Below, in pieces: positions 1 to 64,000 of a stretch of 64,000 bases of DNA. Each line of letters starts with the position of its first letter. Position 1 is the first letter of the stretch. Below the pieces are notes generated by a model, which was not told the DNA's origin, did no database searches, and saw nothing but the letters and a program-made list of their open reading frames with translations. The translations under genes were made by a program, and so were the position numbers. The DNA comes from Terriglobia bacterium (GTDB lineage Bacteria > Acidobacteriota > Terriglobia > Terriglobales > Acidobacteriaceae). The stretch covers positions 28,409 through 92,408 of the forward strand of contig JAIQFA010000011.1 in the NCBI GenBank assembly GCA_020073525.1. Direction: 5' to 3'.

Positions 1-3000
1 CTCCAGTTGAACGGCCGCAACTTCACCCAACTAGTCACATTGGTTCCGGGCGTTACTAATCAGACGGGTCAGGACGAAGGCCAGGTCGGCATTGCGGGCA
101 GCGTGCAATACAGCATCAATGGCGGTCGCGTCGAATACAACAACTGGGAACTCGACGGCGGCGACAACATGGACAACGGCAGCAACACCTCCTTGAACGT
201 CTATCCCAGCCTGGAAGCAATTGCCGAGTTCAAAGTACTGACCTCGAATTACGGCGCGCAGTACGGACGCAGCGGATCCGGAACCGTCGAAGTCGAGACC
301 AAGTCCGGCACCAGCAGTTTTCACGGGAATGCCTACGAGTTTGTGCGCAACGACACCTTCAATGCCAGGAACTACTTCTTGCCCAATGTCCCACCCTACA
401 AGAAGAATGACTTTGGCTACACGATCGGCGGACCGGTATTTATCCCTGGACTTTATAACAACGGCAAGCAGAAGACGTTCTTCTTCTGGTCGCAGGAATG
501 GCGGCGCGACCGCGTGCCGGCAACTTTCAATTCGCCAGTTCCAACGCTGGCAGAGCGCGCGGGCGACTTCAGCGCAGACTGTCCGGCGCCTGATACTCCA
601 GGATGCCCCAATGTCGGCGCGGACCTGACTGGCCTGCAGGCTTTTCAAGACAGTCAACCCGTTGCGCAAGCCTTGCTGGCAACCATCCCATTACCCAACA
701 GCCCCGACGGCACTTCGTTCGTAGGAGTCGCGCCCGAACCAGTTGACTGGCGCGAGGAACTCCTCCGCATCGATCACAACATCAACGACAAGAACAGGTT
801 AACTTTCCGGTATATCCACGATTCGTGGGTCAAGCAGAACTCTGTCCCGCTTTGGACCAACGTTGGAACCTTCCCAACAATCGGCACAAATTTCAAAGGG
901 CCCGGCGTGAGTCTTGTCACTCGCCTGAGTACCACATTCTCGCCGACGCTGCTTAATGAATTTGTGTTCAGTTATACGACCGATCACATTGTTCTCACTG
1001 ACACGGGTGCTTGGCAGCGGCCGCAGGGCTTACCCATCGGCGATCTTTTTGGCGGTAATGGTGGCGGCATCATCCCTGGATTCAACTTGGTTACCAACCT
1101 CTATGGCAATGGCTTCGGAATGGACGCCGGCTACATCCCTAACGGGCCCTATAACGCCAATCCGACCTACACATATCGTGACAATGTCAGCAAGAGCATT
1201 GGCAAACACAACCTCCAATTCGGTGCTTACGTTGTCACTGCCCAGAAGAACGAGTTGGGTGGAGAACTTGGCGCCGGATCGATCCCGGGATATCTAACGT
1301 TCGACGATTCGAACGCCTCCAGCAGCGGGAATGCTTTTGCAGATCTGTTGCTGGGATACATTTCGAGTTTCGGTCAGCAAGACCACCACGTTAAGTACTA
1401 CAACCGCTACAAGATTGTCGAACCCTACTTCCAGGACGACTTCCGAGTCACGAACCGATTAACTCTGAATCTTGGGTTGCGCCTGAGTCTTTTCGGAACA
1501 TACCGTGAGCGCTATCATCAGGCCTTCAACTTCGATCCAAATAAGTACCAGCCCGGCGTAACGACCATCGATCCGACCACTGGGATCGTGTCCAATCTCT
1601 TCATCAACGGGCTGCCCAACGGAATTGTGCAGTGCGGCGTGACCCCTGGTGTCCCGGACAGTTGCATGAAGGGCCACCTCTTTAACCCCGCTCCACGAAT
1701 CGGGTTTGCTTGGGATCCGCAAGGCAACGGCAAAACCGCAATTCGCGGCGGCTATGGCATCTTCTTTGAACACGCCAATGGCAACGAAGGTAACACCGAG
1801 TCGCTGGAGAACTCGCCTCCACTTGCCACTACGGTCCAGCAGAACAACATCGGAGGTGGTGGAGCCTCAGGCTATTCATTGATCGGCAGCGGTTTGGTCG
1901 CGCCTCAATTCCCGCTCAGTGTCGTCGCTATTCCAACTAAGGCTACATGGCCGTATATGCAGCAGTGGCACCTCGATGTCCAGCGGGAGTTCTTAAGAAA
2001 TACCGTGGCCACGATTTCATACGTGGGAAGCAAGGGGACCCATCTCAATCGGCAGACGAACCTTAATCAACTTCACCCCGTGCCCCTGTCGCAGAACCCA
2101 TACGCTCCTGGCGAATTCATGGATACTGACCCCACTTCACCGACATTCAATACGGACTGCAGCACCTTGTCCGTGAATGGGACCGCGGTCACAGGGCAGG
2201 TTGCGACTAACCTTTCAGTGGCCTGCGGCAACAACCCTGATCCCTTCCGCCAATACATCGGCTACGGCGATATCACCCACCTGCAATTTGCGGCTTCCTC
2301 CACCTACCATGCCCTACAAACCTCGGTTCGTCACACCATCGGCGGCCTGCAGCTGAATTTCTCTTACACCTACAGCCATGCCATCGACGACTCGTCCGAC
2401 CGTTACGATTCCGCTTTCAACGATTCGTTCAACCCATCCGCCAACCGGGCCAGCTCAGCTTTCGATCAGCGTCATGTCCTCAACCTAAGCTATGTTTGGG
2501 ATCTTCCGATCTTCAAACAGCCTGGGCTCACGCATAAGATTTTGGGGGGCTGGCAATTCTCCGGCATTACGAGCTTCCAAACGGGCACACCGTATGGAGT
2601 GGCCTTCGCCGCGGATAACGCCGGTGTTGCCAACGGAGTTGGTGCTGCTTCGCGGCCCGATCTGGTCGGTAACCCCAATGCCATTCAGCAAAGTCCTCTG
2701 GACGGCTACAGTCCGCTTTTTGCGAATCCGAACGCTTTTGTTGCTCCGCGCGGATTGACCTTCGGCAACTCCGGCAGAAACTTGCTGCGCAACCCGCGTC
2801 GCACCAATTTCGACATGTCCCTGTTCAAGCACTTCGCGATCAAGGAGCAGGCCGCTTTCGAATTCCGGGCGGAGGCATACAACATCTTTAATCACACCCA
2901 ATGGCTCCCGGTGGCGGGCGATTCGGGCTCGGGTGCGAGCAACAATGCGTCGGGCGATAACACCTTTAGCAGCGATCCCGGTTCTGGATTCCTGCGTACT

Positions 3001-3054
3001 CAGGGAGCGCACAACGCCCGCATCCTGCAACTTGGCTTGAAGTTCATGTTCTAG
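1..3054 (+). CDS. TonB-dependent receptor, Oar-like (5' end outside window)
   Basis: The first visible codons read LQLNGRNFTQLVTLVPGV, the usual start of the plug domain in acidobacterial Oar-type outer-membrane receptors. The signal peptide and carboxypeptidase-regulatory domain must therefore lie before the window. The rest, about 1017 residues, is a plug followed by a long beta-barrel with many Gly/Asn/aromatic strands (for example RLTLNLGLRLSLF, TAIRGGYGIFF). It ends in an aromatic residue (LQLGLKFMF), as outer-membrane barrels do. Such proteins are thought to import large substrates across the outer membrane using TonB energy; the substrate cannot be read from the sequence. The gene converges on the minus-strand transsulfuration gene 73 bases downstream. 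Confidence 0.9.
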   Translation, partial: LQLNGRNFTQLVTLVPGVTNQTGQDEGQVGIAGSVQYSINGGRVEYNNWELDGGDNMDNGSNTSLNVYPSLEAIAEFKVLTSNYGAQYGRSGSGTVEVETKSGTSSFHGNAYEFVRNDTFNARNYFLPNVPPYKKNDFGYTIGGPVFIPGLYNNGKQKTFFFWSQEWRRDRVPATFNSPVPTLAERAGDFSADCPAPDTPGCPNVGADLTGLQAFQDSQPVAQALLATIPLPNSPDGTSFVGVAPEPVDWREELLRIDHNINDKNRLTFRYIHDSWVKQNSVPLWTNVGTFPTIGTNFKGPGVSLVTRLSTTFSPTLLNEFVFSYTTDHIVLTDTGAWQRPQGLPIGDLFGGNGGGIIPGFNLVTNLYGNGFGMDAGYIPNGPYNANPTYTYRDNVSKSIGKHNLQFGAYVVTAQKNELGGELGAGSIPGYLTFDDSNASSSGNAFADLLLGYISSFGQQDHHVKYYNRYKIVEPYFQDDFRVTNRLTLNLGLRLSLFGTYRERYHQAFNFDPNKYQPGVTTIDPTTGIVSNLFINGLPNGIVQCGVTPGVPDSCMKGHLFNPAPRIGFAWDPQGNGKTAIRGGYGIFFEHANGNEGNTESLENSPPLATTVQQNNIGGGGASGYSLIGSGLVAPQFPLSVVAIPTKATWPYMQQWHLDVQREFLRNTVATISYVGSKGTHLNRQTNLNQLHPVPLSQNPYAPGEFMDTDPTSPTFNTDCSTLSVNGTAVTGQVATNLSVACGNNPDPFRQYIGYGDITHLQFAASSTYHALQTSVRHTIGGLQLNFSYTYSHAIDDSSDRYDSAFNDSFNPSANRASSAFDQRHVLNLSYVWDLPIFKQPGLTHKILGGWQFSGITSFQTGTPYGVAFAADNAGVANGVGAASRPDLVGNPNAIQQSPLDGYSPLFANPNAFVAPRGLTFGNSGRNLLRNPRRTNFDMSLFKHFAIKEQAAFEFRAEAYNIFNHTQWLPVAGDSGSGASNNASGDNTFSSDPGSGFLRTQGAHNARILQLGLKFMF

Positions 3055-3127
3055 CGGAAACCAAGGCGCCCCACACGTCGCGCCTGTTGTGATGAGTGGG
3101 ATTCGCTGCTGTACACTGACTAACCCG

Positions 3128-4333
3128 TTAGTCCGCCGCGCCCACGCGCACGCGCTCCCGGCTGAGCACGCTCAGCCCTTTCTCCAGGTCGGACATCAGA
3201 TCCTCGACGTGTTCAACGCCGACCGACAGCCGGATCATCTGCTCCGTCACGCCCATTTTTTGCAGCACCGCCGGATCGATCAGGTAATGCGAGGTCAGCA
3301 CCGGGATGGTCACCAGCGAGTCCACTCCGCCCAGACTGGGTGCTAGGGTAAACAGATTCAGCGCCTCGGCCACGCGGCAAGCGTCGGCGCCGCTGCCCTC
3401 TACCTCGAAGCTCAGAACGCCGCCCGCGCCTGCCATCTGTTTCTTCGCGATCGCGTAGTCGGGATGTTCCTTCAGCATGGGATAGTGCACCCGCGTCACC
3501 TTGGGATGCCGGCTTAGGAACTCGGCAAGCCGCAAGGCGTTTTCGTTCTGCCGCTGCACCCGGACGGCCAGCGTCTTGATCCCGCGCAGCAGCAGAAACG
3601 CCGCATGCGGATCCATGCAGCCGCCAAGCGTGGTGCGCGAGTGATGGATCTGCTCAATCAAATCGCGTCGCCCCGCTGCAATGCCACACATAATGTCAGA
3701 ATGTCCGCCAAAATACTTCGTCCCGGAATGCAGCACCAGGTCGATGCCCCACTCCGCGGGACGGCAATTGATTGGCGTGGCAAAAGTCGAATCAATGGTC
3801 GTGATCAGTTCGTGCTTGCGCGCCAGGGCCGCGATCTTTTCGAGATCGACGACCCGCACCGTCGGATTCGTAGGCGACTCGATGTGCAGGAGCTTCGTAT
3901 TGGGCCGTATCGCTCTCTCGTGCTGCTCGATGTCGTTGGTGTCGACGAACGTGGTTTCGACTCCCAGCTTCGGCAGCCACTGCGACAGGAACTTGATTAC
4001 CCCGCCATAAATATCGCGCTGCGCCACGATATGGTCGCCTGCCTTGACCAGCGCCAGAATCGACGTCGTGATCGCGGCCATTCCCGAAGAGAACAACAAC
4101 GCCGCGTCCGCGCCCTCCAATTCGGCGATGGCATTCTCCGGGACCGTATTTGTGGCATTGCCGTAGCGCGTGTAGTAGCGGTCCGTAGGAGTGGCGCGCA
4201 CCTGCTCCTGCATGTCCGTGACCTCGAAAGTCGAAGTCTGATAGATCGGCGTGGAGAGCGGCCCGTTCTTCTTGACCAGGCTCGTGCCGCCGCGTACCGC
4301 TTCCGTTTCCTGGCGGAACTCGTGTTTCTTCAT
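3128..4333 (-). CDS. metB: Cystathionine gamma-synthase/lyase-type PLP enzyme
   Basis: A 401-residue Cys/Met-metabolism PLP enzyme of usual family length. The PLP lysine is Lys206 in SGTKYFGGHSD, preceded by IDSTFATP and the ESPTNPT segment. Members make cystathionine from an activated homoserine and cysteine, split cystathionine, or degrade methionine; the sequence alone does not settle which. The start is the ATG at 4333 (MKKHEFRQETEAV) because a good AGGAG site lies just upstream. The frame stays open further upstream but runs through a palindromic repeat and the end of ilvE. It shares its strand with ilvE, 86 bases away, and could be co-transcribed. Confidence 0.88.
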   Translation of the reverse strand: MKKHEFRQETEAVRGGTSLVKKNGPLSTPIYQTSTFEVTDMQEQVRATPTDRYYTRYGNATNTVPENAIAELEGADAALLFSSGMAAITTSILALVKAGDHIVAQRDIYGGVIKFLSQWLPKLGVETTFVDTNDIEQHERAIRPNTKLLHIESPTNPTVRVVDLEKIAALARKHELITTIDSTFATPINCRPAEWGIDLVLHSGTKYFGGHSDIMCGIAAGRRDLIEQIHHSRTTLGGCMDPHAAFLLLRGIKTLAVRVQRQNENALRLAEFLSRHPKVTRVHYPMLKEHPDYAIAKKQMAGAGGVLSFEVEGSGADACRVAEALNLFTLAPSLGGVDSLVTIPVLTSHYLIDPAVLQKMGVTEQMIRLSVGVEHVEDLMSDLEKGLSVLSRERVRVGAAD

Positions 4334-4346
4334 CTCGAATCTCCTA

Positions 4347-4410
4347 TAGAGACGCGGCTTGCCGCGTCTCCCGCCGCGGACAGACAAGACGGGGCAAGCC
4401 CCGTCTCTAC
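4347..4410. repeat. GC-rich paired-palindrome repeat, family A copy 1
   Basis: Two adjacent hairpins: a GAGACGCGGC/GCCGCGTCTC palindrome followed by a GACGGGGC/GCCCCGTC palindrome. The same arrangement recurs at 38681-38754. It lies between ilvE and the metB-like gene and may act as an mRNA-stabilising or terminating hairpin. Confidence 0.8.
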
Positions 4411-4419
4411 ACGAAAGTG

Positions 4420-5361
4420 CTAGCTTCGCACTGCCGCAGCATTTAGTGCTGGCACCGGCGCCAGCCACTCCGCCGACCTCGCATGCTTTCCACTCACCAG
4501 CTTGTCGAACTCGTGCTGCAAAGCGCGTGTAACAGGGCCAGCTTTGCCATCGCCGATGACGCGGAAATCGATTTCGCGCAGCGCCACAACCTCCGCCGCC
4601 GTGCCGCACACAAAAACTTCGTCGGCAATATAGAGCTGGTCGCGCGAGATGGGTTCCTCGACCACGGAGTAGCCGAGATCCCGAGCCAGTGTGATCAAAC
4701 TGTCACGAGTGATCCCCTCCAGAATGCCCGCCCGCGGCGTGGTGTAGATGATTTTGTTGCGCACGGTAAAGAGATTTTCTCCGGTGCACTCCGCCACATA
4801 TCCATCCGGCCCCAGCATGATTGCCTCATCGAAACCGGCGCGCTGCGACTCAGTCTTTGCCAGAATCGAGCTCACATAATTTCCCGAGACCTTGGCTTTT
4901 GTCATCATGATGTTCGGGTGCAGCCGCGTGAACGACGCAATATTGGCGCGGATGCCGCGCTCCTTCGCCTCGGCGCCAAGAAAATTCTTCCACTCCCATA
5001 CGGCCACTACGAAGCGCGGCCGCCCGGCCTCGACGGTCATTGACATCGCGCCGTCCAGGTAAATCATGGGACGAATGTAGCACGCGGAAAATTCGTTCGC
5101 GGTAATCGTCTGATTAATAGCCATCCTCACTTGCTCGGCAGTAACAGGCAGGTCGCGAAAGCCAACGATATGGGCTGAATCAAGCAACCGGTCCACGTGT
5201 TCGTTCATGCGAAACACGGCCGGACCTTTGTCGGTCGAGTAGCAGCGGATGCCTTCGAACACGCTGAAGCCGAATTGCATTCCGGCACTCAGAAACGGGA
5301 CCATGCCTTCACTGGCGGGTCTCAAAGAATCGTCGATCCAAATGTAACGGGCGGCTGACAT
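4420..5361 (-). CDS. ilvE: Branched-chain amino-acid aminotransferase
   Basis: A 313-residue fold-type IV PLP aminotransferase. It shows the family's EGIRCY segment (residues 36-41), the PLP lysine Lys157 in AKVSGNYVSS, and the ECTGENLF and GITRDS segments around the cofactor. It would carry out the last step of valine, leucine and isoleucine synthesis in the cytoplasm, using glutamate as amino donor. The ATG at 5361 has an AAGGAC ribosome site about 6 bases upstream. It lies upstream of the metB-like gene on the same strand, and its promoter would sit in the 187-base divergent gap shared with the SDR gene. Length and motifs are typical. Confidence 0.92.
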   Translation of the reverse strand: MSAARYIWIDDSLRPASEGMVPFLSAGMQFGFSVFEGIRCYSTDKGPAVFRMNEHVDRLLDSAHIVGFRDLPVTAEQVRMAINQTITANEFSACYIRPMIYLDGAMSMTVEAGRPRFVVAVWEWKNFLGAEAKERGIRANIASFTRLHPNIMMTKAKVSGNYVSSILAKTESQRAGFDEAIMLGPDGYVAECTGENLFTVRNKIIYTTPRAGILEGITRDSLITLARDLGYSVVEEPISRDQLYIADEVFVCGTAAEVVALREIDFRVIGDGKAGPVTRALQHEFDKLVSGKHARSAEWLAPVPALNAAAVRS

Positions 5362-5510
5362 ATTGTCCTTGGTCTAGCTGGGATGGTCGAACTGGTTAAC
5401 TTAAGATTACCTGCCCTGCCAAGTCGCGGCAAGGCACAACTTCGCGCGATTTGAGCGAACTCTACGCTGAACACGTGTCCATAAGACACGTCAGTCAAGG
5501 CATCTCGCGC

Positions 5511-5551
5511 GAGACACAGCCGCTCGCAGACTTTATAATGGCGCGCTTATG
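5511..5551 (+). promoter_or_regulatory. Predicted promoter giving a leaderless SDR transcript
   Basis: A perfect TATAAT lies at 5534-5539 with a weak -35 (GAGACA, 5511-5516) 17 bases upstream. The ATG of the next gene begins only 10 bases after the -10, where transcription would start, and no Shine-Dalgarno fits in between. Inferred from sequence only. Confidence 0.5.
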
Positions 5552-6337
5552 GAAACCGGACTTAAGAATCGTGTTGCTATCGTTGCCGCATCCAGCCAGG
5601 GACTTGGGCGTGCCACTGCCGAGGCCTTCGCCGCCGAAGGTTGCCGCTTGGCTATCTGTGCGCGCAACCGGGAGACGATCAACGTAGTCGCCGAAAAGGT
5701 TCGCCGAGAGCACAAAGTGGAGGTTCTTGCCGAGCCGTTCGATGTCACCGACGCGGCCGCTGTCCGCGACTTCGTGAATGCCGTAGTTCAGAAATTTGGC
5801 AGCGCCGATATCTGTGTGACCAACGCCGGAGGCCCTCCCGCCAAAGGTTTTCTCGCAACCACGATCGACGAGTGGAAACGTGCTGTCGATGTGAACTTCA
5901 TGAGCGCCGTCTATTTCGCGCACCAGGTCATCCCGCACATGCAGAAGAAAAAATGGGGACGAATTATCACCATCACATCCATCACCACCAAGCAGCCGGT
6001 GGCCGACCTCGTCTATTCCAATGCGGTGCGGGCTGCGGTGGTCGGATTGGTCAAGAGCCTCGCCAATGAGTTCGGCAAAGACGGCATCCTCGTCAACAAT
6101 GTCGGCCCGGGCTTCACCGCCACCGACCGCCTGAAGGAACTCGCGCATGTGCGTTCCGCCACACTTGGCAAAAGCGAGAAAGAAATATTCGAAGGCTGGG
6201 CGGCCGACACTGCCCTGAAGCGTCTGGGCGAACCGCGCGAGCTTGCCGATACCATTGTCTGGCTCGCCAGCGAGCGCGCCTCCTATATTACTGGCCAGAC
6301 CATCCTTGTCGACGGCGGTCTGTATAAAGGGTTGTAG
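5549..6337 (+). CDS. SDR-family oxidoreductase, atypical active site
   Basis: A 262-residue Rossmann-fold short-chain dehydrogenase/reductase, FabG-like. It has a nucleotide-binding turn at SSQGLGRA (residues 15-22), the NAGG motif at 92-95, a catalytic-type serine near 144, and the C-terminal ITGQTILVDGG strand typical of the family. The usual YxxxK is altered: Tyr156 is present but position 160 is Val (YSNAV). Similar lysine-less SDRs with an S/YN-x-x-R segment are known, so it may be a divergent enzyme rather than a dead one. The substrate is unknown. The start is fixed by a TATAAT box 10 bases upstream. The cupin gene follows after 19 bases. Confidence 0.88.
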   Translation: METGLKNRVAIVAASSQGLGRATAEAFAAEGCRLAICARNRETINVVAEKVRREHKVEVLAEPFDVTDAAAVRDFVNAVVQKFGSADICVTNAGGPPAKGFLATTIDEWKRAVDVNFMSAVYFAHQVIPHMQKKKWGRIITITSITTKQPVADLVYSNAVRAAVVGLVKSLANEFGKDGILVNNVGPGFTATDRLKELAHVRSATLGKSEKEIFEGWAADTALKRLGEPRELADTIVWLASERASYITGQTILVDGGLYKGL

Positions 6338-6356
6338 TATTGTTCATTGAGACACC

Positions 6357-6818
6357 ATGAAAAAGAAAAAATCGAAAGCACAAGAAAAGAGTGCGGCCGG
6401 CAAGAAGACGCGGCCCGCCAGTAAAGTTGCTCTTAGAGACACAGTCGCAAAAGGCAAGCCTCGGCCAGCCCAGTTGCGCCATGTGGCTTGGAAGTCAATT
6501 GACGTCGAACCCTTAAATCCTCTCCTTGGGCTGCACTTCGTGGTTGGGCAAAACATCATGCTAGCCCGCGTCCTTTTGAAAAAAGGATGTATCGTGCCCG
6601 AACACAGCCATCCCAATGAGCAAGTCACGTTCATTGCGGAAGGAGCGCTGAAGTTCTGGATCGACGGCAAGGAGATTGTGGTGAATTCGGGAGAAGTGCT
6701 GACGATCCCGCCGAACATGCCGCACAAGGCCGAGGCCCTCGAAGACACGGTGGATTTCGACGTCTTCAACCCGCCCCGCGCCGACTGGATGAATAAGACG
6801 AACTCGTACCTGCGGTAA
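6357..6818 (+). CDS. Small cupin-domain protein with Lys-rich N-terminus
   Basis: A 153-residue protein. The first 40 residues are basic and disordered-looking (MKKKKSKAQEKSAAGKKTR). A single conserved beta-barrel cupin follows, with motif 1 EHSHPNEQVTFIAEG (two His and a Glu/Gln as likely metal ligands) and motif 2 IPPNMPHKAEAL. There is no signal peptide. Single-domain cupins range from sugar isomerases to dioxygenases and sensors, so no reaction is assigned. It lies 19 bases after the SDR gene and is probably co-transcribed with it. The basic tail is unusual for the family and could bind nucleic acid or be a start-site artefact. Confidence 0.82.
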   Translation: MKKKKSKAQEKSAAGKKTRPASKVALRDTVAKGKPRPAQLRHVAWKSIDVEPLNPLLGLHFVVGQNIMLARVLLKKGCIVPEHSHPNEQVTFIAEGALKFWIDGKEIVVNSGEVLTIPPNMPHKAEALEDTVDFDVFNPPRADWMNKTNSYLR

Positions 6819-6823
6819 AGCAA

Positions 6824-6850
6824 GTGTGGCGCGGGCGCCCCCGCCCGCGT
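6824..6850. repeat. Short hairpin repeat, family B
   Basis: A GCGGGCG/CGCCCGC palindrome just after the cupin stop. Related copies lie at 16219-16246 and 17600-17628, all immediately beside gene ends. Possibly a transcript-end hairpin. Confidence 0.65.
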
Positions 6851-6960
6851 AGCAGCGTCCGAGAATTCAGGTGCTAATCCAAGCCGCGCCAGCACAGCCG
6901 TGCCGTATCATGTCAATGGACGAGCGAGTGTAGTCGCTGCCATCACCGGATCATAAACCC

Positions 6961-8322
6961 TTGTCGACGACTCAAACCGCCGAAACCGTTTCCCGCTTGC
7001 GTTGTATCGCATGCGCCGCCACTCCAGATTCCGCCGCTCAAGATTTTCGCTGCACGTTGTGTGGCGACCTGCTGGAATTCTTTTTCCCGGGATGGACCTC
7101 CACCCCGCCAGCCGCCGATCCCGCAGCGCTGAAGTCCCTATGGTTAAGCCGCTGCACCTCCCGCGACGCCCTTGATCAGAGCGGAGTCTGGCGCTTTCGC
7201 GAATTTCTGCCGCACATTCCCGCCGAACATGCCATTACTTTGCGCGAAGGAAACACGCCGCTCTACCGCCTGCCGCGCTGTGCGCGTGCGACCGGAATCG
7301 AGAATCTCCAGGCCAAGCACCAGGGTATGAACCCGACTGCATCGTTCAAAGACACGGGCATGACCTTCGCCGCTTCGTCCGCGCACCAGGGGAAATTCAA
7401 GTGGGTAGCCTGCGCCTCCACCGGCAACACTTCGGCTTCCATGGCCGCTTATGCCGCGCGCGGCAATATGCATAGCCTGGTGCTGATCCCTGAGGGCAAG
7501 ATTTCCTGGGGCAAGCTCTCGCAATCACTCGACTACGGAGCTCTCACCTGCCAACTGCGAACCGATTTTGACGGATGCGTCCGCATCCTCAATGAACTCG
7601 TTCGCCAGAAGCCGGTCTACCTCCTGAATTCGGTGAATCCCTATCGCATCGAAGGCCAGAAGACGGCCGCCATCGAACTGCTCGAACAACTCGCATGGGA
7701 GCCGCCGGACCACATCATTGTCCCCGGAGGCAATCTGGGCAACAGTTCCGCCATCGGCAAGGCGCTTCTCGAAATGCGTGACCTCAAACTGATCTGGCGC
7801 CTGCCGAAGCTTTCCATTATCCAGGCGCAAGGCGCGAATCCCTTCTACCGCAGCGTGCGCGAGTTCGGCGGAAAGAAGCTCGAGGCGATGACCGCCGATA
7901 CAATGGCAACGGCCATCCGCATCGGCAACCCGGCATCGTGGAAGAAAGCCTTGCGTGTCCTTCAGGCCACCGGAGGTGAGGTCGAACAAGTCACAGAAGT
8001 CGAAATTGCCGCAGCCAAAGCCGAAATCGGCGCCGACGGCATCGGTTGCGAACCCGCCTCCGCCGTCACTCTGGCCGGACTGAAGAAGCTGCGACGGAGT
8101 GGATTCGTCAAACTCGGCGAGTCCGTCGTCCTGATTCTGACCGGCCATCTGCTCAAGGATCCCGATTTCACCATCAAGTTCCATCGCGGCGATTTGTTTA
8201 CCGGGACGCCCCAGGAAACCGAGGCCGCCCAGACAAAACCCCTCCAGCGTGCCCCGGTTGTGCTCGATGCGAATTTGGGCGCCGTCATTGCCGCCCTCGA
8301 CGCGGCCGAGAGAAATTCGTAA
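6961..8322 (+). CDS. thrC: Threonine synthase
   Basis: A 453-residue fold-type II PLP enzyme that turns O-phosphohomoserine into threonine. An N-terminal zinc-ribbon-like segment has Cys15, Cys18, Cys31 and Cys34 (CIAC, CTLC). The PLP lysine is Lys130 in NPTASFKDTGM, and PGGNLGN supplies the phosphate-binding loop. A stop at 6931 limits the N-terminus; the likely start is TTG at 6961, with no clear ribosome site, so the true start is uncertain. It lies upstream of thrB with a 61-aa gene between them, consistent with a threonine branch whose aspartate-kinase and homoserine-dehydrogenase genes are elsewhere. Confidence 0.92.
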   Translation: MSTTQTAETVSRLRCIACAATPDSAAQDFRCTLCGDLLEFFFPGWTSTPPAADPAALKSLWLSRCTSRDALDQSGVWRFREFLPHIPAEHAITLREGNTPLYRLPRCARATGIENLQAKHQGMNPTASFKDTGMTFAASSAHQGKFKWVACASTGNTSASMAAYAARGNMHSLVLIPEGKISWGKLSQSLDYGALTCQLRTDFDGCVRILNELVRQKPVYLLNSVNPYRIEGQKTAAIELLEQLAWEPPDHIIVPGGNLGNSSAIGKALLEMRDLKLIWRLPKLSIIQAQGANPFYRSVREFGGKKLEAMTADTMATAIRIGNPASWKKALRVLQATGGEVEQVTEVEIAAAKAEIGADGIGCEPASAVTLAGLKKLRRSGFVKLGESVVLILTGHLLKDPDFTIKFHRGDLFTGTPQETEAAQTKPLQRAPVVLDANLGAVIAALDAAERNS

Positions 8323-8387
8323 CAAGGTGCGTGACAAAGTACGATTGCCGAACTAGAGTACTGTCGTCATATTTTCGGAGGTAGTAA

Positions 8388-8573
8388 ATGGCCAAAACCA
8401 AGAACACTGATGTCTATAAGGGCATATGGCTTCTGACCCCTCCAAGCGGCAAGGAACCCTACAAAGCCCGCTTACAGTGGAAGCGGTTTTACGGACCGAA
8501 TGATGAGAGATTCGGCCTTTTCAAGATCCTCCCCATCCGCAGGGCGAAAAGAGCGAAGAAGTCCGTCGCCTGA
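8388..8573 (+). CDS. Conserved-looking 61-aa hypothetical protein
   Basis: A small basic protein (MAKTKNTDVYKGIWLL...) with several aromatic residues and a C-terminal Arg/Lys cluster (RRAKRAKK). It has no signal peptide or membrane segment. A very strong ribosome site (GGAGG, 8 bases before the ATG) supports real translation. It sits between threonine synthase and homoserine kinase on the same strand. I do not recognise the family. The basic tail suggests nucleic-acid or ribosome contact, which is only a guess. Confidence 0.65.
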   Translation: MAKTKNTDVYKGIWLLTPPSGKEPYKARLQWKRFYGPNDERFGLFKILPIRRAKRAKKSVA

Positions 8574-8776
8574 TTTCTGTCCGGCCTTTGCTGTGGCTCC
8601 TGCCGCTGTCGCCTCTGCAGAAATTCGTAGCAGTTCGCCGCGAACTCGTGTATAAAACACAGTTCCACTGTGCGCGCCGACGGTTCGGGATTTCGGTTCG
8701 GCCATATCTGGCTAAAGCCTTTCATTTCTATTGTTTCGGGCCAATTTCAGCGGCCGGGGAGCTTGCTTCTTAAACT

Positions 8777-9742
8777 ATGCCTTCACGTCCCACATCGTTA
8801 GATCGCTCGCTGCGCCTGGCGCTGCCGGCAACCTCCGCTAACCTAGGTCCAGCGTTTGACGCTGCTGCCCTCGCTTTGGATTTTCACCTCCGCCTGCGCG
8901 CCGAACGCGCGCCTGACTTCTTTGTGACCGCCGAGGGCCGCGACGCGCAGATCTGCGGTCGCATGGAGAACCACCTGATCGTCACCACCTATTGCGAGGT
9001 GCTCGAATCGGAGAACCGCAAGATCGCGCCCCTGCGCATCCACATCGAAAACGAAATTCCGATAGGCCGGGGTTGCGGATCATCCGCCGCCGCCCGCCTG
9101 GCTGGCATCGCGCTGGCGGTACATTTCGGACATCTGCGCTGGAAGAACGACCGCATCGTCGGCGAAGCTTCCATGCGCGAGCACCATCCCGACAACGCGT
9201 CCGCCTGTTGGATGGGCGCGCTCACCGTGGCTCGCATGGCCAACCAGGTTCAGGCGCAGGTAGTCGAAGTGAAGCCGAAAGGGAAGTGGCCGCTCCTCCT
9301 GGCGGTCCCGGATGCCGTGCTCTCAACCGAGCAAGCCCGCCGCGTGCTGCCCTTCCAGTACTCGCGCGCGGATGCCGTCACCAACATCCAAAACTCGATG
9401 CTGCTCCTGGCGGCCTTCACGCAAGACCGTCCCGACTTGCTCTCCTCGGCTCTCGAAGACCGCATCCATCAGCCCTATCGGGCGCCGCTCTCTCCCCTAC
9501 TTCCCGCGCTCAAGGAACTCACTGGAGAACCCGGCGTCCTCGGCGCCGCCCTCAGTGGAGCGGGCCCGTCCGTGCTGGTGTTCCTCGACCCGAAGGTTCC
9601 GCCGAAGAAAACGAAGCAGAGAATCGCGGCCCACCTCACCAAGCGCCGGCTCAGCGCCGAACTCATCCTCACGCAGATCGCCCAACATGGTGGTCGCGAC
9701 GGAACCGACTGGAAAAAGCATCATCCCCCCGCCAAGAAGTAG
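8777..9742 (+). CDS. thrB: Homoserine kinase (GHMP family)
   Basis: A 321-residue GHMP-superfamily kinase. The N-terminal ALPATSANLGPAFD segment is the homoserine-kinase signature, the ATP-binding loop IPIGRGCGSSAAA is at residues 94-106, and the C-terminal GAALSGAGPSVLVF motif closes the active site. It phosphorylates homoserine to give the substrate of the nearby threonine synthase. Gene order (thrC, small gene, thrB on one strand) supports the role. It is slightly longer than many homologues because of a Lys-rich tail. It converges on the DinB gene with a 5-base gap. Confidence 0.92.
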   Translation: MPSRPTSLDRSLRLALPATSANLGPAFDAAALALDFHLRLRAERAPDFFVTAEGRDAQICGRMENHLIVTTYCEVLESENRKIAPLRIHIENEIPIGRGCGSSAAARLAGIALAVHFGHLRWKNDRIVGEASMREHHPDNASACWMGALTVARMANQVQAQVVEVKPKGKWPLLLAVPDAVLSTEQARRVLPFQYSRADAVTNIQNSMLLLAAFTQDRPDLLSSALEDRIHQPYRAPLSPLLPALKELTGEPGVLGAALSGAGPSVLVFLDPKVPPKKTKQRIAAHLTKRRLSAELILTQIAQHGGRDGTDWKKHHPPAKK

Positions 9743-9747
9743 CTTCT

Positions 9748-10305
9748 CTACCCGCGGCTGGCCGGCGGCACAATTCCATTCATGCGCAGATACTCCACCA
9801 TCTGTCCGTAATGATCGAAGCCGTGCCAGGCGAAAACTTCAGCCAAGCCAACTCGCGTAGCTTTTGTTTTACCGAAAGGCGAGGGTATGGGTTCAAGGGC
9901 ATTGGCATCAGTGATACTTGCCACCGCCTTGTGCGCGTAGGCGAAGGAATCTTTCAGGAACTTGACCACGTCGGCCTTCGACTTCAAACTCTCTGGACCC
10001 TTTTCCTCGTTGGTGTCGACGGGCGGTTTTTCGCCGAGAATGGCGGCCCCGACGAGGTAGTTGACCGCGGCCACGTGCTTAATCTGTTGAGCAAAGGTGC
10101 GAACGCCCTTAAATTCGCCGCTGGTGGGCGCGAATCCGTACTTCTCTTCCGGCATGGCTTCAGCTGCGGGAACGAACTCGCCTTCGATAATCTTGATCCC
10201 ACCGTCGAGCACCTGACTCATGGTCTTCTTTTCTTCCGGCGCCTGCGCCAGGACGAAACTGCATAGGGCCAACAGCGTTAGCAAGACTACAGTGATCGAT
10301 TTCAT
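9748..10305 (-). CDS. Secreted DinB-family protein (paralogue 1)
   Basis: A 185-residue protein. The start is set at ATG 10305 (MKSITVVLLT) because GGAGG precedes it and a clean signal peptide (cut near ...FVLA-QAP) follows. The mature part is a four-helix DinB/YfiT-like bundle with likely metal-binding histidines in QQIKHVAAVN and WHGFDHYGQM. It ends with YLRMNGIVPP, which recurs in the second copy at 58664-59203 (YMRLKGLVPP). Cytoplasmic DinB relatives are often thiol transferases, but exported acidobacterial forms have no proven role. The short gap to the MFS gene suggests co-transcription. Confidence 0.82.
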   Translation of the reverse strand: MKSITVVLLTLLALCSFVLAQAPEEKKTMSQVLDGGIKIIEGEFVPAAEAMPEEKYGFAPTSGEFKGVRTFAQQIKHVAAVNYLVGAAILGEKPPVDTNEEKGPESLKSKADVVKFLKDSFAYAHKAVASITDANALEPIPSPFGKTKATRVGLAEVFAWHGFDHYGQMVEYLRMNGIVPPASRG

Positions 10306-10334
10306 GGTGCCTCCAGGTAAAGTGAACCGCCGTA

Positions 10335-11606
10335 TCAATCTCTTACGACCACGGGCGTCAGTTCCAGTTCACTTGCCGTGATGCGATGCCCGCGCAGCGC
10401 GAATACTCCCAGCGCCAGCACTACCGCTGCCACGCCGAGCGCATCCGGAACCCCAATTCTTTTCGCCAAGGCGCCCCACAGAGTGGCTCCGATAGCCATG
10501 CCTCCCTGCAAAACCAGCAAGTAAAATGACAGCGCCCGAGCGCGCACATATGCCGGACACATGGTTTGCGCCGCCACGTTCAAGCAAGCCAGAATCCCGA
10601 TCCAAGCCCCACCCGCCACCAGCATGACCGCACACAATAGCCCAAAGATCTCCGCCCGTCCCGCTGCAAAAGTCATGGCGGCAAAAATCAGGATGGCAGC
10701 ACCTACCACGCCGTCCACGGACAACCTTTCGCGCAACCGTGGCAGCGCCACTGCTCCGAGCAGCGCGCCCAGTCCGAAACACCCGAGCAGCACGCCATAT
10801 CCTCTCGCCCCATACGGACGAGCAATAATCGGCAGCAGCGCAAGCATGGCTACGGCCGCCACACTGAATGTTCCTGTCCGCAGCAGTACCGACTTCGCCA
10901 GCCCGCTCTCGCGCACATAGGAGAACCCGTCGCCAATTGCCGACCACACGCGCTGAGTCTTCGGCCGAGTTCCTATCGGCCTCTTCCAGCGGTAGAGAAA
11001 TAGGATCACGCCCAGGAACGAAAATGCATTCAGCAGGAAGGTTGTGCCGCATCCAACCGCCGCCACGATCAAGCCGCCCAGAGCCGGACCCACTGCCCGC
11101 GCCACGTTGAAGCCTGCCGAATTCAGGGCGACTGCCGAAGCATGCTGCTCCGCCGGGACCAGTTCCGGCGTAATCGCCTGCCATGCCGGGTCATTCATGA
11201 CCGCTCCCAGCCCCAACAGGAAAGTAAACAGCAGCAATACCCACGGCCCCACGCAACTGGTCAGCGTCATGATGCCGAGCGTCCCCGAAGCGAGCACCAT
11301 CCATCCTTGAGTAAGCAGGAGAAAACGACGCCGGTCCACCATGTCCGCCAGCGCGCCTGCCGGCAGGATCACCAGGAACACAGGCAGCGCCGCAGCCGCC
11401 TGTACCAATCCAACCATCAGCGGATTCATGGTCATCTGCGTCATCAACCACCCCGCGCCCACGTTCTGCATCCAAGTGCCGGTATAAGAAATGACCGAAG
11501 CAATCCAAAGCGACCGGAACAGCGGCTCCCCCAGCGGTGCCCATGGCGAAACCCCGCGCCTTCCCGCCATCGGCACCACCACCGGCATTTTGATCATTTC
11601 CGCCAC
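10335..11606 (-). CDS. MFS transporter, EntS-like exporter family
   Basis: A 423-residue integral membrane protein with about 12 hydrophobic helices, starting LGEPLFRSLWIASVISYTGTW. This N-terminal pattern, LFTFLLGLG, and the LVPAEQHASAVALNSAGFNVARAVGPALGG segment are typical of the MFS-3/enterobactin-exporter-like family. It would be a proton-driven exporter in the inner membrane with unknown cargo. The WMQNVGAGWLM segment in helix 1 is typical. The DinB gene lies 29 bases downstream. A family D/F repeat patch separates it from the APC permease upstream. Confidence 0.85.
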   Translation of the reverse strand: MAEMIKMPVVVPMAGRRGVSPWAPLGEPLFRSLWIASVISYTGTWMQNVGAGWLMTQMTMNPLMVGLVQAAAALPVFLVILPAGALADMVDRRRFLLLTQGWMVLASGTLGIMTLTSCVGPWVLLLFTFLLGLGAVMNDPAWQAITPELVPAEQHASAVALNSAGFNVARAVGPALGGLIVAAVGCGTTFLLNAFSFLGVILFLYRWKRPIGTRPKTQRVWSAIGDGFSYVRESGLAKSVLLRTGTFSVAAVAMLALLPIIARPYGARGYGVLLGCFGLGALLGAVALPRLRERLSVDGVVGAAILIFAAMTFAAGRAEIFGLLCAVMLVAGGAWIGILACLNVAAQTMCPAYVRARALSFYLLVLQGGMAIGATLWGALAKRIGVPDALGVAAVVLALGVFALRGHRITASELELTPVVVRD

Positions 11607-11611
11607 GTAGA

Positions 11612-11725
11612 TGTCTTTCCCCTGTGTTCCTCTGTGCCCTCTGTGGTCAAGATTTTCCCGCCATGGCAGGAAAAAGAAACTTCACAGCCGCACGAGCGCC
11701 GCGAACGACTAACGACGAGCGACCA
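11612..11725. repeat. Dispersed repeat patch (families D and F)
   Basis: Contains a CCTCTGTG-type repeat (11612-11650) also seen at 20006-20052, 26838-26881 and 37258-37340. A second motif (CGAACGACTAACGAC, 11702-11725) recurs at 13349-13384 and 21165-21196. The second motif overlaps the stop codon and last residues of the permease gene. Confidence 0.7.
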
Positions 11726-13187
11726 CCAACCGCTCTCCAAAAGGCCACTCCCCCCGCCGCCAAGCCCGCGCGCAATAAACCGCAATTCCCACGACGAGAA
11801 TCACCGCCGCATATCGGATCTCCCGCAAAAACCCCTTGCGCGAAACCAGAATAAAAACAAAACTCCCCGCCGCCACCAGCGCCGGCACCGGATAGAGCCA
11901 CATCCGAAACGGACGCGGCATCTCCGGACGCCGTATCCGCAACACAATCACGCCGATGCTCTGCACGAGAAACTGCAGAATGATCCGGATCACCACCAGC
12001 GCCGCAATCAAATCCGCCAGCCGCAGAAAACAAAACAGCGCCGCCACGCCCGCCAGCGCCAGCAAAGAAACATAAGGAAACTGATGTACGGGGTGCACCC
12101 GCGCAAACGCCCGAAAATAATTTCCATCAACAGCAGCCGCATACGGCACCCGCGAATAGCCCAGCATCAGCGAGAACACCGAAGCGAACGCCGTCCACAT
12201 CACCAGCGCCGATACGATCGAGCCTGCCCTATGCCCGTACGCTCTCTGCATAAACGTGGAAACCACGTACAGCTTGCTGTTCGACGCCCCCGACTGCGCC
12301 AGTTCCCGCCACGGCACCACGCCGAGAATGCTGACGTTCATTACTACATATAGACACGCCACCGCCAGAATGGATAGCAACAACGCCCGCGGAATGTTTT
12401 TCCCCGGATTCTTAACTTCGTCCCCGAGGAAACACACGTTGTAATACCCCCAGTAGTCATAGGCGGCGATTAACATCACTCCGCCCAGCCCGCGAAAGAA
12501 GTCACGGGAAAGAGAAAACGCACCCGGAGGGAAATCAAATGCCTGCCGCGCGTTGAAATGAGTCAGACCGGCAAAGATGATCCACCCGATCGTCCCCATC
12601 ACCCCCACCCAAAGCAGGGTCGAAAGCCGCGAGATCGCCGTGATCCGCCGATAAAGAAGAAAAGCCGTGAACAGGCAGACTCCGATGGCCAGCAGAGTCG
12701 CGGGCATTGCCACCCATGTCACCTGCAGTGGACCCAGCAGCGGCACATTCAGGCTCAACGTGCGCGCCGCCCAAACTCGCTCCAGTCCCGGCCAGAAGAA
12801 AGCCGCATACTGGGAGAGCCCCACCGCTCCCGATGCAATCGAAAGTGGAGCGCTGAATGAAAGTTGCCAGATAAAGAGGAAGGAAACCGCTCGCCCCAAT
12901 TTCTGTGGCCCGTAAATTTCTTTCAAATATCGATAGGATCCGCCCGACCCCGGCATAGCAGCACCCAGCTCCGCCCACACCAGGCCATCGCAGACCGCCA
13001 GCGCCGCGCCCAGCACCCACCCCAGCATCGCCTGCGGACCGCCCATCGCGGTAACGATCAGCGGGATCGTAATAAACGGTCCCACGCCGATCATGTCGAT
13101 CATGTTCAGCGCAGTAGCGGAGCCAAGGCCAATCCCGCGGACAAGTTGCGGCGCGGTGCCGGATTCGCCTTCGCGGGAAATTGTCAT
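11709..13187 (-). CDS. APC-family amino-acid permease
   Basis: A 492-residue protein with about 12 membrane segments. It has the helix-1 signature GSATALNMIDMIGVGPFITIP and the later RVPYAAAVDGNYFRAFARVHP segment, both typical of amino acid-polyamine-organocation transporters. It would import an amino acid or related cation by symport or exchange; the substrate cannot be predicted. The last residues (VVARR) and the TAG stop fall inside a family F dispersed repeat, so the natural C-terminus was probably rewritten by the repeat. No good ribosome site precedes the ATG. Confidence 0.87.
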   Translation of the reverse strand: MTISREGESGTAPQLVRGIGLGSATALNMIDMIGVGPFITIPLIVTAMGGPQAMLGWVLGAALAVCDGLVWAELGAAMPGSGGSYRYLKEIYGPQKLGRAVSFLFIWQLSFSAPLSIASGAVGLSQYAAFFWPGLERVWAARTLSLNVPLLGPLQVTWVAMPATLLAIGVCLFTAFLLYRRITAISRLSTLLWVGVMGTIGWIIFAGLTHFNARQAFDFPPGAFSLSRDFFRGLGGVMLIAAYDYWGYYNVCFLGDEVKNPGKNIPRALLLSILAVACLYVVMNVSILGVVPWRELAQSGASNSKLYVVSTFMQRAYGHRAGSIVSALVMWTAFASVFSLMLGYSRVPYAAAVDGNYFRAFARVHPVHQFPYVSLLALAGVAALFCFLRLADLIAALVVIRIILQFLVQSIGVIVLRIRRPEMPRPFRMWLYPVPALVAAGSFVFILVSRKGFLREIRYAAVILVVGIAVYCARAWRRGEWPFGERLVVARR

Positions 13188-13198
13188 GAAATAAGCCG

Positions 13199-13384
13199 CT
13201 GGTCGGTAGTCGTTAGTCGTTGGCGATCGTCATCAGCATCATTTGTTTGTAACTTGTCAACCTAAATTAAATTTGTCATCCTGATCGAAGCGAAGAACCT
13301 GCTTCTTGCCAGCGCAAACACTACCGCGTGCGTGCGGTCCTGAAACTCCCCGAACGACTAACGACCAGCGACTAGCGACCGCTG
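13199..13384. repeat. Intergenic repeats (families C and F)
   Basis: Family F motifs flank the gap in opposite directions (13199-13225 and 13349-13384). Between them is a GTCATCCTGATCGAAGCGAA element (13275-13304), related to copies at 34521-34602 and 56957-56984. The right-hand F copy supplies the stop codon of the deacetylase gene. Confidence 0.7.
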
Positions 13385-16173
13385 ACCAAATTCACAAACA
13401 ACCGCAGCGCCCCCGGAACGCCCGCCGGCAGTTGCCGGAAGAAGGCATATCCCGTGTAGATATACGTTCCCTTCCCATAGTGCGCCACCAGCAGTCCGCC
13501 CTTCTGCTCGCCTTCGCCCGGATCATGCGATTCGAGCAACGGGGTAAAGTTCGAGTCCCACTGCGACATGAAGTACAGCCCGCGCTCCTGCACCCATCCC
13601 GCGAAATCCTTCTGAGTAATTTCGTTCGGAGAATGGAAGATCGCGTTTGCTGGATCGAGAATCACAACCGGCGCATCTTCCACCGAAACCCGCGCCCGGC
13701 TCAGAGTAGCCGGAAACGGCGTGAACTTCCCGGAATTGAAGTCTCCCGCTGCGGCGTTGTATCCCACGGTGTTGTACTGCACCACCAGGCGCCCGCCTGC
13801 CTGCACAAAATCGAGCAGCCTCTTGTTATTGGCGATCACATCTTTTTGCGTGTCGTAAGCCCGAATCCCCAGCACGATCGTCCGATACCGGCTCAAATCT
13901 TCTGCACCAAGCTTCTCAGCCGGAATCAAAGTCACGTCCATACCGATCTGCTGCAGCACGGCAGGAATCTCATCCCCCGCGCCCATAATGTACCCGACCT
14001 TCAGATCCTTCGGGACCTTTACATCCACGACGCTGACCCGCTGCACCGCCGGCTGGTAGTAATAAAACGTTCCCAGATCTTCGCGCGTGACGACCGAATA
14101 GCCTTCTTCGTAATTACGATGTCCGCTCTTCAGCGAGGCCCGAATTTCCCGTCGTCCTTCCGTCCGATTCCCTGGATGCACGGTGAAATCCGCACTCTGC
14201 CTCTCGCCGCGCTCATGAAACTCCAGTTGCTTTTCCGCTGGTTCGGCGCGCCAAGTCTCGGGCACCTCGACTCGCAGCGCTCCTTCATCCTTCTCTGGAT
14301 CTCCCGCCCAGTGTGTCGCCTGCAGTGTCTTCGAATCCAGATTGCCGGACACATCGATCTTGACATTCGACTGGGGGCCGTCCTCTGTTGGGATCACCTG
14401 CTCACCCGGGTCCAGCATGACGGAAAAAGCTGGCGCCACCGCCAAGGGACGCTCAGCAATCGCGCCGGAAGCGTCTTTGTATCTCACCATGCACACGGCG
14501 GTAGTCGCACCCGCTCCGGCCTTGCCGATCATGCCCAGCGCCTTCACCGGAGGCGGCGGAAAGGGAAGCCCTTGATACTGCAGGTCGTCAACTGTGTTGA
14601 GCGCTTCGGTTTCAGGATCGTTCCGGTGCCAGTATGGCCTCGTGGGCTGGGCTGTCGGAGGAACAAAAACCAGGAATCGCGTGGTGACGGCGTTCTTCCC
14701 CTCTGTCATTCTCCCCAGAACCTTGGAATTCCATCCTTGCGGGAGCAACAAATCGATGCCGGCGCTTGTGGTTGAGGGGTCTCCTGCAGAGAGCGTGGCG
14801 GTGACTGGAAACGTCCGCCCCCGCACCGCCATGAAGGCGTCTTCCGGACTCGTTCCCACCGGCGCGTCGACCACAACGTGCAGAGTCACGCCCCTCGCGA
14901 GTCCAAGCGCCTTCGCGATCTCGCTCGCCTTCGCCTGCAGTGAAGGCAGGATGCTATTTTTTCCCTGAGTCGAGAGCTCCGATTCCTCGATCTGCTTGCT
15001 AACCTTCTGAATCAGGAAACTGCTGACGGCTAGAGGATCCGCCGCCGCTACCGGATCGCTCTCCGCGGCAACCGTAGCCCCATCGATCTTTGTCTTAATC
15101 TCAACTAACTCACCCCGCAGCCACGGTACCTTCTTTTCTTCCTCCCCGAGTCGCGATGCCAGCCCGGGCAGCGTCGTATCGATCCCGTCAAAGAAATCCA
15201 ACTCGTGCCCATCCTTATCTTTATCTTTCGTAGACTGCACCACGGAATCCACGAGTTTGTAATGGGTGAAGCGGTCGCCCGGCTCGACCGTCCAGTTCGC
15301 CGCTCCTTGTGAAAGTTGGTGGCGCAGTCCCTTCATCGCAAACTGAATGTAGGACGTGCCCAGCACCGCGTCATTCGCCCCAGTGTTCAGCCGCACCGTA
15401 TAGTTCGCCGCGTCACAAGTGTTCGAGAAGAACCCGCACACATTCCCGATGTACAACTTCTTCGGCTGCCAAGGCTCCAGTCCTTCTTTCAGTTGCTCAG
15501 GAAATCGCTTCGGATCGCCCGCCGCCCGAAATGCCTCTTTCGTCAATATCGCCGACGCCTGGTGATGCCCGTGCCCGTCGCGATCCGTACCCGAAAATCG
15601 TGCAATCAGCACATCCGGACGAAAGGTCCGAATCACCCGCACCATATCGGCGAGCGCGATATCGTGCCCTTGCCACTTCTGAAATGTTTCTTCGGGAGTT
15701 TTCGAATATCCAAAATCGGCCACGCGCGAAAACCGCTGCTCGACACCGTAATACCGATCCGAGGCCAGCAATTCCAAAGTCCGCAGCACGCCCAGCGCGT
15801 CGAACAGATTGCTGCCCAGTTTGTTCTGTCCGCCCTCGCCGCGCGTCAGCGTCATCAGCAACGTCGAGACGCCTTTCCCGCGCGACTCCAGCGTCAACAT
15901 GCCGCCATCCTCATCATCCGGATGCGCCGTGACCTGCATCAGCCGTCCGGTTGTCTGCAGCTTTCGCAGCACGAGCTTCAACCCCGCCGCACCAGTTTCC
16001 TGAGGGAGCGGTTCATAATAATGATCGACGACATGATCGACCTTGGCCGCCTCGACATGTTGTGCCCCGGCAGAGATCGCGGTTGACGCCAACAAGATCA
16101 GCACCATTGCTGCCGCGAACCGGTCGCGCACAAATCCAGACCCGTACTGCCTCAACATTTCAAACATCTCCAT
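13372..16173 (-). CDS. Large secreted PIG-L/LmbE-type deacetylase
   Basis: About 933 residues. A signal peptide or anchor lies at residues 20-38. A PIG-L/LmbE deacetylase domain follows, with the zinc motif TAHPDDEDGGM at 82-92 and a GHGHHQAS segment near 165. The C-terminal two-thirds is long and beta-rich and ends in a Rossmann-like segment (YRTIVLGIRAYDT, GGRLVVQYNT) resembling ThuA/glutamine-amidotransferase-like folds. PIG-L enzymes remove acetyl groups from N-acetylglucosamine conjugates, so an exported glycan deacetylase is likely. ATG 16173 was chosen over an upstream TTG; the site is only moderately supported. The stop lies in a family F repeat. Confidence 0.85.
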   Translation of the reverse strand: MEMFEMLRQYGSGFVRDRFAAAMVLILLASTAISAGAQHVEAAKVDHVVDHYYEPLPQETGAAGLKLVLRKLQTTGRLMQVTAHPDDEDGGMLTLESRGKGVSTLLMTLTRGEGGQNKLGSNLFDALGVLRTLELLASDRYYGVEQRFSRVADFGYSKTPEETFQKWQGHDIALADMVRVIRTFRPDVLIARFSGTDRDGHGHHQASAILTKEAFRAAGDPKRFPEQLKEGLEPWQPKKLYIGNVCGFFSNTCDAANYTVRLNTGANDAVLGTSYIQFAMKGLRHQLSQGAANWTVEPGDRFTHYKLVDSVVQSTKDKDKDGHELDFFDGIDTTLPGLASRLGEEEKKVPWLRGELVEIKTKIDGATVAAESDPVAAADPLAVSSFLIQKVSKQIEESELSTQGKNSILPSLQAKASEIAKALGLARGVTLHVVVDAPVGTSPEDAFMAVRGRTFPVTATLSAGDPSTTSAGIDLLLPQGWNSKVLGRMTEGKNAVTTRFLVFVPPTAQPTRPYWHRNDPETEALNTVDDLQYQGLPFPPPPVKALGMIGKAGAGATTAVCMVRYKDASGAIAERPLAVAPAFSVMLDPGEQVIPTEDGPQSNVKIDVSGNLDSKTLQATHWAGDPEKDEGALRVEVPETWRAEPAEKQLEFHERGERQSADFTVHPGNRTEGRREIRASLKSGHRNYEEGYSVVTREDLGTFYYYQPAVQRVSVVDVKVPKDLKVGYIMGAGDEIPAVLQQIGMDVTLIPAEKLGAEDLSRYRTIVLGIRAYDTQKDVIANNKRLLDFVQAGGRLVVQYNTVGYNAAAGDFNSGKFTPFPATLSRARVSVEDAPVVILDPANAIFHSPNEITQKDFAGWVQERGLYFMSQWDSNFTPLLESHDPGEGEQKGGLLVAHYGKGTYIYTGYAFFRQLPAGVPGALRLFVNLVSGR

Positions 16174-16218
16174 CTGATGGATTTTCCCCAAAGAAAGGAG
16201 CAAATATATTCCTTGTGA

Positions 16219-16246
16219 GTGTAGCGCGGGCGCCCTCGCCCGCGAA
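16219..16246. repeat. Short hairpin repeat, family B
   Basis: A CGCGGGCG/CGCCCGCG palindrome in the gap between the ATP-grasp-like gene and the deacetylase gene. Same family as 6824-6850. Confidence 0.65.
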
Positions 16247-16390
16247 GGCGTAATGGTAGGCGGTCATTGCGGTCGGGTCAACCAAGTTTGGCAGGTCAAA
16301 TATGCAGGCGAGATGGAGAAAGCGAAAACAGAAGGGTGCTCCATGCATTCGTGTTCTGTGCAAATGAGTGGGAGGCGGCAATCATGATCA

Positions 16391-17575
16391 CTAACGAACC
16401 AGCGCCGCCGACGATCCGACCCATTTCAGATTCTTGTTCTGATCCACACCCATCATCAGCCCGCGGCCCATGCGCACGATCGTCAGCACCGGGACTAACT
16501 CATCGAGCCACACATACATAATCCGCAGTTCGACTTTGGTCGCGCCGTGCGGCGTTTCCACGATCGGAGTGAAACTCAGCCGCTCCTGCAAAATAAATTC
16601 GCCGCGTTGTGCCGCGGGAATCGCGTCAATGTCGGCGCGCGAAGGCGCAATCACCACGCCCAACCCGGCAAACGAATACAACGGCTTGAGCACAAAATTC
16701 TCCAGATCCGACGGCACTTCCGGCAGTTGATCCAAAAACCACGTCCGTGGTACCGACGGATGCTTCAAGTAAGGAATCGAATATTTGCTGATCCGGAAAT
16801 ACCAGTTCGGATGTCCCGCCCACTCCACATCCAGTTCATCGCGAAAATCAAACGGCAAAGCCACGCCCTTGCGTTCCAGTTCATCCACGATAGTGCGGTT
16901 ATAAATCCGCTCAATCGGAACTCGCTTGCCCGCCTCTTCGTAAAAGAGCCGCTGCCCATCTTTGTGGATATTGGTGATGCAAACGGTGCGAATGCCAAGC
17001 AACTTCTCCGTCAGCAGAAAATCCGGACGCGTCTTCTGCTCCTCGGGATGCACCTCCATCAGCACTACATGAACCGGATCATGCCCCGCAACAATCGCGT
17101 CCTGCAAAAGCCGTTTGTAGGAAGGCGACTCGAGCCCGCTCAAGAAGTAGCGAAGGGAAGGATCGAGCCCGAATGCATCGATGTAAGCCTGCGCCAGCAC
17201 CGCCTGATAAGCATAAAGAGAAGGGAAGGCCTGCAACTCGACCAACTTCGGTTGTAACTCGCCCACCGCATCCCGCACCAACCCAAAGTCCACCTGAATA
17301 AACATCGGATGCGCCGCTTCATTCGGAACCCGAAACTCCGCCGGAATCGAGGCCTCCGAGCGCGCCCGATATTCGGGATTGTCCACCAGTTGCCGGATCA
17401 GCGCCTTCCCATCCTCCCCCATGCGCTTAACCAGCGCATCCGGAAAGAAGCAAGGCGTCTCGCAAAGCGCGAACGGCACGTCCATCCCGCAGCGCGAAGT
17501 CATCTCGCGGCGCAATAGCTCATATTTTTCAGAAGTGAATCGCGAGTTGAAGTCTTGCCGGTAGGAAGGCATCAT
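16391..17575 (-). CDS. ATP-grasp-like ligase candidate (second of the cluster)
   Basis: A 394-residue soluble protein without a signal peptide. The C-terminal half carries ATP-grasp-like features: ENFVLKPLYSFAGLGVV (lysine and glycine-rich loop), GEFILQERL, and KVELRIMYVW, which may supply acidic metal ligands. The N-terminal half (FRVPNEAAHPMFIQVDFGLV, PKLVELQAFPSL) resembles glutathionylspermidine-synthase/circularly permuted ATP-grasp proteins. It probably joins a carboxylate to an amine with ATP, but substrates are unknown. Two ATGs at 17570-17575 allow either start. It is the last gene of the same-strand cluster that includes the GCS2 ligase, peptidase, first ATP-grasp and esterase. Confidence 0.65.
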   Translation of the reverse strand: MMPSYRQDFNSRFTSEKYELLRREMTSRCGMDVPFALCETPCFFPDALVKRMGEDGKALIRQLVDNPEYRARSEASIPAEFRVPNEAAHPMFIQVDFGLVRDAVGELQPKLVELQAFPSLYAYQAVLAQAYIDAFGLDPSLRYFLSGLESPSYKRLLQDAIVAGHDPVHVVLMEVHPEEQKTRPDFLLTEKLLGIRTVCITNIHKDGQRLFYEEAGKRVPIERIYNRTIVDELERKGVALPFDFRDELDVEWAGHPNWYFRISKYSIPYLKHPSVPRTWFLDQLPEVPSDLENFVLKPLYSFAGLGVVIAPSRADIDAIPAAQRGEFILQERLSFTPIVETPHGATKVELRIMYVWLDELVPVLTIVRMGRGLMMGVDQNKNLKWVGSSAALVR

Positions 17576-17599
17576 AGAAGTCGTGGATGTTGATGGGAG

Positions 17600-17670
17600 T
17601 GTGGGGACGGGCGCCTCGCCCGTCCACGCAGAGCGAAGCTCGGCTACTCCTCGGCGCTCTCCGCGTCGAG
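17600..17670. repeat. Family B hairpin with adjoining repeat
   Basis: A GACGGGCG/CGCCCGTC palindrome followed by a CGCTCTCCGCGTC motif similar to the repeat at 37306-37326. It lies between the ATP-grasp-like and M29 peptidase genes. Confidence 0.55.
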
Positions 17671-17683
17671 GCGGTGAAAAGCC

Positions 17684-18736
17684 CTAAGCCTCAATCAAAA
17701 ACTGCCCGCCCCGCATAATCTGCTCGCCGTCCACCCAGATATCGAAATTCCGCCCCACCACGTCAATGTGCGTCGACGAATACCACTCCGCTCCCGTGTG
17801 CGCCCCATAGGGATTCCCGAATGCAATGTGGATCCCAGGGTATTTCTCGTCCTGCAGAATCTCGCCGATCACGTCTTTCAATTCAATGTTCGTGCCAATG
17901 GCGAACTCGCCCACCCGGTTACTGTTCTCATCGGTATGTGTGTAGGCCCAGAAATCGTCTTTCAATTCCTTGTTCGCCGAGTGCGCCTCGATCAGACGAT
18001 TCTCCTTCACCTGGATGGTCAGCGGGTTCGCCTTCAAATCGCCAAACTTCGCGCACAAATAATCGCCCACTACGCCGTCAATCACGAAGGTCCCGTTTAC
18101 CTCACCGGGACTAGTGAATACTTCGCCGCCCGGAAGGTTCCCCCACTTTTCCGTGCTGATAATTCCGCTCGTCTTCACCCACCTGTAATTCGGATTCAAA
18201 TCCACCACCAGGTCCGTACCCGCGGCTGTCTTGGCGCGAATTTGTTTCGCCTTGGTGACTATCTCCAGTACTTTCAGGCTCAGCCGGTCCACCTTCAAGA
18301 AGTCGGCACGCATGCCTTCGAGCATGATGCGCTTGTTGATGTTGACCATGTGGGCGTGCCGGATCCTTCTTCGGTTCACTACATCCGTCATCTGCATGCG
18401 CGACTTCAGTTCATTAGTCTGCGCCTGCACCGCGAAAATGCTGACCTGGCTGGTCTCCAGATCCTCCGTGATCGCCAGCGGCAAATCCGTCAGCGGACGC
18501 GTCGCCACGTCCTCCAGCACCCACGTCTGGTACCGGCAGCCGACTTCTTCTAGTTCGCGCACGATGGCGGCGGCGATCTCCAGGCTCACTTCGTCGGTAA
18601 TGACCGTGACTTTTTCCGAAGGCTGCACCCGCAGGCACACGCGTACCGCATTCCGCGCCCCCTGCGAGAGTTGCGGATCGAAAGTCATCTGATTCAGTTG
18701 TCGATTGGATGGTTCTGCAGTTTTCATCAAACTCAT
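17684..18736 (-). CDS. M29-family aminopeptidase
   Basis: A 350-residue protein of the aminopeptidase T/leucyl aminopeptidase (M29) family. N-terminal segment ARNAVRVCLRVQPSEKVTVITD and C-terminal segments FAIGTNIELKD, IHIAFGNPYG and STHIDVVGRN supply the family's metal-binding acidic and histidine residues. It would remove N-terminal amino acids from peptides in the cytoplasm. It begins inside the end of the GCS2 gene (TGATG overlap), so the two are probably translationally coupled. That makes action on a GCS2 product, or recycling of its substrate, plausible. Confidence 0.85.
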   Translation of the reverse strand: MSLMKTAEPSNRQLNQMTFDPQLSQGARNAVRVCLRVQPSEKVTVITDEVSLEIAAAIVRELEEVGCRYQTWVLEDVATRPLTDLPLAITEDLETSQVSIFAVQAQTNELKSRMQMTDVVNRRRIRHAHMVNINKRIMLEGMRADFLKVDRLSLKVLEIVTKAKQIRAKTAAGTDLVVDLNPNYRWVKTSGIISTEKWGNLPGGEVFTSPGEVNGTFVIDGVVGDYLCAKFGDLKANPLTIQVKENRLIEAHSANKELKDDFWAYTHTDENSNRVGEFAIGTNIELKDVIGEILQDEKYPGIHIAFGNPYGAHTGAEWYSSTHIDVVGRNFDIWVDGEQIMRGGQFLIEA

Positions 18737-19875
18737 CAGACGGCTCGGGCGGTGGGCGCGCTATCTGCCTCATCCACGCCCACCTCAGTCTCCTCAATGA
18801 TGTAATCCATTACCGCTTTCATGTCGCCGGTTTCGTGGAACACCTGCAACTGCCGGTCTGCACCCGTGCCCATCTTCATGATTTCGCGGATGTACTCTAC
18901 TTCTTCTCGGCAATTCAGTTCGTCCAGCACGTCATCCACAAATTCCAGATACTCTTCGATCAGATCGCGTTCCGGAACCTCCATCTGCTTGCCGAAGTCG
19001 ATCAGTTTCCCATTAATTCCATAGCGCGCCGCTCGCCACTTGTTTTCCATCAGCAGCGACTTCCGGTACAGCCGGAATCCCTGGTTCTGCGAGTACAACT
19101 TGTAGAGCTTTGCCACCGTCGCCTGGATCAGCGCCGCCAAGGCAATGGTTTCGTCCACCCGCATCGGCAGATCACACACCCGGAATTCCAGCGTGTCGAA
19201 GAATGGATGCGGCCGGATGTCCCACCAGATCTTCTTCGCGTTATCGATCGAATTCGTCTTCACCAGCAGCTTGACGTAATTTTCGTACTCGCCCCAACTC
19301 GGAAAATAATCCGGCAGGTTCGTGCGTGGAAACTTGTCGAACACCTTGCAGCGGTACGATTTCAGTCCCGTATCCATTCCCAGCCAGAATGGGGAATTTG
19401 TCGAAAGCGCCAGCAGGTGCGGCACAAAATACCGCGCATGATTCATCAGGTGGATCAGCGTCTCCCGATCCTCGATTCCGACGTGAACGTGCAGACCGAA
19501 AATCAGGTTCGCTCGCGCCACCAGCTGCATATCCTGAACAATATTCTTGTAGCGCTCGCCCGGTGTAACTTCCTGCATACGCCAATCCGCGAATGGGTGC
19601 GTGGCCGCCGCCGCCAGTCGCAGCCCGTTCTCCCGCGACAATCGGATCATGTGCCGCCGCAAACTCTTCAGTTCTTCCCGCGCTTCCTTAATATTGGCGC
19701 AAACCGACGTGCCCACTTCCACCACCGATTGGTGCATCTCGGTCTTGACCCGTTCCTGCAGGACCAATTTGCCTTTCTCGATAATCTCGGCGTGGATGTG
19801 CGACCGAAGATCCCGGCTCTCCGGATCGACTGTCTGATATTCCTCTTCGATTCCCAGCGTGAATGTAGGTTTCAT
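18736..19875 (-). CDS. Carboxylate-amine ligase, GCS2/YbdK family
   Basis: A 379-residue glutamate-cysteine-ligase type 2 protein. Early acidic ATP/metal motif LGIEEEYQTVDP (residues 7-18), then HQSVVEVGTSVC, FGLHVHVGIED and FDTLEFRVCDLPM are all characteristic. Members link an amino acid carboxylate (often glutamate gamma) to an amine; YbdK itself has only weak activity and its true substrate is unknown. The start ATG 19875 is where homology begins, and the longer frame adds no recognisable sequence. It overlaps the peptidase gene by three bases and is flanked by ATP-grasp genes. Confidence 0.88.
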   Translation of the reverse strand: MKPTFTLGIEEEYQTVDPESRDLRSHIHAEIIEKGKLVLQERVKTEMHQSVVEVGTSVCANIKEAREELKSLRRHMIRLSRENGLRLAAAATHPFADWRMQEVTPGERYKNIVQDMQLVARANLIFGLHVHVGIEDRETLIHLMNHARYFVPHLLALSTNSPFWLGMDTGLKSYRCKVFDKFPRTNLPDYFPSWGEYENYVKLLVKTNSIDNAKKIWWDIRPHPFFDTLEFRVCDLPMRVDETIALAALIQATVAKLYKLYSQNQGFRLYRKSLLMENKWRAARYGINGKLIDFGKQMEVPERDLIEEYLEFVDDVLDELNCREEVEYIREIMKMGTGADRQLQVFHETGDMKAVMDYIIEETEVGVDEADSAPTARAV

Positions 19876-19950
19876 CGCGGCATCCCAAGCTGCCAGGCAG
19901 GGAGGGCTTCTGGCAGAAAGTCCACTTAGTATACCCAATGACCAGCTTGC

Positions 19951-20052
19951 GTAGGGACAGCCGCCCTGGCCTCTCCATCCTGGCTTACCGAATATCTGGG
20001 TTAGCTTCGGTGTTCCTCCGTGTCCCTCTGTGTACCCAGTGGTTCAAGGTTT
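19951..20052. repeat. Dispersed repeats between ligase genes
   Basis: A GTAGGGACAGCCGCC motif (19951-19965), repeated at 21118-21132, is followed by a family D CTCCGTGTCCCTCTGTG patch. Both lie in the gap between the GCS2 and first ATP-grasp genes. Confidence 0.6.
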
Positions 20053-20077
20053 TTGTGGGCGTCTGATCAGAACTCAC

Positions 20078-21067
20078 TTAGGTTGAAGCTTTCTTTCGCG
20101 TCTTGGGTGTCCGAATCTCCACCCACTTCGGCCCATTCAAAAACGCCGCCCAGCGCAACTCCGACACCGGATTCTCTCCGCCGAGCGCCTTCTTCACGGC
20201 CATCTCCGCCACCGCATCCACCACCCACTCAAAATTCTCCTGCCCCACCGACGTGACCTCTGCATCCGGTGCCGGATTCATGAAGTCAATCGCGTATGGA
20301 ACGCCACCTTCCACTGCAAACTCCACCGTATTCAGGTCGTAGCCGAGCGCGCGGCACAAAGCCAGCGCATCTTTCTCGATGCGTTGCTTCAACGCAGTCC
20401 CCGGCTGCGGGTTTCCCTTCACATAGCGCTCCTGGTGCGGAGCCCTGGGATCGTACTTCATGATATGCACTTTCTCCTGGCCTACAACGTAGCAGCGGTA
20501 ATAGTCCTCAAACTCCACCCCGTGCTGCAGCGTCATGCAGAGATCGCCCGTCTGGTTGTAGTTATGGAAGAATTCCTCCGGAGAATGCACCTTGTACACG
20601 TGCTTCCAGCCGCCGCCCGCGTAAGGTTTCAAAAACGCCGGAAACCCGACATAGGAAAATACTTCTTCCCAATTCAGCGGATACATCAAGTTGCGCATCG
20701 ACTTATCGGTAGTATCCGGCGGATGCTCGTGATGTGGCAAAATCACCGTAGGCGGAATCGCCACCCCCATCTTGTGTGCCAGCGCATAATTAAAAAACTT
20801 GTCATCCGCTGTCCACCAGAACGGATTGTTGATCACAATCGTCCCCTGCAGCATCGCGTTCTTCAAATACGCCCGGTAGAAGGGAATGTCCTGCGAAATC
20901 CGGTCGATGATTACGTCGTACTTCTTCGGCTCATCCATGCGGATGCCGCCAATCTTTACAAATTCAGCCGTTATCCCCTCAACCTTCATCCCGTTGATCT
21001 TCTCGACCAAAGCCGGCGGAAACGTATTCTCCATCCCAAAAATAATTCCGATTTTCTTGTTTGCCAT
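20078..21067 (-). CDS. ATP-grasp ligase (D-Ala-D-Ala ligase/RimK-like)
   Basis: A 329-residue ATP-grasp enzyme. The ATP-binding lysine is Lys147 in FPAFLKPYAGGGWKHVY with the mobile glycine loop 150-153. The Mg-binding set is Glu249 (TVEFAVEGG), Asp261 and Asn264 in AIDFMNPAPD. The N-terminal domain (KIGIIFGMENTFPPALVEKI) is a pre-ATP-grasp fold. It would form an amide or peptide bond via an acyl-phosphate; substrates are unknown. A GAGGG ribosome site lies about 10 bases before ATG 21067. It lies downstream of the esterase gene and upstream of the GCS2 gene on the same strand, which suggests shared function. Confidence 0.85.
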   Translation of the reverse strand: MANKKIGIIFGMENTFPPALVEKINGMKVEGITAEFVKIGGIRMDEPKKYDVIIDRISQDIPFYRAYLKNAMLQGTIVINNPFWWTADDKFFNYALAHKMGVAIPPTVILPHHEHPPDTTDKSMRNLMYPLNWEEVFSYVGFPAFLKPYAGGGWKHVYKVHSPEEFFHNYNQTGDLCMTLQHGVEFEDYYRCYVVGQEKVHIMKYDPRAPHQERYVKGNPQPGTALKQRIEKDALALCRALGYDLNTVEFAVEGGVPYAIDFMNPAPDAEVTSVGQENFEWVVDAVAEMAVKKALGGENPVSELRWAAFLNGPKWVEIRTPKTRKKAST

Positions 21068-21117
21068 AAAATCAATATCCCTCTTTCAGCAATAATCTAA
21101 ATCTCTCCGAGAATCAC

Positions 21118-21196
21118 GTAGGGACAGCCGCCTCGGCTGTCCGCCGGGCGGAGCCCGGCTAGATCTAGCGACGAACGACCAGTGACCAACGACCGC
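21118..21196. repeat. Dispersed palindromic repeats
   Basis: GGACAGCCG/CGGCTGTCC palindrome at 21122-21141, then GCCGGGCGGAGCCCGGC, then a family F run of CGACGAACGACCAG-like units ending beside the esterase stop codon. Confidence 0.65.
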
Positions 21197-21198
21197 CT

Positions 21199-21909
21199 CT
21201 AAAAATACTTCCCTGCCATCCGCTGCCACAACGGCCAATCATGCTTGCTGTTGTCCCCGTAAATATCCAGCCAATGCGGAATCCCCTTACCGTCCAGAAT
21301 CGCAGCCATCTTCACATTCGCGTCCAGGCACATATCCCAGTCCGACGATCCCAGCACGATCTTCATTTGCCGGTATCGGCTCAGAAACCACTCATCGCCG
21401 GTCCGCGGTAAATAATCCGGAGGATTGTTGAAGTAGACATTGTCGTCATAATAGCCGTCGAGGAAGCTCTTGATGTCGAACGATCCGCTCATGGTCACGC
21501 AAGCCGAGACCAGATCGGGATGGCGCACGGCAAGATTCAGCGCGTGGTAGCCGCCAAAGCTGCAGCCCGTCACCGCGATCTGCGGGGCCCAGTTCTTCCA
21601 CTTTAAATGGGGCAGAAATTCGTTGATCACGTAGCGCTCGTACTGAACATGTCGCCAGATCCGCGCTCCTGGATGCACGCTCTTGTTGTACCAACTCTCG
21701 CCATCGACGCTGTCCACGCAGAATACCTGGATCTCCCCCGCGTCCAGCTTCCCGGCCAGCGTGCGGATCATCCCTGCATCTTCGTACTCAAAAAAACGTC
21801 CCTGCGAGGACGGGAAAACGAGGATCGGCTGCCCGCCGTGCCCAAACACGAGCGACTCCATGTCGCGTCCCAATTCGTGGCTGTATTGTTTGTGATATTC
21901 GCGGTTCAT
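21199..21909 (-). CDS. Alpha/beta-hydrolase esterase
   Basis: A 236-residue soluble protein of the putative esterase (esterase D/mycolyltransferase-like) family. The nucleophile is Ser117 in VTGCSFGGYHAL, aspartates such as those in LGSSDWDMCLD could serve as the acid, and a C-terminal histidine lies in SKHDWPLWQ. There is no signal peptide. It would hydrolyse an ester or amide or transfer an acyl group; the substrate is unknown. It is the first gene of the ligase cluster. Upstream there is no Shine-Dalgarno, but ATTGTA (TACAAT on the minus strand, 21920-21925) could make a leaderless start. Confidence 0.82.
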   Translation of the reverse strand: MNREYHKQYSHELGRDMESLVFGHGGQPILVFPSSQGRFFEYEDAGMIRTLAGKLDAGEIQVFCVDSVDGESWYNKSVHPGARIWRHVQYERYVINEFLPHLKWKNWAPQIAVTGCSFGGYHALNLAVRHPDLVSACVTMSGSFDIKSFLDGYYDDNVYFNNPPDYLPRTGDEWFLSRYRQMKIVLGSSDWDMCLDANVKMAAILDGKGIPHWLDIYGDNSKHDWPLWQRMAGKYF

Positions 21910-22072
21910 GCGCGCGAGGATTGTAACCGAACTGCGTGATCTTCGGCACCCGCCGGAGGCTCATTTGTAGTCCAGCTTCATAAGCCAACAAGGACATGAA
22001 GTCGCAAAACCTGCGGACAGCTTCGTGACCTTGGGGCTCTTGGTAGTGAGTGAATTTGGGCTTGCGTTGTCT

Positions 22073-25000
22073 CTACTGCGTCTCGGATCGTGGATTGATT
22101 CCCAAGTGCTTCAGCTTCGATTGCAGCGTGGTCCGCTTCAATCCCAACCGCATGGCTGCCCCGCGTAGCCCGCCAATCTGCCCGCGGCTCTCGCGCAAAG
22201 CCCGCAGAATGTGCTCGCGTTCGGCCGCTTCTAGACTTTCATCCGCGGCTTCCTCCTCCATGGTTGTGCTGATCGCCCGCAGTTCGCTTAACGGCGACAC
22301 CAGCACCGAACCTTGTGTCAGAATCACGGAACGCTCGATGAAGTTTTCCAGCTCCCGCACATTCCCCGGCCACTCCCACCCCTTGAGTTCGTCGATGGTC
22401 CTCTTCGGGATGCTGGTGATCGTCTTTTTCATTCGCTTGGCAAACTTCTGCACAAAATGTTCGACCAGCAACTGGATGTCTTCCCGCCGTTCCCGTAACG
22501 GGGGCACGCGGATCGGAAACACGTTCAGACGGTAATATAAGTCGCTCCGGAACTCGTTCTCGCGTACGCTATCCGCCAAGTCGCGGTTGGTGGCTGCTAT
22601 CAAACGAAAGTCCATCTTCAAAGTATGAGTTCCGCCCAGCCGTTCGAACTCATGATCCTGCAAGACTCGTAGCAGTTTCGGTTGCAGGGCCAAAGAAATC
22701 TCCCCGATCTCGTCCAGAAACAGCGTGCCCTTGTCCGCCAGTTCGAGTCGTCCAATTTTCTTGTTGACCGCTCCGGTGAAAGCGCCCTTCTCATTGCCGA
22801 ACAACTCGCTCTCCAGCAGTCCCGACGGAATCGCCGCGCAATTCATTTTGATGAAGCTGCTGTTCGCGCGATGACTCAAGCGATGGATCGCCCGCGCCAC
22901 CAGCTCCTTGCCTGTCCCCGTCTCGCCCAGCAATAGCGCCGTAGCATCGCTGGCGGCCACTTTTCCCACGTTTTCCATGACGGTTTGCAAGGCCTTGCTT
23001 TGCCCGATGATTTCCCCGAACCCCAGGGTGGTGTCGATTTCCTGTTCGAGATAGAGCTTTTCCTCCGTGAGCCTTCTCTTGGCTTCGCGTAAAGCTTCGC
23101 TTGCCTCCCGGAGATCGGTGACATCCATACTGGCGCCGGTGAGTCCAATGACTGCGCCCGTTGCGTCCAAAACCGGTTCAATCGTTGTATCAAGGTAGTA
23201 CTTCTTGCCGCGGTCTGTGATCTGTAGCTCATGACGCGCTCCCACCCCGGTTTCCAGCACCCGCCTCCGGACTTCCGTGGTGCGCTCAACCTCCTCAGGG
23301 TCGAAGATGTCGTTCGTCGTTTTTCCCAGCAGTTCGCTCACCGGCCTGGAAAGCTGCGGATTGTATATCGAGGTGTAGCGCAAGTCCCGGTCTTGGCTGA
23401 ACATGGCAATCGGAGAATTCTTCAGCGCCACCCGGAACCGTTCCTCGCTTTGCCGAAGTGCCTCCTCCGCCCGCTTGCGAGCAGTGATGTCGATGGCCGC
23501 TGCGACAACCCCCCTCACCTTCCCATCTTCGCCCAGCAGCGGCACAACATTGGTCAGCTCCCGCCGTTCCGTTCCGTCTTCGAATACCATCGTCATGGGT
23601 ATGTCGTACTCCGAACGTCCTGTTGCGGCAGCTCGTTGCATCGGCAACTCTTCCACCGGAAGCTCGATTCCGTCCCGCAGAAACCGCACTCGGGGCTTCT
23701 CGCCCGCGAGGGCGCTCAACGATGCGTTGGCACCAGGTTCCAGGCGCAGATGCTCGCGTCCCATCCGATTTGTTGTCACGTGTCGGCACTCCGCGTCATG
23801 GGCAATCATCACCGGAATCGGGAGCACATCCAGTACCGTTTCCAGTTCCTTCGCTCTTGCCCGCTCGCGGGCTTCACTTTCCCGCAACGCCTCCTCTGCC
23901 AGCTTCTGCTCTGTGATGTCGCGCAAAACACACGCCACGCGATCGATTCCTGTCGGACCCTCCACCGGTAGGTATGTGATCGATACCTCCCTCTCCCCCA
24001 TCCCCGGATAATTGTTCTTTAGTTCGTATCTGACGACCTTCCCTCGGAAACACTCATCCAGTCTTTCCTTGATTACCGTTTCAAACACTTTCGGATTCAT
24101 TACCTCCGCGACCACGTGCCCGACGACCTGTTCTTCCGTCATGCCCCAGTAGCGCAAGAACGCCCGATTCACGATCACATACCGGTAGTCCCGGTTCACC
24201 ACCAGGATCATATCCTCCAGGTTCTCCACGACTCGCTCGTACTGTCGCAGTCTCACTTCCGCCCGCTTTCGCGCCGTGATATCGCGCGAAACAGCTATGC
24301 AATACTTCCGGTCCAGTTGCACCTGGCGCAGATTTACCTCGACCGGGAATGTTGTTCCATCTTTCCGCTGGTGCACTCTCTCGAAGGTTGCACATCCCGA
24401 CTTCCGCAGTTGATCATCCACTTGCGCGCACGAGGTCGCGTCAACGCTTGGATCGATATCCAAGGAAGTCATCGACAACAATTCTTCCCGGCTGTAGCCA
24501 AGCTCCAGGCACGCCTTCTCGTTCACATCAAGGAATCGTCGAGTCTCAGGATCGATGACTTCGATCGCATCGTTCGAGTGCTCCAGTAGGGTCCGGAATA
24601 GCGTCAGGCCCTGGAGCATTCGTTCCTGTTCCCGCGAGGTCTTCAGCAGCTCTTCGTTGCTGGCGCGCAACGCTTTCTCGGCCCGCACGCGGTCCGTGAC
24701 GTCGTGCGCAATTCCCCGTACGAGCGGTGCCTCCACTCCCTCGGTGCGAAGCGTGTTGTGGTACTCCCAGATCCGCTGCTCTCCCGATCGCGTCATCACG
24801 GCGATCAGCCCGCGAGACTCTCCTGTGTGCTGGATCTCATCCAGATAGGCATCGAATTGTTCGCGGAATTGCGGATCGAGGAAATCGCGCATCGGTGTGC
24901 GCATCATTTCTTCTACGCTGTAACCAAGGACACGCACGGCTCCGCGATTGACCGACAGGAGTCGACCCTCAAGGTCGTGGATACACAGGAGGTCGTGGCT

Positions 25001-25120
25001 GTGCTCGGCTAGATCGCGATACCAGTCTTCGTTTTGCTCCCAGACCCGTCGGATTGGGTTCCACGCAACTGGCGAATCCGCCGGAGTGGCGAACTTCGGT
25101 ACTTCAGGGTGCGATGCCAT
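22073..25120 (-). CDS. Sigma-54 activator with five PAS domains
   Basis: A 1015-residue protein. Five PAS/PAC units occupy about residues 25-145, 165-285, 290-410, 425-545 and 560-675. A sigma-54 AAA+ domain follows, with Walker A GETGTGKE near 728, an intact GAFTGA loop near 779, and FLDEIGEI. A Fis-type helix-turn-helix ends the protein (SRGQIGGLRGAAMRLGLKRTTLQSKLK). There is no receiver or kinase domain, so it probably senses signals directly, FhlA/NifL-like in layout. Start ATG 25120 has a GGGTGAG site. Its targets are unknown; the esterase-ligase cluster starts 163 bases downstream on the same strand. Confidence 0.93.
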   Translation of the reverse strand: MASHPEVPKFATPADSPVAWNPIRRVWEQNEDWYRDLAEHSHDLLCIHDLEGRLLSVNRGAVRVLGYSVEEMMRTPMRDFLDPQFREQFDAYLDEIQHTGESRGLIAVMTRSGEQRIWEYHNTLRTEGVEAPLVRGIAHDVTDRVRAEKALRASNEELLKTSREQERMLQGLTLFRTLLEHSNDAIEVIDPETRRFLDVNEKACLELGYSREELLSMTSLDIDPSVDATSCAQVDDQLRKSGCATFERVHQRKDGTTFPVEVNLRQVQLDRKYCIAVSRDITARKRAEVRLRQYERVVENLEDMILVVNRDYRYVIVNRAFLRYWGMTEEQVVGHVVAEVMNPKVFETVIKERLDECFRGKVVRYELKNNYPGMGEREVSITYLPVEGPTGIDRVACVLRDITEQKLAEEALRESEARERARAKELETVLDVLPIPVMIAHDAECRHVTTNRMGREHLRLEPGANASLSALAGEKPRVRFLRDGIELPVEELPMQRAAATGRSEYDIPMTMVFEDGTERRELTNVVPLLGEDGKVRGVVAAAIDITARKRAEEALRQSEERFRVALKNSPIAMFSQDRDLRYTSIYNPQLSRPVSELLGKTTNDIFDPEEVERTTEVRRRVLETGVGARHELQITDRGKKYYLDTTIEPVLDATGAVIGLTGASMDVTDLREASEALREAKRRLTEEKLYLEQEIDTTLGFGEIIGQSKALQTVMENVGKVAASDATALLLGETGTGKELVARAIHRLSHRANSSFIKMNCAAIPSGLLESELFGNEKGAFTGAVNKKIGRLELADKGTLFLDEIGEISLALQPKLLRVLQDHEFERLGGTHTLKMDFRLIAATNRDLADSVRENEFRSDLYYRLNVFPIRVPPLRERREDIQLLVEHFVQKFAKRMKKTITSIPKRTIDELKGWEWPGNVRELENFIERSVILTQGSVLVSPLSELRAISTTMEEEAADESLEAAEREHILRALRESRGQIGGLRGAAMRLGLKRTTLQSKLKHLGINPRSETQ

Positions 25121-25141
25121 GGCTCACCCGTAGCTAGCCAC

Positions 25142-25346
25142 CTGGAATCGTTATTGATCGGCCAGATCAATTCCAGCGGCCGCCCTTAATTTTTCTTAGA
25201 GGCCTCGAAGAATTCCTCTAAGTCAATTATCTAAATCGGTCCGAGTTAATAACTTGGCCTCGGCGCTGGTGCAAAGTCTAGCAGAATAACGTTGTTGTCA
25301 CGTTAACTACTTTCCACCGCCCCTGGACCCAAAGCCCGTTCTGCTA
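25142..25346. promoter_or_regulatory. Divergent intergenic region with three inverted repeats
   Basis: Between the sigma-54 activator and hbd genes. Inverted repeats: CTGGAAT/ATTCCAG enclosing TTGATC-N5-GATCAA (25142-25176); CTTAGAGG/CCTCTAAG with a 12-base loop (25195-25222); TAGCAGAA/TTCTGCTA (25279-25286 and 25339-25346). They lack T-runs and look like operators rather than terminators. Confidence 0.5.
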
Positions 25347-25394
25347 AACTTTCCAGTTTCCTGTTTTGCTTAGGCGAGCTTCGGAGAGGCAATT

Positions 25395-26243
25395 ATGGCG
25401 ATTCAGCTTGTGGGAGTGATTGGTGCGGGTACGATGGGCAACGGGATCGCGCACGTGTTGGCGCGCTGCGGCTTCAACGTGGTGCTGTGCGATGTGGAGC
25501 AGCGGTTTCTCGATCGAGGGCTGGCCACGATTGCCAAGAACCTCGATCGCGAGGTTGCCAAGAACAAGATAACCGAGGGCGACAAAGCCTCTACGCTGGG
25601 GCGTATTACGCCGGTGATGGACCGGGCAAAGCTCGCGGACTGCGATCTGGTCATCGAAGCAGCGACAGAAAAATTCGAGATCAAAGCTGAGATTTTCCGC
25701 GAACTCGATCGCATAATGAAGCCGGGCGTTATTCTGGCTTCGAATACGTCTTCGATTTCCATCACCAGGATTGGTGCCCTGACCGGGCGTGCCGATAAGG
25801 TGATTGGAATGCACTTCTTTAATCCTGTCCCAATAATGAAGCTGGTCGAAGTGATTCGGGGTCTCGCGACTTCACAGGCCACGTTCGAGACGGTGCGCGA
25901 TCTGGCGGTAAGACTGGAAAAGACGCCCGTGGAGGTCAATGACGCTCCCGGATTTGTCTCGAACCGGGTGCTGATGCCGCTATTAAATGAGGCGATGTAC
26001 GCGGTGATGGAGGGCGTGGCCACGGCCGAGGCGGTGGATGAAGTGTTCAAGCTGGGCATGGCGCATCCGATGGGGCCGCTGACCCTCGCCGACTTTATCG
26101 GCCTCGACGTGTGCCTTGACATCATGCGGGTGCTACAGGATGGGCTAGGCGATCCGAAGTACCGCCCTTGTCCGCTGCTCATCAAGATGGTGGATGCGGG
26201 TTGGCTGGGCCGCAAGAGCGGTCGCGGCTTTTACACATACTAG
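25395..26243 (+). CDS. hbd: 3-hydroxybutyryl-CoA dehydrogenase
   Basis: A 282-residue 3-hydroxyacyl-CoA dehydrogenase of normal family length. The NAD-binding Rossmann motif [15 protein letters not shown] is at the N-terminus. [15 protein letters not shown] supplies the catalytic histidine, and ENDAPGF-like [15 protein letters not shown] and [17 protein letters not shown] follow. It reduces acetoacetyl-CoA or oxidises 3-hydroxybutyryl-CoA in the cytoplasm, serving fatty-acid or butyrate/PHB metabolism. GGAGAGG lies 7 bases before the ATG. No thiolase or crotonase gene is nearby, so its pathway is not set by context. A perfect 7-bp hairpin follows the stop. Confidence 0.93.
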
Positions 26244-26257
26244 AACTGCTTAATAAA

Positions 26258-26274
26258 TGGCCTTGGGAAGGCCA
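26258..26274. terminator. Possible hairpin after hbd
   Basis: A perfect TGGCCTT/AAGGCCA stem with a GGG loop 14 bases after the stop codon. No T-run follows, so intrinsic termination is uncertain. Confidence 0.35.
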
Positions 26275-26312
26275 CAGGTTCACACGCTGCGGAAAAACTT
26301 ATCTCCACAGCC

Positions 26313-26378
26313 GGAAGGGGCACGGCTTCCGTCGTGCCGCCCAGAGCCAATAAAAGCACGGGCTTCAGCCCCTGAGAG
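26313..26378. repeat. Family E two-hairpin repeat
   Basis: A GGCACGGC(tt)CCGTCGTGCC-like hairpin followed by CACGGGCTTCAGCCCCTGAG. The two-hairpin layout resembles the elements at 33028-33096, 50947-51015 and 55375-55442. Confidence 0.55.
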
Positions 26379-26434
26379 CCCGGCAGCATACACCTTTCGG
26401 TTCATGACGAAATAACTTCTCGTAAGATGAAAAT

Positions 26435-26812
26435 ATGACGACATCCTGGGGCGGAATTCTTCCTGAAAGAAACTCTGGCGGCGATGGTCTGTACTATCTG
26501 ATGGCGGCCATGTCGGGAGCCCTGGCGGGTTGGTTGGACATCAAGGTCGGCGACTTGCTGCTGACCGCGATGGTGGTGCTGGCGGCGAACATGCTACTCG
26601 GATTTCTGAGCCCGCGAAAGCCGTGGCGCTGGGTGGTTCTGATCGGAGTGTTCGTGCCCGCCGTGGAGTGGCTGGCGTACTTCTTTCTCACCCAGAAGCC
26701 GGAGCGGGCGCAGATCTACGAATCCTTTCTCGCCTTCATGCCGGGCATTGCGGGCGCGTTCGGCGGATCGATCGGGCGAGGCGTGGTCGACAACCTCTTC
26801 GCGAAGAAATGA
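26435..26812 (+). CDS. Small hypothetical membrane protein
   Basis: A 125-residue protein with three or four hydrophobic segments (LYYLMAAMSGALAGWL, LLLTAMVVLAANMLLGFL, WVVLIGVFVPAVEWLAYFFL, and a Gly/Ala-rich end with SFLAFMPGIAGAFGGSIGRG). I do not recognise the family. It is probably an inner-membrane protein. It stands alone between repeats on both sides; a family D repeat begins 26 bases after its stop. Confidence 0.65.
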   Translation: MTTSWGGILPERNSGGDGLYYLMAAMSGALAGWLDIKVGDLLLTAMVVLAANMLLGFLSPRKPWRWVVLIGVFVPAVEWLAYFFLTQKPERAQIYESFLAFMPGIAGAFGGSIGRGVVDNLFAKK

Positions 26813-26837
26813 TATCGCCGAACCACAGAAGGCATAC

Positions 26838-26881
26838 GGTTTCCCCTGTGTCCCCCTGTGTCCTCTGTGGTTCAAGCTTTT
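26838..26881. repeat. Family D repeat
   Basis: A CCCCTGTGTCCTCTGTGGTT-type sequence, one of at least four copies in the window (11612, 20006, 26838, 37258). Confidence 0.7.
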
Positions 26882-26965
26882 AGCCTGCCAAGACAGTCCC
26901 ATCAAAGGTACCGACCGCAGAAAAACTCTTCCCGTTTCCACAGCCGCTGGGGGTAAGCTACGCCT

Positions 26966-27769
26966 ATGGGAGTGTCGGTGTCGGTGCTCGCCAGCGGCAG
27001 TCGTGGAAACTGCGCGCTCGTGGCGACGAGTTCAACGCGCATTCTGGTGGATGCCGGTCTTTCGGGCCGCGAGACTTTCAAGCGCCTGCGCGCCCTCGGC
27101 GAGCGCACCGAGGAAATCTCCGCGATCCTGATCACCCACGAACATTCCGACCATGTCGCTGGCCTGCAGCGGCTGGCAACCAAGTTGAACGTGCCCGTCT
27201 TCCTGACCGCGCCGACCCATCATGCCTGGAACCGGACGGTGCGCGATCAGGATGGCACGATTCCCGAACTGCCAAAATCCGAACATTTTGCCGCCGGCCG
27301 AGGCTTTTGCGTGGGCGACATTGAGGTCATGCCCTTCACCATTCCGCACGACGCCGCTGATCCCGTGGGCTTCACTTTTCGCGCCGAAGGCGTCAAGATT
27401 GGTTTTGCTACCGACCTGGGGTACATGCCGGTCAGCGTACGGAACCATTTGCGCGGCTGCAGCGTACTGGTGATGGAGTCGAATCACGATGTGGAGATGC
27501 TCCGCTCCGGGCCGTATCCGTGGTCGGTGAAGCAGCGGGTGATGAGCCGGGTCGGGCATCTGTCGAATGATGCGCTCGCGGAATTCTTCTCCAGCGACTA
27601 TGATGGAGGAGCTGAATACTTGATTTTGGCCCATTTGTCTGAAAAAAATAACCATCCCGAAATCGCACGAGCCGCGGCAGAACAGGCGCTCGGCGGGCGT
27701 CAGGGGCTGTGGCACAATCGTGTGCTGCTGGCAACCCAGACCCAGGTTCTCGAATCCATCCGGTTATAG
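26966..27769 (+). CDS. MBL-fold hydrolase, YycJ/WalJ-like
   Basis: A 267-residue metallo-beta-lactamase-fold protein. The N-terminal VLASGSRGNCALV and the zinc motif LITHEHSDHVAG (HxHxDH) are typical of the YycJ subgroup, as are FTIPHDAADPVGF and GHLSNDALAEFF. These are two-metal hydrolases, with suspected nuclease or phosphodiesterase activity linked to DNA repair or cell-wall signalling in other bacteria. It is cytoplasmic. The next gene starts 6 bases after its stop, so the two are likely one transcript. Confidence 0.87.
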   Translation: MGVSVSVLASGSRGNCALVATSSTRILVDAGLSGRETFKRLRALGERTEEISAILITHEHSDHVAGLQRLATKLNVPVFLTAPTHHAWNRTVRDQDGTIPELPKSEHFAAGRGFCVGDIEVMPFTIPHDAADPVGFTFRAEGVKIGFATDLGYMPVSVRNHLRGCSVLVMESNHDVEMLRSGPYPWSVKQRVMSRVGHLSNDALAEFFSSDYDGGAEYLILAHLSEKNNHPEIARAAAEQALGGRQGLWHNRVLLATQTQVLESIRL

Positions 27770-27775
27770 TATTTT

Positions 27776-28216
27776 ATGAGCCAGTGTGTGGAACCGATCG
27801 TGGGGAAAATCCTTGCGGGATGGCGCTACGACATTTCCGGACTGGCTCCGGAGATGCGCGGGGACTACGAACTGCATTTCGCCACCTGCGAGCACTGCCG
27901 CAGCCGCCAGAAACTGCACCGCATCATCGATATTTCTCTGATTGTATTGGCCTCTGCGTCAGCCGCGGTGTTTCTGCTGGCCTTTGTCGTCATCCGGCAT
28001 TTTGGACTGCGCCATGCCTTCTGGCTCGAGGTAGGCGCGCTGGCGGGCTTTGCGCTGTCCGCGCTGATTTGGCTGATCGTAGCGGTAGCGACTCCCGCGC
28101 CCATGGCGGTAGTAGATGTGGCGAAGATCGGCGCACGACACGTCCACGACCGTTTGCCCGCGGAGATTCGCGAACGCTTGCCCGAAGAAATACGAGTGAA
28201 GATTACCGGGTCATAA
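27776..28216 (+). CDS. Hypothetical protein, CxxC motif and two membrane helices
   Basis: A 146-residue protein. The N-terminal cytoplasmic part has CEHCRSRQKLH, resembling the zinc-binding end of anti-sigma-factor-like proteins. Two hydrophobic helices follow (IIDISLIVLASASAAVFLLAFVV and ALAGFALSALIWLIVAV), then an amphipathic tail rich in Arg/Glu (ERLPEEIRVKI). The exact family is not recognised. It starts 6 bases after the MBL-fold gene and is probably translated from the same mRNA. Confidence 0.7.
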   Translation: MSQCVEPIVGKILAGWRYDISGLAPEMRGDYELHFATCEHCRSRQKLHRIIDISLIVLASASAAVFLLAFVVIRHFGLRHAFWLEVGALAGFALSALIWLIVAVATPAPMAVVDVAKIGARHVHDRLPAEIRERLPEEIRVKITGS

Positions 28217-28343
28217 GGAGTTTTCGGGCAGCCCAGTTACAACTCGATGTCGAGGATTAGTCCTGGAGAGACGACCGAGCTCTCACGAACACTCGCGACG
28301 AGTTCCTGGTGACGTTTCGGTTCAAAACCCGGTTCGAAGAAAA

Positions 28344-28733
28344 ATGAAGTTCGTGTCAAAACTTTCGAGACTTCTGCTGGTCGTAGCGCTCGCCATCACG
28401 ACGCAATCGACGGGAGCTTTTGCGGACTCTGGCCATGCTTCCGCGCCGCTGGCCCCGCCCGCTGAGAGTGCAGCGGCCTGCCACGCCCACGCTGGCACGA
28501 TGCTTCCTCATTCATCTCTGCCGCATTCCCCGCGGCCCATAAGCTACCGGTGTTGCCTGACCGGTCATGACGCGGCGGTGGTACCGGCTGCTCACTTCCC
28601 GCAGCCTTCAGTTCATGTCTCACGCATAATGCTGCCAGTCGAGACCGCACCAACGCTCTGCGCCTTGAGCAATTTGGAAGTTTCGATGGTTCTTTCCACG
28701 GATCCGCCCGGTCCAACTCCGCTTCGCATCTAA
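28344..28733 (+). CDS. Small secreted Cys/His-rich protein
   Basis: A 129-residue protein with a basic N-terminus and hydrophobic signal segment (LLLVVALAITTQSTGAFA). The mature chain is rich in His, Pro and paired Cys: AACHAHAGTML and SYRCCLTGHDAAV. The arrangement suggests a periplasmic metal-binding protein. It lies 77 bases before a Met/His-rich outer-membrane protein gene on the same strand, so a copper or heavy-metal role is inferred. The family is not named here. Confidence 0.6.
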   Translation: MKFVSKLSRLLLVVALAITTQSTGAFADSGHASAPLAPPAESAAACHAHAGTMLPHSSLPHSPRPISYRCCLTGHDAAVVPAAHFPQPSVHVSRIMLPVETAPTLCALSNLEVSMVLSTDPPGPTPLRI

Positions 28734-28810
28734 CCTTCGTCCTCGTCTTCAGCGATTTTCCATTCGACTTCAATGAAAGAGATCAGGGATTTTGCTTTGA
28801 GGAGTGTCAC

Positions 28811-30157
28811 GTGCGCACGCTGATGTTCACTATTTTCCTGCTCCAATTGTGCGTCTCTTGCGCCAGCGCGCAGGTTGCCTTGGAAGCTCATGCGAGTGAT
28901 CCGCAAGGGCAGACGCAACAAAATCAAGATCAGGCAGAGCAGAAGCATGACATGCCGGGCATGGACATGCCAGCCATGGATATGTCGCAGTCCGCGCCAA
29001 ACTGGATGCCGTCGCCCCACGTTAGTTCGGGCACGGGATGGCAGCCGGCCGCGACGTCCAGCCACATGTGGATGAAGTCGGCCGGGGCCTGGGATCTAAT
29101 GGCGCACGGTGTTGTTTTTGCCGATTACAACCAGCAAAGCGGCCCGCGCGGCGCGGGCAAGGCCGAGTCGGTGAACTGGCTGATGCTGATGGAGCAGCAC
29201 AAACTCGGCGGAGGCAGCCTCCTATTTCGCGAAATGTTTTCTGCCGAGTCATTGACCGCGCCTCATCCGGGATTTCCTGAACTTTTCCAGACGGGCGAAA
29301 CCTATCACGGTCAGCCGCTGGTCGACCACCAGCACCCGCACAATGTATTTTCCGAACTCGCGCTCGAATACACGCGCCCCATTGGGGGAAGAATTTCCTG
29401 GCTGTTCTATGGTGCGGCCGCGGGCGATCCGGCGCTTGGGCCCGTGGCCTTCATGCATCGCGTTTCCGCCTCGGAGTTGCCCATGGCGCCGCTGTCGCAT
29501 CATCTGCAGGATTCCACTCACACTAGCTTCGGAGTCATCACCACGGGATTGGTCGTTGCCCGGTTCAAAGTGGAAGGCTCGGTCTTCAACGGCCGCGAGC
29601 CAGACGAGAAGCGTTACGGCATCCAGTTCGCCGTGCTCGATTCCTGGTCGGCGCGCTTGAGCGTCGCCCCGTCGCGCAACTGGACGGCGCAGTACAGTTA
29701 CGGCCGCCTGGAGCATCCCGAGGCGCTGGAACCCGGCAGCCAGCACCGGCAGACGGCTTCGGTCGAATATGTACGCCCGTTCGCGAACGGCTCGTGGGCG
29801 ACGTCGCTGGTCTGGGGACGAGTGCACAAGGTCCTTGAGAACCACAACCTGAACGGCTATCTGCTGGAAACGACGGCGAACTTCAAGTCGCGCAATTACG
29901 CATTCTCGCGCCTGGAACTGGTCGACAAGGACGAGTTGTTTCCCGGCAATCCGTCGCTTCCGACCTTCCGTATCGAGGCGTACACGTTTGGGGGGGCGCG
30001 CGATCTCGTCCAGACCCGGCTCTGGCAATTGGCGCTGGGCGCGGACGTTACCTTCTACTCGAAGCCGTCAGTCTTGGATTTCTCCTATGGCAACAACCCC
30101 GTCTCGTTCCAGGTTTTTTTGAGGGTTCGCCCGGGATTGAACCATCACGACCATTAA
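28811..30157 (+). CDS. Met/His-rich outer-membrane barrel, probable metal-resistance protein
   Basis: A 448-residue exported protein starting at GTG 28811 behind a strong GAGGAG site. The signal peptide ends near CASA-QVAL. Residues 45-60 carry the Met/His/Asp-rich stretch HDMPGMDMPAMDMS, like those that bind Cu(I) in copper-resistance proteins. The rest is beta-strand-rich with QHPHNVFSELAL and DSTHTSFGVI segments, and ends HHDH. A role in copper or silver handling at the outer membrane is likely, by composition and by its Cys/His-rich neighbour. No CopA or Cus pump gene is in the window. Confidence 0.65.
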   Translation: MRTLMFTIFLLQLCVSCASAQVALEAHASDPQGQTQQNQDQAEQKHDMPGMDMPAMDMSQSAPNWMPSPHVSSGTGWQPAATSSHMWMKSAGAWDLMAHGVVFADYNQQSGPRGAGKAESVNWLMLMEQHKLGGGSLLFREMFSAESLTAPHPGFPELFQTGETYHGQPLVDHQHPHNVFSELALEYTRPIGGRISWLFYGAAAGDPALGPVAFMHRVSASELPMAPLSHHLQDSTHTSFGVITTGLVVARFKVEGSVFNGREPDEKRYGIQFAVLDSWSARLSVAPSRNWTAQYSYGRLEHPEALEPGSQHRQTASVEYVRPFANGSWATSLVWGRVHKVLENHNLNGYLLETTANFKSRNYAFSRLELVDKDELFPGNPSLPTFRIEAYTFGGARDLVQTRLWQLALGADVTFYSKPSVLDFSYGNNPVSFQVFLRVRPGLNHHDH

Positions 30158-30238
30158 CTCCGCAGGGGCGGCTTATGGCTCTACCGTTACCAAAAGATGT
30201 TCTTAGCGAAGAAACGGCATGACGAGTCTCAACTTTAA

Positions 30239-30673
30239 GTGCAAAATTTGGATATGGGACCCGCATTACGGGTGGTGCGACAGATTCAGATCTCCATGCT
30301 GGTCAGCATCGCGCTCTACGCGCTGGCGGGAGAAATGCTTTCCCGGACCATGAATCGCATTCCGGGGAACACCTTGTTTCACGCCTTCTCCCTGATTTCG
30401 ATCAGCCTCGTGGGTGCGACGGTGGTGGTGCGCCGGACGCTGGTTTTGCCGTCCGAAGCAGCCCTGAAAAAAAATTCTGAGGACGACCTGGCGGTGGCGC
30501 GCTGGAGAACGGGCCACATCGTTTTATTTGCAATGTCCGAGGTGCTGGGTTTGTTCGGCCTCATTTTGAGGATGGCTGGTTTTACCTTGGCCAACGTCTG
30601 CGGTTTCTACCTGGGCGCCTTCCTTCTGCTCTTGCTGTATTCGCCGCGAGCCCCGCGCGCGGAACTTAGATGA
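30239..30673 (+). CDS. Small hypothetical membrane protein
   Basis: A 144-residue protein with about four hydrophobic helices (ISMLVSIALYALAG, LFHAFSLISISLVGATVVV, HIVLFAMSEVLGLFGLIL, NVCGFYLGAFLLLLLY). The start is GTG 30239 or ATG 30254. Family not recognised. It converges on the broken gene downstream. Confidence 0.6.
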   Translation: MQNLDMGPALRVVRQIQISMLVSIALYALAGEMLSRTMNRIPGNTLFHAFSLISISLVGATVVVRRTLVLPSEAALKKNSEDDLAVARWRTGHIVLFAMSEVLGLFGLILRMAGFTLANVCGFYLGAFLLLLLYSPRAPRAELR

Positions 30674-30686
30674 GCTTTGGGCAGTT

Positions 30687-31187
30687 CTATTTGTTCGCAG
30701 CACCGCCCGCGGCCACAGGTAGTTTTGTCAGCTTTTTCACATCGTCCACAAGGTAGACCATCGCTTGATCGAAGTTTTTGCGCGCGTTCCCTTCCATGAT
30801 TGCCCCTTCCACTTCCTCGGCGAACGACCACAGCACAACATGTGTATTCGGATCAAGGATCAGCAAATGAAGTTGAAGTACTTCCGGATTGCTTTCTTCG
30901 CGTCCCCCAAAACCGTGTTTTCCAGTAAAAGCGACAAAACGGACTTCGAAAACTAAGTCGGCATCAGCGGGAGTCGGCACCAGTTCATACTTTCCCTAAC
31001 GTCTTATGAGCGCATAGAATTCGTTGTAAGTCAGGTTAGGAACTGCCGTTTCTGCATTGCTTTCCCCATTGGAGATAAACACTTTTTCCCCCGTAAGGAT
31101 TTGTACAGGTATCGGACCTGGGGCCGGTTCTGTCGCGGGCTTCGCCCCCGCCATTGGGACGGTTAGCAGCGCAATCGCGATAACCAT
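30687..31187 (-). pseudogene. Secreted protein gene broken by one in-frame stop
   Basis: Two pieces in the same frame. The first encodes a short signal peptide and ...NLTYNEFYALIRR; the second continues GKYELVPTPADADLVFEV...VLWSFAEEVEGA to residue about 166. Only a TAG at 30996-30998 separates them, where a tryptophan (TGG) would fit (RRWGKYEL). A single base change therefore explains the split. Intact acidobacterial proteins of this kind are small secreted proteins of unknown function. A recent mutation, a sequencing error or true readthrough are all possible. Confidence 0.7.
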
Positions 31188-31287
31188 AGAAGCTCATCTC
31201 GTCGTGCGAGACGTCTAGCAAATCCAACACTAAATCAACCCGCATGTTGTAGAGTGTCTCCCATCCACGTGTAAAGGTTTGTGAAGA

Positions 31288-31659
31288 TTGTCGCTTTATT
31301 TGTCACAACTTAGGAAAGATCCGCAGGGAATCGTTGTCCTCGAGATCGTATCGTTCGATTGCCCCGAGGATGGCGCAAAGGTCCTCACCGTCCTCCAGCC
31401 CAGACTCCGGGTCGAGCGAAGGCTTTTGATTCGCATCGAACCGGAATACCCCGAGCCCCTCAAGTTAGGCCAAATTGCTGGAACGGTGCGCCTCGCGCTG
31501 ACTATCTCCCCGAAGGGAAGTGTGGACAACGTCCAAGTAATCGGGGGGAATCCGATCCTCGCAGAGGCAGCCATCAAGGCCGTGCAGCAGTGGGTCTACG
31601 CCGCGGCCCCGTCGCGCACCACAATGGAGGTCAGTATCTCGTTCGATCCCCACCACTGA
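31288..31659 (+). CDS. Stand-alone TonB C-terminal-domain protein
   Basis: A 123-residue protein. Residues about 45-120 match the TonB C-terminal fold (RIEPEYPEPLKLGQIAGTVRLALTISPKGSVDNVQVIGG...AIKAVQQWVY). No signal peptide or transmembrane anchor precedes it, and a stop codon at 31282 limits the start to TTG 31288 or 31300. It is either a truncated relic of a TonB-like protein or a short soluble variant. It could serve the three Oar-type receptors in this window, but without an anchor it could not transmit energy in the usual way. Confidence 0.6.
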   Translation: MSLYLSQLRKDPQGIVVLEIVSFDCPEDGAKVLTVLQPRLRVERRLLIRIEPEYPEPLKLGQIAGTVRLALTISPKGSVDNVQVIGGNPILAEAAIKAVQQWVYAAAPSRTTMEVSISFDPHH

Positions 31660-31725
31660 AGCCGGAGTGCTTCGGAAAAAGCACCACATCCGCGAATCAG
31701 CCGCTTACTGGAACCTAACCCAGAA

Positions 31726-32136
31726 TTACTTCTGACCAGCCGGCGCCGCCACCCACACATACTCGAGCGGCTCCGGCCCCGTGTTCGTCATGTTGTGTCT
31801 CGTGCCCGGTGAAATATACGCCAGCATTTTTTCGTACACCGGCACATCCGCATGCCCTTCGATATTCGCCTTTCCATTTCCGTGCAGGATGACCAGAGCT
31901 TCTTCCTGCTCTCCTGTGGAATGCCATCCCACACTCTCTCCCGGCCTCAACCTGACTGATCCGCTCCGCATTCCGCTGGTTTGTGGCGCGCCTTTCAGCA
32001 GTGGGCAGTCGCCACCGGCACACTCCAACGGGAACGTCAGGAAATCCCGCTTTGCCTGTTTTTCCTGAGCCCAGAAGATGGTGACGGCAATCAAGAATGA
32101 AACTCCGAGGAAACCGAGCATCTTTGCGTGTTTCAT
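31726..32136 (-). CDS. Secreted cupin protein
   Basis: A 136-residue protein with an N-terminal signal sequence (MLGFLGVSFLIAVTIFWA) and one cupin domain: GESVGWHSTGEQEEALVILHG (motif 1) and ISPGTRHNMTNTG (motif 2). Two cysteines (CAGGDC) lie near the mature N-terminus. A GAAGGACAGG site precedes the ATG. Probably a periplasmic or membrane-anchored metal-binding cupin of unknown substrate. It is divergent from the methionine aminopeptidase gene. Confidence 0.75.
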   Translation of the reverse strand: MKHAKMLGFLGVSFLIAVTIFWAQEKQAKRDFLTFPLECAGGDCPLLKGAPQTSGMRSGSVRLRPGESVGWHSTGEQEEALVILHGNGKANIEGHADVPVYEKMLAYISPGTRHNMTNTGPEPLEYVWVAAPAGQK

Positions 32137-32223
32137 GACCTGTCCTTCACTGGAACATCCAGCAATTCATTCGTCTTTGGGATAAAGTATGGCCTTTGAT
32201 TCTAACAACCATTCAGTCTCTAG

Positions 32224-32991
32224 ATGGAAGCCGTTAGGGGGCTAGACTTGAGCATTCAGGATGAGCAAGAACTACTGTCCCTAAAAGCCGCTGGCCACGT
32301 CGTCCGCATGGTGCTCGATGCGATGAAGGTTGAAGTGCGGCCGGGCGTTACGACCCGCTATCTGGATGAAGTTGGCGCCCGTGTCATGCAAGAGAACGGA
32401 GCCCGTTCCGCTCCGTCGATCGTCTACCAGTTTCCCGGAGCAAATTGCATCAGCCTGAATGACGAGGCAGTCCATGGAATTCCAGGCGATCGCAAGCTTA
32501 AGGAAGGCGACCTGGTGAAACTTGACGTGACAGTGGAAAAGGACGGCTACATGGCCGACGCTGCCATCACCGTCCCGGTCGGCCGCGTCAGTCCGCAGGC
32601 GGAGCAGTTGATCGCCTGTGCAGAGCGCGCCTTTCACCAGGCGATGCTGGTAGCCCGTGCCGGATTCCGCGTGTTTGAAATTGGCAAGGCCGTGGAACGC
32701 GAGGTGCGCAAGTCCGGTTTCTCGGTCATCCGCGAGTTAGGCGGTCACGGCATCGGGCGCACCATCCACGAGGCGCCGCACGTCCCCAACTACCCCGACC
32801 CGCAGGCCCGCCAGGTCATGAACGATGGCCTCGTCATCACCGTGGAACCGATCATTTCCGGCGGCTCCGGACAGGTTTTCACCGACAAGGATGGATGGAC
32901 GGTGCGGACCGGCGATCACGCTTTATCGGCTCATTTTGAGCATACTTTGGTGGTTACTTCCGGCTCGCCCATCCTGCTGACCGCCGGCTAG
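32224..32991 (+). CDS. map: Type I methionine aminopeptidase
   Basis: A 255-residue cytoplasmic metallopeptidase that removes the initiator methionine from new proteins. The five metal ligands are all present: Asp101 (KLDVTV), Asp112 (MADAAI), His175 (GGHGIG), Glu208 (TVEPI) and Glu239 (HFEHT). His182 (TIHEAPH) and His84 fit the catalytic histidines. Length and spacing match the bacterial type Ib enzymes without an N-terminal zinc extension. No Shine-Dalgarno is visible before ATG 32224. Confidence 0.95.
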   Translation: MEAVRGLDLSIQDEQELLSLKAAGHVVRMVLDAMKVEVRPGVTTRYLDEVGARVMQENGARSAPSIVYQFPGANCISLNDEAVHGIPGDRKLKEGDLVKLDVTVEKDGYMADAAITVPVGRVSPQAEQLIACAERAFHQAMLVARAGFRVFEIGKAVEREVRKSGFSVIRELGGHGIGRTIHEAPHVPNYPDPQARQVMNDGLVITVEPIISGGSGQVFTDKDGWTVRTGDHALSAHFEHTLVVTSGSPILLTAG

Positions 32992-33027
32992 ACCACGCAC
33001 AAAGGCAGAGCGGGTTTGCGGGATGGT

Positions 33028-33096
33028 TCGTATCAGGGCATCGCTTCAGCGATACCGTAAGTCGGCGTCATGGAAGCGCCTTTAGGCGCTGAGGCG
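33028..33096. repeat. Family E two-hairpin repeat
   Basis: Begins TCGTATCAGGGCATCGCT and contains GCGCCTTTAGGCGCTGAGG. The first 18 bases are identical to the copy at 50947-51015, which lies inside a gene. Confidence 0.75.
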
Positions 33097-33220
33097 GTGG
33101 CTGCGGACCTCGCCACGGGCTACTAGGGCCGAAATGGTTGACCGGCGACTGGCTTCGGGATAAAGTTCAAATGCCAGGGTTGCGTTTCGCCCCCCGCCTT
33201 GGTTTGCCCCACCGGTGTAC

Positions 33221-34492
33221 ATGCGTTCCGCTTGGTCCAAACTCGTTGTCCTGCTGTTTGCGCTGGCCAGCCTGGCCTGGGCGGCATCCCCGCAATTCTC
33301 CGGGCAGAAGCGCGTTGGTCTGACCACCGGCGACCAGTGGGAACCTGCGGTCGCGGCGGATGGTTCGGGACGGATCTACGTTCTTTATCCACACTATGGG
33401 CGCGTGCCCGATTGCAAGACCTGCCGGGTTCCCACCATGTTGCTGGTGGCGAGCAACGACAACGGCAAGACTTGGCTAGCTCCTCACGTGATGCTCGACT
33501 CGGGTTCGGGCCAATTCGATGCCCAGATCGCAGTCGATCCCGCTGACCGCCGCACCGTGTACGCTGCGTGGTTGCAGAATGGCAAACGCGCGGTGATGCT
33601 GGCCAAGTCGGTGGACTTCGGCGTGACTTGGAATTTCACGATTGCGGTTCGTAGCGAGGCAGAACTCGACAAGCCCGCGCTCGCGGTGCGCGGCCAGAAT
33701 GTCTATGTGGCATTCAATCACCAAGAAGAGGTTTGGGTGGCCGCCTCCCAGGATGGCGGGCGCAGCTTCACCCCGACGCGTGTGAATGCTGAAAGCCGTC
33801 CGGGATGGTCTCTGTTGGGTGCGGCCACGGTCGATCCCGCAGGCAACGCATATCTGGCGTGGTCTTCTTACTCAAAAGCCGGAGGCGCCCGAGGTTCGGT
33901 CCACCTCTATGTTGCGAAGTCGCCGGATGCTGGCAAGTCGTGGAGCACGAGTCAACTCGACGTTTCTGCGGCGGCGCCCGGCTGCAAGGAAGAAGAATGT
34001 GGTGAGGGCTATCTGGGCGCACAGGTCGCCTTGACGTCCGACTCGGACGGAACCCTTTACGCCCTCTGGAGCGCAGGCACGGCATCCCTGGCTCCACAGC
34101 GCATCTACTTCTCGTCGTCCACCAATGGTGGTGAAAACTGGTTGCCGCGCATCAGTGTTTCCTACGCCGAGCCCGGCGTGGAGCACGCGTTCCCGGCGAT
34201 CGTGGCCGGAAACAGCGGCGACGTTCGCATCGCGTGGATGGATAAGCGCAAGTCTCCGTACTGGAACACGTATTATCGGAGTTCGAGCAACGGCGGCGCG
34301 ACCTGGGGAGAAGAGATCCGGATCTCACACTACGTCCCCGGCTATCGCTACATTGGTAAAGAAGGTTTCCGTTTCCCCTTCGGCGATTATTTCGGGATGA
34401 CCATCGATAACCACGGCGACACCCACGTAGTCTGGGGTGAAGGCCTGAACTACCAGTCCCCAGGCTCAATCTGGCACGCCACCGGCCGCTAG
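33221..34492 (+). CDS. Secreted six-Asp-box (BNR) sialidase-like protein
   Basis: About 423 residues. A signal peptide (LVVLLFALASLAWA) is followed by six Asp-box repeats: SNDNGKTW, SVDFGVTW, SQDGGRSF, SPDAGKSW, STNGGENW and SSNGGATW. The six boxes suit a six-bladed propeller like exo-alpha-sialidases, but BNR repeats also occur in other secreted proteins, and the catalytic Arg triad/Tyr was not mapped. Extracytoplasmic glycan binding or hydrolysis is likely. Start ATG 33221 is preferred over an upstream GTG at 33215. The 3' end converges on pyrD across a long inverted repeat. Confidence 0.75.
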   Translation: MRSAWSKLVVLLFALASLAWAASPQFSGQKRVGLTTGDQWEPAVAADGSGRIYVLYPHYGRVPDCKTCRVPTMLLVASNDNGKTWLAPHVMLDSGSGQFDAQIAVDPADRRTVYAAWLQNGKRAVMLAKSVDFGVTWNFTIAVRSEAELDKPALAVRGQNVYVAFNHQEEVWVAASQDGGRSFTPTRVNAESRPGWSLLGAATVDPAGNAYLAWSSYSKAGGARGSVHLYVAKSPDAGKSWSTSQLDVSAAAPGCKEEECGEGYLGAQVALTSDSDGTLYALWSAGTASLAPQRIYFSSSTNGGENWLPRISVSYAEPGVEHAFPAIVAGNSGDVRIAWMDKRKSPYWNTYYRSSSNGGATWGEEIRISHYVPGYRYIGKEGFRFPFGDYFGMTIDNHGDTHVVWGEGLNYQSPGSIWHATGR

Positions 34493-34520
34493 AAGCAGAC
34501 TTCCGAAATCCTAATAAATA

Positions 34521-34602
34521 TTGTCATCCTGAGCGAAGCGAAGGACCTGCTGTCTCGTGCGGTGAAAAGAAAGCAGATCCTTCGCTTCGCTCAGGATGAC
34601 AA
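34521..34602. repeat. Inverted pair of family C repeats (31-bp arms)
   Basis: TTGTCATCCTGAGCGAAGCG... at 34521-34551 is repeated in reverse at 34572-34602 with one mismatch and a 20-base loop. It lies in the convergent gap between the sialidase-like and pyrD genes and could form a strong transcript hairpin in both directions. Confidence 0.85.
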
Positions 34603-34621
34603 GCAACGAGGTTGCGATTTA

Positions 34622-35554
34622 TCAATCCGTCAGCAGCCCTCCCGTCAAGTCGCTAAGCCGTTCAATCCGGTGTTCGCGGCAATAGTTCGTCAGTTCTTCC
34701 ACCAGCGTCTCCGTCGCCACCGGATCGAAGTAACTCGCCGTTCCGACCTGCACCGCGCTAGCTCCTGCCAGCATGAATTCCACCACGTCCGCCGGGGTCG
34801 TGATTCCACCCATGCCGATCACCGGAATCTTCACCGCATGCGCTGCGTCATAAACCATGCGCAGCGCAATCGGCTTGATCGCCGGCCCAGACAAGCCCGC
34901 GGTTACGTTGGCAATTCGGGGGCGGCGCGTCTCCGGATCAATCGCCATGGCCAGAAAAGTATTGACCAGCGAGATAGCATCGGCACCCGCCTCCTGGGCA
35001 ACGTACGCCATCTGCGCGATCGAAGTGACGTTGGGAGAAAGTTTGACAATGATGGGCCGAGCCGCCATCCGCTTCGCCGTGCGCACCACTTCATCGAGCA
35101 AGTGCGGATCGCTGCCGAACTGAATTCCGCCATGTGCCGTGTTCGGGCACGACACGTTGATTTCGTACGCCGCAATCCCTTCGCCCTGATTGAGGATCTC
35201 AATCGTCTGCTCGTAATCCGCGCGGGTGTACCCGAAGACGTTGGCGAACACGACTACGTTCTTCTTCTCCCGCAAGGCCGGAAGCTTTTCCGTGAGGAAC
35301 GCAGGCGCACCGATATTCTGCAGCCCGATGGAATTCAGCATCCCCGCAGCGGTCTCAAACAGGCGCGGCGGCGGGTTTCCGGTCATCGGTTCTTTGGAGA
35401 GGCCTTTGACGACCAATCCGCCAAGCCGGTCGAGATGCACAATGTCTTCGAATTCGACGCCATAGCCGAACGTCCCCGAAGCGGCAATGATCGGATTCTT
35501 CAGTTCGATGCCCGCGAAGCTGACGCTCAGGTCCGGATGGGCGATTGGCGTCAT
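34622..35554 (-). CDS. pyrD: Dihydroorotate dehydrogenase, class 1
   Basis: A 310-residue FMN enzyme of pyrimidine synthesis. It has IIAASGTFGYG near the N-terminus, NSIGLQNIG, the active-site cysteine in YEINVSCPN, IIVKLSPNVT and the phosphate-binding IPVIGMGGITTPADVVEF. Class 1B is likely by similarity, but the partner gene pyrK is not in the window. Start ATG 35554 overlaps the end of the phosphatase gene (ATGA), so the two are translationally coupled. The frame stays open upstream but adds no homologous sequence. Confidence 0.93.
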   Translation of the reverse strand: MTPIAHPDLSVSFAGIELKNPIIAASGTFGYGVEFEDIVHLDRLGGLVVKGLSKEPMTGNPPPRLFETAAGMLNSIGLQNIGAPAFLTEKLPALREKKNVVVFANVFGYTRADYEQTIEILNQGEGIAAYEINVSCPNTAHGGIQFGSDPHLLDEVVRTAKRMAARPIIVKLSPNVTSIAQMAYVAQEAGADAISLVNTFLAMAIDPETRRPRIANVTAGLSGPAIKPIALRMVYDAAHAVKIPVIGMGGITTPADVVEFMLAGASAVQVGTASYFDPVATETLVEELTNYCREHRIERLSDLTGGLLTD

Positions 35555-37227
35555 TGCGTCCCCCCGGCGGGCGGAGTGGCGGGCGCTAAGGAGAGCGGTG
35601 TCGCAGGTACTGTTGCGGAACGACGCGGCGGCTGTAGCGCTTCGGTCAGCACGCGGCCGGTAGCTTGCGCGGGCGCGTTGATCCCAAGCAAGGACGCGAG
35701 CGTGACCGCGAGATCGACCGGTTCGGCGTGCGTCCGGTAGATTCCCGGCTGAAAAGCGAGTCCATAGAAAGCGAGCGGCACATGGGTATCGTACGAGAAA
35801 GGCGAAGCGTGATCGGTACCCTTCGCGGTTCCGACCTGAAATGGCGTGGGGATTCCTATCACATACCATCCACCCTCGGGCGAGTAGCTGTGTGCGTACC
35901 GCCGTCCGACCTCCGTGGCCGGAGTCTCTCCCCGCGCCAGTTGCGCCTTGGTAAAGTACCCGGCCAATCCTGCCTGCTTCATGGCCTCGCCCGCGTCGGC
36001 TTCGGCGTCGGATTCTTTGTGCCCGCTGAATGCGTCTTCGTTTAGCCAGGCGAGCGGGTAGTCGAGGTCGAGCAGGTAGTCGCCTTTCTTCGCGTATTTT
36101 TTCGAGAGCAGGGAATTGATCTGCTCCCGCAAAACTTTCCCATCAAGGTTGGCCGCCGGCAAGCGAAGAGTTTTAGCGAATTCCGGCAGAGGCGCCACCC
36201 CATGATCCGCCGAAAGCGCCATCCACACGTTGGCCATCCCCACTTGATGACCGAGGAAGTTGAAGAACTCCGCCAAACTCCGGTCGAGTTCGAGCGCCAT
36301 GCTGTGCATCTGCGGAGAATCGGGACCAACCTGGTGGCCGAGAATATCGTTGGCCGAGAGACTTACTACCAGCAGGTCCGTCGCCGCGCCTGCGCCGAGC
36401 TTCTCATACAAAACGAGTTCCTTGGCAAATTCCAGCTGGTATTCGTTGGCGAATGGCGTGGAGCCGACGACCTCGTAGAACCCGGCGGGCGCGCCGTCCT
36501 TACCATTTCTTGGCGCCGTCGAGCCCAAAGTATTTCCGTCGCTGTCTTTCCACTCGCGGTTCAGAAATTTCTCTGTGCGATGGCTGCCATTAAAATTGCG
36601 TACCCACTCGGGAAGATCCGCACGATAGTAAGTGGAAGTGATCCAGCTGCCGCTTTTTGGGTCGATCCAGTAGGCGGCGTCTCCGGAGAATCCTGCCGGC
36701 AACACCGCCGCGCGATCTTTCAGCGAGACGGCGAATACTCGGGCTTTGCCGCCCGTGGCCAATTTCAACTCGTCCCCGAGCGTATCGCTCAAAAGGTTGT
36801 GCGGCGACGCGCCGGGGGTGCCCCGTCCAAGCTCCGCTTGGGCGGGTTTTACGTCGACGCCGACAAGTTTAGTCGCATCGTCTTCGACCGACGTTACGCG
36901 TTTCTTTTTCAGCGGGTCCCACCACTCATTGGCCACGATGCCGTGTCCGCTCGTGTAGCTTCCGGTAAACAGGGTGGCATGTCCGGGAGCCGTGCGCGTG
37001 TTGGCGTAGTCGTAGTTGCAGTCGGTGAAATAAGCGCCGCGATCGAGAAATACGCGGAATCCTCCCTCGCTGAACTGGTCGCGATAGCGTTCCAGATAGT
37101 CGCCGCGAAACTGGTCAATCACGATGACAACAACCAGCTTGGGATGGGCGTTATAAGCGGACGCGAATGCGCCCGGAATCATGCCCAGCAGCACCAGAGC
37201 AACGCACAAGGTACGGGGGAGTCTCAT
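35551..37227 (-). CDS. PafA-like alkaline phosphatase
   Basis: A 558-residue secreted phosphatase of the alkaline-phosphatase superfamily. The signal peptide ends near residue 23. Metal-binding Asp38 lies in IVIDQFRGDYL, and the nucleophile Thr79 in TRTAPGHATLFTG matches the position in PafA. DHGVAPLPEF and LPAGFSGDAAYW are further family signs. A short dispersed palindrome is translated in frame at residues 126-136 (VKPAQAELGRG), inside a loop where PafA is shorter. It overlaps pyrD by four bases. It would release phosphate from organic esters in the periplasm. Confidence 0.88.
   Translation of the reverse strand: MRLPRTLCVALVLLGMIPGAFASAYNAHPKLVVVIVIDQFRGDYLERYRDQFSEGGFRVFLDRGAYFTDCNYDYANTRTAPGHATLFTGSYTSGHGIVANEWWDPLKKKRVTSVEDDATKLVGVDVKPAQAELGRGTPGASPHNLLSDTLGDELKLATGGKARVFAVSLKDRAAVLPAGFSGDAAYWIDPKSGSWITSTYYRADLPEWVRNFNGSHRTEKFLNREWKDSDGNTLGSTAPRNGKDGAPAGFYEVVGSTPFANEYQLEFAKELVLYEKLGAGAATDLLVVSLSANDILGHQVGPDSPQMHSMALELDRSLAEFFNFLGHQVGMANVWMALSADHGVAPLPEFAKTLRLPAANLDGKVLREQINSLLSKKYAKKGDYLLDLDYPLAWLNEDAFSGHKESDAEADAGEAMKQAGLAGYFTKAQLARGETPATEVGRRYAHSYSPEGGWYVIGIPTPFQVGTAKGTDHASPFSYDTHVPLAFYGLAFQPGIYRTHAEPVDLAVTLASLLGINAPAQATGRVLTEALQPPRRSATVPATPLSLAPATPPAGGTQ
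36823..36852. repeat. Dispersed palindrome inside the phosphatase gene (family G)
   Basis: GTCCAAGCTCCGCTTGGGCG lies within the coding sequence and is also found non-coding at 58100-58119. Its CCAAGC/GCTTGG arms form a hairpin. It is translated as KPAQAELG without shifting the frame. Confidence 0.75.
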
Positions 37228-37257
37228 TGCGAGCTAGTTTACCGTAGAAAAGACGCC

Positions 37258-37340
37258 AACCGCAGAGAACGCAGAGCGCGCAGAGGTTTTTAACTTTTCT
37301 TTTCTGCGCTCTCCGCGTCCTCTGCGGTTCAAGCTTTTGA
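37258..37340. repeat. Inverted pair of family D-like repeats
   Basis: AACCGCAGAGAACGCAGAGC at 37258-37277 is mirrored by GCTCTCCGCGTCCTCTGCGGTT at 37309-37330. They form a long hairpin in the divergent gap between the phosphatase and serS genes. Confidence 0.75.
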
Positions 37341-37388
37341 TCGTCCGCCCTGCACGGATTCCCGTTTTTCAGCTAAAGTTAATGCAGA

Positions 37389-38684
37389 ATGCTCGACCTG
37401 AATTTTGTTCGTGACAACCTCCCGTTGGTGGAAGAGAAGCTGCGCCAGCGCGGAATGAATCCGGCGGAAGTCTTGAAAGACTTTCGCACCATCGATGGCG
37501 AGCGCCGGCAGGCGATCACCGCGGCGGAAACCCTGCAGGCACGCCGCAACCGCGCCTCTGAAGAAATCGCCAAGCTCAAGAAGAGCGGCCAAGATGCTTC
37601 GGCGCAAATTAGCGAAACCAAGGAACTGCGCGAGCAAATTCAGGAGTGCGAGAAGAAGGCTGCCGAAACCGACGCGCGGCTGCGCGAAGTGCTGACCGCA
37701 TTGCCGAACTTGCAGCATGCCAGCGTACCGCTGGGCACCGGCGCGGAGCAGAATGTGGAAACGCGGCGCTGGGGTGCGCCTCCGAAGTTTGATTTCACGC
37801 CTAGACCGCATTGGGAACTCGGGGAACAGTTGGGCGTGCTCGACTTGGAGCGGGCCACGAAACTCACGGGCGCGCGCTTTGCCGTGTATTGGGGTTTGGG
37901 CGCGCGACTGGAGCGAGCGCTCGCCAACTTCATGCTCGATCTACACACCCGAGAGCACGGATATACTGAGGTGCTTCCACCGTATCTGGTGAATTCCGAA
38001 TCCATGTATGGCACGGGCCAGCTTCCGAAGTTTGCGCAAGACTTGTTTCGTGTGCCTCATGGCGAGAAAGATCTTTGGCTGATTCCGACCGCTGAAGTGC
38101 CCGTCACGAATCTCTATCGCGACGAAGTGTTGGACGGGGCGCGCTTGCCGATTTGCCTGACCGCGTACACTCCCTGTTTTCGCAGCGAAGCCGGGTCCTA
38201 TGGGAAAGATGTGCGCGGGATCATACGGCAGCATCAGTTTCAGAAGGTGGAACTGGTGAAGTTCGCGCACCCGGACAATTCCTACGACGAACTCGAGAAA
38301 CTCACGCGCAACGCGGAGGCGGTGCTGCAGAAGTTGGGCATTCACTATCGCACCGTGACTTTGTGTACCGGCGATATGGGGCCCTCTTCAGCGAAGACTT
38401 ACGATATTGAAGTTTGGCTGCCGGGGCAACAACTGTTCCGCGAGATTTCGTCGTGCTCGAACTTCGAGGCGTTCCAGGCGCGGCGCGCAAACATTCGCTT
38501 CCGGCCAGAAGGCAAGGGCAAGACAGAGTTCGTTCACACATTAAACGGCAGCGCCTTAGCAGTAGGACGCACCTGGGTTGCCATCGTCGAGAACTACCAG
38601 CAAGCCGATGGCAGCGTGCGTATTCCGGGGGCGCTGCAATCTTACATGGGCACCGACCGCATCCCGGCCGGTGTCCTCCCGTAG
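37389..38684 (+). CDS. serS: Seryl-tRNA synthetase
   Basis: A 431-residue class II synthetase. The N-terminal coiled-coil arm (residues 1-105, [13 protein letters not shown]...[16 protein letters not shown]) is followed by the catalytic core: motif 2 in [23 protein letters not shown] and motif 3 in [16 protein letters not shown]. It charges tRNA-Ser in the cytoplasm. Length is normal. Its TAG stop falls within the first bases of a family A repeat, which starts at 38681. Confidence 0.95.
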
Positions 38685-38754
38685 AGACGCGGCTTACCGC
38701 GTCTCCCGCAGCGCCGAGAAGGTATCGGCGAGACGGGGCAAGCCCCGTCTCTAC
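38681..38754. repeat. GC-rich paired-palindrome repeat, family A copy 2
   Basis: Same layout as 4347-4410: GAGACGCGG/CCGCGTCTC hairpin, a spacer, then GACGGGGC/GCCCCGTC. The serS stop codon (38682-38684) is part of the repeat. Confidence 0.85.
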
Positions 38755-38783
38755 GTTGCTCTAGATCGGAGATTTGCCATCCC

Positions 38784-39227
38784 ATGAATTCCCAAATACA
38801 CTGGCAACGACCTGCAACATCCTCGACGGCGCTCGAAAGCGCCGTCTCTCCCATGGGCGCGATTTGGCGCACAATCCGCGGATACATCCTTTGGTCGTAT
38901 GAGCGGGGAAGCCTGCACTACGACATCATGGTCACGCTGATTCTTCTCTTCATCTTCGTTTCCCCCCACTTCATCAACTTCAAGGACAAACCGGTTGAGC
39001 GCAACCCGCATCTTACGGGCGTTGTCATCATCCCCAGCGAGAAGGGCGGGTTCATTTATCAGATTCAGGCCTCGGCAGTGAATACCGCTGCCGGTCAAGA
39101 TGTCAGACGGCAACTGGAGCGGATCATCGAACCCATCTCCGGCGCGGTCAGCATCACCCGCTACGAGACGATTGAAGACGGCTCCGGACATCCTGTGAGT
39201 TACAAAGTCTGGGTTGAAAAAGAATAG
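38784..39227 (+). CDS. Single-pass membrane hypothetical protein
   Basis: A 147-residue protein with one membrane helix at about residues 48-66 (DIMVTLILLFIFVSPHFINF) followed by a soluble domain (GVVIIPSEKGGFIYQIQASAVN...ISGAVSITRYETI). A weak GGAG site lies upstream. The LolA-type gene starts 6 bases after its stop, so they probably form one transcript; this links it to lipoprotein handling only by context. Family not recognised. Confidence 0.7.
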   Translation: MNSQIHWQRPATSSTALESAVSPMGAIWRTIRGYILWSYERGSLHYDIMVTLILLFIFVSPHFINFKDKPVERNPHLTGVVIIPSEKGGFIYQIQASAVNTAAGQDVRRQLERIIEPISGAVSITRYETIEDGSGHPVSYKVWVEKE

Positions 39228-39232
39228 AGCTC

Positions 39233-39943
39233 GTGCACCACTGGTTCCAAAAAATGAGAGCCCCGCTCAAAACGTTAGTGATCGCTTCGCTGTTGACGGC
39301 GGCCGCGTGGCCGCAAAGCGAATCTGCGGGGTTGGAGAACGTTCTCAAGCAGATGGATGTTGCCGCCAAGAACTTCAAATCGACCGAGGCAAGTGTCGTC
39401 TGGGACCAATACCAGAAGGTCATCGACGAAACCGAGACGGAGAAGGGCAAGATCTATTTCCGCCGTGAAGGCGGCGAAATCCAGATGGCGGCCGACTTCG
39501 TCGAACCCGACAAGAAGTACGTCATCTACAGCGGCGGCAAGATTCAGGTGTACCAGCCCAAAATCGATCAGGTCAATGAATACAACGCAGGCAAGAACCG
39601 CAGCGACCTGGAGAGCTTTCTCGTACTTGGGTTCGGCGGCAGCGGGCACGAGCTGCTCAAGTCTTACGACGTGAAGTTCTTGGGCTCGGAGACCGTCAAC
39701 GGCGTCGCAACCGGGAAGCTGGAACTAGTTCCCAAGTCTGCGCGCTTGAAAAACAATCTCCCACGCATCCTGCTTTGGATCGATCCGGTACGTGGAATTT
39801 CGGTACAGCAGCAGTTCTTTGAGCTGAGCGGCGACTACCGCCTGGCGAAGTATTCCGACATCCACATGAATCAAAAACTCCCAGACAACGCTTTTAAACT
39901 GAAGACCACCGGGAAGACGAAGTTTCTGTCTCCCCAGGGGTAG
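39233..39943 (+). CDS. LolA-family lipoprotein-sorting protein
   Basis: A 236-residue exported protein. The start is GTG 39233 or ATG 39254; a signal peptide (LVIASLLTAAAWP) follows. The core, residues about 40-220, resembles LolA: VLKQMDVAAKNFKSTEASVVW, GKIYFRREGGEIQMAADF, PDKKYVIYSGGKIQVYQPKID, and a C-terminal PVRGISVQQQFFELSGDYRLAKYSDI. It probably ferries lipids or lipoproteins from the inner to the outer membrane. It is co-transcribed with the single-pass membrane protein gene upstream. Confidence 0.82.
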   Translation: MHHWFQKMRAPLKTLVIASLLTAAAWPQSESAGLENVLKQMDVAAKNFKSTEASVVWDQYQKVIDETETEKGKIYFRREGGEIQMAADFVEPDKKYVIYSGGKIQVYQPKIDQVNEYNAGKNRSDLESFLVLGFGGSGHELLKSYDVKFLGSETVNGVATGKLELVPKSARLKNNLPRILLWIDPVRGISVQQQFFELSGDYRLAKYSDIHMNQKLPDNAFKLKTTGKTKFLSPQG

Positions 39944-39969
39944 CCCATTCGTGAACCAATAGAAACAAG

Positions 39970-39998
39970 CTGAAAAAGTCCGGCTGCGGCTATATACT
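39970..39998 (+). promoter_or_regulatory. Predicted promoter of the 71-aa gene
   Basis: CTGAAA (39970-39975), 17-base spacer, TATACT (39993-39998). It fits a sigma-70-type promoter for the gene at 40028. Sequence inference only. Confidence 0.5.
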
Positions 39999-40027
39999 GC
40001 ACGAGAACCTCCGAAAGTTGAGTTCGC

Positions 40028-40243
40028 ATGGCTAAAGTCTTTACTATCACCGTTCCTCCGGACTTGTCCCGCAAGAAACGTGAACGCACCGCCGACCCCC
40101 GCTACGTCGACGGTCAGAAGATGTTGGTCGAAGCGATGAAATATCTGGCAAAGGCCGATCCAGTCGCCAATCGCGGTGCCATCGAACTGTTGTCCGAACA
40201 CGTCCGCACGCGTTTCCGCATGAGCGATTCCCCGCTCGGTTAA
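40028..40243 (+). CDS. Small hypothetical protein (71 aa)
   Basis: A 71-residue basic protein (MAKVFTITVPPDLSRKKRER...) with a helical, charged remainder (MLVEAMKYLAKADPVANRGAIELLSEHVRTRF). No signal or membrane segment. It has its own likely promoter and a modest ribosome site. Family not recognised. Confidence 0.55.
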   Translation: MAKVFTITVPPDLSRKKRERTADPRYVDGQKMLVEAMKYLAKADPVANRGAIELLSEHVRTRFRMSDSPLG

Positions 40244-40388
40244 GAATTATTTTTCTTCCAGCGAACTGCTTTCCTTCTAGCGTTTCTTCCGTCCTTCTTT
40301 TTCAAAGGGAATCGCTGAGATTGGAGAGGGCGGCGCGTCTTCAATCGGCGGGGTTGACTGCTGGTCATTGCTGGCGTTCATCATTGTG

Positions 40389-40416
40389 TTGACTTTCCGG
40401 CGATGAGCACTAAACT
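40389..40416 (+). promoter_or_regulatory. Predicted promoter of the second Oar receptor
   Basis: TTGACT (40389-40394), 16-base spacer, TAAACT (40411-40416). The start codon is about 55 bases downstream with a GAGGGGG ribosome site in between. Confidence 0.5.
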
Positions 40417-40470
40417 AGTTTCCCAACCAGCAACTAAGCGTGACAGCCGAAACTTCCGAGGGGGCATGAC

Positions 40471-43400
40471 ATGCGGTCATTTTGGGGTCTGAGTGTATCT
40501 GTTTCATTACTGTTGTTCTGCCTGGTGCAACTGAGCTTTTCGCAGACCATCACCGGCACGATTTCAGGCGATGTCACGGACACTTCCGGAGCGGTAGTTT
40601 CGGGCGCGACGGTCACCGTCGAAAACCTGGGAACGTCTCAAAAGAGAACCGCGACCACGACCGCCACCGGGACCTTCAGTGTCCCCGATCTCCCCATCGG
40701 AAAGTACAAAGTCACGGCCAGCGCGGAGGGATTCAAGACGCTGGTGCGAACTGCGGAAGTGGCGACGGGCGCCGTGACCCACTCGGATTTCATTCTCCAG
40801 GTCGGACAGCGCACGGAAACGGTGGAGGTGGAAGGAAGCGCGCCGCTAATCGATCTCTCTCCCAACAACAACAACTACGTCGATAGCGAAAAGATCGAGA
40901 ACGTTCCGATCAACGGCCGCGACTTCAATTCGCTGCTGGCGATCACGCCGGGAGTGCAACGGGATCCGGGCGGCGGATTCCTCGCCGTCAGCATCAACGG
41001 GTCGCGGACAACCTCCAACAACTATTTTATTGACGGGCTCTACAACAACGACCGGTACTACGGCGACTCAGCCATCAATCAGACCGGGATTCTCGGTATC
41101 CCGGCAGTTACGTTCCCGCCGGAGGCCATCGAGGAGTTAAGCGTGCAGGAGACGCCTTCCGCGGAGTTTGGAGTGAAGGGCGGAGCCCCCATCATGCTGA
41201 CCATGAAGAGCGGCACGAACACCTGGCATGGTGGAACCACCTGGGTAAACCATAGCGGCATTGGAGATGCGGATAACTATTTTGCGAATGCCAGCGGACA
41301 TTGTATTGGTGTCGGCGAATGCCGACCTACGACCATCCACAACAACCAGTTTCATGCGAACATCGGCGGACCCATCATCAAGGACAAGGCTTTCTTCTTC
41401 CTGTTTTACGAGGGGCAGCGGAACAAATCGGAGGCCGTGAAGAGCAGAAGCGTCCCGACACAAGCGGCCGTCGACGCGGCGGTAAATGACATTGCTGCGA
41501 ATGGTCTTACGATTGATCCGGTGGGACAAACGTTGTTGAACTATTTTCCGATCGACACAAACCCGGACGATCAGGTAATCGCAAGCAACAATGGCGTTGG
41601 CGCTATTACACAGCACACTCCAAGCACGGCCAGCAACAATGAATTCGGCGTCAAGTTCGATTACAAACTGAACACCAACAACTCGATCGCGGTGCGCTAC
41701 ATTTTCGGTGACAGCCTGCAGAACGGGCCACCATTTGCTGGTTTGCCGCCGAACACCGCATTTCCTCAAAACATGTTTAATTCGTTCGCTCCCTCCCGGG
41801 CCCAGATGGCGGGGGTGAGTTGGACATACAACATTTCGAACAACAAGGTGCTGGAGAGTCGTTTCGGCTACACGCGGTTTTCCCAGTTGATCGGCGTCAA
41901 CAACAAGGTGGACCCTCAAAGTTTGGGCCTTGATACCGGTCCGCTCAGCCCGGCCGATTTCGGAGTGCCTTACGTTTACATGTATCACCTTGGGTATGGC
42001 GGCTACGTCGGCGGAGTGCAAGGTTATCCACTCTCGACGCGGCCAGATGCCACTTACGACTGGTCGGAGCATTTCTCATGGGTGAAGGGTAGCCACACGA
42101 TCAAACTCGGTGGCAATTTCCAGCGCGCCTATACCAACAGCATTCGGAACGAGGCCCGGACCGGTTTGACGGTCGGGTACTTCAGCAACTACGCGTACAT
42201 TCCCGGAGCCTATGGCTACGCGTCGCTTCAGAATGATATTGAAGAATTGCTCTTGGGCAAGGCTGACGTTGCTGACCGCAGTTTCGGTGACACCCATCGC
42301 CACATCACTCAGAACAGCGTTGGTTTCTACGCGCAGGATGATTGGAAGATCAAACCTCGCCTTACTCTGAGCTATGGGCTGCGCTATGAAATCAACGGAA
42401 CCGTGAAGGACACCAACAACCTGGAGGCAATTTTCGATCCGGTGCGCGGTTTCCTAAAAGTAGGGACCGACGTAAACGCGATCCACAATGTGGACTACAA
42501 AGATTTTGGACCACACGCCGGAGTTGCGTGGGACATTTTTGGAAACGGGAAGACTGCGCTTCGCGCGGGCTATTCACTTTCGTACGATGTCGCCAACTTC
42601 GGCGCGCTGGCTTCACCCTACTCCCTCGCGCGCGCGCGAACGGGAGTTTTCACGCAGCCGAGCCTCGGTTTCTTCAATATCTCCAACGTGGGAGGCGTCG
42701 GCGCAGATAGCGCACAGACACTGCTTCCTCCCACCGACTCGAGTGCCTCATGCTTTAACACATCACCTGACCCGTTGGTTAGAGGCGGAGACTATGTTTG
42801 TTTCGACGCGGCGACGAACGGCTCATTGTTTGGCGCTGCGGCGTCGACCGGGGTCGCGCCCTTTAACGCGTTTGCCGTTTCACCGAACCTGAAGACTCCC
42901 CGTTATCACAACTTCAATGTCAGCATCCAGAGAGAGCTGTTTAGGAACAACGTCTTGACGGTTGGATATTCTGGTCAGCGAGGACGAGATTTGATCATCT
43001 ACTACGACATGAACGCCTCGCCGCTAGGGAGCCCGTGCTTCTCCGATGTGGAATGTGACCTCTTCCGGCCATTGTTCAACGTGTTCATAGACCCTGTGAG
43101 CCAAGGTCCGCTAGTCCGGCACGTCGTCACTGCGACCAACGAAGGCACTTCCAAGTATGACAGCATGCAGGTGTCTTACAATCAGCGGGGCTGGCATGGT
43201 CTCGATACGCAGTACAACCTCACCTGGAGCAAGTGCTTCGATTTGAATTCTTCAAACCGCGGCGGACAGGGAGACTACCCTCAAATCAGCAATGACAACC
43301 CGGTAGGCAGCACCGCGCTCGCGCATCCTAATTTTCAGGATGGCCGCGGCCTCTGCGATCACGACGTTCGATTCAACTTCAACGTAGGCGGAGTTTACGA

Positions 43401-43923
43401 ACTTCCCGACATTCCTCATCTGGGCAGGTTTGCCGGCAAGGGATGGCAGCTAAGTACGATCTATACGGCGCTGAGCGGACATCCATTCAGTGTATTCAAG
43501 AACGGTCCTGATCGTTCCGGACAAGGGCTGACCGGAGCAGCTATCCGTGGAAGCTTCACTGGCGACCCCGTGGTCATCCATACTCGCGATGCGATGAACT
43601 ATGTGTCAAATAGCTTCACCAATCCAGCCGACGGAACGGTGGGCAACACCCCACGCAACTTCCTGATCGGGCCTGGACTCAGCCAGTGGGACGTAACTTT
43701 GGCCAAGAACACCAAAATCGGCGAGAAGATGAATGTCCAACTTCGTTGGGAGGTGTACAACGTTCTGAACCGAGGGAACTTCTCCCGATTTAGCCTGGAC
43801 AACGGTATTAATAGCGGTGGCTTCGGCTCGCTCTCTGAAACTCCGGACGTCGCGGCTGGCAATCCGGTGATCGCGCAAGGTGGGCCCAGAAACATGAACC
43901 TGGCACTCAAGATTACGTTCTAG
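40471..43923 (+). CDS. TonB-dependent receptor, Oar-like
   Basis: A complete 1150-residue outer-membrane receptor. Signal peptide (LLLFCLVQLSFS), then a carboxypeptidase-regulatory-like domain at about 27-110 (ITGTISGDVTDTSGAVVSGA, LPIGKYKVTASAEGF), a plug with VPINGRDFNSLLAITPGVQ, and a large barrel ending ALKITF. Such proteins are abundant in Acidobacteriota; substrates are mostly unknown. A predicted promoter and GAGGGGG ribosome site precede it; an intrinsic terminator lies 20 bases after the stop. No SusD-like partner gene is present. Confidence 0.93.
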   Translation: MRSFWGLSVSVSLLLFCLVQLSFSQTITGTISGDVTDTSGAVVSGATVTVENLGTSQKRTATTTATGTFSVPDLPIGKYKVTASAEGFKTLVRTAEVATGAVTHSDFILQVGQRTETVEVEGSAPLIDLSPNNNNYVDSEKIENVPINGRDFNSLLAITPGVQRDPGGGFLAVSINGSRTTSNNYFIDGLYNNDRYYGDSAINQTGILGIPAVTFPPEAIEELSVQETPSAEFGVKGGAPIMLTMKSGTNTWHGGTTWVNHSGIGDADNYFANASGHCIGVGECRPTTIHNNQFHANIGGPIIKDKAFFFLFYEGQRNKSEAVKSRSVPTQAAVDAAVNDIAANGLTIDPVGQTLLNYFPIDTNPDDQVIASNNGVGAITQHTPSTASNNEFGVKFDYKLNTNNSIAVRYIFGDSLQNGPPFAGLPPNTAFPQNMFNSFAPSRAQMAGVSWTYNISNNKVLESRFGYTRFSQLIGVNNKVDPQSLGLDTGPLSPADFGVPYVYMYHLGYGGYVGGVQGYPLSTRPDATYDWSEHFSWVKGSHTIKLGGNFQRAYTNSIRNEARTGLTVGYFSNYAYIPGAYGYASLQNDIEELLLGKADVADRSFGDTHRHITQNSVGFYAQDDWKIKPRLTLSYGLRYEINGTVKDTNNLEAIFDPVRGFLKVGTDVNAIHNVDYKDFGPHAGVAWDIFGNGKTALRAGYSLSYDVANFGALASPYSLARARTGVFTQPSLGFFNISNVGGVGADSAQTLLPPTDSSASCFNTSPDPLVRGGDYVCFDAATNGSLFGAAASTGVAPFNAFAVSPNLKTPRYHNFNVSIQRELFRNNVLTVGYSGQRGRDLIIYYDMNASPLGSPCFSDVECDLFRPLFNVFIDPVSQGPLVRHVVTATNEGTSKYDSMQVSYNQRGWHGLDTQYNLTWSKCFDLNSSNRGGQGDYPQISNDNPVGSTALAHPNFQDGRGLCDHDVRFNFNVGGVYELPDIPHLGRFAGKGWQLSTIYTALSGHPFSVFKNGPDRSGQGLTGAAIRGSFTGDPVVIHTRDAMNYVSNSFTNPADGTVGNTPRNFLIGPGLSQWDVTLAKNTKIGEKMNVQLRWEVYNVLNRGNFSRFSLDNGINSGGFGSLSETPDVAAGNPVIAQGGPRNMNLALKITF

Positions 43924-43943
43924 CGATACCGTGAAAACCAACC

Positions 43944-43973
43944 GGGAGTCTGGCTATGCTAGACTCCCTTTTT
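43944..43973 (+). terminator. Intrinsic terminator after the second Oar receptor
   Basis: GGGAGTCT/AGACTCCC stem, 9-base loop, then TTTTT. The run ends two bases before the preferred start codon of the next gene. Confidence 0.8.
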
Positions 43974-43975
43974 CT

Positions 43976-45991
43976 ATGCAGTCATTTCGGTTTCTGGCGG
44001 TACTGCTGATCCTGGCGGTGTGCTCGGCGGCACAGGCGCCTCGTGTTCCGCATAAGCCAGCCGTCAGCTCGCCTGATTCCACGCATCCCAACATCATCCT
44101 GATTACTCTCGATACGACCCGCGCCGACCGCATGGGCTTTCTTGGCTCGAAACGTGGCCTGACGCCCAACCTCGATGCGATGGCCCGCCAAGGGATAGCT
44201 TTTGCGCACGCCTACGCGCACGTTCCGATCACCACCGCATCGCATACCACGATCCTCACTGGAACCTATCCTCAGTTCAATCGGGTCAATGATTTTGGCG
44301 TCCCTCTCTCGCCGAAGCTTCCGTACTTGCCCGACCTGTTGCACGCGCAGGGCTATCACACCGGCGCTTTTGTTGGCTCGCTGATTCTTGATCCTCTGGA
44401 CGGTACGGCCCCCGGCTTCGATCGCGGATTCGAAGTCTACGACGCCGGTTTCCATTTGCGCCGTCACGGCATGGATCGTTACAAGTCTGTCGAACGTCGT
44501 GCCGGCGACGTGGTGAATCATGCGCTTGCCTGGCTCAGCCAATTGCCCAACGGGCCTTTTTTTCTCTGGGTGCACCTTTACGATGCGCATGATCCCTACG
44601 ATCCGCCCCCTCCCTTCAAGACGCGTTTCGCCTCCCAGCCCTATGACGGTGAAATTGCCTACGCCGACTCCGCCGTAGGCAAACTCTTGGACGAGATCCG
44701 CAAGCACGGTCTTTATGACGAAACCTTGATTGCCGTGATGGCGGATCACGGAGAGTCCTTGGGCGCGCACGGGGAGAACACGCACGGAATCTTTCTTTAT
44801 GACGAAACCCTGCACGTGCCCCTGCTATTCAAATTGCCCGCATCGCATGCTGCGGGCAAACATATCAATGCCCGGGTACGCTTGGTTGACGTTGCGCCCA
44901 CCATCCTGCAGGAGGCTGGCCTGACGGTACCGAAAGAAATGCAAGGCCAGTCACTGTCCGCAATGATGATGACGAAGCCCGCAGTCCACTCTCCGGGCGC
45001 CGGTACCGCGGAAGAAGATCGGGCTTCGTATGCTGAGACCGACTATCCACACCGTGCCTTTGGTTGGAGTTCGCTGCGGGCCCTGCGTTCCGGAAAATAT
45101 CTGTACGTTCGCGCGCCGCAACGTGAACTCTATAACCAGGCTACCGATCCTCAAACCGAACATAACCTGGCCGCGAATGCAAAGGCTGTCGCGGATACGT
45201 TGGCAGCGCAACTCGACGCGTTTCGCTCACAAACCAGCCAGACTCTTGTCGATTTAGCTCAACCGGACGCCGAGCAGTTGCAGAAATTGCAAGCTCTTGG
45301 GTATGTGGGATCGGATGCGAAACCAGCGCACGATGACGAGAACCTCTCCGGCTCCGATCCCAAGACCAAGATTGAAATCTCCAACCTCCTCCACGACGCC
45401 ATGTTCGACGTTGAGGATGCCCGCTATCAGGAGGCTGTCCCATTGCTGAAGCGCGTGCTCGCGGAGGAGCCGAACATGCCCGTCGCCAACATGCAGTATG
45501 GGATGGCGCAGGCGCGTCTGAAGAATTACGCCGAGGCGATTCCTCCGCTGCAGAAGGCGTCGCAACTGCTTCCCGACAATGGCATGGGCCGCTATGAACT
45601 CGGCCTGGCGCTCTTTGAGACTGGCGACTGGAAGGGCGCGGCCCCGCAATTTGAGGCGGCCGTGGCGCGAGCCCCAAAGTGGGCCGACGCTCAGTTCTCC
45701 TTGGCAGCAGTCTATGCTCGCATTGATCGCGTGCCGGAAGCCATGGCGCACCTTGATACTTGCCTCGGCCTCAACCCCGATCACTACCGGGCCAATCTGC
45801 TCCGCGGACGCCTGCTGTCGTTGCTCGGCAAGCCCGGGGACTCTCTCGCGAATCTGAAGAAAGCCGCAGAAGTTCAGTCCGACTCGCGCGAAGCCCACCT
45901 CTTTCTCGCGGATGCATATGAGCAATTGGGGAAAGCCCCCGAAGCGACAGAGGAGCGCCGCAAGGCAGAGCGGTTGGGCGGTCAGCGCTGA
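43976..45991 (+). CDS. Sulfatase-fold hydrolase with C-terminal TPRs
   Basis: 671 residues from ATG 43976, chosen because a signal peptide (MQSFRFLAVLLILAVCSAAQA) begins there; an in-frame GTG at 43931 would precede a terminator hairpin. The N-terminal sulfatase/alkaline-phosphatase-fold domain has ILITLDTTRADRMG and ADHGESLGAHGE. The usual Cys/Ser-x-Pro-x-Arg formylglycine motif is replaced by TTASH (86-90), so it is probably not a formylglycine sulfatase but a phosphodiesterase- or transferase-like member. TPR repeats occupy about 480-670. No ribosome site is clear. Confidence 0.82.
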   Translation: MQSFRFLAVLLILAVCSAAQAPRVPHKPAVSSPDSTHPNIILITLDTTRADRMGFLGSKRGLTPNLDAMARQGIAFAHAYAHVPITTASHTTILTGTYPQFNRVNDFGVPLSPKLPYLPDLLHAQGYHTGAFVGSLILDPLDGTAPGFDRGFEVYDAGFHLRRHGMDRYKSVERRAGDVVNHALAWLSQLPNGPFFLWVHLYDAHDPYDPPPPFKTRFASQPYDGEIAYADSAVGKLLDEIRKHGLYDETLIAVMADHGESLGAHGENTHGIFLYDETLHVPLLFKLPASHAAGKHINARVRLVDVAPTILQEAGLTVPKEMQGQSLSAMMMTKPAVHSPGAGTAEEDRASYAETDYPHRAFGWSSLRALRSGKYLYVRAPQRELYNQATDPQTEHNLAANAKAVADTLAAQLDAFRSQTSQTLVDLAQPDAEQLQKLQALGYVGSDAKPAHDDENLSGSDPKTKIEISNLLHDAMFDVEDARYQEAVPLLKRVLAEEPNMPVANMQYGMAQARLKNYAEAIPPLQKASQLLPDNGMGRYELGLALFETGDWKGAAPQFEAAVARAPKWADAQFSLAAVYARIDRVPEAMAHLDTCLGLNPDHYRANLLRGRLLSLLGKPGDSLANLKKAAEVQSDSREAHLFLADAYEQLGKAPEATEERRKAERLGGQR

Positions 45992-45998
45992 AAAAGAA

Positions 45999-46024
45999 AA
46001 AGGGCGAGATCGCTCCCGCCCTTT
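45999..46024 (-). terminator. Intrinsic terminator of the third Oar receptor
   Basis: AAAGGGCG/CGCCCTTT stem between converging genes. On the minus strand it is followed by TTTCTTTTT, so it serves mainly the receptor gene; it may also work in the other direction. Confidence 0.75.
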
Positions 46025-46043
46025 GAGGCAAGCCTTTCGTTCC

Positions 46044-49000
46044 CTAGAACTCGTACCGTAGAGCGAACTGCATTACCCGCGGGTTGGTGAGCAGCCCGCT
46101 GTATTGGCCGAACGATGGCCCTGCATCGAGGTTGTTCGGAATTGTCCGGACATCGAAGCGGTGCAGGTTAGGAACGTTAAAGACCTCCCAACGGAATTGC
46201 ACGCTGTTCGACTCGGCGAAGGGCATCTTCCAGCGTTTGCTGAGCCCGAGATCGAAGCCTGCAAAGCCTTCACCCCGAAGAGTATTGCGTTGGCCACTCT
46301 CGCCCGGGTACGCAGTTCGGAAGGCACTAATCCCCGTCGCTCCTTGGGGGTCTTTGAACAGGTTCGCACCGTGCTCGGCGGTGACCGTCGTTCCAGTCTG
46401 AACCGGGCCGGTCTGCACCGCTCCGCCTCCCAGTTGCCAGTTAGTAGCCCAGGTAAACCCACTGGTTATGCTAACGGGAAAACCGCTGGTCCAGCGTGCC
46501 AGCCCAGAGAGCTGCCAGCCGCCGATGAGAGCGTCGAGAGACTTGCCGGCGTTCCCCGCCCAGGCCTTCCCCCGGCCAAACGGCAAGTCGATAATCCAGT
46601 TGGCGTTGACTTGGTGCGTGGTATCGAAATCGGAAATGGCTCGCAACTGGTTCGGAGACCAGGAGTTGATAACCTGACCTCCGAGTCCGCTCCATGCGTC
46701 AATTCGTTCGGCATCGGAGGAGAGATCAATCGACTTGGATAACGTGTAGTTGAAATCAAACTGCACACCGCGCGACATCCTCTTCCGAATACTGATCTGC
46801 ATGGCGTGATAGTCGGAGTTGCCGATCGATCGCCAGGCATATAGCGAGTGAAACTGCTGGTTGAAAAATGCGTTGCCCCCCAGCACCGTCGGATAATGTC
46901 TGCCAGACTGCCCCAAGATACCGGCGTCGGGAGTCTCCGGGAAGTCGGAACCCGCGATGTCCAGAGCGAACAGCGCGGTCGTCTCGTTGCCGGCGTAGCA
47001 CTTGAAGAGATCGTAGGCCGCTTGCAGGGGGTCTGTGGTGAACGCAGGTGCGCCTTGTTCATCGAACGGCAAGAAGCAATTCCGACTGTAAGCGTCGCCC
47101 GACTGTAATGGTGCAATCAGGTCCTGCCAGTAAGCGGCTGTAGGCCCCACAACGGAAGGAGTGATGGCCGAGGTGGGGGTCTCTGCCCTGGCCAGCTGCG
47201 AAAAACGCTTCGCGGCATCAAAGTAGCTGATCTTCGACGACTTATCCACTAGGTTGAGCGGCATGGCCAGATCTTCTTGCACCAGCAGCCGGCGCGAGAG
47301 TCGCCCAACATAGGAAACCTCAAAGCTCATGTTGTGCGCCAACTCCCGGCCGACCGAAAAGTCGAGGTTGTAGGAATACGGGGTCCTGATCGTGTCGTCC
47401 AAGCCCCAAAAGATGGCCAATCCGGCACCGCCGCTAGGAGGTACAAACGGGAATCCACCTGTCGGTGGTGGGGGAAACCCTTGTTCTATACCTGGAATGG
47501 TGTTCAGTCCGGTCACCCGCGGCGCATCAGAAACCGAAGGGAGGGTCGAGTTCGTGAGTTGCGTGGAGAGACCAAAAGACCCGCGCTGATCGAACGTGCT
47601 CAGCAGTCCGGAACCAATCCGGTCAAAGACCACGCCGAACCCTCCGCGAATCACGCTCTTGTCCGCATCTCCGAAGATGCGGTGCAGAAATCCACTATCA
47701 AACTTCGGAGAGTAGGCGAACGCGATTCGAGGACCGAAATTCTTCGTGTCCCACTTGTAGTACCCCTTCTTACCGTTCACTGGTCCCGCCAGGTCGAAAG
47801 AAACTACCGGATCGGTGCTGGAAGGGATCCCGTCAAACATTTTCTGTCCGCGATCCTTGAACCACTGGCCCATGCTGAAAGCCGGTGCCACTTGAGCCCC
47901 ATTTGTCTCCCAGGGCGGAGAGAACAAGGAATAGCGGAGTCCGAGGTTCAGTGTGAGGTTCGGTTTGGCCTTGAAAGAGTCCTGGAAATAAAACTCATAC
48001 TCGTCGGCCCCCCAGCGCCGCCTTACTGGAGATCCCAGGGCCTGCGGCGTTCCTGTTCTATCGAAGTTGTAGGTGGCATCCAGTTCGCTGACAATCCCCA
48101 TCATAGTCATGAGCGGGAAGTCATAAGAATTTCCAAATTGGGGGCTCACTGCGGGAAACCCATTGTTTGCGGGGTTGAGCGGACTCGTGGTCCCAGCCAG
48201 CCCCGCGGTGTCAAGCGCCGACGCATTCGTCGTTCCCGAACTGAAGGAGTTGATAAAGTTCGACCGCGGATTCCGGATGAAACGAATGTTCGTGCCGAAC
48301 TGAAAAGTATGCTTTCCCTTCGACCATGCCATGTCATCGACAAAATTGTGTACTGGCGCCTGGAAACTCTGGCTTCGGGTGACGGCAAGGCTGGACTGGT
48401 TGGACGTGCTGTCATCGTTTAATCCGCGGAAGAAGATAAAGGGCTGACTATCGTTATTGCCGATATCACCCGAACTCTGGCGCGTGTAGCCCCATCGGAA
48501 GTTGTTTAGCAGTGTAGGCCGCAGACTCGCGGTATACCCGACTGTGAAGCCCTTGCTGTAGTCGGCGAGCGTATGCAGAGCCGCGGTGCCCGGGAGGTAT
48601 GGTGCATTGGCATGTGCGTCATTGCGAAGGGCGCCGCGCCAGAATATGCTGTGGGTTCCACTGCGCGTCAGTTTGAAATCCGCTCTCGCAATGTACCAGT
48701 TGTTGTTTGTGGGAACCGGCCCGCGAAAACGATAGCCAACGTAGTTGAAATTGTCACCCGCCGAGGTATCATTCGGGAGCGGGAAGCTATTCAAGTAGCT
48801 CATGACCACAGAGTTCAGGCCGATACCCAACGGGTCCATCGTCTGAGTTTGCGTGGGAGAAAGACCTTTGAACCCCGCCGGAATCGTGTGGCTTGCGGCA
48901 ATGCCTTGAACCGGGCCGCCTGGACACTGAGTTGGATCTTCGCACTGGTACACAATCACGCCATCCCGCATCGATTCACTTGGCACGATGCGCAAAGCGC

Positions 49001-49967
49001 TGGTTTCCTCTCGTTGCCGGTATCCCTCGTAGTTCACAAAGAAGAACAACCGGTCTTTCCAGATCGGCCCACCCACCGACCCGCCAAAGATGTTGCGAAT
49101 GAGCTTTGGAGGCTGGTTGGGCTGACCGTTTGCCACCTGCGATTGCTTGATGAACCAATCGTTCGCGCTCGTGATCGTGTTGCGGTGATATTCGTAAAGG
49201 GACCCGTGGAATTTGTTGGTGCCGCCCTTGGTCACCAGTGAGACCTGCGCACCCGAGGAGCGTCCCTGGTCCGCGTTGTAGTTGCTGGTGGTGACACGGA
49301 ATTCCTGGACCGAATCCAGGGTCACCGGCAAGACGGATGTGAAGGCGTAGCCGTTTACCTGGTCATTCACGTCGACACCGTCCAGAGTGATGTTGCTTTG
49401 GTCACTGTGAGCGCCGTTGACCGCGCCGCTGCGCGTGTCAACATTCTTGTCGATGTCGGCGCGGTTCCCTGTGTAGGTCACGCCTGCTTGGAGCGACAGC
49501 AACTCAGGTACACTCCGCCCTTCCAGTGGAAGTTCCTTGACCTGGTGCTCATTGAAAGCATTCCCAAGGCTGGCGTCGGTAGTATTGACGATCTCTCCCT
49601 CCGCCGAAACCTCAACGGTTTCAGAGATCGCGCCAACCTGCAGCATGACGTTTAAAGTCGCGGGCGTGCTGACTAGCAACTCGACATTGGTCTGGATCGA
49701 TTTCCGGAATCCTGGTGCTTCAACCGTCAGAATGTAGGTTGCGGGCGTGAGCTGCAAGAACTCATACCCACCGGCCGGACCAGTGGTTGTCGAGCGCTCA
49801 AAGCCACGTTGCGGATTCGAGAGGGTCACTTTCGCGCTGGCGATTGCGGCGCCACTCTTGTCGGTTACAGTTCCGCGCACTGACGTTGTCGAGGTCTGAG
49901 CAGTCACGCCCACCGACAGGACCAAGAGGAAGGAGAGAAGAACGGCAGACATCACGGGAGCGCGCAT
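46044..49967 (-). CDS. TonB-dependent receptor, Oar-like (longest)
   Basis: A 1307-residue outer-membrane receptor. Signal peptide (AVLLSFLLVLSVGVTAQ), a carboxypeptidase-regulatory domain (TSVRGTVTDKSGAAIASAKV) at about 25-110, a plug with VKELPLEGRSVPELLSLQAGV, and a barrel ending MQFALRYEF. A near-consensus promoter and an AGGAGG site precede ATG 49967. An intrinsic terminator follows. It faces the sulfatase-fold gene tail to tail. The substrate is unknown. Confidence 0.93.
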   Translation of the reverse strand: MRAPVMSAVLLSFLLVLSVGVTAQTSTTSVRGTVTDKSGAAIASAKVTLSNPQRGFERSTTTGPAGGYEFLQLTPATYILTVEAPGFRKSIQTNVELLVSTPATLNVMLQVGAISETVEVSAEGEIVNTTDASLGNAFNEHQVKELPLEGRSVPELLSLQAGVTYTGNRADIDKNVDTRSGAVNGAHSDQSNITLDGVDVNDQVNGYAFTSVLPVTLDSVQEFRVTTSNYNADQGRSSGAQVSLVTKGGTNKFHGSLYEYHRNTITSANDWFIKQSQVANGQPNQPPKLIRNIFGGSVGGPIWKDRLFFFVNYEGYRQREETSALRIVPSESMRDGVIVYQCEDPTQCPGGPVQGIAASHTIPAGFKGLSPTQTQTMDPLGIGLNSVVMSYLNSFPLPNDTSAGDNFNYVGYRFRGPVPTNNNWYIARADFKLTRSGTHSIFWRGALRNDAHANAPYLPGTAALHTLADYSKGFTVGYTASLRPTLLNNFRWGYTRQSSGDIGNNDSQPFIFFRGLNDDSTSNQSSLAVTRSQSFQAPVHNFVDDMAWSKGKHTFQFGTNIRFIRNPRSNFINSFSSGTTNASALDTAGLAGTTSPLNPANNGFPAVSPQFGNSYDFPLMTMMGIVSELDATYNFDRTGTPQALGSPVRRRWGADEYEFYFQDSFKAKPNLTLNLGLRYSLFSPPWETNGAQVAPAFSMGQWFKDRGQKMFDGIPSSTDPVVSFDLAGPVNGKKGYYKWDTKNFGPRIAFAYSPKFDSGFLHRIFGDADKSVIRGGFGVVFDRIGSGLLSTFDQRGSFGLSTQLTNSTLPSVSDAPRVTGLNTIPGIEQGFPPPPTGGFPFVPPSGGAGLAIFWGLDDTIRTPYSYNLDFSVGRELAHNMSFEVSYVGRLSRRLLVQEDLAMPLNLVDKSSKISYFDAAKRFSQLARAETPTSAITPSVVGPTAAYWQDLIAPLQSGDAYSRNCFLPFDEQGAPAFTTDPLQAAYDLFKCYAGNETTALFALDIAGSDFPETPDAGILGQSGRHYPTVLGGNAFFNQQFHSLYAWRSIGNSDYHAMQISIRKRMSRGVQFDFNYTLSKSIDLSSDAERIDAWSGLGGQVINSWSPNQLRAISDFDTTHQVNANWIIDLPFGRGKAWAGNAGKSLDALIGGWQLSGLARWTSGFPVSITSGFTWATNWQLGGGAVQTGPVQTGTTVTAEHGANLFKDPQGATGISAFRTAYPGESGQRNTLRGEGFAGFDLGLSKRWKMPFAESNSVQFRWEVFNVPNLHRFDVRTIPNNLDAGPSFGQYSGLLTNPRVMQFALRYEF

Positions 49968-50048
49968 CTTAAGCCTCCTGAAATATTGATCGTTCTAGGA
50001 TTCGCAGCCTGTGTTGTAAGCAAAACACCATGCCGGAATTGGCCCATC

Positions 50049-50077
50049 ATTATCCGCCCAGCAGTCCAGTATGACAA
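50049..50077 (-). promoter_or_regulatory. Predicted promoter of the third Oar receptor
   Basis: On the minus strand, TTGTCA, an exact 17-base spacer, then GATAAT. The ATG is about 80 bases downstream. A close match to sigma-70-type promoters. Confidence 0.6.
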
Positions 50078-50134
50078 TGACTGGAATCACAACTACCTTG
50101 GATAAGATTTCCTGATTCCGATTTGCGAAGGGAC

Positions 50135-51607
50135 CTATGAAGTCTGGTAGGCCGGGCGGCGGATGCGCTGCAAATCTGCCAGCACTCCGGAAGCGAAGAG
50201 TATGACCACGGGGTAGCATTCTAGCGTGTAGCGCGTTTCCGGATTCTCCAGCGTTCCCAGAAATGCCGAACGCAGCAGCAGGAAAATGATCAGCAATCCG
50301 GCCCAGCGAATTCCTGACGGCCTGCGAACCAGCGCCAACAGTGCTCCCGCCACGTACGCCAGGTTCAGCAAGCCGAATCCAACCGCCAGGAAAGACTGGG
50401 TGATGTCATCGTTGAATTCCCACCAGCGCACGTCGGGTGGAAGAAGTTCGGTTCGCGGGCGCAGCCACATGTCAGCCGCGCGCAGCAGTGGCAGCACAGT
50501 GTAGTAGCGCACGGGATGGGCGCGAATGCGATCCCGGGCAATCTCGCTCAGGCGTCCATCCAGTGCGGGTGTCATCTCCTGCGATTGGTTATAGTCCGCG
50601 ATCACGGCCAGCGTGGCATCCCGTTCCGCAGAAGTATCGAAGGCGCGCGACGGCAGTTTCGTCGGGTCAACCGTGACGCCGGGAACGTTCCAATAAATCT
50701 CTTCGACTGACGCGTAGTCGACGATCCAAGTCTTGACCCAGCGGATGAAACCTCGGGGGACAAGTTCATCCGACTCGGTGGCGTACCGCGGAGCCAGCGG
50801 CTGAAATTGATGGAGCGTCCGAAAATTACGAATCGTCCAGGGAGCAAGCGGCGCGAGTGCAAACACCGCGACGATGAGTCCGCCGACCAGCCGGCGGCGG
50901 AGCCATATAGATTTCCTATCGGGACATTGTCTTTGCAATGAGAGTTTCGTATCAGGGCATCGCTTTAGCGATGCCGCACGTTGCCCGAAATCAAACGCCC
51001 CTTTAGGGGCTGCCGCCACCAGATAAAGTGCGACCGCCGCCAGGAGAATCCCGCCATCGGGACGCAGTAAGATGCAGGCCGCAATCGCCGCGCCAGTTGC
51101 GGCCCAGAGCTTGCGGACACTCGCACCCTCCTCCATTCGATCCAGAGCGGCCACCGCGCAATCCAGAGCGAGCGCCGTAAAGAAGATTTCCAAGGTTTCG
51201 GTGAGCACGGCGGCGGCGTAGTTCGCCAGGAATGGACACAGCGCCGTCAGCACAAAAGCGATTCTCGCCGCGCGTTCGGAAACCATTCGCCGGGCAAGGT
51301 CGGCGACGATCAGGCAGGTGCCCAGGTCAAACAGAATCTGCGTCAGCAGGACGGCTTTGAAGTTACCGGTCCCAAACAACCAGAAGATCTTGACTAGAAA
51401 TAGTGGATATCCCGGAAGCCGCGTGTCAGTCGGCACAATCTGCGTTCCCTGCGTCTGGCCGTAAATACCGTGCTGCAGCCAGTTGGTCGCAAGGTCGGCG
51501 TAGATGCGCGAATCGTCTGTGACCGCGGGAAAATATACAAAGAAAAATAGCCGCAATGCCAGCCCGGCCAAGGTGGCTCCCAGAAAGAACCTGCGATGTT
51601 CGCGCAT
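50135..51607 (-). CDS. PMT/ArnT-like membrane glycosyltransferase
   Basis: About 490 residues with roughly 9-11 hydrophobic segments. Features of the PMT_2 superfamily include FVYFPAVTDDSRIYADLATNWLQHGIYG near the first external loop and RLPGYPLFLVKIFWLFG. It would transfer a sugar from a polyprenyl phosphate carrier outside the inner membrane. Residues about 199-220 (PKGAFDFGQRAASLKRCPDT) are encoded by a dispersed two-hairpin repeat lying in frame in a cytoplasmic-looking loop. Start ATG 51607 or GTG 51619; no ribosome site is clear. It is divergent from the GH18-NodB-GT2 gene. Confidence 0.83.
   Translation of the reverse strand: MREHRRFFLGATLAGLALRLFFFVYFPAVTDDSRIYADLATNWLQHGIYGQTQGTQIVPTDTRLPGYPLFLVKIFWLFGTGNFKAVLLTQILFDLGTCLIVADLARRMVSERAARIAFVLTALCPFLANYAAAVLTETLEIFFTALALDCAVAALDRMEEGASVRKLWAATGAAIAACILLRPDGGILLAAVALYLVAAAPKGAFDFGQRAASLKRCPDTKLSLQRQCPDRKSIWLRRRLVGGLIVAVFALAPLAPWTIRNFRTLHQFQPLAPRYATESDELVPRGFIRWVKTWIVDYASVEEIYWNVPGVTVDPTKLPSRAFDTSAERDATLAVIADYNQSQEMTPALDGRLSEIARDRIRAHPVRYYTVLPLLRAADMWLRPRTELLPPDVRWWEFNDDITQSFLAVGFGLLNLAYVAGALLALVRRPSGIRWAGLLIIFLLLRSAFLGTLENPETRYTLECYPVVILFASGVLADLQRIRRPAYQTS
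50947..51015. repeat. Family E two-hairpin repeat inside a coding sequence
   Basis: The first 18 bases match the intergenic copy at 33028-33045, and CGCCCCTTTAGGGGCTG forms the second hairpin. It adds about 23 residues to the glycosyltransferase without a stop or frame shift. Confidence 0.75.
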
Positions 51608-51690
51608 CAAGCGGAGCACGTAAGGAATATATCGTGAATCGAGAAATTTGCCTCCGTTGTACAGTCTGGATCCGATGAGACTCGTCTTAC

Positions 51691-51765
51691 CTGAGGCCTG
51701 AGAACTGAGAACTGAGAACTGAGACCTGAGAGCTGACGGCTGATGGCTGAAAGCTGACGGCTGTT
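51691..51765. repeat. Short degenerate tandem repeat
   Basis: Eight or so diverging copies of a CTGAGAA/CTGACGG-type unit of 7-10 bases in the divergent gap before the three-domain enzyme. Confidence 0.75.
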
Positions 51766-51811
51766 TGACCCCCCGCGCCTCTCACCTTAGGATGAAGGGT
51801 ACCCCATCGAG

Positions 51812-54800
51812 ATGGCGAAACAGGTCTTTTACGATCCCAAGCAGGCCCGCTGGCGGCGGATTCGCCGCGTTTTCGACGCGGCCGCTCTCGCTTTCTCCTT
51901 GCTCGTGATCTTTTTTATCTACAGTGCTCTGCGCAGTGAGCCACTGCCCGACCTTTCCTGGCTGTCAGAAAAGAAGCCGTATCACGCCCTGAAAGAAAAT
52001 GAAAAGGCGAAAGCACGCGAGAAGCGCCGCCTCGCCACTCTGGCCCGTGCTGGACACCGCCATCAGGCCCGCAAGGCTCCTTCGCAACTCACCTTCAACT
52101 CCCAACAAGGAGTGCGGGCCGCATTCTATGTCTCCTGGGACGCGGCAAGTTACTCGTCGTTGCGCGAGTACGCGCGCCAGATCGACTTGCTCTTCCCGAC
52201 GTGGCTGCAAGTGCTCAGTCCCGATGGCCACCTGCAAGGTGTCGATCCGGAAACCAACACGATGTTTGACGTGGTGCACGGGCAAACGGTCCATGCCGTC
52301 GATGACAAAGTGATGCCGTTTCTGAAGACGGAAAACACCGAGATAGAAGTCTTTCCGGTGGTGCAGAACTTTGACGGCACCGACTTTGTTCCCGGGGTCA
52401 GCAACTTCCTGATGAATCCGGAAGCCCGCGCCAACTTTCGCCGCGAGATCGGTGTTTTTCTCGCCACCGATCACTATCGCGGGCTGATGATCGATTTCGA
52501 ATCCTTCCCGAAGAAAGCGCAGCCCGGCTACGTGGCTCTGCTGAACGAGCTCTCGTCGGATCTGCACGCCAAGGGAATGAAGTTGTACGTCAGCGTCCAG
52601 GTGCGCAACGAAGATTTTGATTACAAGGCCATATCCGCCGCCGTCGATGGCGTTGTCATCATGAATTACGACGAGCATTTTCCCGGCGGAACCCCCGGCC
52701 CCGTCGCTTCGCAGGATTGGTTCACGGACAACCTTGACTCTGCCATCGACGAGATTCCCAAAGAGAAGCTGATCGTCGCCATCGGAAACTACGGCTACGA
52801 TTGGGTCGAGCGCCCCAAAAAAGGCAAGCTACCACACGGAGTGGCCGACAAGAGCGTTTCCGTGCAGGAAGCCTGGATCGGCTCGCGCGATGCCGAAGAA
52901 GATGTTGACTATGACGGCGATGCGCTCAACCCGCACTTCAGCTACCGCGACGACGACGACTTCCGCCACGACGTCTGGTTCCTGGATGCGGTGACGGCGC
53001 TGAACGAGATGCGCGCCGCCCAGGCTCTCGGCATCAATACCTTCGCCTTGTGGAGGCTGGGATCGGAAGACCGCTCCCTCTGGCGCGTGTGGGATATGCC
53101 CGGCGAAGCCAATGCGTCCGATCGATTGAAAGACGTTCCGCCCGGCCAGGATGTCGACATGGAGGGCAGCGGCGAGATCCTGCACATCGAGGCGAAGCCC
53201 GCCGACGGTGAGCGCGAGTTGTCCATCGACAAGCAGACCGGACTCATCGACGGGGAAACCTTCAAGACGCTTCCCGAGCCCTATCGTGTCGCGCGCTACG
53301 GCGCCAGCAAGAATCAACTCGCCATGACTTTCGACGACGGCCCTGATCCCGAGTGGACCCCGAAAATTCTCGATATCCTCAAACGCGAGCATGTGCCAGG
53401 AACGTTCTTTCTCATCGGACTCGAGGCGCAGAAGTTCAGCAGCCTGACTCGTCGTGTTTACCGCGAAGGTCACGAAATCGGGAACCATACCTTCACCCAT
53501 CCCGACATCAGCTCGATTGGCTTCAGCTACATGAGAGTGGAATTGAACCTGACCGAGCAATTGTTTGCCAGCCGCCTCCGTATTCGCACCATGCTGTTCC
53601 GTCCGCCCTACTCCGTCGACGCCGAGCCCGACACCGAAGACCAGGTGCGTCCGCTCGAACTCACGCAAAGCCTGGGCTACATCACGATCGGCAATAAGAT
53701 CGACACCAAGGATTGGAACGACCAGCCCGCACTCACGCCACAACAAATCGCGGCTGAGGTGCTCGACCACCTGCCGCCTTGCCAGCCCAACGATCAGAAG
53801 TGCGGCAACATCATTCTTATGCACGATGGCGGAGGCAACCGCAAAAGAACTGTGCAGGCTCTCCCGCTGATCATCGACGGTGCTCGTGCCCGCGGATTTG
53901 AATTCGTCCCCGTCTACCAGTTGATGGGCAAAACCAAAGCGGATGTCATGCCGCCCCTCCCCACCAACCAGTATTTCGCCGCTTTGCTGAACTGGATCAG
54001 CTTCGGCCTCTTCGGCGCGACGATGACGGGCATCACGGTCGTTTTTTTCCTGGGTGACATCCTGATGACCGGTCGTCTGATTTCAGTCGGCGTCCTCGCC
54101 ATCTATGACCGCATCTGCTCCCATGTACACGGGACACCCGAGCAAATTGCGGCCTACCGCCCCCGGGTCGCGGTTCTCATCCCCGCATATAACGAGGAGA
54201 AGGTCATCGAACGCACCATCCAGGGCGCGCTCGACTCCGACTATCCCAATCTGCGCGTGATCGTCATCGACGACGGTTCCAAGGATCGTACTTTAGAAAT
54301 CGCACGCCGGGCCTTTGCCGCCGAGGAAGCTGCCGGACGAGTAGTGATTCTCACCAAGCTCAACGGCGGCAAGGCCGAGGCGCTCAACTACGGGCTGGAG
54401 CACATCGGTGATGCCGAATTCTTCGTCGGCATCGACGCCGATACCATCATTGCGCCCGATGCGATTGCCCGCATGGTCCCGCACTTCCTCAATCCGAAAG
54501 TTGGAGCGGTCGCGGGCAATGCCAAGGTTGGCAACCGCGTGAACCTGTGGACGCGCTGGCAGGCTCTCGAATACATCACCAGCCAGAATTTCGAGCGGCG
54601 AGCGCTCAACACCATGGGTGCGGTCAGCGTCGTGCCGGGTGCGATCGGTGCTTGGCGCGTAGCGGCGGTTCGCGAAGCTGGAGGCTACCACGTGGACACC
54701 GTCGCCGAAGACGCCGATCTGACCATGGCGCTCTTGCGCAACGGCTATCGTGTGCAATATGAAGATCTGGCGCTCGCCTTCACCGAAGCTCCGACTAGTG

Positions 54801-55327
54801 CCAACGCCCTCATGCGGCAGCGATTCCGGTGGTCGTTCGGAATTCTGCAAGCGGTCTTCAAGCATAAGGGAGTCTTCGCGCGCAAAGGCGCTCTAGGCTT
54901 TGTAGCGCTGCCCAACATCCTCATCTTCCAGATTCTGCTTCCCTTGGTCTCGCCCTTCATCGACCTGATGTTCGTAGTTGGCGTGATCTGGTACTTCCTC
55001 CAGAAGTACTTCCATCCCGAATCCAACGATCCGGCCAGCTTCCAGCGACTCCTGATTTTCTTCGTCGCGTTCCTGGTGATTGATTTCCTCGCCTCGTCGA
55101 TTGCCTTCGCCCTGGAACGTCGCCGTCCCGAGGCCCGCGAAGACGCTTGGTTGCTAAGCCAGGTGTGGTTGCAGCGTTTCGCCTATCGCCAGGTCTTTTC
55201 CATCGTGCTCTTCCGGACCTTGAAGCGTGCTATCCAGGGGAGACCGTTCGCGTGGGACAAACTAGAGCGCACCGCCGCCGTGAAGTACGTCCCCGCCGAG
55301 CGTCGCGACTCGGTAAACGTCCCGTAG
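51812..55327 (+). CDS. GH18 + NodB deacetylase + GT2 three-domain enzyme
   Basis: A 1171-residue membrane protein. A membrane helix (about 27-44) leads to a glycoside-hydrolase-18-like domain (about 95-440) keeping the DxE end of its motif (Asp228, Glu230 in GLMIDFES). A NodB deacetylase domain (about 495-700) has TFDDGPD (506-512), His559/His563 and RPPYS. After two hydrophobic segments, a GT2 synthase domain (about 785-1010) has VAVLIPAYN, DAD (875-877), EDAD (966-969) and QRFRW (1003-1007), then C-terminal helices. It would make, deacetylate and perhaps trim a beta-linked aminosugar polymer. ATG 51812 was chosen by start of similarity. Confidence 0.9.
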   Translation: MAKQVFYDPKQARWRRIRRVFDAAALAFSLLVIFFIYSALRSEPLPDLSWLSEKKPYHALKENEKAKAREKRRLATLARAGHRHQARKAPSQLTFNSQQGVRAAFYVSWDAASYSSLREYARQIDLLFPTWLQVLSPDGHLQGVDPETNTMFDVVHGQTVHAVDDKVMPFLKTENTEIEVFPVVQNFDGTDFVPGVSNFLMNPEARANFRREIGVFLATDHYRGLMIDFESFPKKAQPGYVALLNELSSDLHAKGMKLYVSVQVRNEDFDYKAISAAVDGVVIMNYDEHFPGGTPGPVASQDWFTDNLDSAIDEIPKEKLIVAIGNYGYDWVERPKKGKLPHGVADKSVSVQEAWIGSRDAEEDVDYDGDALNPHFSYRDDDDFRHDVWFLDAVTALNEMRAAQALGINTFALWRLGSEDRSLWRVWDMPGEANASDRLKDVPPGQDVDMEGSGEILHIEAKPADGERELSIDKQTGLIDGETFKTLPEPYRVARYGASKNQLAMTFDDGPDPEWTPKILDILKREHVPGTFFLIGLEAQKFSSLTRRVYREGHEIGNHTFTHPDISSIGFSYMRVELNLTEQLFASRLRIRTMLFRPPYSVDAEPDTEDQVRPLELTQSLGYITIGNKIDTKDWNDQPALTPQQIAAEVLDHLPPCQPNDQKCGNIILMHDGGGNRKRTVQALPLIIDGARARGFEFVPVYQLMGKTKADVMPPLPTNQYFAALLNWISFGLFGATMTGITVVFFLGDILMTGRLISVGVLAIYDRICSHVHGTPEQIAAYRPRVAVLIPAYNEEKVIERTIQGALDSDYPNLRVIVIDDGSKDRTLEIARRAFAAEEAAGRVVILTKLNGGKAEALNYGLEHIGDAEFFVGIDADTIIAPDAIARMVPHFLNPKVGAVAGNAKVGNRVNLWTRWQALEYITSQNFERRALNTMGAVSVVPGAIGAWRVAAVREAGGYHVDTVAEDADLTMALLRNGYRVQYEDLALAFTEAPTSANALMRQRFRWSFGILQAVFKHKGVFARKGALGFVALPNILIFQILLPLVSPFIDLMFVVGVIWYFLQKYFHPESNDPASFQRLLIFFVAFLVIDFLASSIAFALERRRPEAREDAWLLSQVWLQRFAYRQVFSIVLFRTLKRAIQGRPFAWDKLERTAAVKYVPAERRDSVNVP

Positions 55328-55374
55328 ATTTTGGTCCATAAATATGCCGCAAAATGTGCCGCAGATTTTGGGTG

Positions 55375-55442
55375 GCGCAGCTTCAGCTTCAGCGCTGCGA
55401 TAATAAGCCCGGTTTCAGGACCGGCTTTAGCCGCTGAGGGCC
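55375..55442. repeat. Family E-like repeat
   Basis: CAGCTTCAGCTTCAGCGCTG, then CCGGTTTCAGGACCGG and TTTAGCCGCTGAGGG hairpins in the gap before the tryptophanase gene. Confidence 0.55.
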
Positions 55443-55552
55443 GGCCCGTTTGCTGCTTCGATATCGTTGGTAATCGAAGACCCCCGCCGTCCCGTGATCC
55501 CCATCACTGACATCCTGCACCGCAAGGTATGTCCTAAGACAGAGAACCCAAC

Positions 55553-56932
55553 ATGCCCCGTACGATCATCGAACCCTTCCGCATCAAGAGTGTCGAGCCC
55601 ATTCACTGGACTACCCGCGCTCAGCGCGAGCAGTTGCTGCGCGCCGCCTTCTACAACCTTTTCCTTCTTCCCGCCGACGATGTCCTAATCGACCTCCTCA
55701 CCGATTCCGGCACTGGCGCCATGTCCACCCACCAGTGGGCGGCCATGATGGAAGGCGACGAGAGCTATGCCGGCAGCCGCAGTTTCGATCAGTTCCGCGA
55801 CTCGGTTCAGGACATTTTCGGCTACAAGCACGTGATCCCGACCCATCAGGGCCGAGCCGCCGAGCGCATCCTCTTCAGCGTGATGTGCAAAAAAGGCGAC
55901 GTAGTCCCCAATAACACGCACTTCGATACCACGCGCGCAAACGTTGAGTTCGTCGGCGCCGAAGCCGTCGATCTAGTCATCCCAGAAGGCCGCCAGCCCA
56001 GCCTGAAGCATCCGTTCAAGGGCAACATGGATGTGGCCGCGCTGGAAAACCTAATCCAAAAAGTGGGTCGCGAGCGCGTGCCTCTCGTCATGCTGACCGT
56101 GACCAACAACTCCGGTGGCGGCCAGCCCGTCTCGATGGAAAACGTCAAAGCCGTGAGTGCCGTTTGCCGCAAGCATCGCATCCCGCTCTACTTCGATGCC
56201 TGCCGCTTTGCCGAGAACTCCTACTTTATCAAGATCCGCGAGCAAGGATACGGGCACAAGGCGCCCAAAGAGATCGCGCAGGAGATGTTCAGCTACGGCG
56301 ACGGATGCACCATGTCAGCGAAGAAAGATGGCATGGCAAACATCGGCGGATTCCTCTGTACCAACGACGACTTGCTGGCGCAGCAGGAGAAGAACCTGCT
56401 CATCCTAACCGAGGGCTATCCCACCTACGGAGGCTTGGCCGGGCGCGATCTAGAAGCCGTCGCCGTCGGAGTCCAGGAAGCGCTGCACGAGGACTACCTC
56501 GAATACCGCATAGCCTCGACCGCCTATCTAGGCAACCACATCGCCGAGCAGGGAGTGCCCATCGTTCAGCCGCCCGGAGGCCACGCCGTCTACATCGACG
56601 CCCGCGCCTTCCTGCCCCACATCCCGCCCGATCACTTTCCCGCCGTAGCCCTAGCCAATGAACTCTATCTCGAAGGCGGCATCCGCTCCGTAGAGATCGG
56701 CACGCTGATGTTCGGAGCCGCCGCAAAGATGGACTTAGTGCGTCTGGCGATCCCCCGCCGCGTCTACACCCAGAGCCACATCGACTACGTGGTCGAAATC
56801 ATCCTCGAAGTCTGGAAGAAGCGCGACCAGATTCACGGCATGAAGCTGAGCTACGAAGCCCCATTCTTACGCCACTTCACCGCCAAACTGGAACCGGAAC
56901 CTGCGGAGGTAGTGACTGGGGCGTTGCGCTGA
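55553..56932 (+). CDS. tnaA: Tryptophanase
   Basis: A 459-residue PLP beta-eliminating lyase. PLP lysine lies in MSAKKDGMANIGGF (Lys258), with HQGRAAE (98-104) and GLAGRDLEAV. Tryptophanase and tyrosine phenol-lyase are close relatives. The diagnostic positions favour tryptophanase: Asp125 (HFDTTR, Thr in phenol-lyases) and Ile in GIRSVEIG (Arg in phenol-lyases). It would split tryptophan to indole, pyruvate and ammonia. The lysine region as a whole (SYGDGCTMS) is nearer to phenol-lyases, so assay is needed. No tna leader peptide or permease gene lies beside it. Confidence 0.85.
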   Translation: MPRTIIEPFRIKSVEPIHWTTRAQREQLLRAAFYNLFLLPADDVLIDLLTDSGTGAMSTHQWAAMMEGDESYAGSRSFDQFRDSVQDIFGYKHVIPTHQGRAAERILFSVMCKKGDVVPNNTHFDTTRANVEFVGAEAVDLVIPEGRQPSLKHPFKGNMDVAALENLIQKVGRERVPLVMLTVTNNSGGGQPVSMENVKAVSAVCRKHRIPLYFDACRFAENSYFIKIREQGYGHKAPKEIAQEMFSYGDGCTMSAKKDGMANIGGFLCTNDDLLAQQEKNLLILTEGYPTYGGLAGRDLEAVAVGVQEALHEDYLEYRIASTAYLGNHIAEQGVPIVQPPGGHAVYIDARAFLPHIPPDHFPAVALANELYLEGGIRSVEIGTLMFGAAAKMDLVRLAIPRRVYTQSHIDYVVEIILEVWKKRDQIHGMKLSYEAPFLRHFTAKLEPEPAEVVTGALR

Positions 56933-56956
56933 TTCTGTGCTGGCAAGAGCTACTTT

Positions 56957-56984
56957 GTCATCTTGAGCGAAGCGAAGGATCCAT
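56957..56984. repeat. Family C repeat
   Basis: GTCATCTTGAGCGAAGCGAA, a single copy of the element found as an inverted pair at 34521-34602. Confidence 0.7.
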
Positions 56985-57080
56985 GGAGTTGCCGCGCGCG
57001 AATGTACAGGGTCTCGCTCCACCCAGCCACCATCGTGTCTGCACGTCGCCCACACGCAGACCCGCACATGGCTACTACGG

Positions 57081-58034
57081 TTACGACAAAAGCTGCAGCG
57101 ACTTCGCAATCAGTTCTTCGGTTTCCTTGTAAGGATCGCCCGAATTGTCGTACTCCATCGAAAGGCAGCCACGAAAGCCGCTCTTCTTGAGGATTGCGAA
57201 AACATACGCCAGATCCACCTGCACGTTGGCCCCTTGTCCCGTAGCCTCCGATTGTTTGACATGGCAGATGCCATAGGCGTGCTTGAACATCGACTCGACC
57301 CCGGCATACGCATCTTCGGGAGTCTTATGCATCAGTGAATTTCCAAAATCAGGCAGCGCTCGCAGCCACGGACTATTCACCTTCTCAATCAGCCGAACCA
57401 GAAATACCGGATCTTCCGTCACTGCATCGTCGTTTTCCAGATGAACCACCACATTGCGCGTGGCGGCGTGTTCCACGATCCGGAGCAGCGTGTCAGCGCA
57501 CCGTTCAAGATCAGGCGCCTGGTTATCAGCCGAAGCGACGTGGGTCCGAATGCCCGGAGAGCCCAGGGCAACGGCAGCATCAATCCATTGCTTGTTATCG
57601 GCGATGGCCCGTTCGCGTTCGCCACGGTCGGTCGCGTAGAAGCTGTGCTGTCCATCGAAAGCAATGTTGACCACCGCCGATCTTGCCCGGTCGAGCGCTG
57701 TCCGGAACTTCTCCAGATACTTCGCATCGAGTGATCGGAAATGACTGCTCCAGGGTTCGATTTTATTGATGTTGAACCGCGACTTTACGTGCGCCGCAAA
57801 TTCAGTCAGCTCCATTTTTGGCGCTGTAGGAGACGCCGAAGCGCTCACATATTCCGCTGGAACAATGAAGTCGCGAAAAGGATAAGAGGCCACCGCCAGG
57901 CGATCGCGCGGGTTGGCAGGGAAGGTGATATTCGGTTGAGTTGGTTCCCCGGCGGCGTCCAGATCGAAAGACCAGAGCAGCGCGCCCGCAGTCAGCATCG
58001 CGGATTGGGAAAGGAATTGTCGCCGGGTGTTCAT
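57081..58034 (-). CDS. Tat-exported sugar isomerase/epimerase-like TIM barrel
   Basis: A 317-residue protein from ATG 58034, chosen because GCGAGGCACAGG precedes it and a twin-arginine signal (NTRRQFLSQSAMLTAGALLW) begins there. The mature part is a xylose-isomerase-like TIM barrel with LENDD, DFGNSLMHKT and GCLSMEYDNSGDPYKETEEL, which include likely metal-binding Glu, Asp and His. It is probably an extracytoplasmic sugar or inositol isomerase/epimerase, substrate unknown. Tat export of such barrels is common in Acidobacteriota and Planctomycetes. Confidence 0.83.
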   Translation of the reverse strand: MNTRRQFLSQSAMLTAGALLWSFDLDAAGEPTQPNITFPANPRDRLAVASYPFRDFIVPAEYVSASASPTAPKMELTEFAAHVKSRFNINKIEPWSSHFRSLDAKYLEKFRTALDRARSAVVNIAFDGQHSFYATDRGERERAIADNKQWIDAAVALGSPGIRTHVASADNQAPDLERCADTLLRIVEHAATRNVVVHLENDDAVTEDPVFLVRLIEKVNSPWLRALPDFGNSLMHKTPEDAYAGVESMFKHAYGICHVKQSEATGQGANVQVDLAYVFAILKKSGFRGCLSMEYDNSGDPYKETEELIAKSLQLLS

Positions 58035-58099
58035 CCTGTGCCTCGCTCGCACTCGATGCTACATCAGACTGCATTTCCCTTCTTGACACAATTTGGGGT

Positions 58100-58128
58100 G
58101 TCCAAGCTCCGCTTGGGCGGGTCTGTGG
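58100..58128. repeat. Family G palindrome (intergenic copy)
   Basis: GTCCAAGCTCCGCTTGGGCG, the same sequence found inside the phosphatase gene at 36823-36852. Confidence 0.75.
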
Positions 58129-58244
58129 TTCGCCCATCACCGACGAAGGTCCTGTTCAAGCACCGAGGCTTTGATTGACTCACTCGTTCCCTCAACGTAA
58201 GATTTTGCGGCGATGAATACTGCAAGAAGGAAGTGTGATTGAAA

Positions 58245-58625
58245 ATGTCCGGCGCAGACCCTCCATCATCCCTATCTACGCCAGATGGTGAAACTCCCAG
58301 CCGTCGTTACCCCCGGCTCAGGTGCTTCATTGCGGTATCGCTGCGCGCAAAAGATCCCGACCTGTTTCTCATGGGCAATCTCTCCACGATCGGCCTTGGC
58401 GGATGTGGTGTAGAGACGGCAACCCCGGTCGAGACTGGAATGAGGGTTGAGGTTGTCCCGCTTGAAAACGAGCGCCTATCCGTCATCGGCAACGTGGTGA
58501 ATCTCCGTATTCTTTCCGGCAAGCCCGGTTACGGAATCGGCATCGAGTTCACTCGCGTGATCGGCAAACTCAGCGTGGAATTCGCCGGGGCTCAACCGGG
58601 CGCTGCCGGTTCGGATTGCACCTGA
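58245..58625 (+). CDS. PilZ-domain protein
   Basis: A 126-residue protein. The RRYPRLRC segment supplies the PilZ RxxxR-like basic motif (partly: R-R-Y-P-R) and NLSTIGLGGCGVET the D/NxSxxG motif; GIGIEFT closes the barrel. PilZ domains bind cyclic di-GMP and change the activity of partner proteins. The first motif is near-consensus, so binding is likely but unproven. An upstream TTG at 58239 is an alternative start. It stands alone in its transcription unit. Confidence 0.8.
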   Translation: MSGADPPSSLSTPDGETPSRRYPRLRCFIAVSLRAKDPDLFLMGNLSTIGLGGCGVETATPVETGMRVEVVPLENERLSVIGNVVNLRILSGKPGYGIGIEFTRVIGKLSVEFAGAQPGAAGSDCT

Positions 58626-58663
58626 CGCCGGCGAACTGGATCTCCACCAAAGCCTGGGCCGCG

Positions 58664-59203
58664 CTACTTGCGCGGCTCGCTGGAGGGCGGCACCAGGCCT
58701 TTGAGGCGCATGTAGGTGACCATGTTGCCGTAGTGCTCACGCCCGTGGAACGACAGCATGTAGAGGCCGGTCAGGCGGGCGCGGCTCCGGCCGTAGAGCG
58801 TCAACAGTTCGGCGCCCTGGGCGTCGGTCAGGCCCTCGAACGCCGCGTCACAGTAAGCGTCGGACTCCTTCAGCGCCGCGATCAGGTCGGCTTTGGTGGC
58901 CTTGTCCAACTCGACGTTGGGGTGGGCTACCCCTTTCACCACCCCGCACAGCCCGTTCTGCCCGAGGACGATGTGCGTGATCAGTTGACCGAACGAACGC
59001 ACCTCGGGCACCGGTTTGAACGCATAGTTCTCCTCCGGCATCTTCTCGGCGGCGCGCAGGATCATGGCCTTCACGAACCCCCACGCTTCGCGAGCGTCTG
59101 TGGTCAGCGGGTTGGCGGGTGCGGTTGGCTGGGTCTGACCAGCCAGGGGCAGCGTCAGGAAGAGGATCGTGGTTAGCGTGATGAGAAGTCGCAAGGTCGT
59201 CAT
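58664..59203 (-). CDS. Secreted DinB-family protein (paralogue 2)
   Basis: A 179-residue protein with a signal peptide (LLITLTTILFLTLPLAGQ) and a DinB-like four-helix bundle. Likely metal-ligand histidines are in QLITHIVLG and SFHGREHYGN. It closes with YMRLKGLVPPS, like the first copy at 9748-10305, and shares its MPEENYAFKP pattern. The two are paralogues. Function unknown. Confidence 0.82.
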   Translation of the reverse strand: MTTLRLLITLTTILFLTLPLAGQTQPTAPANPLTTDAREAWGFVKAMILRAAEKMPEENYAFKPVPEVRSFGQLITHIVLGQNGLCGVVKGVAHPNVELDKATKADLIAALKESDAYCDAAFEGLTDAQGAELLTLYGRSRARLTGLYMLSFHGREHYGNMVTYMRLKGLVPPSSEPRK

Positions 59204-59271
59204 GAGCGAATTCTAGCCGTTGCGCGCGGACCCCGCCGGGTTTTTCGACGAACGGCCACTTGTCTCGATGA

Positions 59272-59289
59272 GCGGCCTGTTCAGGCCGC
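59272..59289. repeat. Perfect 8-bp palindrome
   Basis: GCGGCCTG/CAGGCCGC with a 2-base loop in the 191-base gap between the DinB and LacI-like genes. Nothing else was found in that gap. Confidence 0.5.
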
Positions 59290-59394
59290 CGAGGGGCCAC
59301 TCGGTTGAGTCGGGCCGCGTGGAAGATGACCGGCGTAATCCGGTGAAGGTGAACCCCGGCGGCTAGCCGACATAGCCCATTGTCAGAATACAAG

Positions 59395-60615
59395 TTACCA
59401 CTGCAGACTGACGTCGATTTTGGCCTCCTTGAACTCGACTGGATGCTGCTTCGGTTGCCTGAGGAACGCAAGGAATTCCTGTGCCACGATCTGGCCGATG
59501 TCATTTAGTCCCTGGTTGATGCTAGGGATTCTCTGGGCCCGCGCGGGATCTGTCCCGTCGAATCCCAAGATTCGATCCGTTGCATCTTTGCCCTGGGCCA
59601 GCAGTATATGCTTCGTCGCCAACGCAAGCTCGTCACTTAGACAGACAAATCCGTCCGCGGCAGGGTTCGAAAGCACAACATCGTACGCTCGGGCCGCTGT
59701 GTAGTCCTCAACGAAAGCGAGTACAGGGCGCTTGCCGGCGTCCTTCAAGCCGGCGCAGACCATCTCGACACGCTCTTCTCGAAGGCTGGTGCAGGCCGTT
59801 GCCTCGACTGGGGCGAAGGGCGGAGGGCCCGATTGTTCGGGCATCGCCGCGACCACTATATTGCCACGAGTTCTTCGTCTGGCAACGATCGGTGTTGCCC
59901 GTGCCCACAAACGCACAAGCTCACGCACTTTGCCCTGTGAGGGCAGCACATGCGCGACAACCGGCCAAGGGTATCGGACGCGTGCGCCGTGAACGACAAT
60001 TGTCGGAAGTGCTTCTGAAAACGACGTGATCGTCTTCAGGGCGTCCTCACCCGGCGTAATGCGGAACCAGACAAAACCGTGGAGTGTCTCCTGTCGGAGG
60101 ATTCGCTCCAGAGTTCGGCTGATTTCGGGATCGGCCTGAGAAACCGCGTGTATGGTAACGAACAGATTGGCCATGCGGCAGGAACGTATGATGCTATCGA
60201 TGACCTGCAGATGAAACCGAGGATTGGGGGAGTTCTGAAGATCCGCGACCATGGCCAGGTAACGCGCACCCCGCGTCGACACAACCCCCGGAGCGGGAAC
60301 CGAGGGAGGGGTGAAGCCCAGAGAACGGGCCACCCCGTCGAGCTGGCGCAGCGCTCTCGCGCCCAGGTGATGCGTTCGGTTTTCTCCCGGGCGGAACTGG
60401 GAAAGATAGTGGCTTACGGCGCCGACGGAGAGTCCGGTCGCAAGCTCCAGTGCCTTGCGGAACCTGGAGTCGTCGACCCGGCCGCCGGGCCGCAGCCATG
60501 CTTGCCATTCGGAATACGCTACGCCCGGGTCGGACACGCCGAATTCTCGAAACCAATCCAGCGATAGGACGGGGAAGGACCCGCCCGTCCAGATCTTGAA
60601 AGCGGTTCTCGGCAT
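59395..60615 (-). CDS. LacI-like regulator with an extended N-terminus
   Basis: A 406-residue protein. About 45 unusual residues precede a LacI-type helix-turn-helix (about 50-75, SRFRKALELATGLSVGAVSHYL) and hinge helix (LRQLDGVARSLGFTP). The rest is a periplasmic-binding-protein-like ligand domain ending GFDGTDPARAQRIPSINQGLNDIGQIV, so the inducer is probably a sugar. Start ATG 60615 was preferred over an upstream frame that enters the divergent gene. It faces the 2H-phosphoesterase gene across a 62-base region with likely operator repeats, and may repress it and itself. Confidence 0.75.
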   Translation of the reverse strand: MPRTAFKIWTGGSFPVLSLDWFREFGVSDPGVAYSEWQAWLRPGGRVDDSRFRKALELATGLSVGAVSHYLSQFRPGENRTHHLGARALRQLDGVARSLGFTPPSVPAPGVVSTRGARYLAMVADLQNSPNPRFHLQVIDSIIRSCRMANLFVTIHAVSQADPEISRTLERILRQETLHGFVWFRITPGEDALKTITSFSEALPTIVVHGARVRYPWPVVAHVLPSQGKVRELVRLWARATPIVARRRTRGNIVVAAMPEQSGPPPFAPVEATACTSLREERVEMVCAGLKDAGKRPVLAFVEDYTAARAYDVVLSNPAADGFVCLSDELALATKHILLAQGKDATDRILGFDGTDPARAQRIPSINQGLNDIGQIVAQEFLAFLRQPKQHPVEFKEAKIDVSLQW

Positions 60616-60617
60616 CG

Positions 60618-60660
60618 ATACTAAGTATAATACCGATACCGATACGAAATGGACTAGTAT
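60618..60660. promoter_or_regulatory. Divergent promoter/operator
   Basis: ATACTA (60618-60623) and TAGTAT (60655-60660) form an inverted repeat. Between them TATAAT (60626-60631) can act as a plus-strand -10, and CCGATACCGATAC is a direct repeat. A plausible site for the LacI-like regulator. Confidence 0.45.
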
Positions 60661-60677
60661 TGTCTTTGGAGGCCACC

Positions 60678-61469
60678 ATGTTCCATCCAAGCCCGAAGGC
60701 TCTTGCGGTTGCGCCCGTCACATTCCCGCGCTTTGAAGGCACAACCTACCTTTTTGACAACCCAGGAAACAGCCTGGCGCCGCACGGGTGCGGTCTCTCT
60801 GTGGTGCACTGCAATCTGGACGCCCCCGAGCTCAGCCTGTTCCGGTTTGTTCACAGAGGTCTTACCGAAAGGCTCGGACTCGTTCGCATCATGGAACGAT
60901 ACCGGTTCCGGCCCGTGCCGCCCGCGGCTATGCATGTGACCGCGTGCGACCACGTCAACCTGCTCAACCTGGAAGATCTGGCGAGCGATGCACGGGGCCG
61001 CTACCGGGCATTCCTGAAGGAAATGCCAACCTCACTGGTTCACCCACCATCTGGCCTGCTGCCCCCAACTGAGATCTGGCCGGAAAAGAAGCGAGGAGGC
61101 CAACGAGTCCGTTTTCGCTTCCGACAGTTGGATATCCTACGGTTCAACAGCCAGAGCGAGTGGTCGCTGGTGGCGATCCTGGCACCTTCCAGTGCCGCAT
61201 CAAAAAAGGTCTACGAACGAGTATCTGTCATGCGCGGACGGCTTGACGTGCAAGAGGCGCAGCGGATCGGAAAGCCTCTCAACCCAGATTGGATACCGCA
61301 CATCACACTCGGCTACTTCCCCGACGAGGGTCTCGCTGAAGCAGCGAAGGTCAAATTGACCGAATGGAACGCCGAAATGGAACCCGGGGGCCGTCGGCTT
61401 GGGGTTGAGTTCTCAACCATTCACCTGTATGCTTTTACAGATATGACGGAATTCTTCCGCTTGGTTTGA
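60678..61469 (+). CDS. 2H-phosphoesterase-family protein
   Basis: A 263-residue soluble protein. It has two H-x-T motifs, HVT (86-88, MHVTACDH) and HIT (208-210, IPHITLGYF), the hallmark of 2H phosphoesterases such as LigT and cyclic phosphodiesterases. The two are about 120 residues apart, as in some family members. They open 2',3'-cyclic phosphates or related bonds; the substrate here is unknown. Start ATG 60678 has a GGAGG site. The unknown gene starts 37 bases downstream and is probably in the same operon. Confidence 0.7.
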   Translation: MFHPSPKALAVAPVTFPRFEGTTYLFDNPGNSLAPHGCGLSVVHCNLDAPELSLFRFVHRGLTERLGLVRIMERYRFRPVPPAAMHVTACDHVNLLNLEDLASDARGRYRAFLKEMPTSLVHPPSGLLPPTEIWPEKKRGGQRVRFRFRQLDILRFNSQSEWSLVAILAPSSAASKKVYERVSVMRGRLDVQEAQRIGKPLNPDWIPHITLGYFPDEGLAEAAKVKLTEWNAEMEPGGRRLGVEFSTIHLYAFTDMTEFFRLV

Positions 61470-61505
61470 ACGTATGGGTAGCCCCTGGTTTGGAGGACCT
61501 TGGCG

Positions 61506-62477
61506 ATGACGGACGCGCCCCCTGTTCGGTTGATGATCCTATTCCCCTATTCCGCAAAATCCCCTGAAGTCTTCGAGAAGCTGGCGGTGGTGTTGAATGA
61601 CGCCAGAGCTGCGCGTCATTTGCATACGAGTGGGGAACCGCCGCTTCTTGTTATCAACAAGGACTCCTTGGAAGGTTACGAGAAGTTTCGCCAAAGCCAC
61701 CCAGAACTTGAGGGGACATATTTGCCTCACTTTGTGTGGGCCGTTGACACCTGCCAAATGTGGCTCTCCGGATGGGGGAGAATTCTGGACGAAAATCACG
61801 ATCCAGACCGGAAATCCCCACCGGATCTAGGCATCCTCCAGGTTCCTGGCGACTTGACCGAGATCAGAAGCAAAGACCCGCGTGAGCGTGAGCCTTTGAC
61901 GGAGTTCCTGGGCCGCCTGAAGGCGATGCGTCAGCGTCTGCAGGACGCCGATTTCGTGCTGGGCGACTTCGAGGTTGCACCGGAACAGGCCAAGCAGCTA
62001 ATCGACACGTACGGCACGTTCCCCCTGCTCTACAACTGGTTCCCTCAGGTTGCCAGAGAGCTCCGGCGTCGCCACATTGATCGCCCAAGATCCGAGTTCC
62101 TCGCTGTCTCCACTAAGTTCCTCGAGTCTTTTACGAAGACCGGCTTTCGCAAGTTTGCCTACGAGCAGACATTGGTCTTGTTGATCCATGCGATTCGCGA
62201 CCGCGGTTGGGAGATTGCAAGAGAGGCCATCGGGATCATCGGGGACTACGGCGGGGATCGTGGGTTCAGAGAAGCGACCGACCAGATCGAGCGCACCGAG
62301 CGTGTGTTGAAGCTGCTGTGGCGAGAGAGCAAGGGCATGGGGGAGAAGAATCTGAATTTCCCCGTTCGAGAGTTCGAGTACCGTGACGCGCGTTCGACGG
62401 CTATCCGAAGAAATGCGATGATTTGCTGCCAGAACTTCCTGGATCCCACGGGTTCTGACGATGGGTCCGGCAACTGA
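61506..62477 (+). CDS. Unrecognised 323-aa protein in the 2H operon
   Basis: A soluble protein without signal peptide or membrane helices. Notable segments: RLMILFPYSAKSPEVFEKL at the N-terminus, DADFVLGDFEVAPEQAKQLI, GTFPLLYNWFPQVARELRR, and a charged helical C-terminus (RGFREATDQIERTERVLKLLW). The alternating pattern early on could be a Rossmann-like or nucleotidyl/glycosyl-transferase fold, but no motif is firm enough to name a reaction. GGAGG lies 9 bases before ATG 61506. It is likely co-regulated with the 2H protein by the LacI-like regulator. Confidence 0.6.
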   Translation: MTDAPPVRLMILFPYSAKSPEVFEKLAVVLNDARAARHLHTSGEPPLLVINKDSLEGYEKFRQSHPELEGTYLPHFVWAVDTCQMWLSGWGRILDENHDPDRKSPPDLGILQVPGDLTEIRSKDPREREPLTEFLGRLKAMRQRLQDADFVLGDFEVAPEQAKQLIDTYGTFPLLYNWFPQVARELRRRHIDRPRSEFLAVSTKFLESFTKTGFRKFAYEQTLVLLIHAIRDRGWEIAREAIGIIGDYGGDRGFREATDQIERTERVLKLLWRESKGMGEKNLNFPVREFEYRDARSTAIRRNAMICCQNFLDPTGSDDGSGN

Positions 62478-62574
62478 TCCGTCAGCGCCTCAAGGTCCTC
62501 GACGCGGCGTTCTGGGAAGTTAACTTCCGACCGCTCCGCATCAAAGAGGCGCCAATGTGGTTGTCTAGCGGCTA
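62459..62574 (+). other. Short coding-looking remnant
   Basis: An open frame of 38 codons (RQRLKVLDAAFWEVNFRPLR...) overlaps the end of the unknown gene in another frame and ends at a stop. It has protein-like composition and might be a gene tail or a frameshifted extension. No start or family is recognised. Confidence 0.25.
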
Positions 62575-62668
62575 GGCCGAGTGCCTCCTCTGTCCGGCCG
62601 CATCGTGCGCTAAACTTCCCCTTGCTTACCGAGAGGAGTGCCTATATACTTATCCCTAGGAAACCGAG

Positions 62669-63004
62669 ATGAGCAAACCGAACGACCTCGTCCAGGGCAC
62701 CCTTGATCTGCTGCTCCTGAAAATGCTGGCGCTAGAGCCCTTGCACGGGTGGGCCATCGCTATTCGCCTGAAATCGATCTCCGGAGACGTGCTACAGGTC
62801 AGCGAAGGATCCCTCTACCCCGCATTGCACAAGCTGGAGCAGGAAGGCTGGATCACGGCCGAATGGAAGCAGACCGAGAATAATCGGCGCGCGAAGTTTT
62901 ATTCCCTTACGCGCCTCGGCAGGAAACAGCTCGAATCGGAGGCGGTGAACTGGACGCGGCTATCGGCCGCCATCTCGCACGTGGTCCAGCTTTCGGAGGT
63001 TTAG
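62669..63004 (+). CDS. PadR-family transcriptional regulator
   Basis: A 111-residue winged-helix regulator. LVQGTLDLLLLKMLALEPLHGWAIAIRL and VSEGSLYPALHKLEQEGWI are the typical PadR DNA-binding segment; a short C-terminal helix ends it. Small PadR genes of this type normally precede ADOP permeases in Acidobacteriota, as here: the permease ATG begins 9 bases after the stop. It probably represses its own operon. Confidence 0.9.
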   Translation: MSKPNDLVQGTLDLLLLKMLALEPLHGWAIAIRLKSISGDVLQVSEGSLYPALHKLEQEGWITAEWKQTENNRRAKFYSLTRLGRKQLESEAVNWTRLSAAISHVVQLSEV

Positions 63005-63012
63005 AAAGAGCC

Positions 63013-64000
63013 ATGCGGATGGAGCACTGGTGGTTCACGGCGCGCTTACGGCTCAGGTCCATCCTCCGCCGTAGCCTGGTGGAACAGGAGCTCGATGAGG
63101 AACTGCAGTTCCACCTGGAGCACAAAATCGAGGAAGGCATCGCCCTGGGGCTTTCTCCAGAGGAAGCGCGCTACGCGGCGATGCGCGCGATGGACGGACT
63201 GGAACAACGGAAAGAGGAGATCAGGGACACACGGCGCATTCACTGGCTGACGGATTTCGTCGACGATATGCACTACGCAATCCGCAGCCTGCGCCGAACC
63301 TGCGGACTCACCGCGTTTGTTGCCATCACGCTGGCGGTGGGGATCGGGTTGACCTCGACGAGCCTCAGCTCGGTGGATGCGCTGATCCTCAGGCCCTACC
63401 CCGTGCCGCATCCGGGCGGCGTGGTCAGTCTGGTGAGCACTTCGCGCGACAGTAGCTTCGAAAATTTCTCGTATCGAGAATACCTGGATATCCGCGGTCA
63501 CACCAGCAGCTTCGAGGGCGTGATCGCCAACGCAAGTCTGGGGACTGTCGGCTTCAGCGCCGATCCCCGAACCACGCCACGGGCCAAGGCCGGAATGATG
63601 GTTTCCGGCAACTACTTCCATGTGCTCGGCGTGGAGCCCCGCCTGGGGCGCGCTTTTCGAGACGACGAAGATCTGGTGCCCGGCCGCGATGCCGTGGTGG
63701 TGCTGGGGCCGGACTTCTGGAAGAACGAATTCGCCGGCGACCCTCGTGTGGTCGGCAGGTCGATTCGCCTGAACGGCAGGGACTTCACGGTGATTGGCGT
63801 GGCGCCGGACACGTTCCCGGGAATGCAGATATTCATCAATCCCGATTTCTACATGCCGCTCGCCATGGCGCCGGTGTTCTCCACCGACCCCCGGAAACAC
63901 TTTTTCGAGGACCGGGACGATCGCGAGTTGAGCGTTAAGGCGCGCTTGCGGCCGGGCACCTCGCAGCGGCAGGCGCAAAGTGACCTCGCCCTGCTCGCGA
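63013..64000 (+). CDS. ADOP-type ABC permease/MacB-like protein (3' end outside window)
   Basis: An open frame of about 329 codons that runs off the window. The start is ATG 63013 (a second ATG is at 63019). It opens with a cytoplasmic segment (LVEQELDEELQFHLEHKIEEGIALGLSPEEARYAAM), then a first membrane helix in TAFVAITLAVGIGLTST and a large extracytoplasmic MacB-like domain (VDALILRPYPVPHPGGVVSL). This layout is the acidobacterial duplicated orphan permease family, which lacks its own ATPase. Function is unknown; a role in export or envelope stress is often suggested. Confidence 0.85.
   Translation, partial: MRMEHWWFTARLRLRSILRRSLVEQELDEELQFHLEHKIEEGIALGLSPEEARYAAMRAMDGLEQRKEEIRDTRRIHWLTDFVDDMHYAIRSLRRTCGLTAFVAITLAVGIGLTSTSLSSVDALILRPYPVPHPGGVVSLVSTSRDSSFENFSYREYLDIRGHTSSFEGVIANASLGTVGFSADPRTTPRAKAGMMVSGNYFHVLGVEPRLGRAFRDDEDLVPGRDAVVVLGPDFWKNEFAGDPRVVGRSIRLNGRDFTVIGVAPDTFPGMQIFINPDFYMPLAMAPVFSTDPRKHFFEDRDDRELSVKARLRPGTSQRQAQSDLALLA

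Follow-up and report, generated by a model that had tools for sequence, protein, structure and literature searches.

A recurring five-gene cluster of Acidobacteriota with three predicted ligases, a candidate route to a gamma-glutamyl peptide or peptide-amine conjugate

Acidobacteriota, an abundant group of soil bacteria, are poorly understood. Five neighbouring genes in the window, the 64,000-nucleotide stretch of acidobacterial DNA analyzed here, raise the question of whether their products act in one pathway and, if so, what that pathway might make. A preliminary description had seen two ATP-grasp-like proteins, a GCS2 ligase, an M29 peptidase and an esterase, and had proposed that they share a pathway to a small peptide or modified metabolite.

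The five genes and their products

Reading down the minus strand from position 21909 to 16391, the five ORFs are est, grasp1, gcs2, m29 and grasp2, which matches the five same-strand genes in 5.5 kb first described. The gaps between them, from est to grasp2, are 131, 199, -1 and 108 bases. The negative value is the reported overlap of the ligase and peptidase genes: gcs2 and m29 share one base within the stop/start sequence TGATG (18734..18738, minus strand). The same one-base overlap is present in 4 of 10 close relatives compared, and gap lengths across these ten vary from -7 to 1055 bases. No conserved small ORF was recognized in the gaps within the cluster or in the 163 bases upstream. A promoter scan stayed at chance level (3 found, 3.1 expected). 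Terminator-like sites numbered 19, with 6.0 expected, and none was used as evidence. Two downstream genes were left out of the set: one for a PIG-L protein, which recurs in 7 compared loci including the window, and one for a kinase-like protein, which recurs in 8.

The esterase, GCS2 and M29 assignments of the preliminary description agree with family profiles. The est product (21199..21909, minus strand, 236 aa) is an alpha/beta-hydrolase that matches the PF00756 Esterase family (E 1.8e-8, 34.9 bits, above the cut-off of 22). Its GxSxG serine, S117, is conserved in 55 of the 57 sequences aligned, and H223 in 56. The gcs2 product is a YbdK-type carboxylate-amine ligase of the GCS2 family (PF04107, E 1.2e-66, above the curated cut-off), with sequence matches to the solved structures 1tt4 (E 5e-53) and YbdK 1r8g (E 7e-52). 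The longest gcs2 ORF (18736-19938, minus strand) begins at a TTG at 19938, and homologs fit the ATG pair at 19878/19875, giving a gene of 18736..19878. Residues G9, E11, E12 and E13 of its GIEEE stretch are invariant in 65 sequences.

The m29 product (17684..18736, minus strand, 350 aa) is an M29 aminopeptidase-family relative (PF02073, E 4e-19, 69.1 bits, above the cut-off of 27). Residues E205, E277, H303, Y310, H323 and D325, presumably the ligands of two metals, are invariant in 27 of 27 sequences, and four of them (E205, E277, H303 and Y310) align with AmpS 1zjc. The protein also weakly matches the dioxygenase 7cn3 (E 9.5e-4), which has phenylalanine at the position of E205. The roles given here to conserved residues of grasp1, m29, est and gcs2 are in each case ones that we assume.

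Sequence profiles are weak for both ATP-grasp-like proteins, and structure models settled the two. The grasp1 product (20078..21067, minus strand, 329 aa) has no Pfam match at E <= 0.1 and no NCBIfam family above cut-off; its match to rimK_fam (TIGR00768) is weak (E 3.8e-6, 26.5 bits, far under the cut-off of 143.4). Its model has an ATP-grasp fold of the RimK/LysX/ArgX-like type. K147, E249, D261 and N264, which we take to be ATP-/Mg-binding residues, are invariant in 37 sequences. The grasp2 product (16391..17575, minus strand, 394 aa) likewise has no Pfam or NCBIfam family above cut-off, only ATPgrasp_ST (PF14397) at E 0.0023, below its cut-off, and sequence alone gave no convincing solved relative. 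Its model is a circularly permuted ATP-grasp ligase, similar over its whole length to the glutathione synthetase / glutathionylspermidine synthetase / YgiC fold. The glutathione synthetase fold that it resembles is the eukaryotic type, and 3n6x, a putative glutathionylspermidine synthase, stands second in its Foldseek list. Q115 may stand where this fold usually has an asparagine. The absence of an ATP-grasp fold from this second protein, which had been named as a possible refutation, is therefore not what the model predicts. The preliminary description had counted two unrelated amide-ligase folds. These are present, as RimK-like ATP-grasp and GCS2, but the cluster holds three ligase types, the third being the glutathione-synthetase-like ATP-grasp.

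Relatives at E <= 0.001 in the protein database number at least 7998 for grasp1 and at least 8000 for grasp2. A long grasp2 ORF in one locus (L106) was considered as a fusion and rejected, since it spans undetermined residues (X) that most likely mark a gap in the scaffold.

Recurrence, co-occurrence and replacement of the genes

Two sets of loci were compared: the 80 best by similarity to grasp1, a choice that favors near relatives, and 28 loci, including the window, drawn evenly from the phylum. Loci were counted if grasp1 had flanks of no less than 1.5 kb upstream and 6 kb downstream, as in 48 of the 80 and in 23 of the 28. A gene counted as a neighbor if it lay on the same strand between 2.5 kb upstream and 6.5 kb downstream of grasp1 and scored above 50 bits. 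Among the 48 loci best by similarity, gcs2 is near grasp1 in 32, m29 in 30, est in 25 and grasp2 in 22. The 23 phylum loci have gcs2 and a PF14403-type ATP-grasp in 7 each, est in 6, grasp2 in 4 and m29 in 3. No other member lies near grasp1 on its strand in 11 of the 48 and 9 of the 23.

The exact order est-grasp1-gcs2-m29-grasp2 is found in 18 of the 48 loci and in 2 of the 23, the latter being the window and L031 (L100, of the best-by-similarity set, appears from its length and gene places to be the same contig as L031). All five genes also stand in this order in Bryocella elongata (L105). Because exact order and strand recur in this way, the linkage of the five genes exceeds chance. Conservation of the five-gene order, proposed earlier as a check, holds for part of the loci best by grasp1 similarity, but across the wider phylum most loci are arranged otherwise. 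Matches among 80 phylum genomes were to est in 32, grasp1 in 30 (21 at E <= 1e-76), gcs2 in 25, m29 in 21 (above 250 bits in only 4) and grasp2 in 8. Each of the 8 genomes with grasp2 also has gcs2 and belongs to the 21 with the stronger grasp1 match.

The loci best by grasp1 similarity include Acidobacteriota and a number from Ignavibacteria and Bacteroidota; an Ignavibacteriales locus (L137) has est-grasp1-gcs2-grasp2. In L054-L057 a PF00756-type esterase is encoded close to a distant relative of grasp1, at about 30% identity. The one such esterase scanned has a CBM48-like stretch that scores below cut-off. Another protein of these loci, scanned in two of them, matches peptidase S51, again below cut-off.

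Co-occurrence was surveyed for grasp1, gcs2, m29 and grasp2 in 151 genomes of the class, with est outside the survey, at thresholds of E <= 1e-20 for grasp1, over 450 bits for gcs2 and E <= 1e-40 for m29, and with the best match per genome kept. Dropping gcs2 matches under 450 bits reduced that gene from 52 to 42 genomes, and dropping the grasp2 fragments of G111 and G153 reduced that one from 32 to 30. By these counts grasp1 is present in 46 genomes, spanning seven families, gcs2 in 42, m29 in 40 and grasp2 in 30. The last three are never present without grasp1, and grasp2 never without gcs2. Four of the 46 genomes (G049, G145, G164 and G196) keep grasp1 without the other three. None of the four genes reaches threshold in 105 genomes, 10 of which have a weaker GCS2 match. 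Fisher values for these associations (2.5e-20 to 1.4e-34) ignore shared ancestry and were not used as probabilities. The negative control, bshC, shows no such association: it is present in 148 of the 151 genomes, that is in 46 of 46 with grasp1 and 102 of the 105 others, its misses (G110, G211 and G221) all lying outside the grasp1 genomes.

Separation of the genes in most relatives, also named as a possible refutation, is not what was found. Among genomes that have both genes of a pair, the two are no more than 10 kb apart in 39 of 42 for grasp1-gcs2, 37 of 40 for gcs2-m29 and 20 of 29 for m29-grasp2. The shared pathway proposed earlier is therefore well supported by pair linkage, together with the fold and co-occurrence results, with the reservation that grasp1 and grasp2 are within 10 kb in 17 of 30 genomes but apart in 13. 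Seven of these 13 have the two on the same contig more than 10 kb apart and six on different contigs; G189 is counted as apart, though a 35-residue grasp2 piece shares a contig with its grasp1. Where the set is divided, parts of it stay together: G212 has est-grasp1 and gcs2-m29-grasp2, and G178 and G173 have gcs2-m29-grasp2 with grasp1 elsewhere.

From twelve class genomes that carry both grasp1 and gcs2, grasp2 is missing. Ten of them have an intact permuted ATP-grasp of the PF14403 type next to grasp1 (Pfam was run for two of these). The gene order there is gcs2-grasp1-cpgrasp-m29, and in 9 of these 10 est is nearby on the other strand. In the remaining two, the PF14403-type gene is in two pieces beside grasp1 (G215) or the locus is broken by contig ends (G167). 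A profile of this family, built from nine phylum-sample members, matches 3n6x by sequence (E 1.4e-9). The third ligase is thus replaced within the same cluster by another of the same fold class.

The peptidase slot also varies. The position next to gcs2 held elsewhere by m29 is filled in L149, L040 and L041 by a family, c21, with CHSFG-like and NHHPE-like patterns. These patterns read like the triad of a glutamine amidotransferase or gamma-glutamyl hydrolase. Because profile searches with c21 gave no match and no link to amidotransferases, this stays a reading of motifs.

The predicted pathway and its alternatives

On balance, the five recurring genes probably form one pathway. Its predicted product is a short gamma-glutamyl peptide or peptide-amine conjugate, assembled in consecutive ligations driven by ATP. 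From the observed genes, families, predicted folds, conserved active-site-like residues, gene order and co-occurrence we infer activities, substrates, an order of steps and a product. The GCS2 protein would activate a side-chain carboxylate by phosphorylation and join it to an amine or amino acid; the gamma-carboxylate of glutamate is the most likely candidate. The RimK/LysX/ArgX-like grasp1 would add a further residue via an acyl phosphate, and grasp2, judged by its fold, would attach an amino acid, or an amine such as a polyamine, to the C-terminal carboxylate as a cap. The M29 relative would trim the N terminus or recycle the product, and the esterase would take off an ester or acyl group. 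Among genes recurring across lineages, we recognized no transporter, carrier protein or tailoring enzyme that would name the product. None of the titles and abstract openings compared, Iyer et al. 2009 not being among them, describes the five-gene set.

An unlikely alternative is that GCS2 adds a temporary gamma-glutamyl group to an amine, the ATP-grasp enzymes modify the protected compound, and the peptidase-type protein removes the group, leaving a product without gamma-glutamyl. Such logic is known from EgtA/EgtC in ergothioneine synthesis and from PuuA/PuuD, and the filling of one slot by either M29 or the triad-like c21 is consistent with it. Against it, M29 enzymes are known as alpha-aminopeptidases and not as gamma-glutamyl hydrolases, and no profile ties c21 to amidotransferases.

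Alternatively, the ligases might tag a protein with amino acids or a short peptide, and the M29 protein would take the tag off again. The fold match of grasp1 to RimK- and LysX-like ligases, which modify proteins or carrier proteins, points this way, as does a tagging system of ATP-grasp, GS-like ligase and peptidase reportedly predicted by Iyer et al. 2009. We give this reading little weight, as no conserved small carrier or target gene was recognized in the gaps, and the modeled grasp2 is nearest in fold to ligases of small peptides.

A glutathione-like low-molecular-weight thiol, with GCS2 making gamma-glutamylcysteine and one ATP-grasp finishing a thiol used beside bacillithiol, seems equally improbable. 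In its favor are the eukaryotic-type glutathione synthetase fold predicted for grasp2, the lack of any PF02955 (GshB, glutathione synthetase) match in the genome of the window, in a search that matched in 9 of 14 control genomes, and DinB-superfamily genes close to the cluster in several lineages. That genome has one GCS2 match. The DinB superfamily includes bacillithiol and mycothiol transferases, and a DinB-superfamily model built from genes of these loci (Pfam was run on four and two of the genes) matches in 19 of 129 grasp1 loci, 18 on the grasp1 strand and 8 of those in the 2 kb upstream. Such genes recur in some lineages only, and the model has no match within 25 kb around the cluster in the window. 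The window's genome also encodes BshC (E 1.6e-79). Hiras et al. 2018 (PMC6282198) likewise predict bacillithiol in Acidobacteria and assign glutathione genes to other groups. Because all 46 grasp1 genomes of the class sample have bshC, the usual thiol role is likely already filled, and replacement of bacillithiol by the cluster was rejected on the same count. Taken together, these results leave room for a thiol-related use, though not as the leading reading.

A bolder and doubtful extension of the gamma-glutamyl peptide or conjugate reading is that the product serves as a second small-molecule cofactor beside bacillithiol in Acidobacteriota and a few Ignavibacteria and Bacteroidota. This as yet undescribed gamma-glutamyl peptide-amine would be made by three ligases of unrelated or rearranged folds and, in some lineages, be served by DinB-type transferases.

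It is very unlikely that the genes merely travel together, by chance or common regulation; the set is divided in some genomes, and some loci have grasp1 by itself, but co-occurrence in the class sample is strict even when the set is split, and the third ligase is replaced in place. Least credible is a graspetide-type RiPP cluster, suggested by ATP-grasp enzymes near a peptidase-family protein, since no conserved precursor ORF was recognized in the variable gaps or the 163 bases upstream, and graspetide enzymes are not known to include GCS2 or glutathione-synthetase-like ligases.

Comparison with known systems

By score (561.5 bits, cut-off 371) gcs2 is a member of the YbdK carboxylate-amine ligases (NF010039, PRK13515), a branch for which we know of no pathway. 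RimK, LysX and ArgX are like grasp1 in fold, with 13-17% identity and a rimK_fam score below cut-off, and no small carrier-like ORF was recognized between the genes of the cluster. The amidoligase gene networks of Iyer et al. 2009 are said to place an ATP-grasp, a GS-like ligase and a peptidase in one predicted neighborhood.

The peptide-polyamine ligases of Escherichia coli, YgiC/YjfC and glutathionylspermidine synthetase (GspS), are like grasp2 in fold, at 10-16% identity in structural alignments, but grasp2 has no match to their Pfam family at E <= 0.1. GspS is fused to an amidase, whereas grasp2 is encoded beside GCS2, the RimK-like ligase, the M29 relative and the esterase. A characterized parallel is the fungal, NRPS-independent E-64 pathway, in which a pseudodipeptide is made by the ligase Cp1B, a member of the fold class of grasp2 (PMC12568646). 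An epoxysuccinate warhead and an adenylating amide synthetase belong to that pathway, and the passages compared name no set of GCS2, M29 and esterase. The parallel to Cp1B and YgiC/GspS is one of fold and logic, not of family membership by sequence. A recurring ligase set whose members stay in the same genomes even when split, and whose third ligase can be swapped, points to a metabolite worth isolating, and the cluster supplies directly testable enzymes. It could add a ribosome- and NRPS-independent route to peptides or peptide-amine conjugates, next to those of E-64 and glutathionylspermidine.

Genes flanking the five-gene cluster

The esterase gene est is immediately preceded, on the same (minus) strand, by a gene for a sigma-54 activator of 1015 aa with several PAS domains (22073-25120), which is a possible candidate regulator. 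Downstream of grasp2, the permuted ATP-grasp gene, the window encodes a PIG-L deacetylase of 943 aa with a NEW3-like domain (13372-16203, minus strand), and relatives of this protein are similarly placed in six close-relative loci (L058, L060, L062, L063, L067 and L070). A protein of 692-807 aa with a serine/threonine kinase-like start is found a few kb downstream of grasp1, the RimK/LysX/ArgX-like ATP-grasp gene, in eight close-relative loci (L058, L060, L062, L063, L065, L067, L068 and L070).

A repeated 15-mer in the intergenic gaps

The window contains two copies of the 15-mer GTAGGGACAGCCGCC (19951-19965 and 21118-21132), each lying in an intergenic gap of the cluster. The chance expectation at ≤2 mismatches was a mean of 0.11, and 2 of 100 shuffles reached two copies.

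Gene content of other grasp1-bearing loci

DinB-superfamily genes lie on the grasp1 strand, at most ~6.3 kb away, in L036, L040, L113, L115, L116, L117, L119, L123, L130, L132, L139-L144 and L146; in L117 the DinB ORF and the listed grasp1 ORF overlap by 4 bases. The M29 slot beside gcs2, the YbdK-type ligase gene, is occupied in L149 (5888-6916), L040 (9416-10417) and L041 (16968-18023) by c21, a conserved unnamed family with CHSFG-like and NHHPE-like patterns; in L045 (11904-13058) c21 comes after a PF14403-type ATP-grasp. L054-L057 form a distant variant, in which the grasp1 relative is accompanied by a PF00756-type esterase and by a protein giving a sub-threshold S51 peptidase match.
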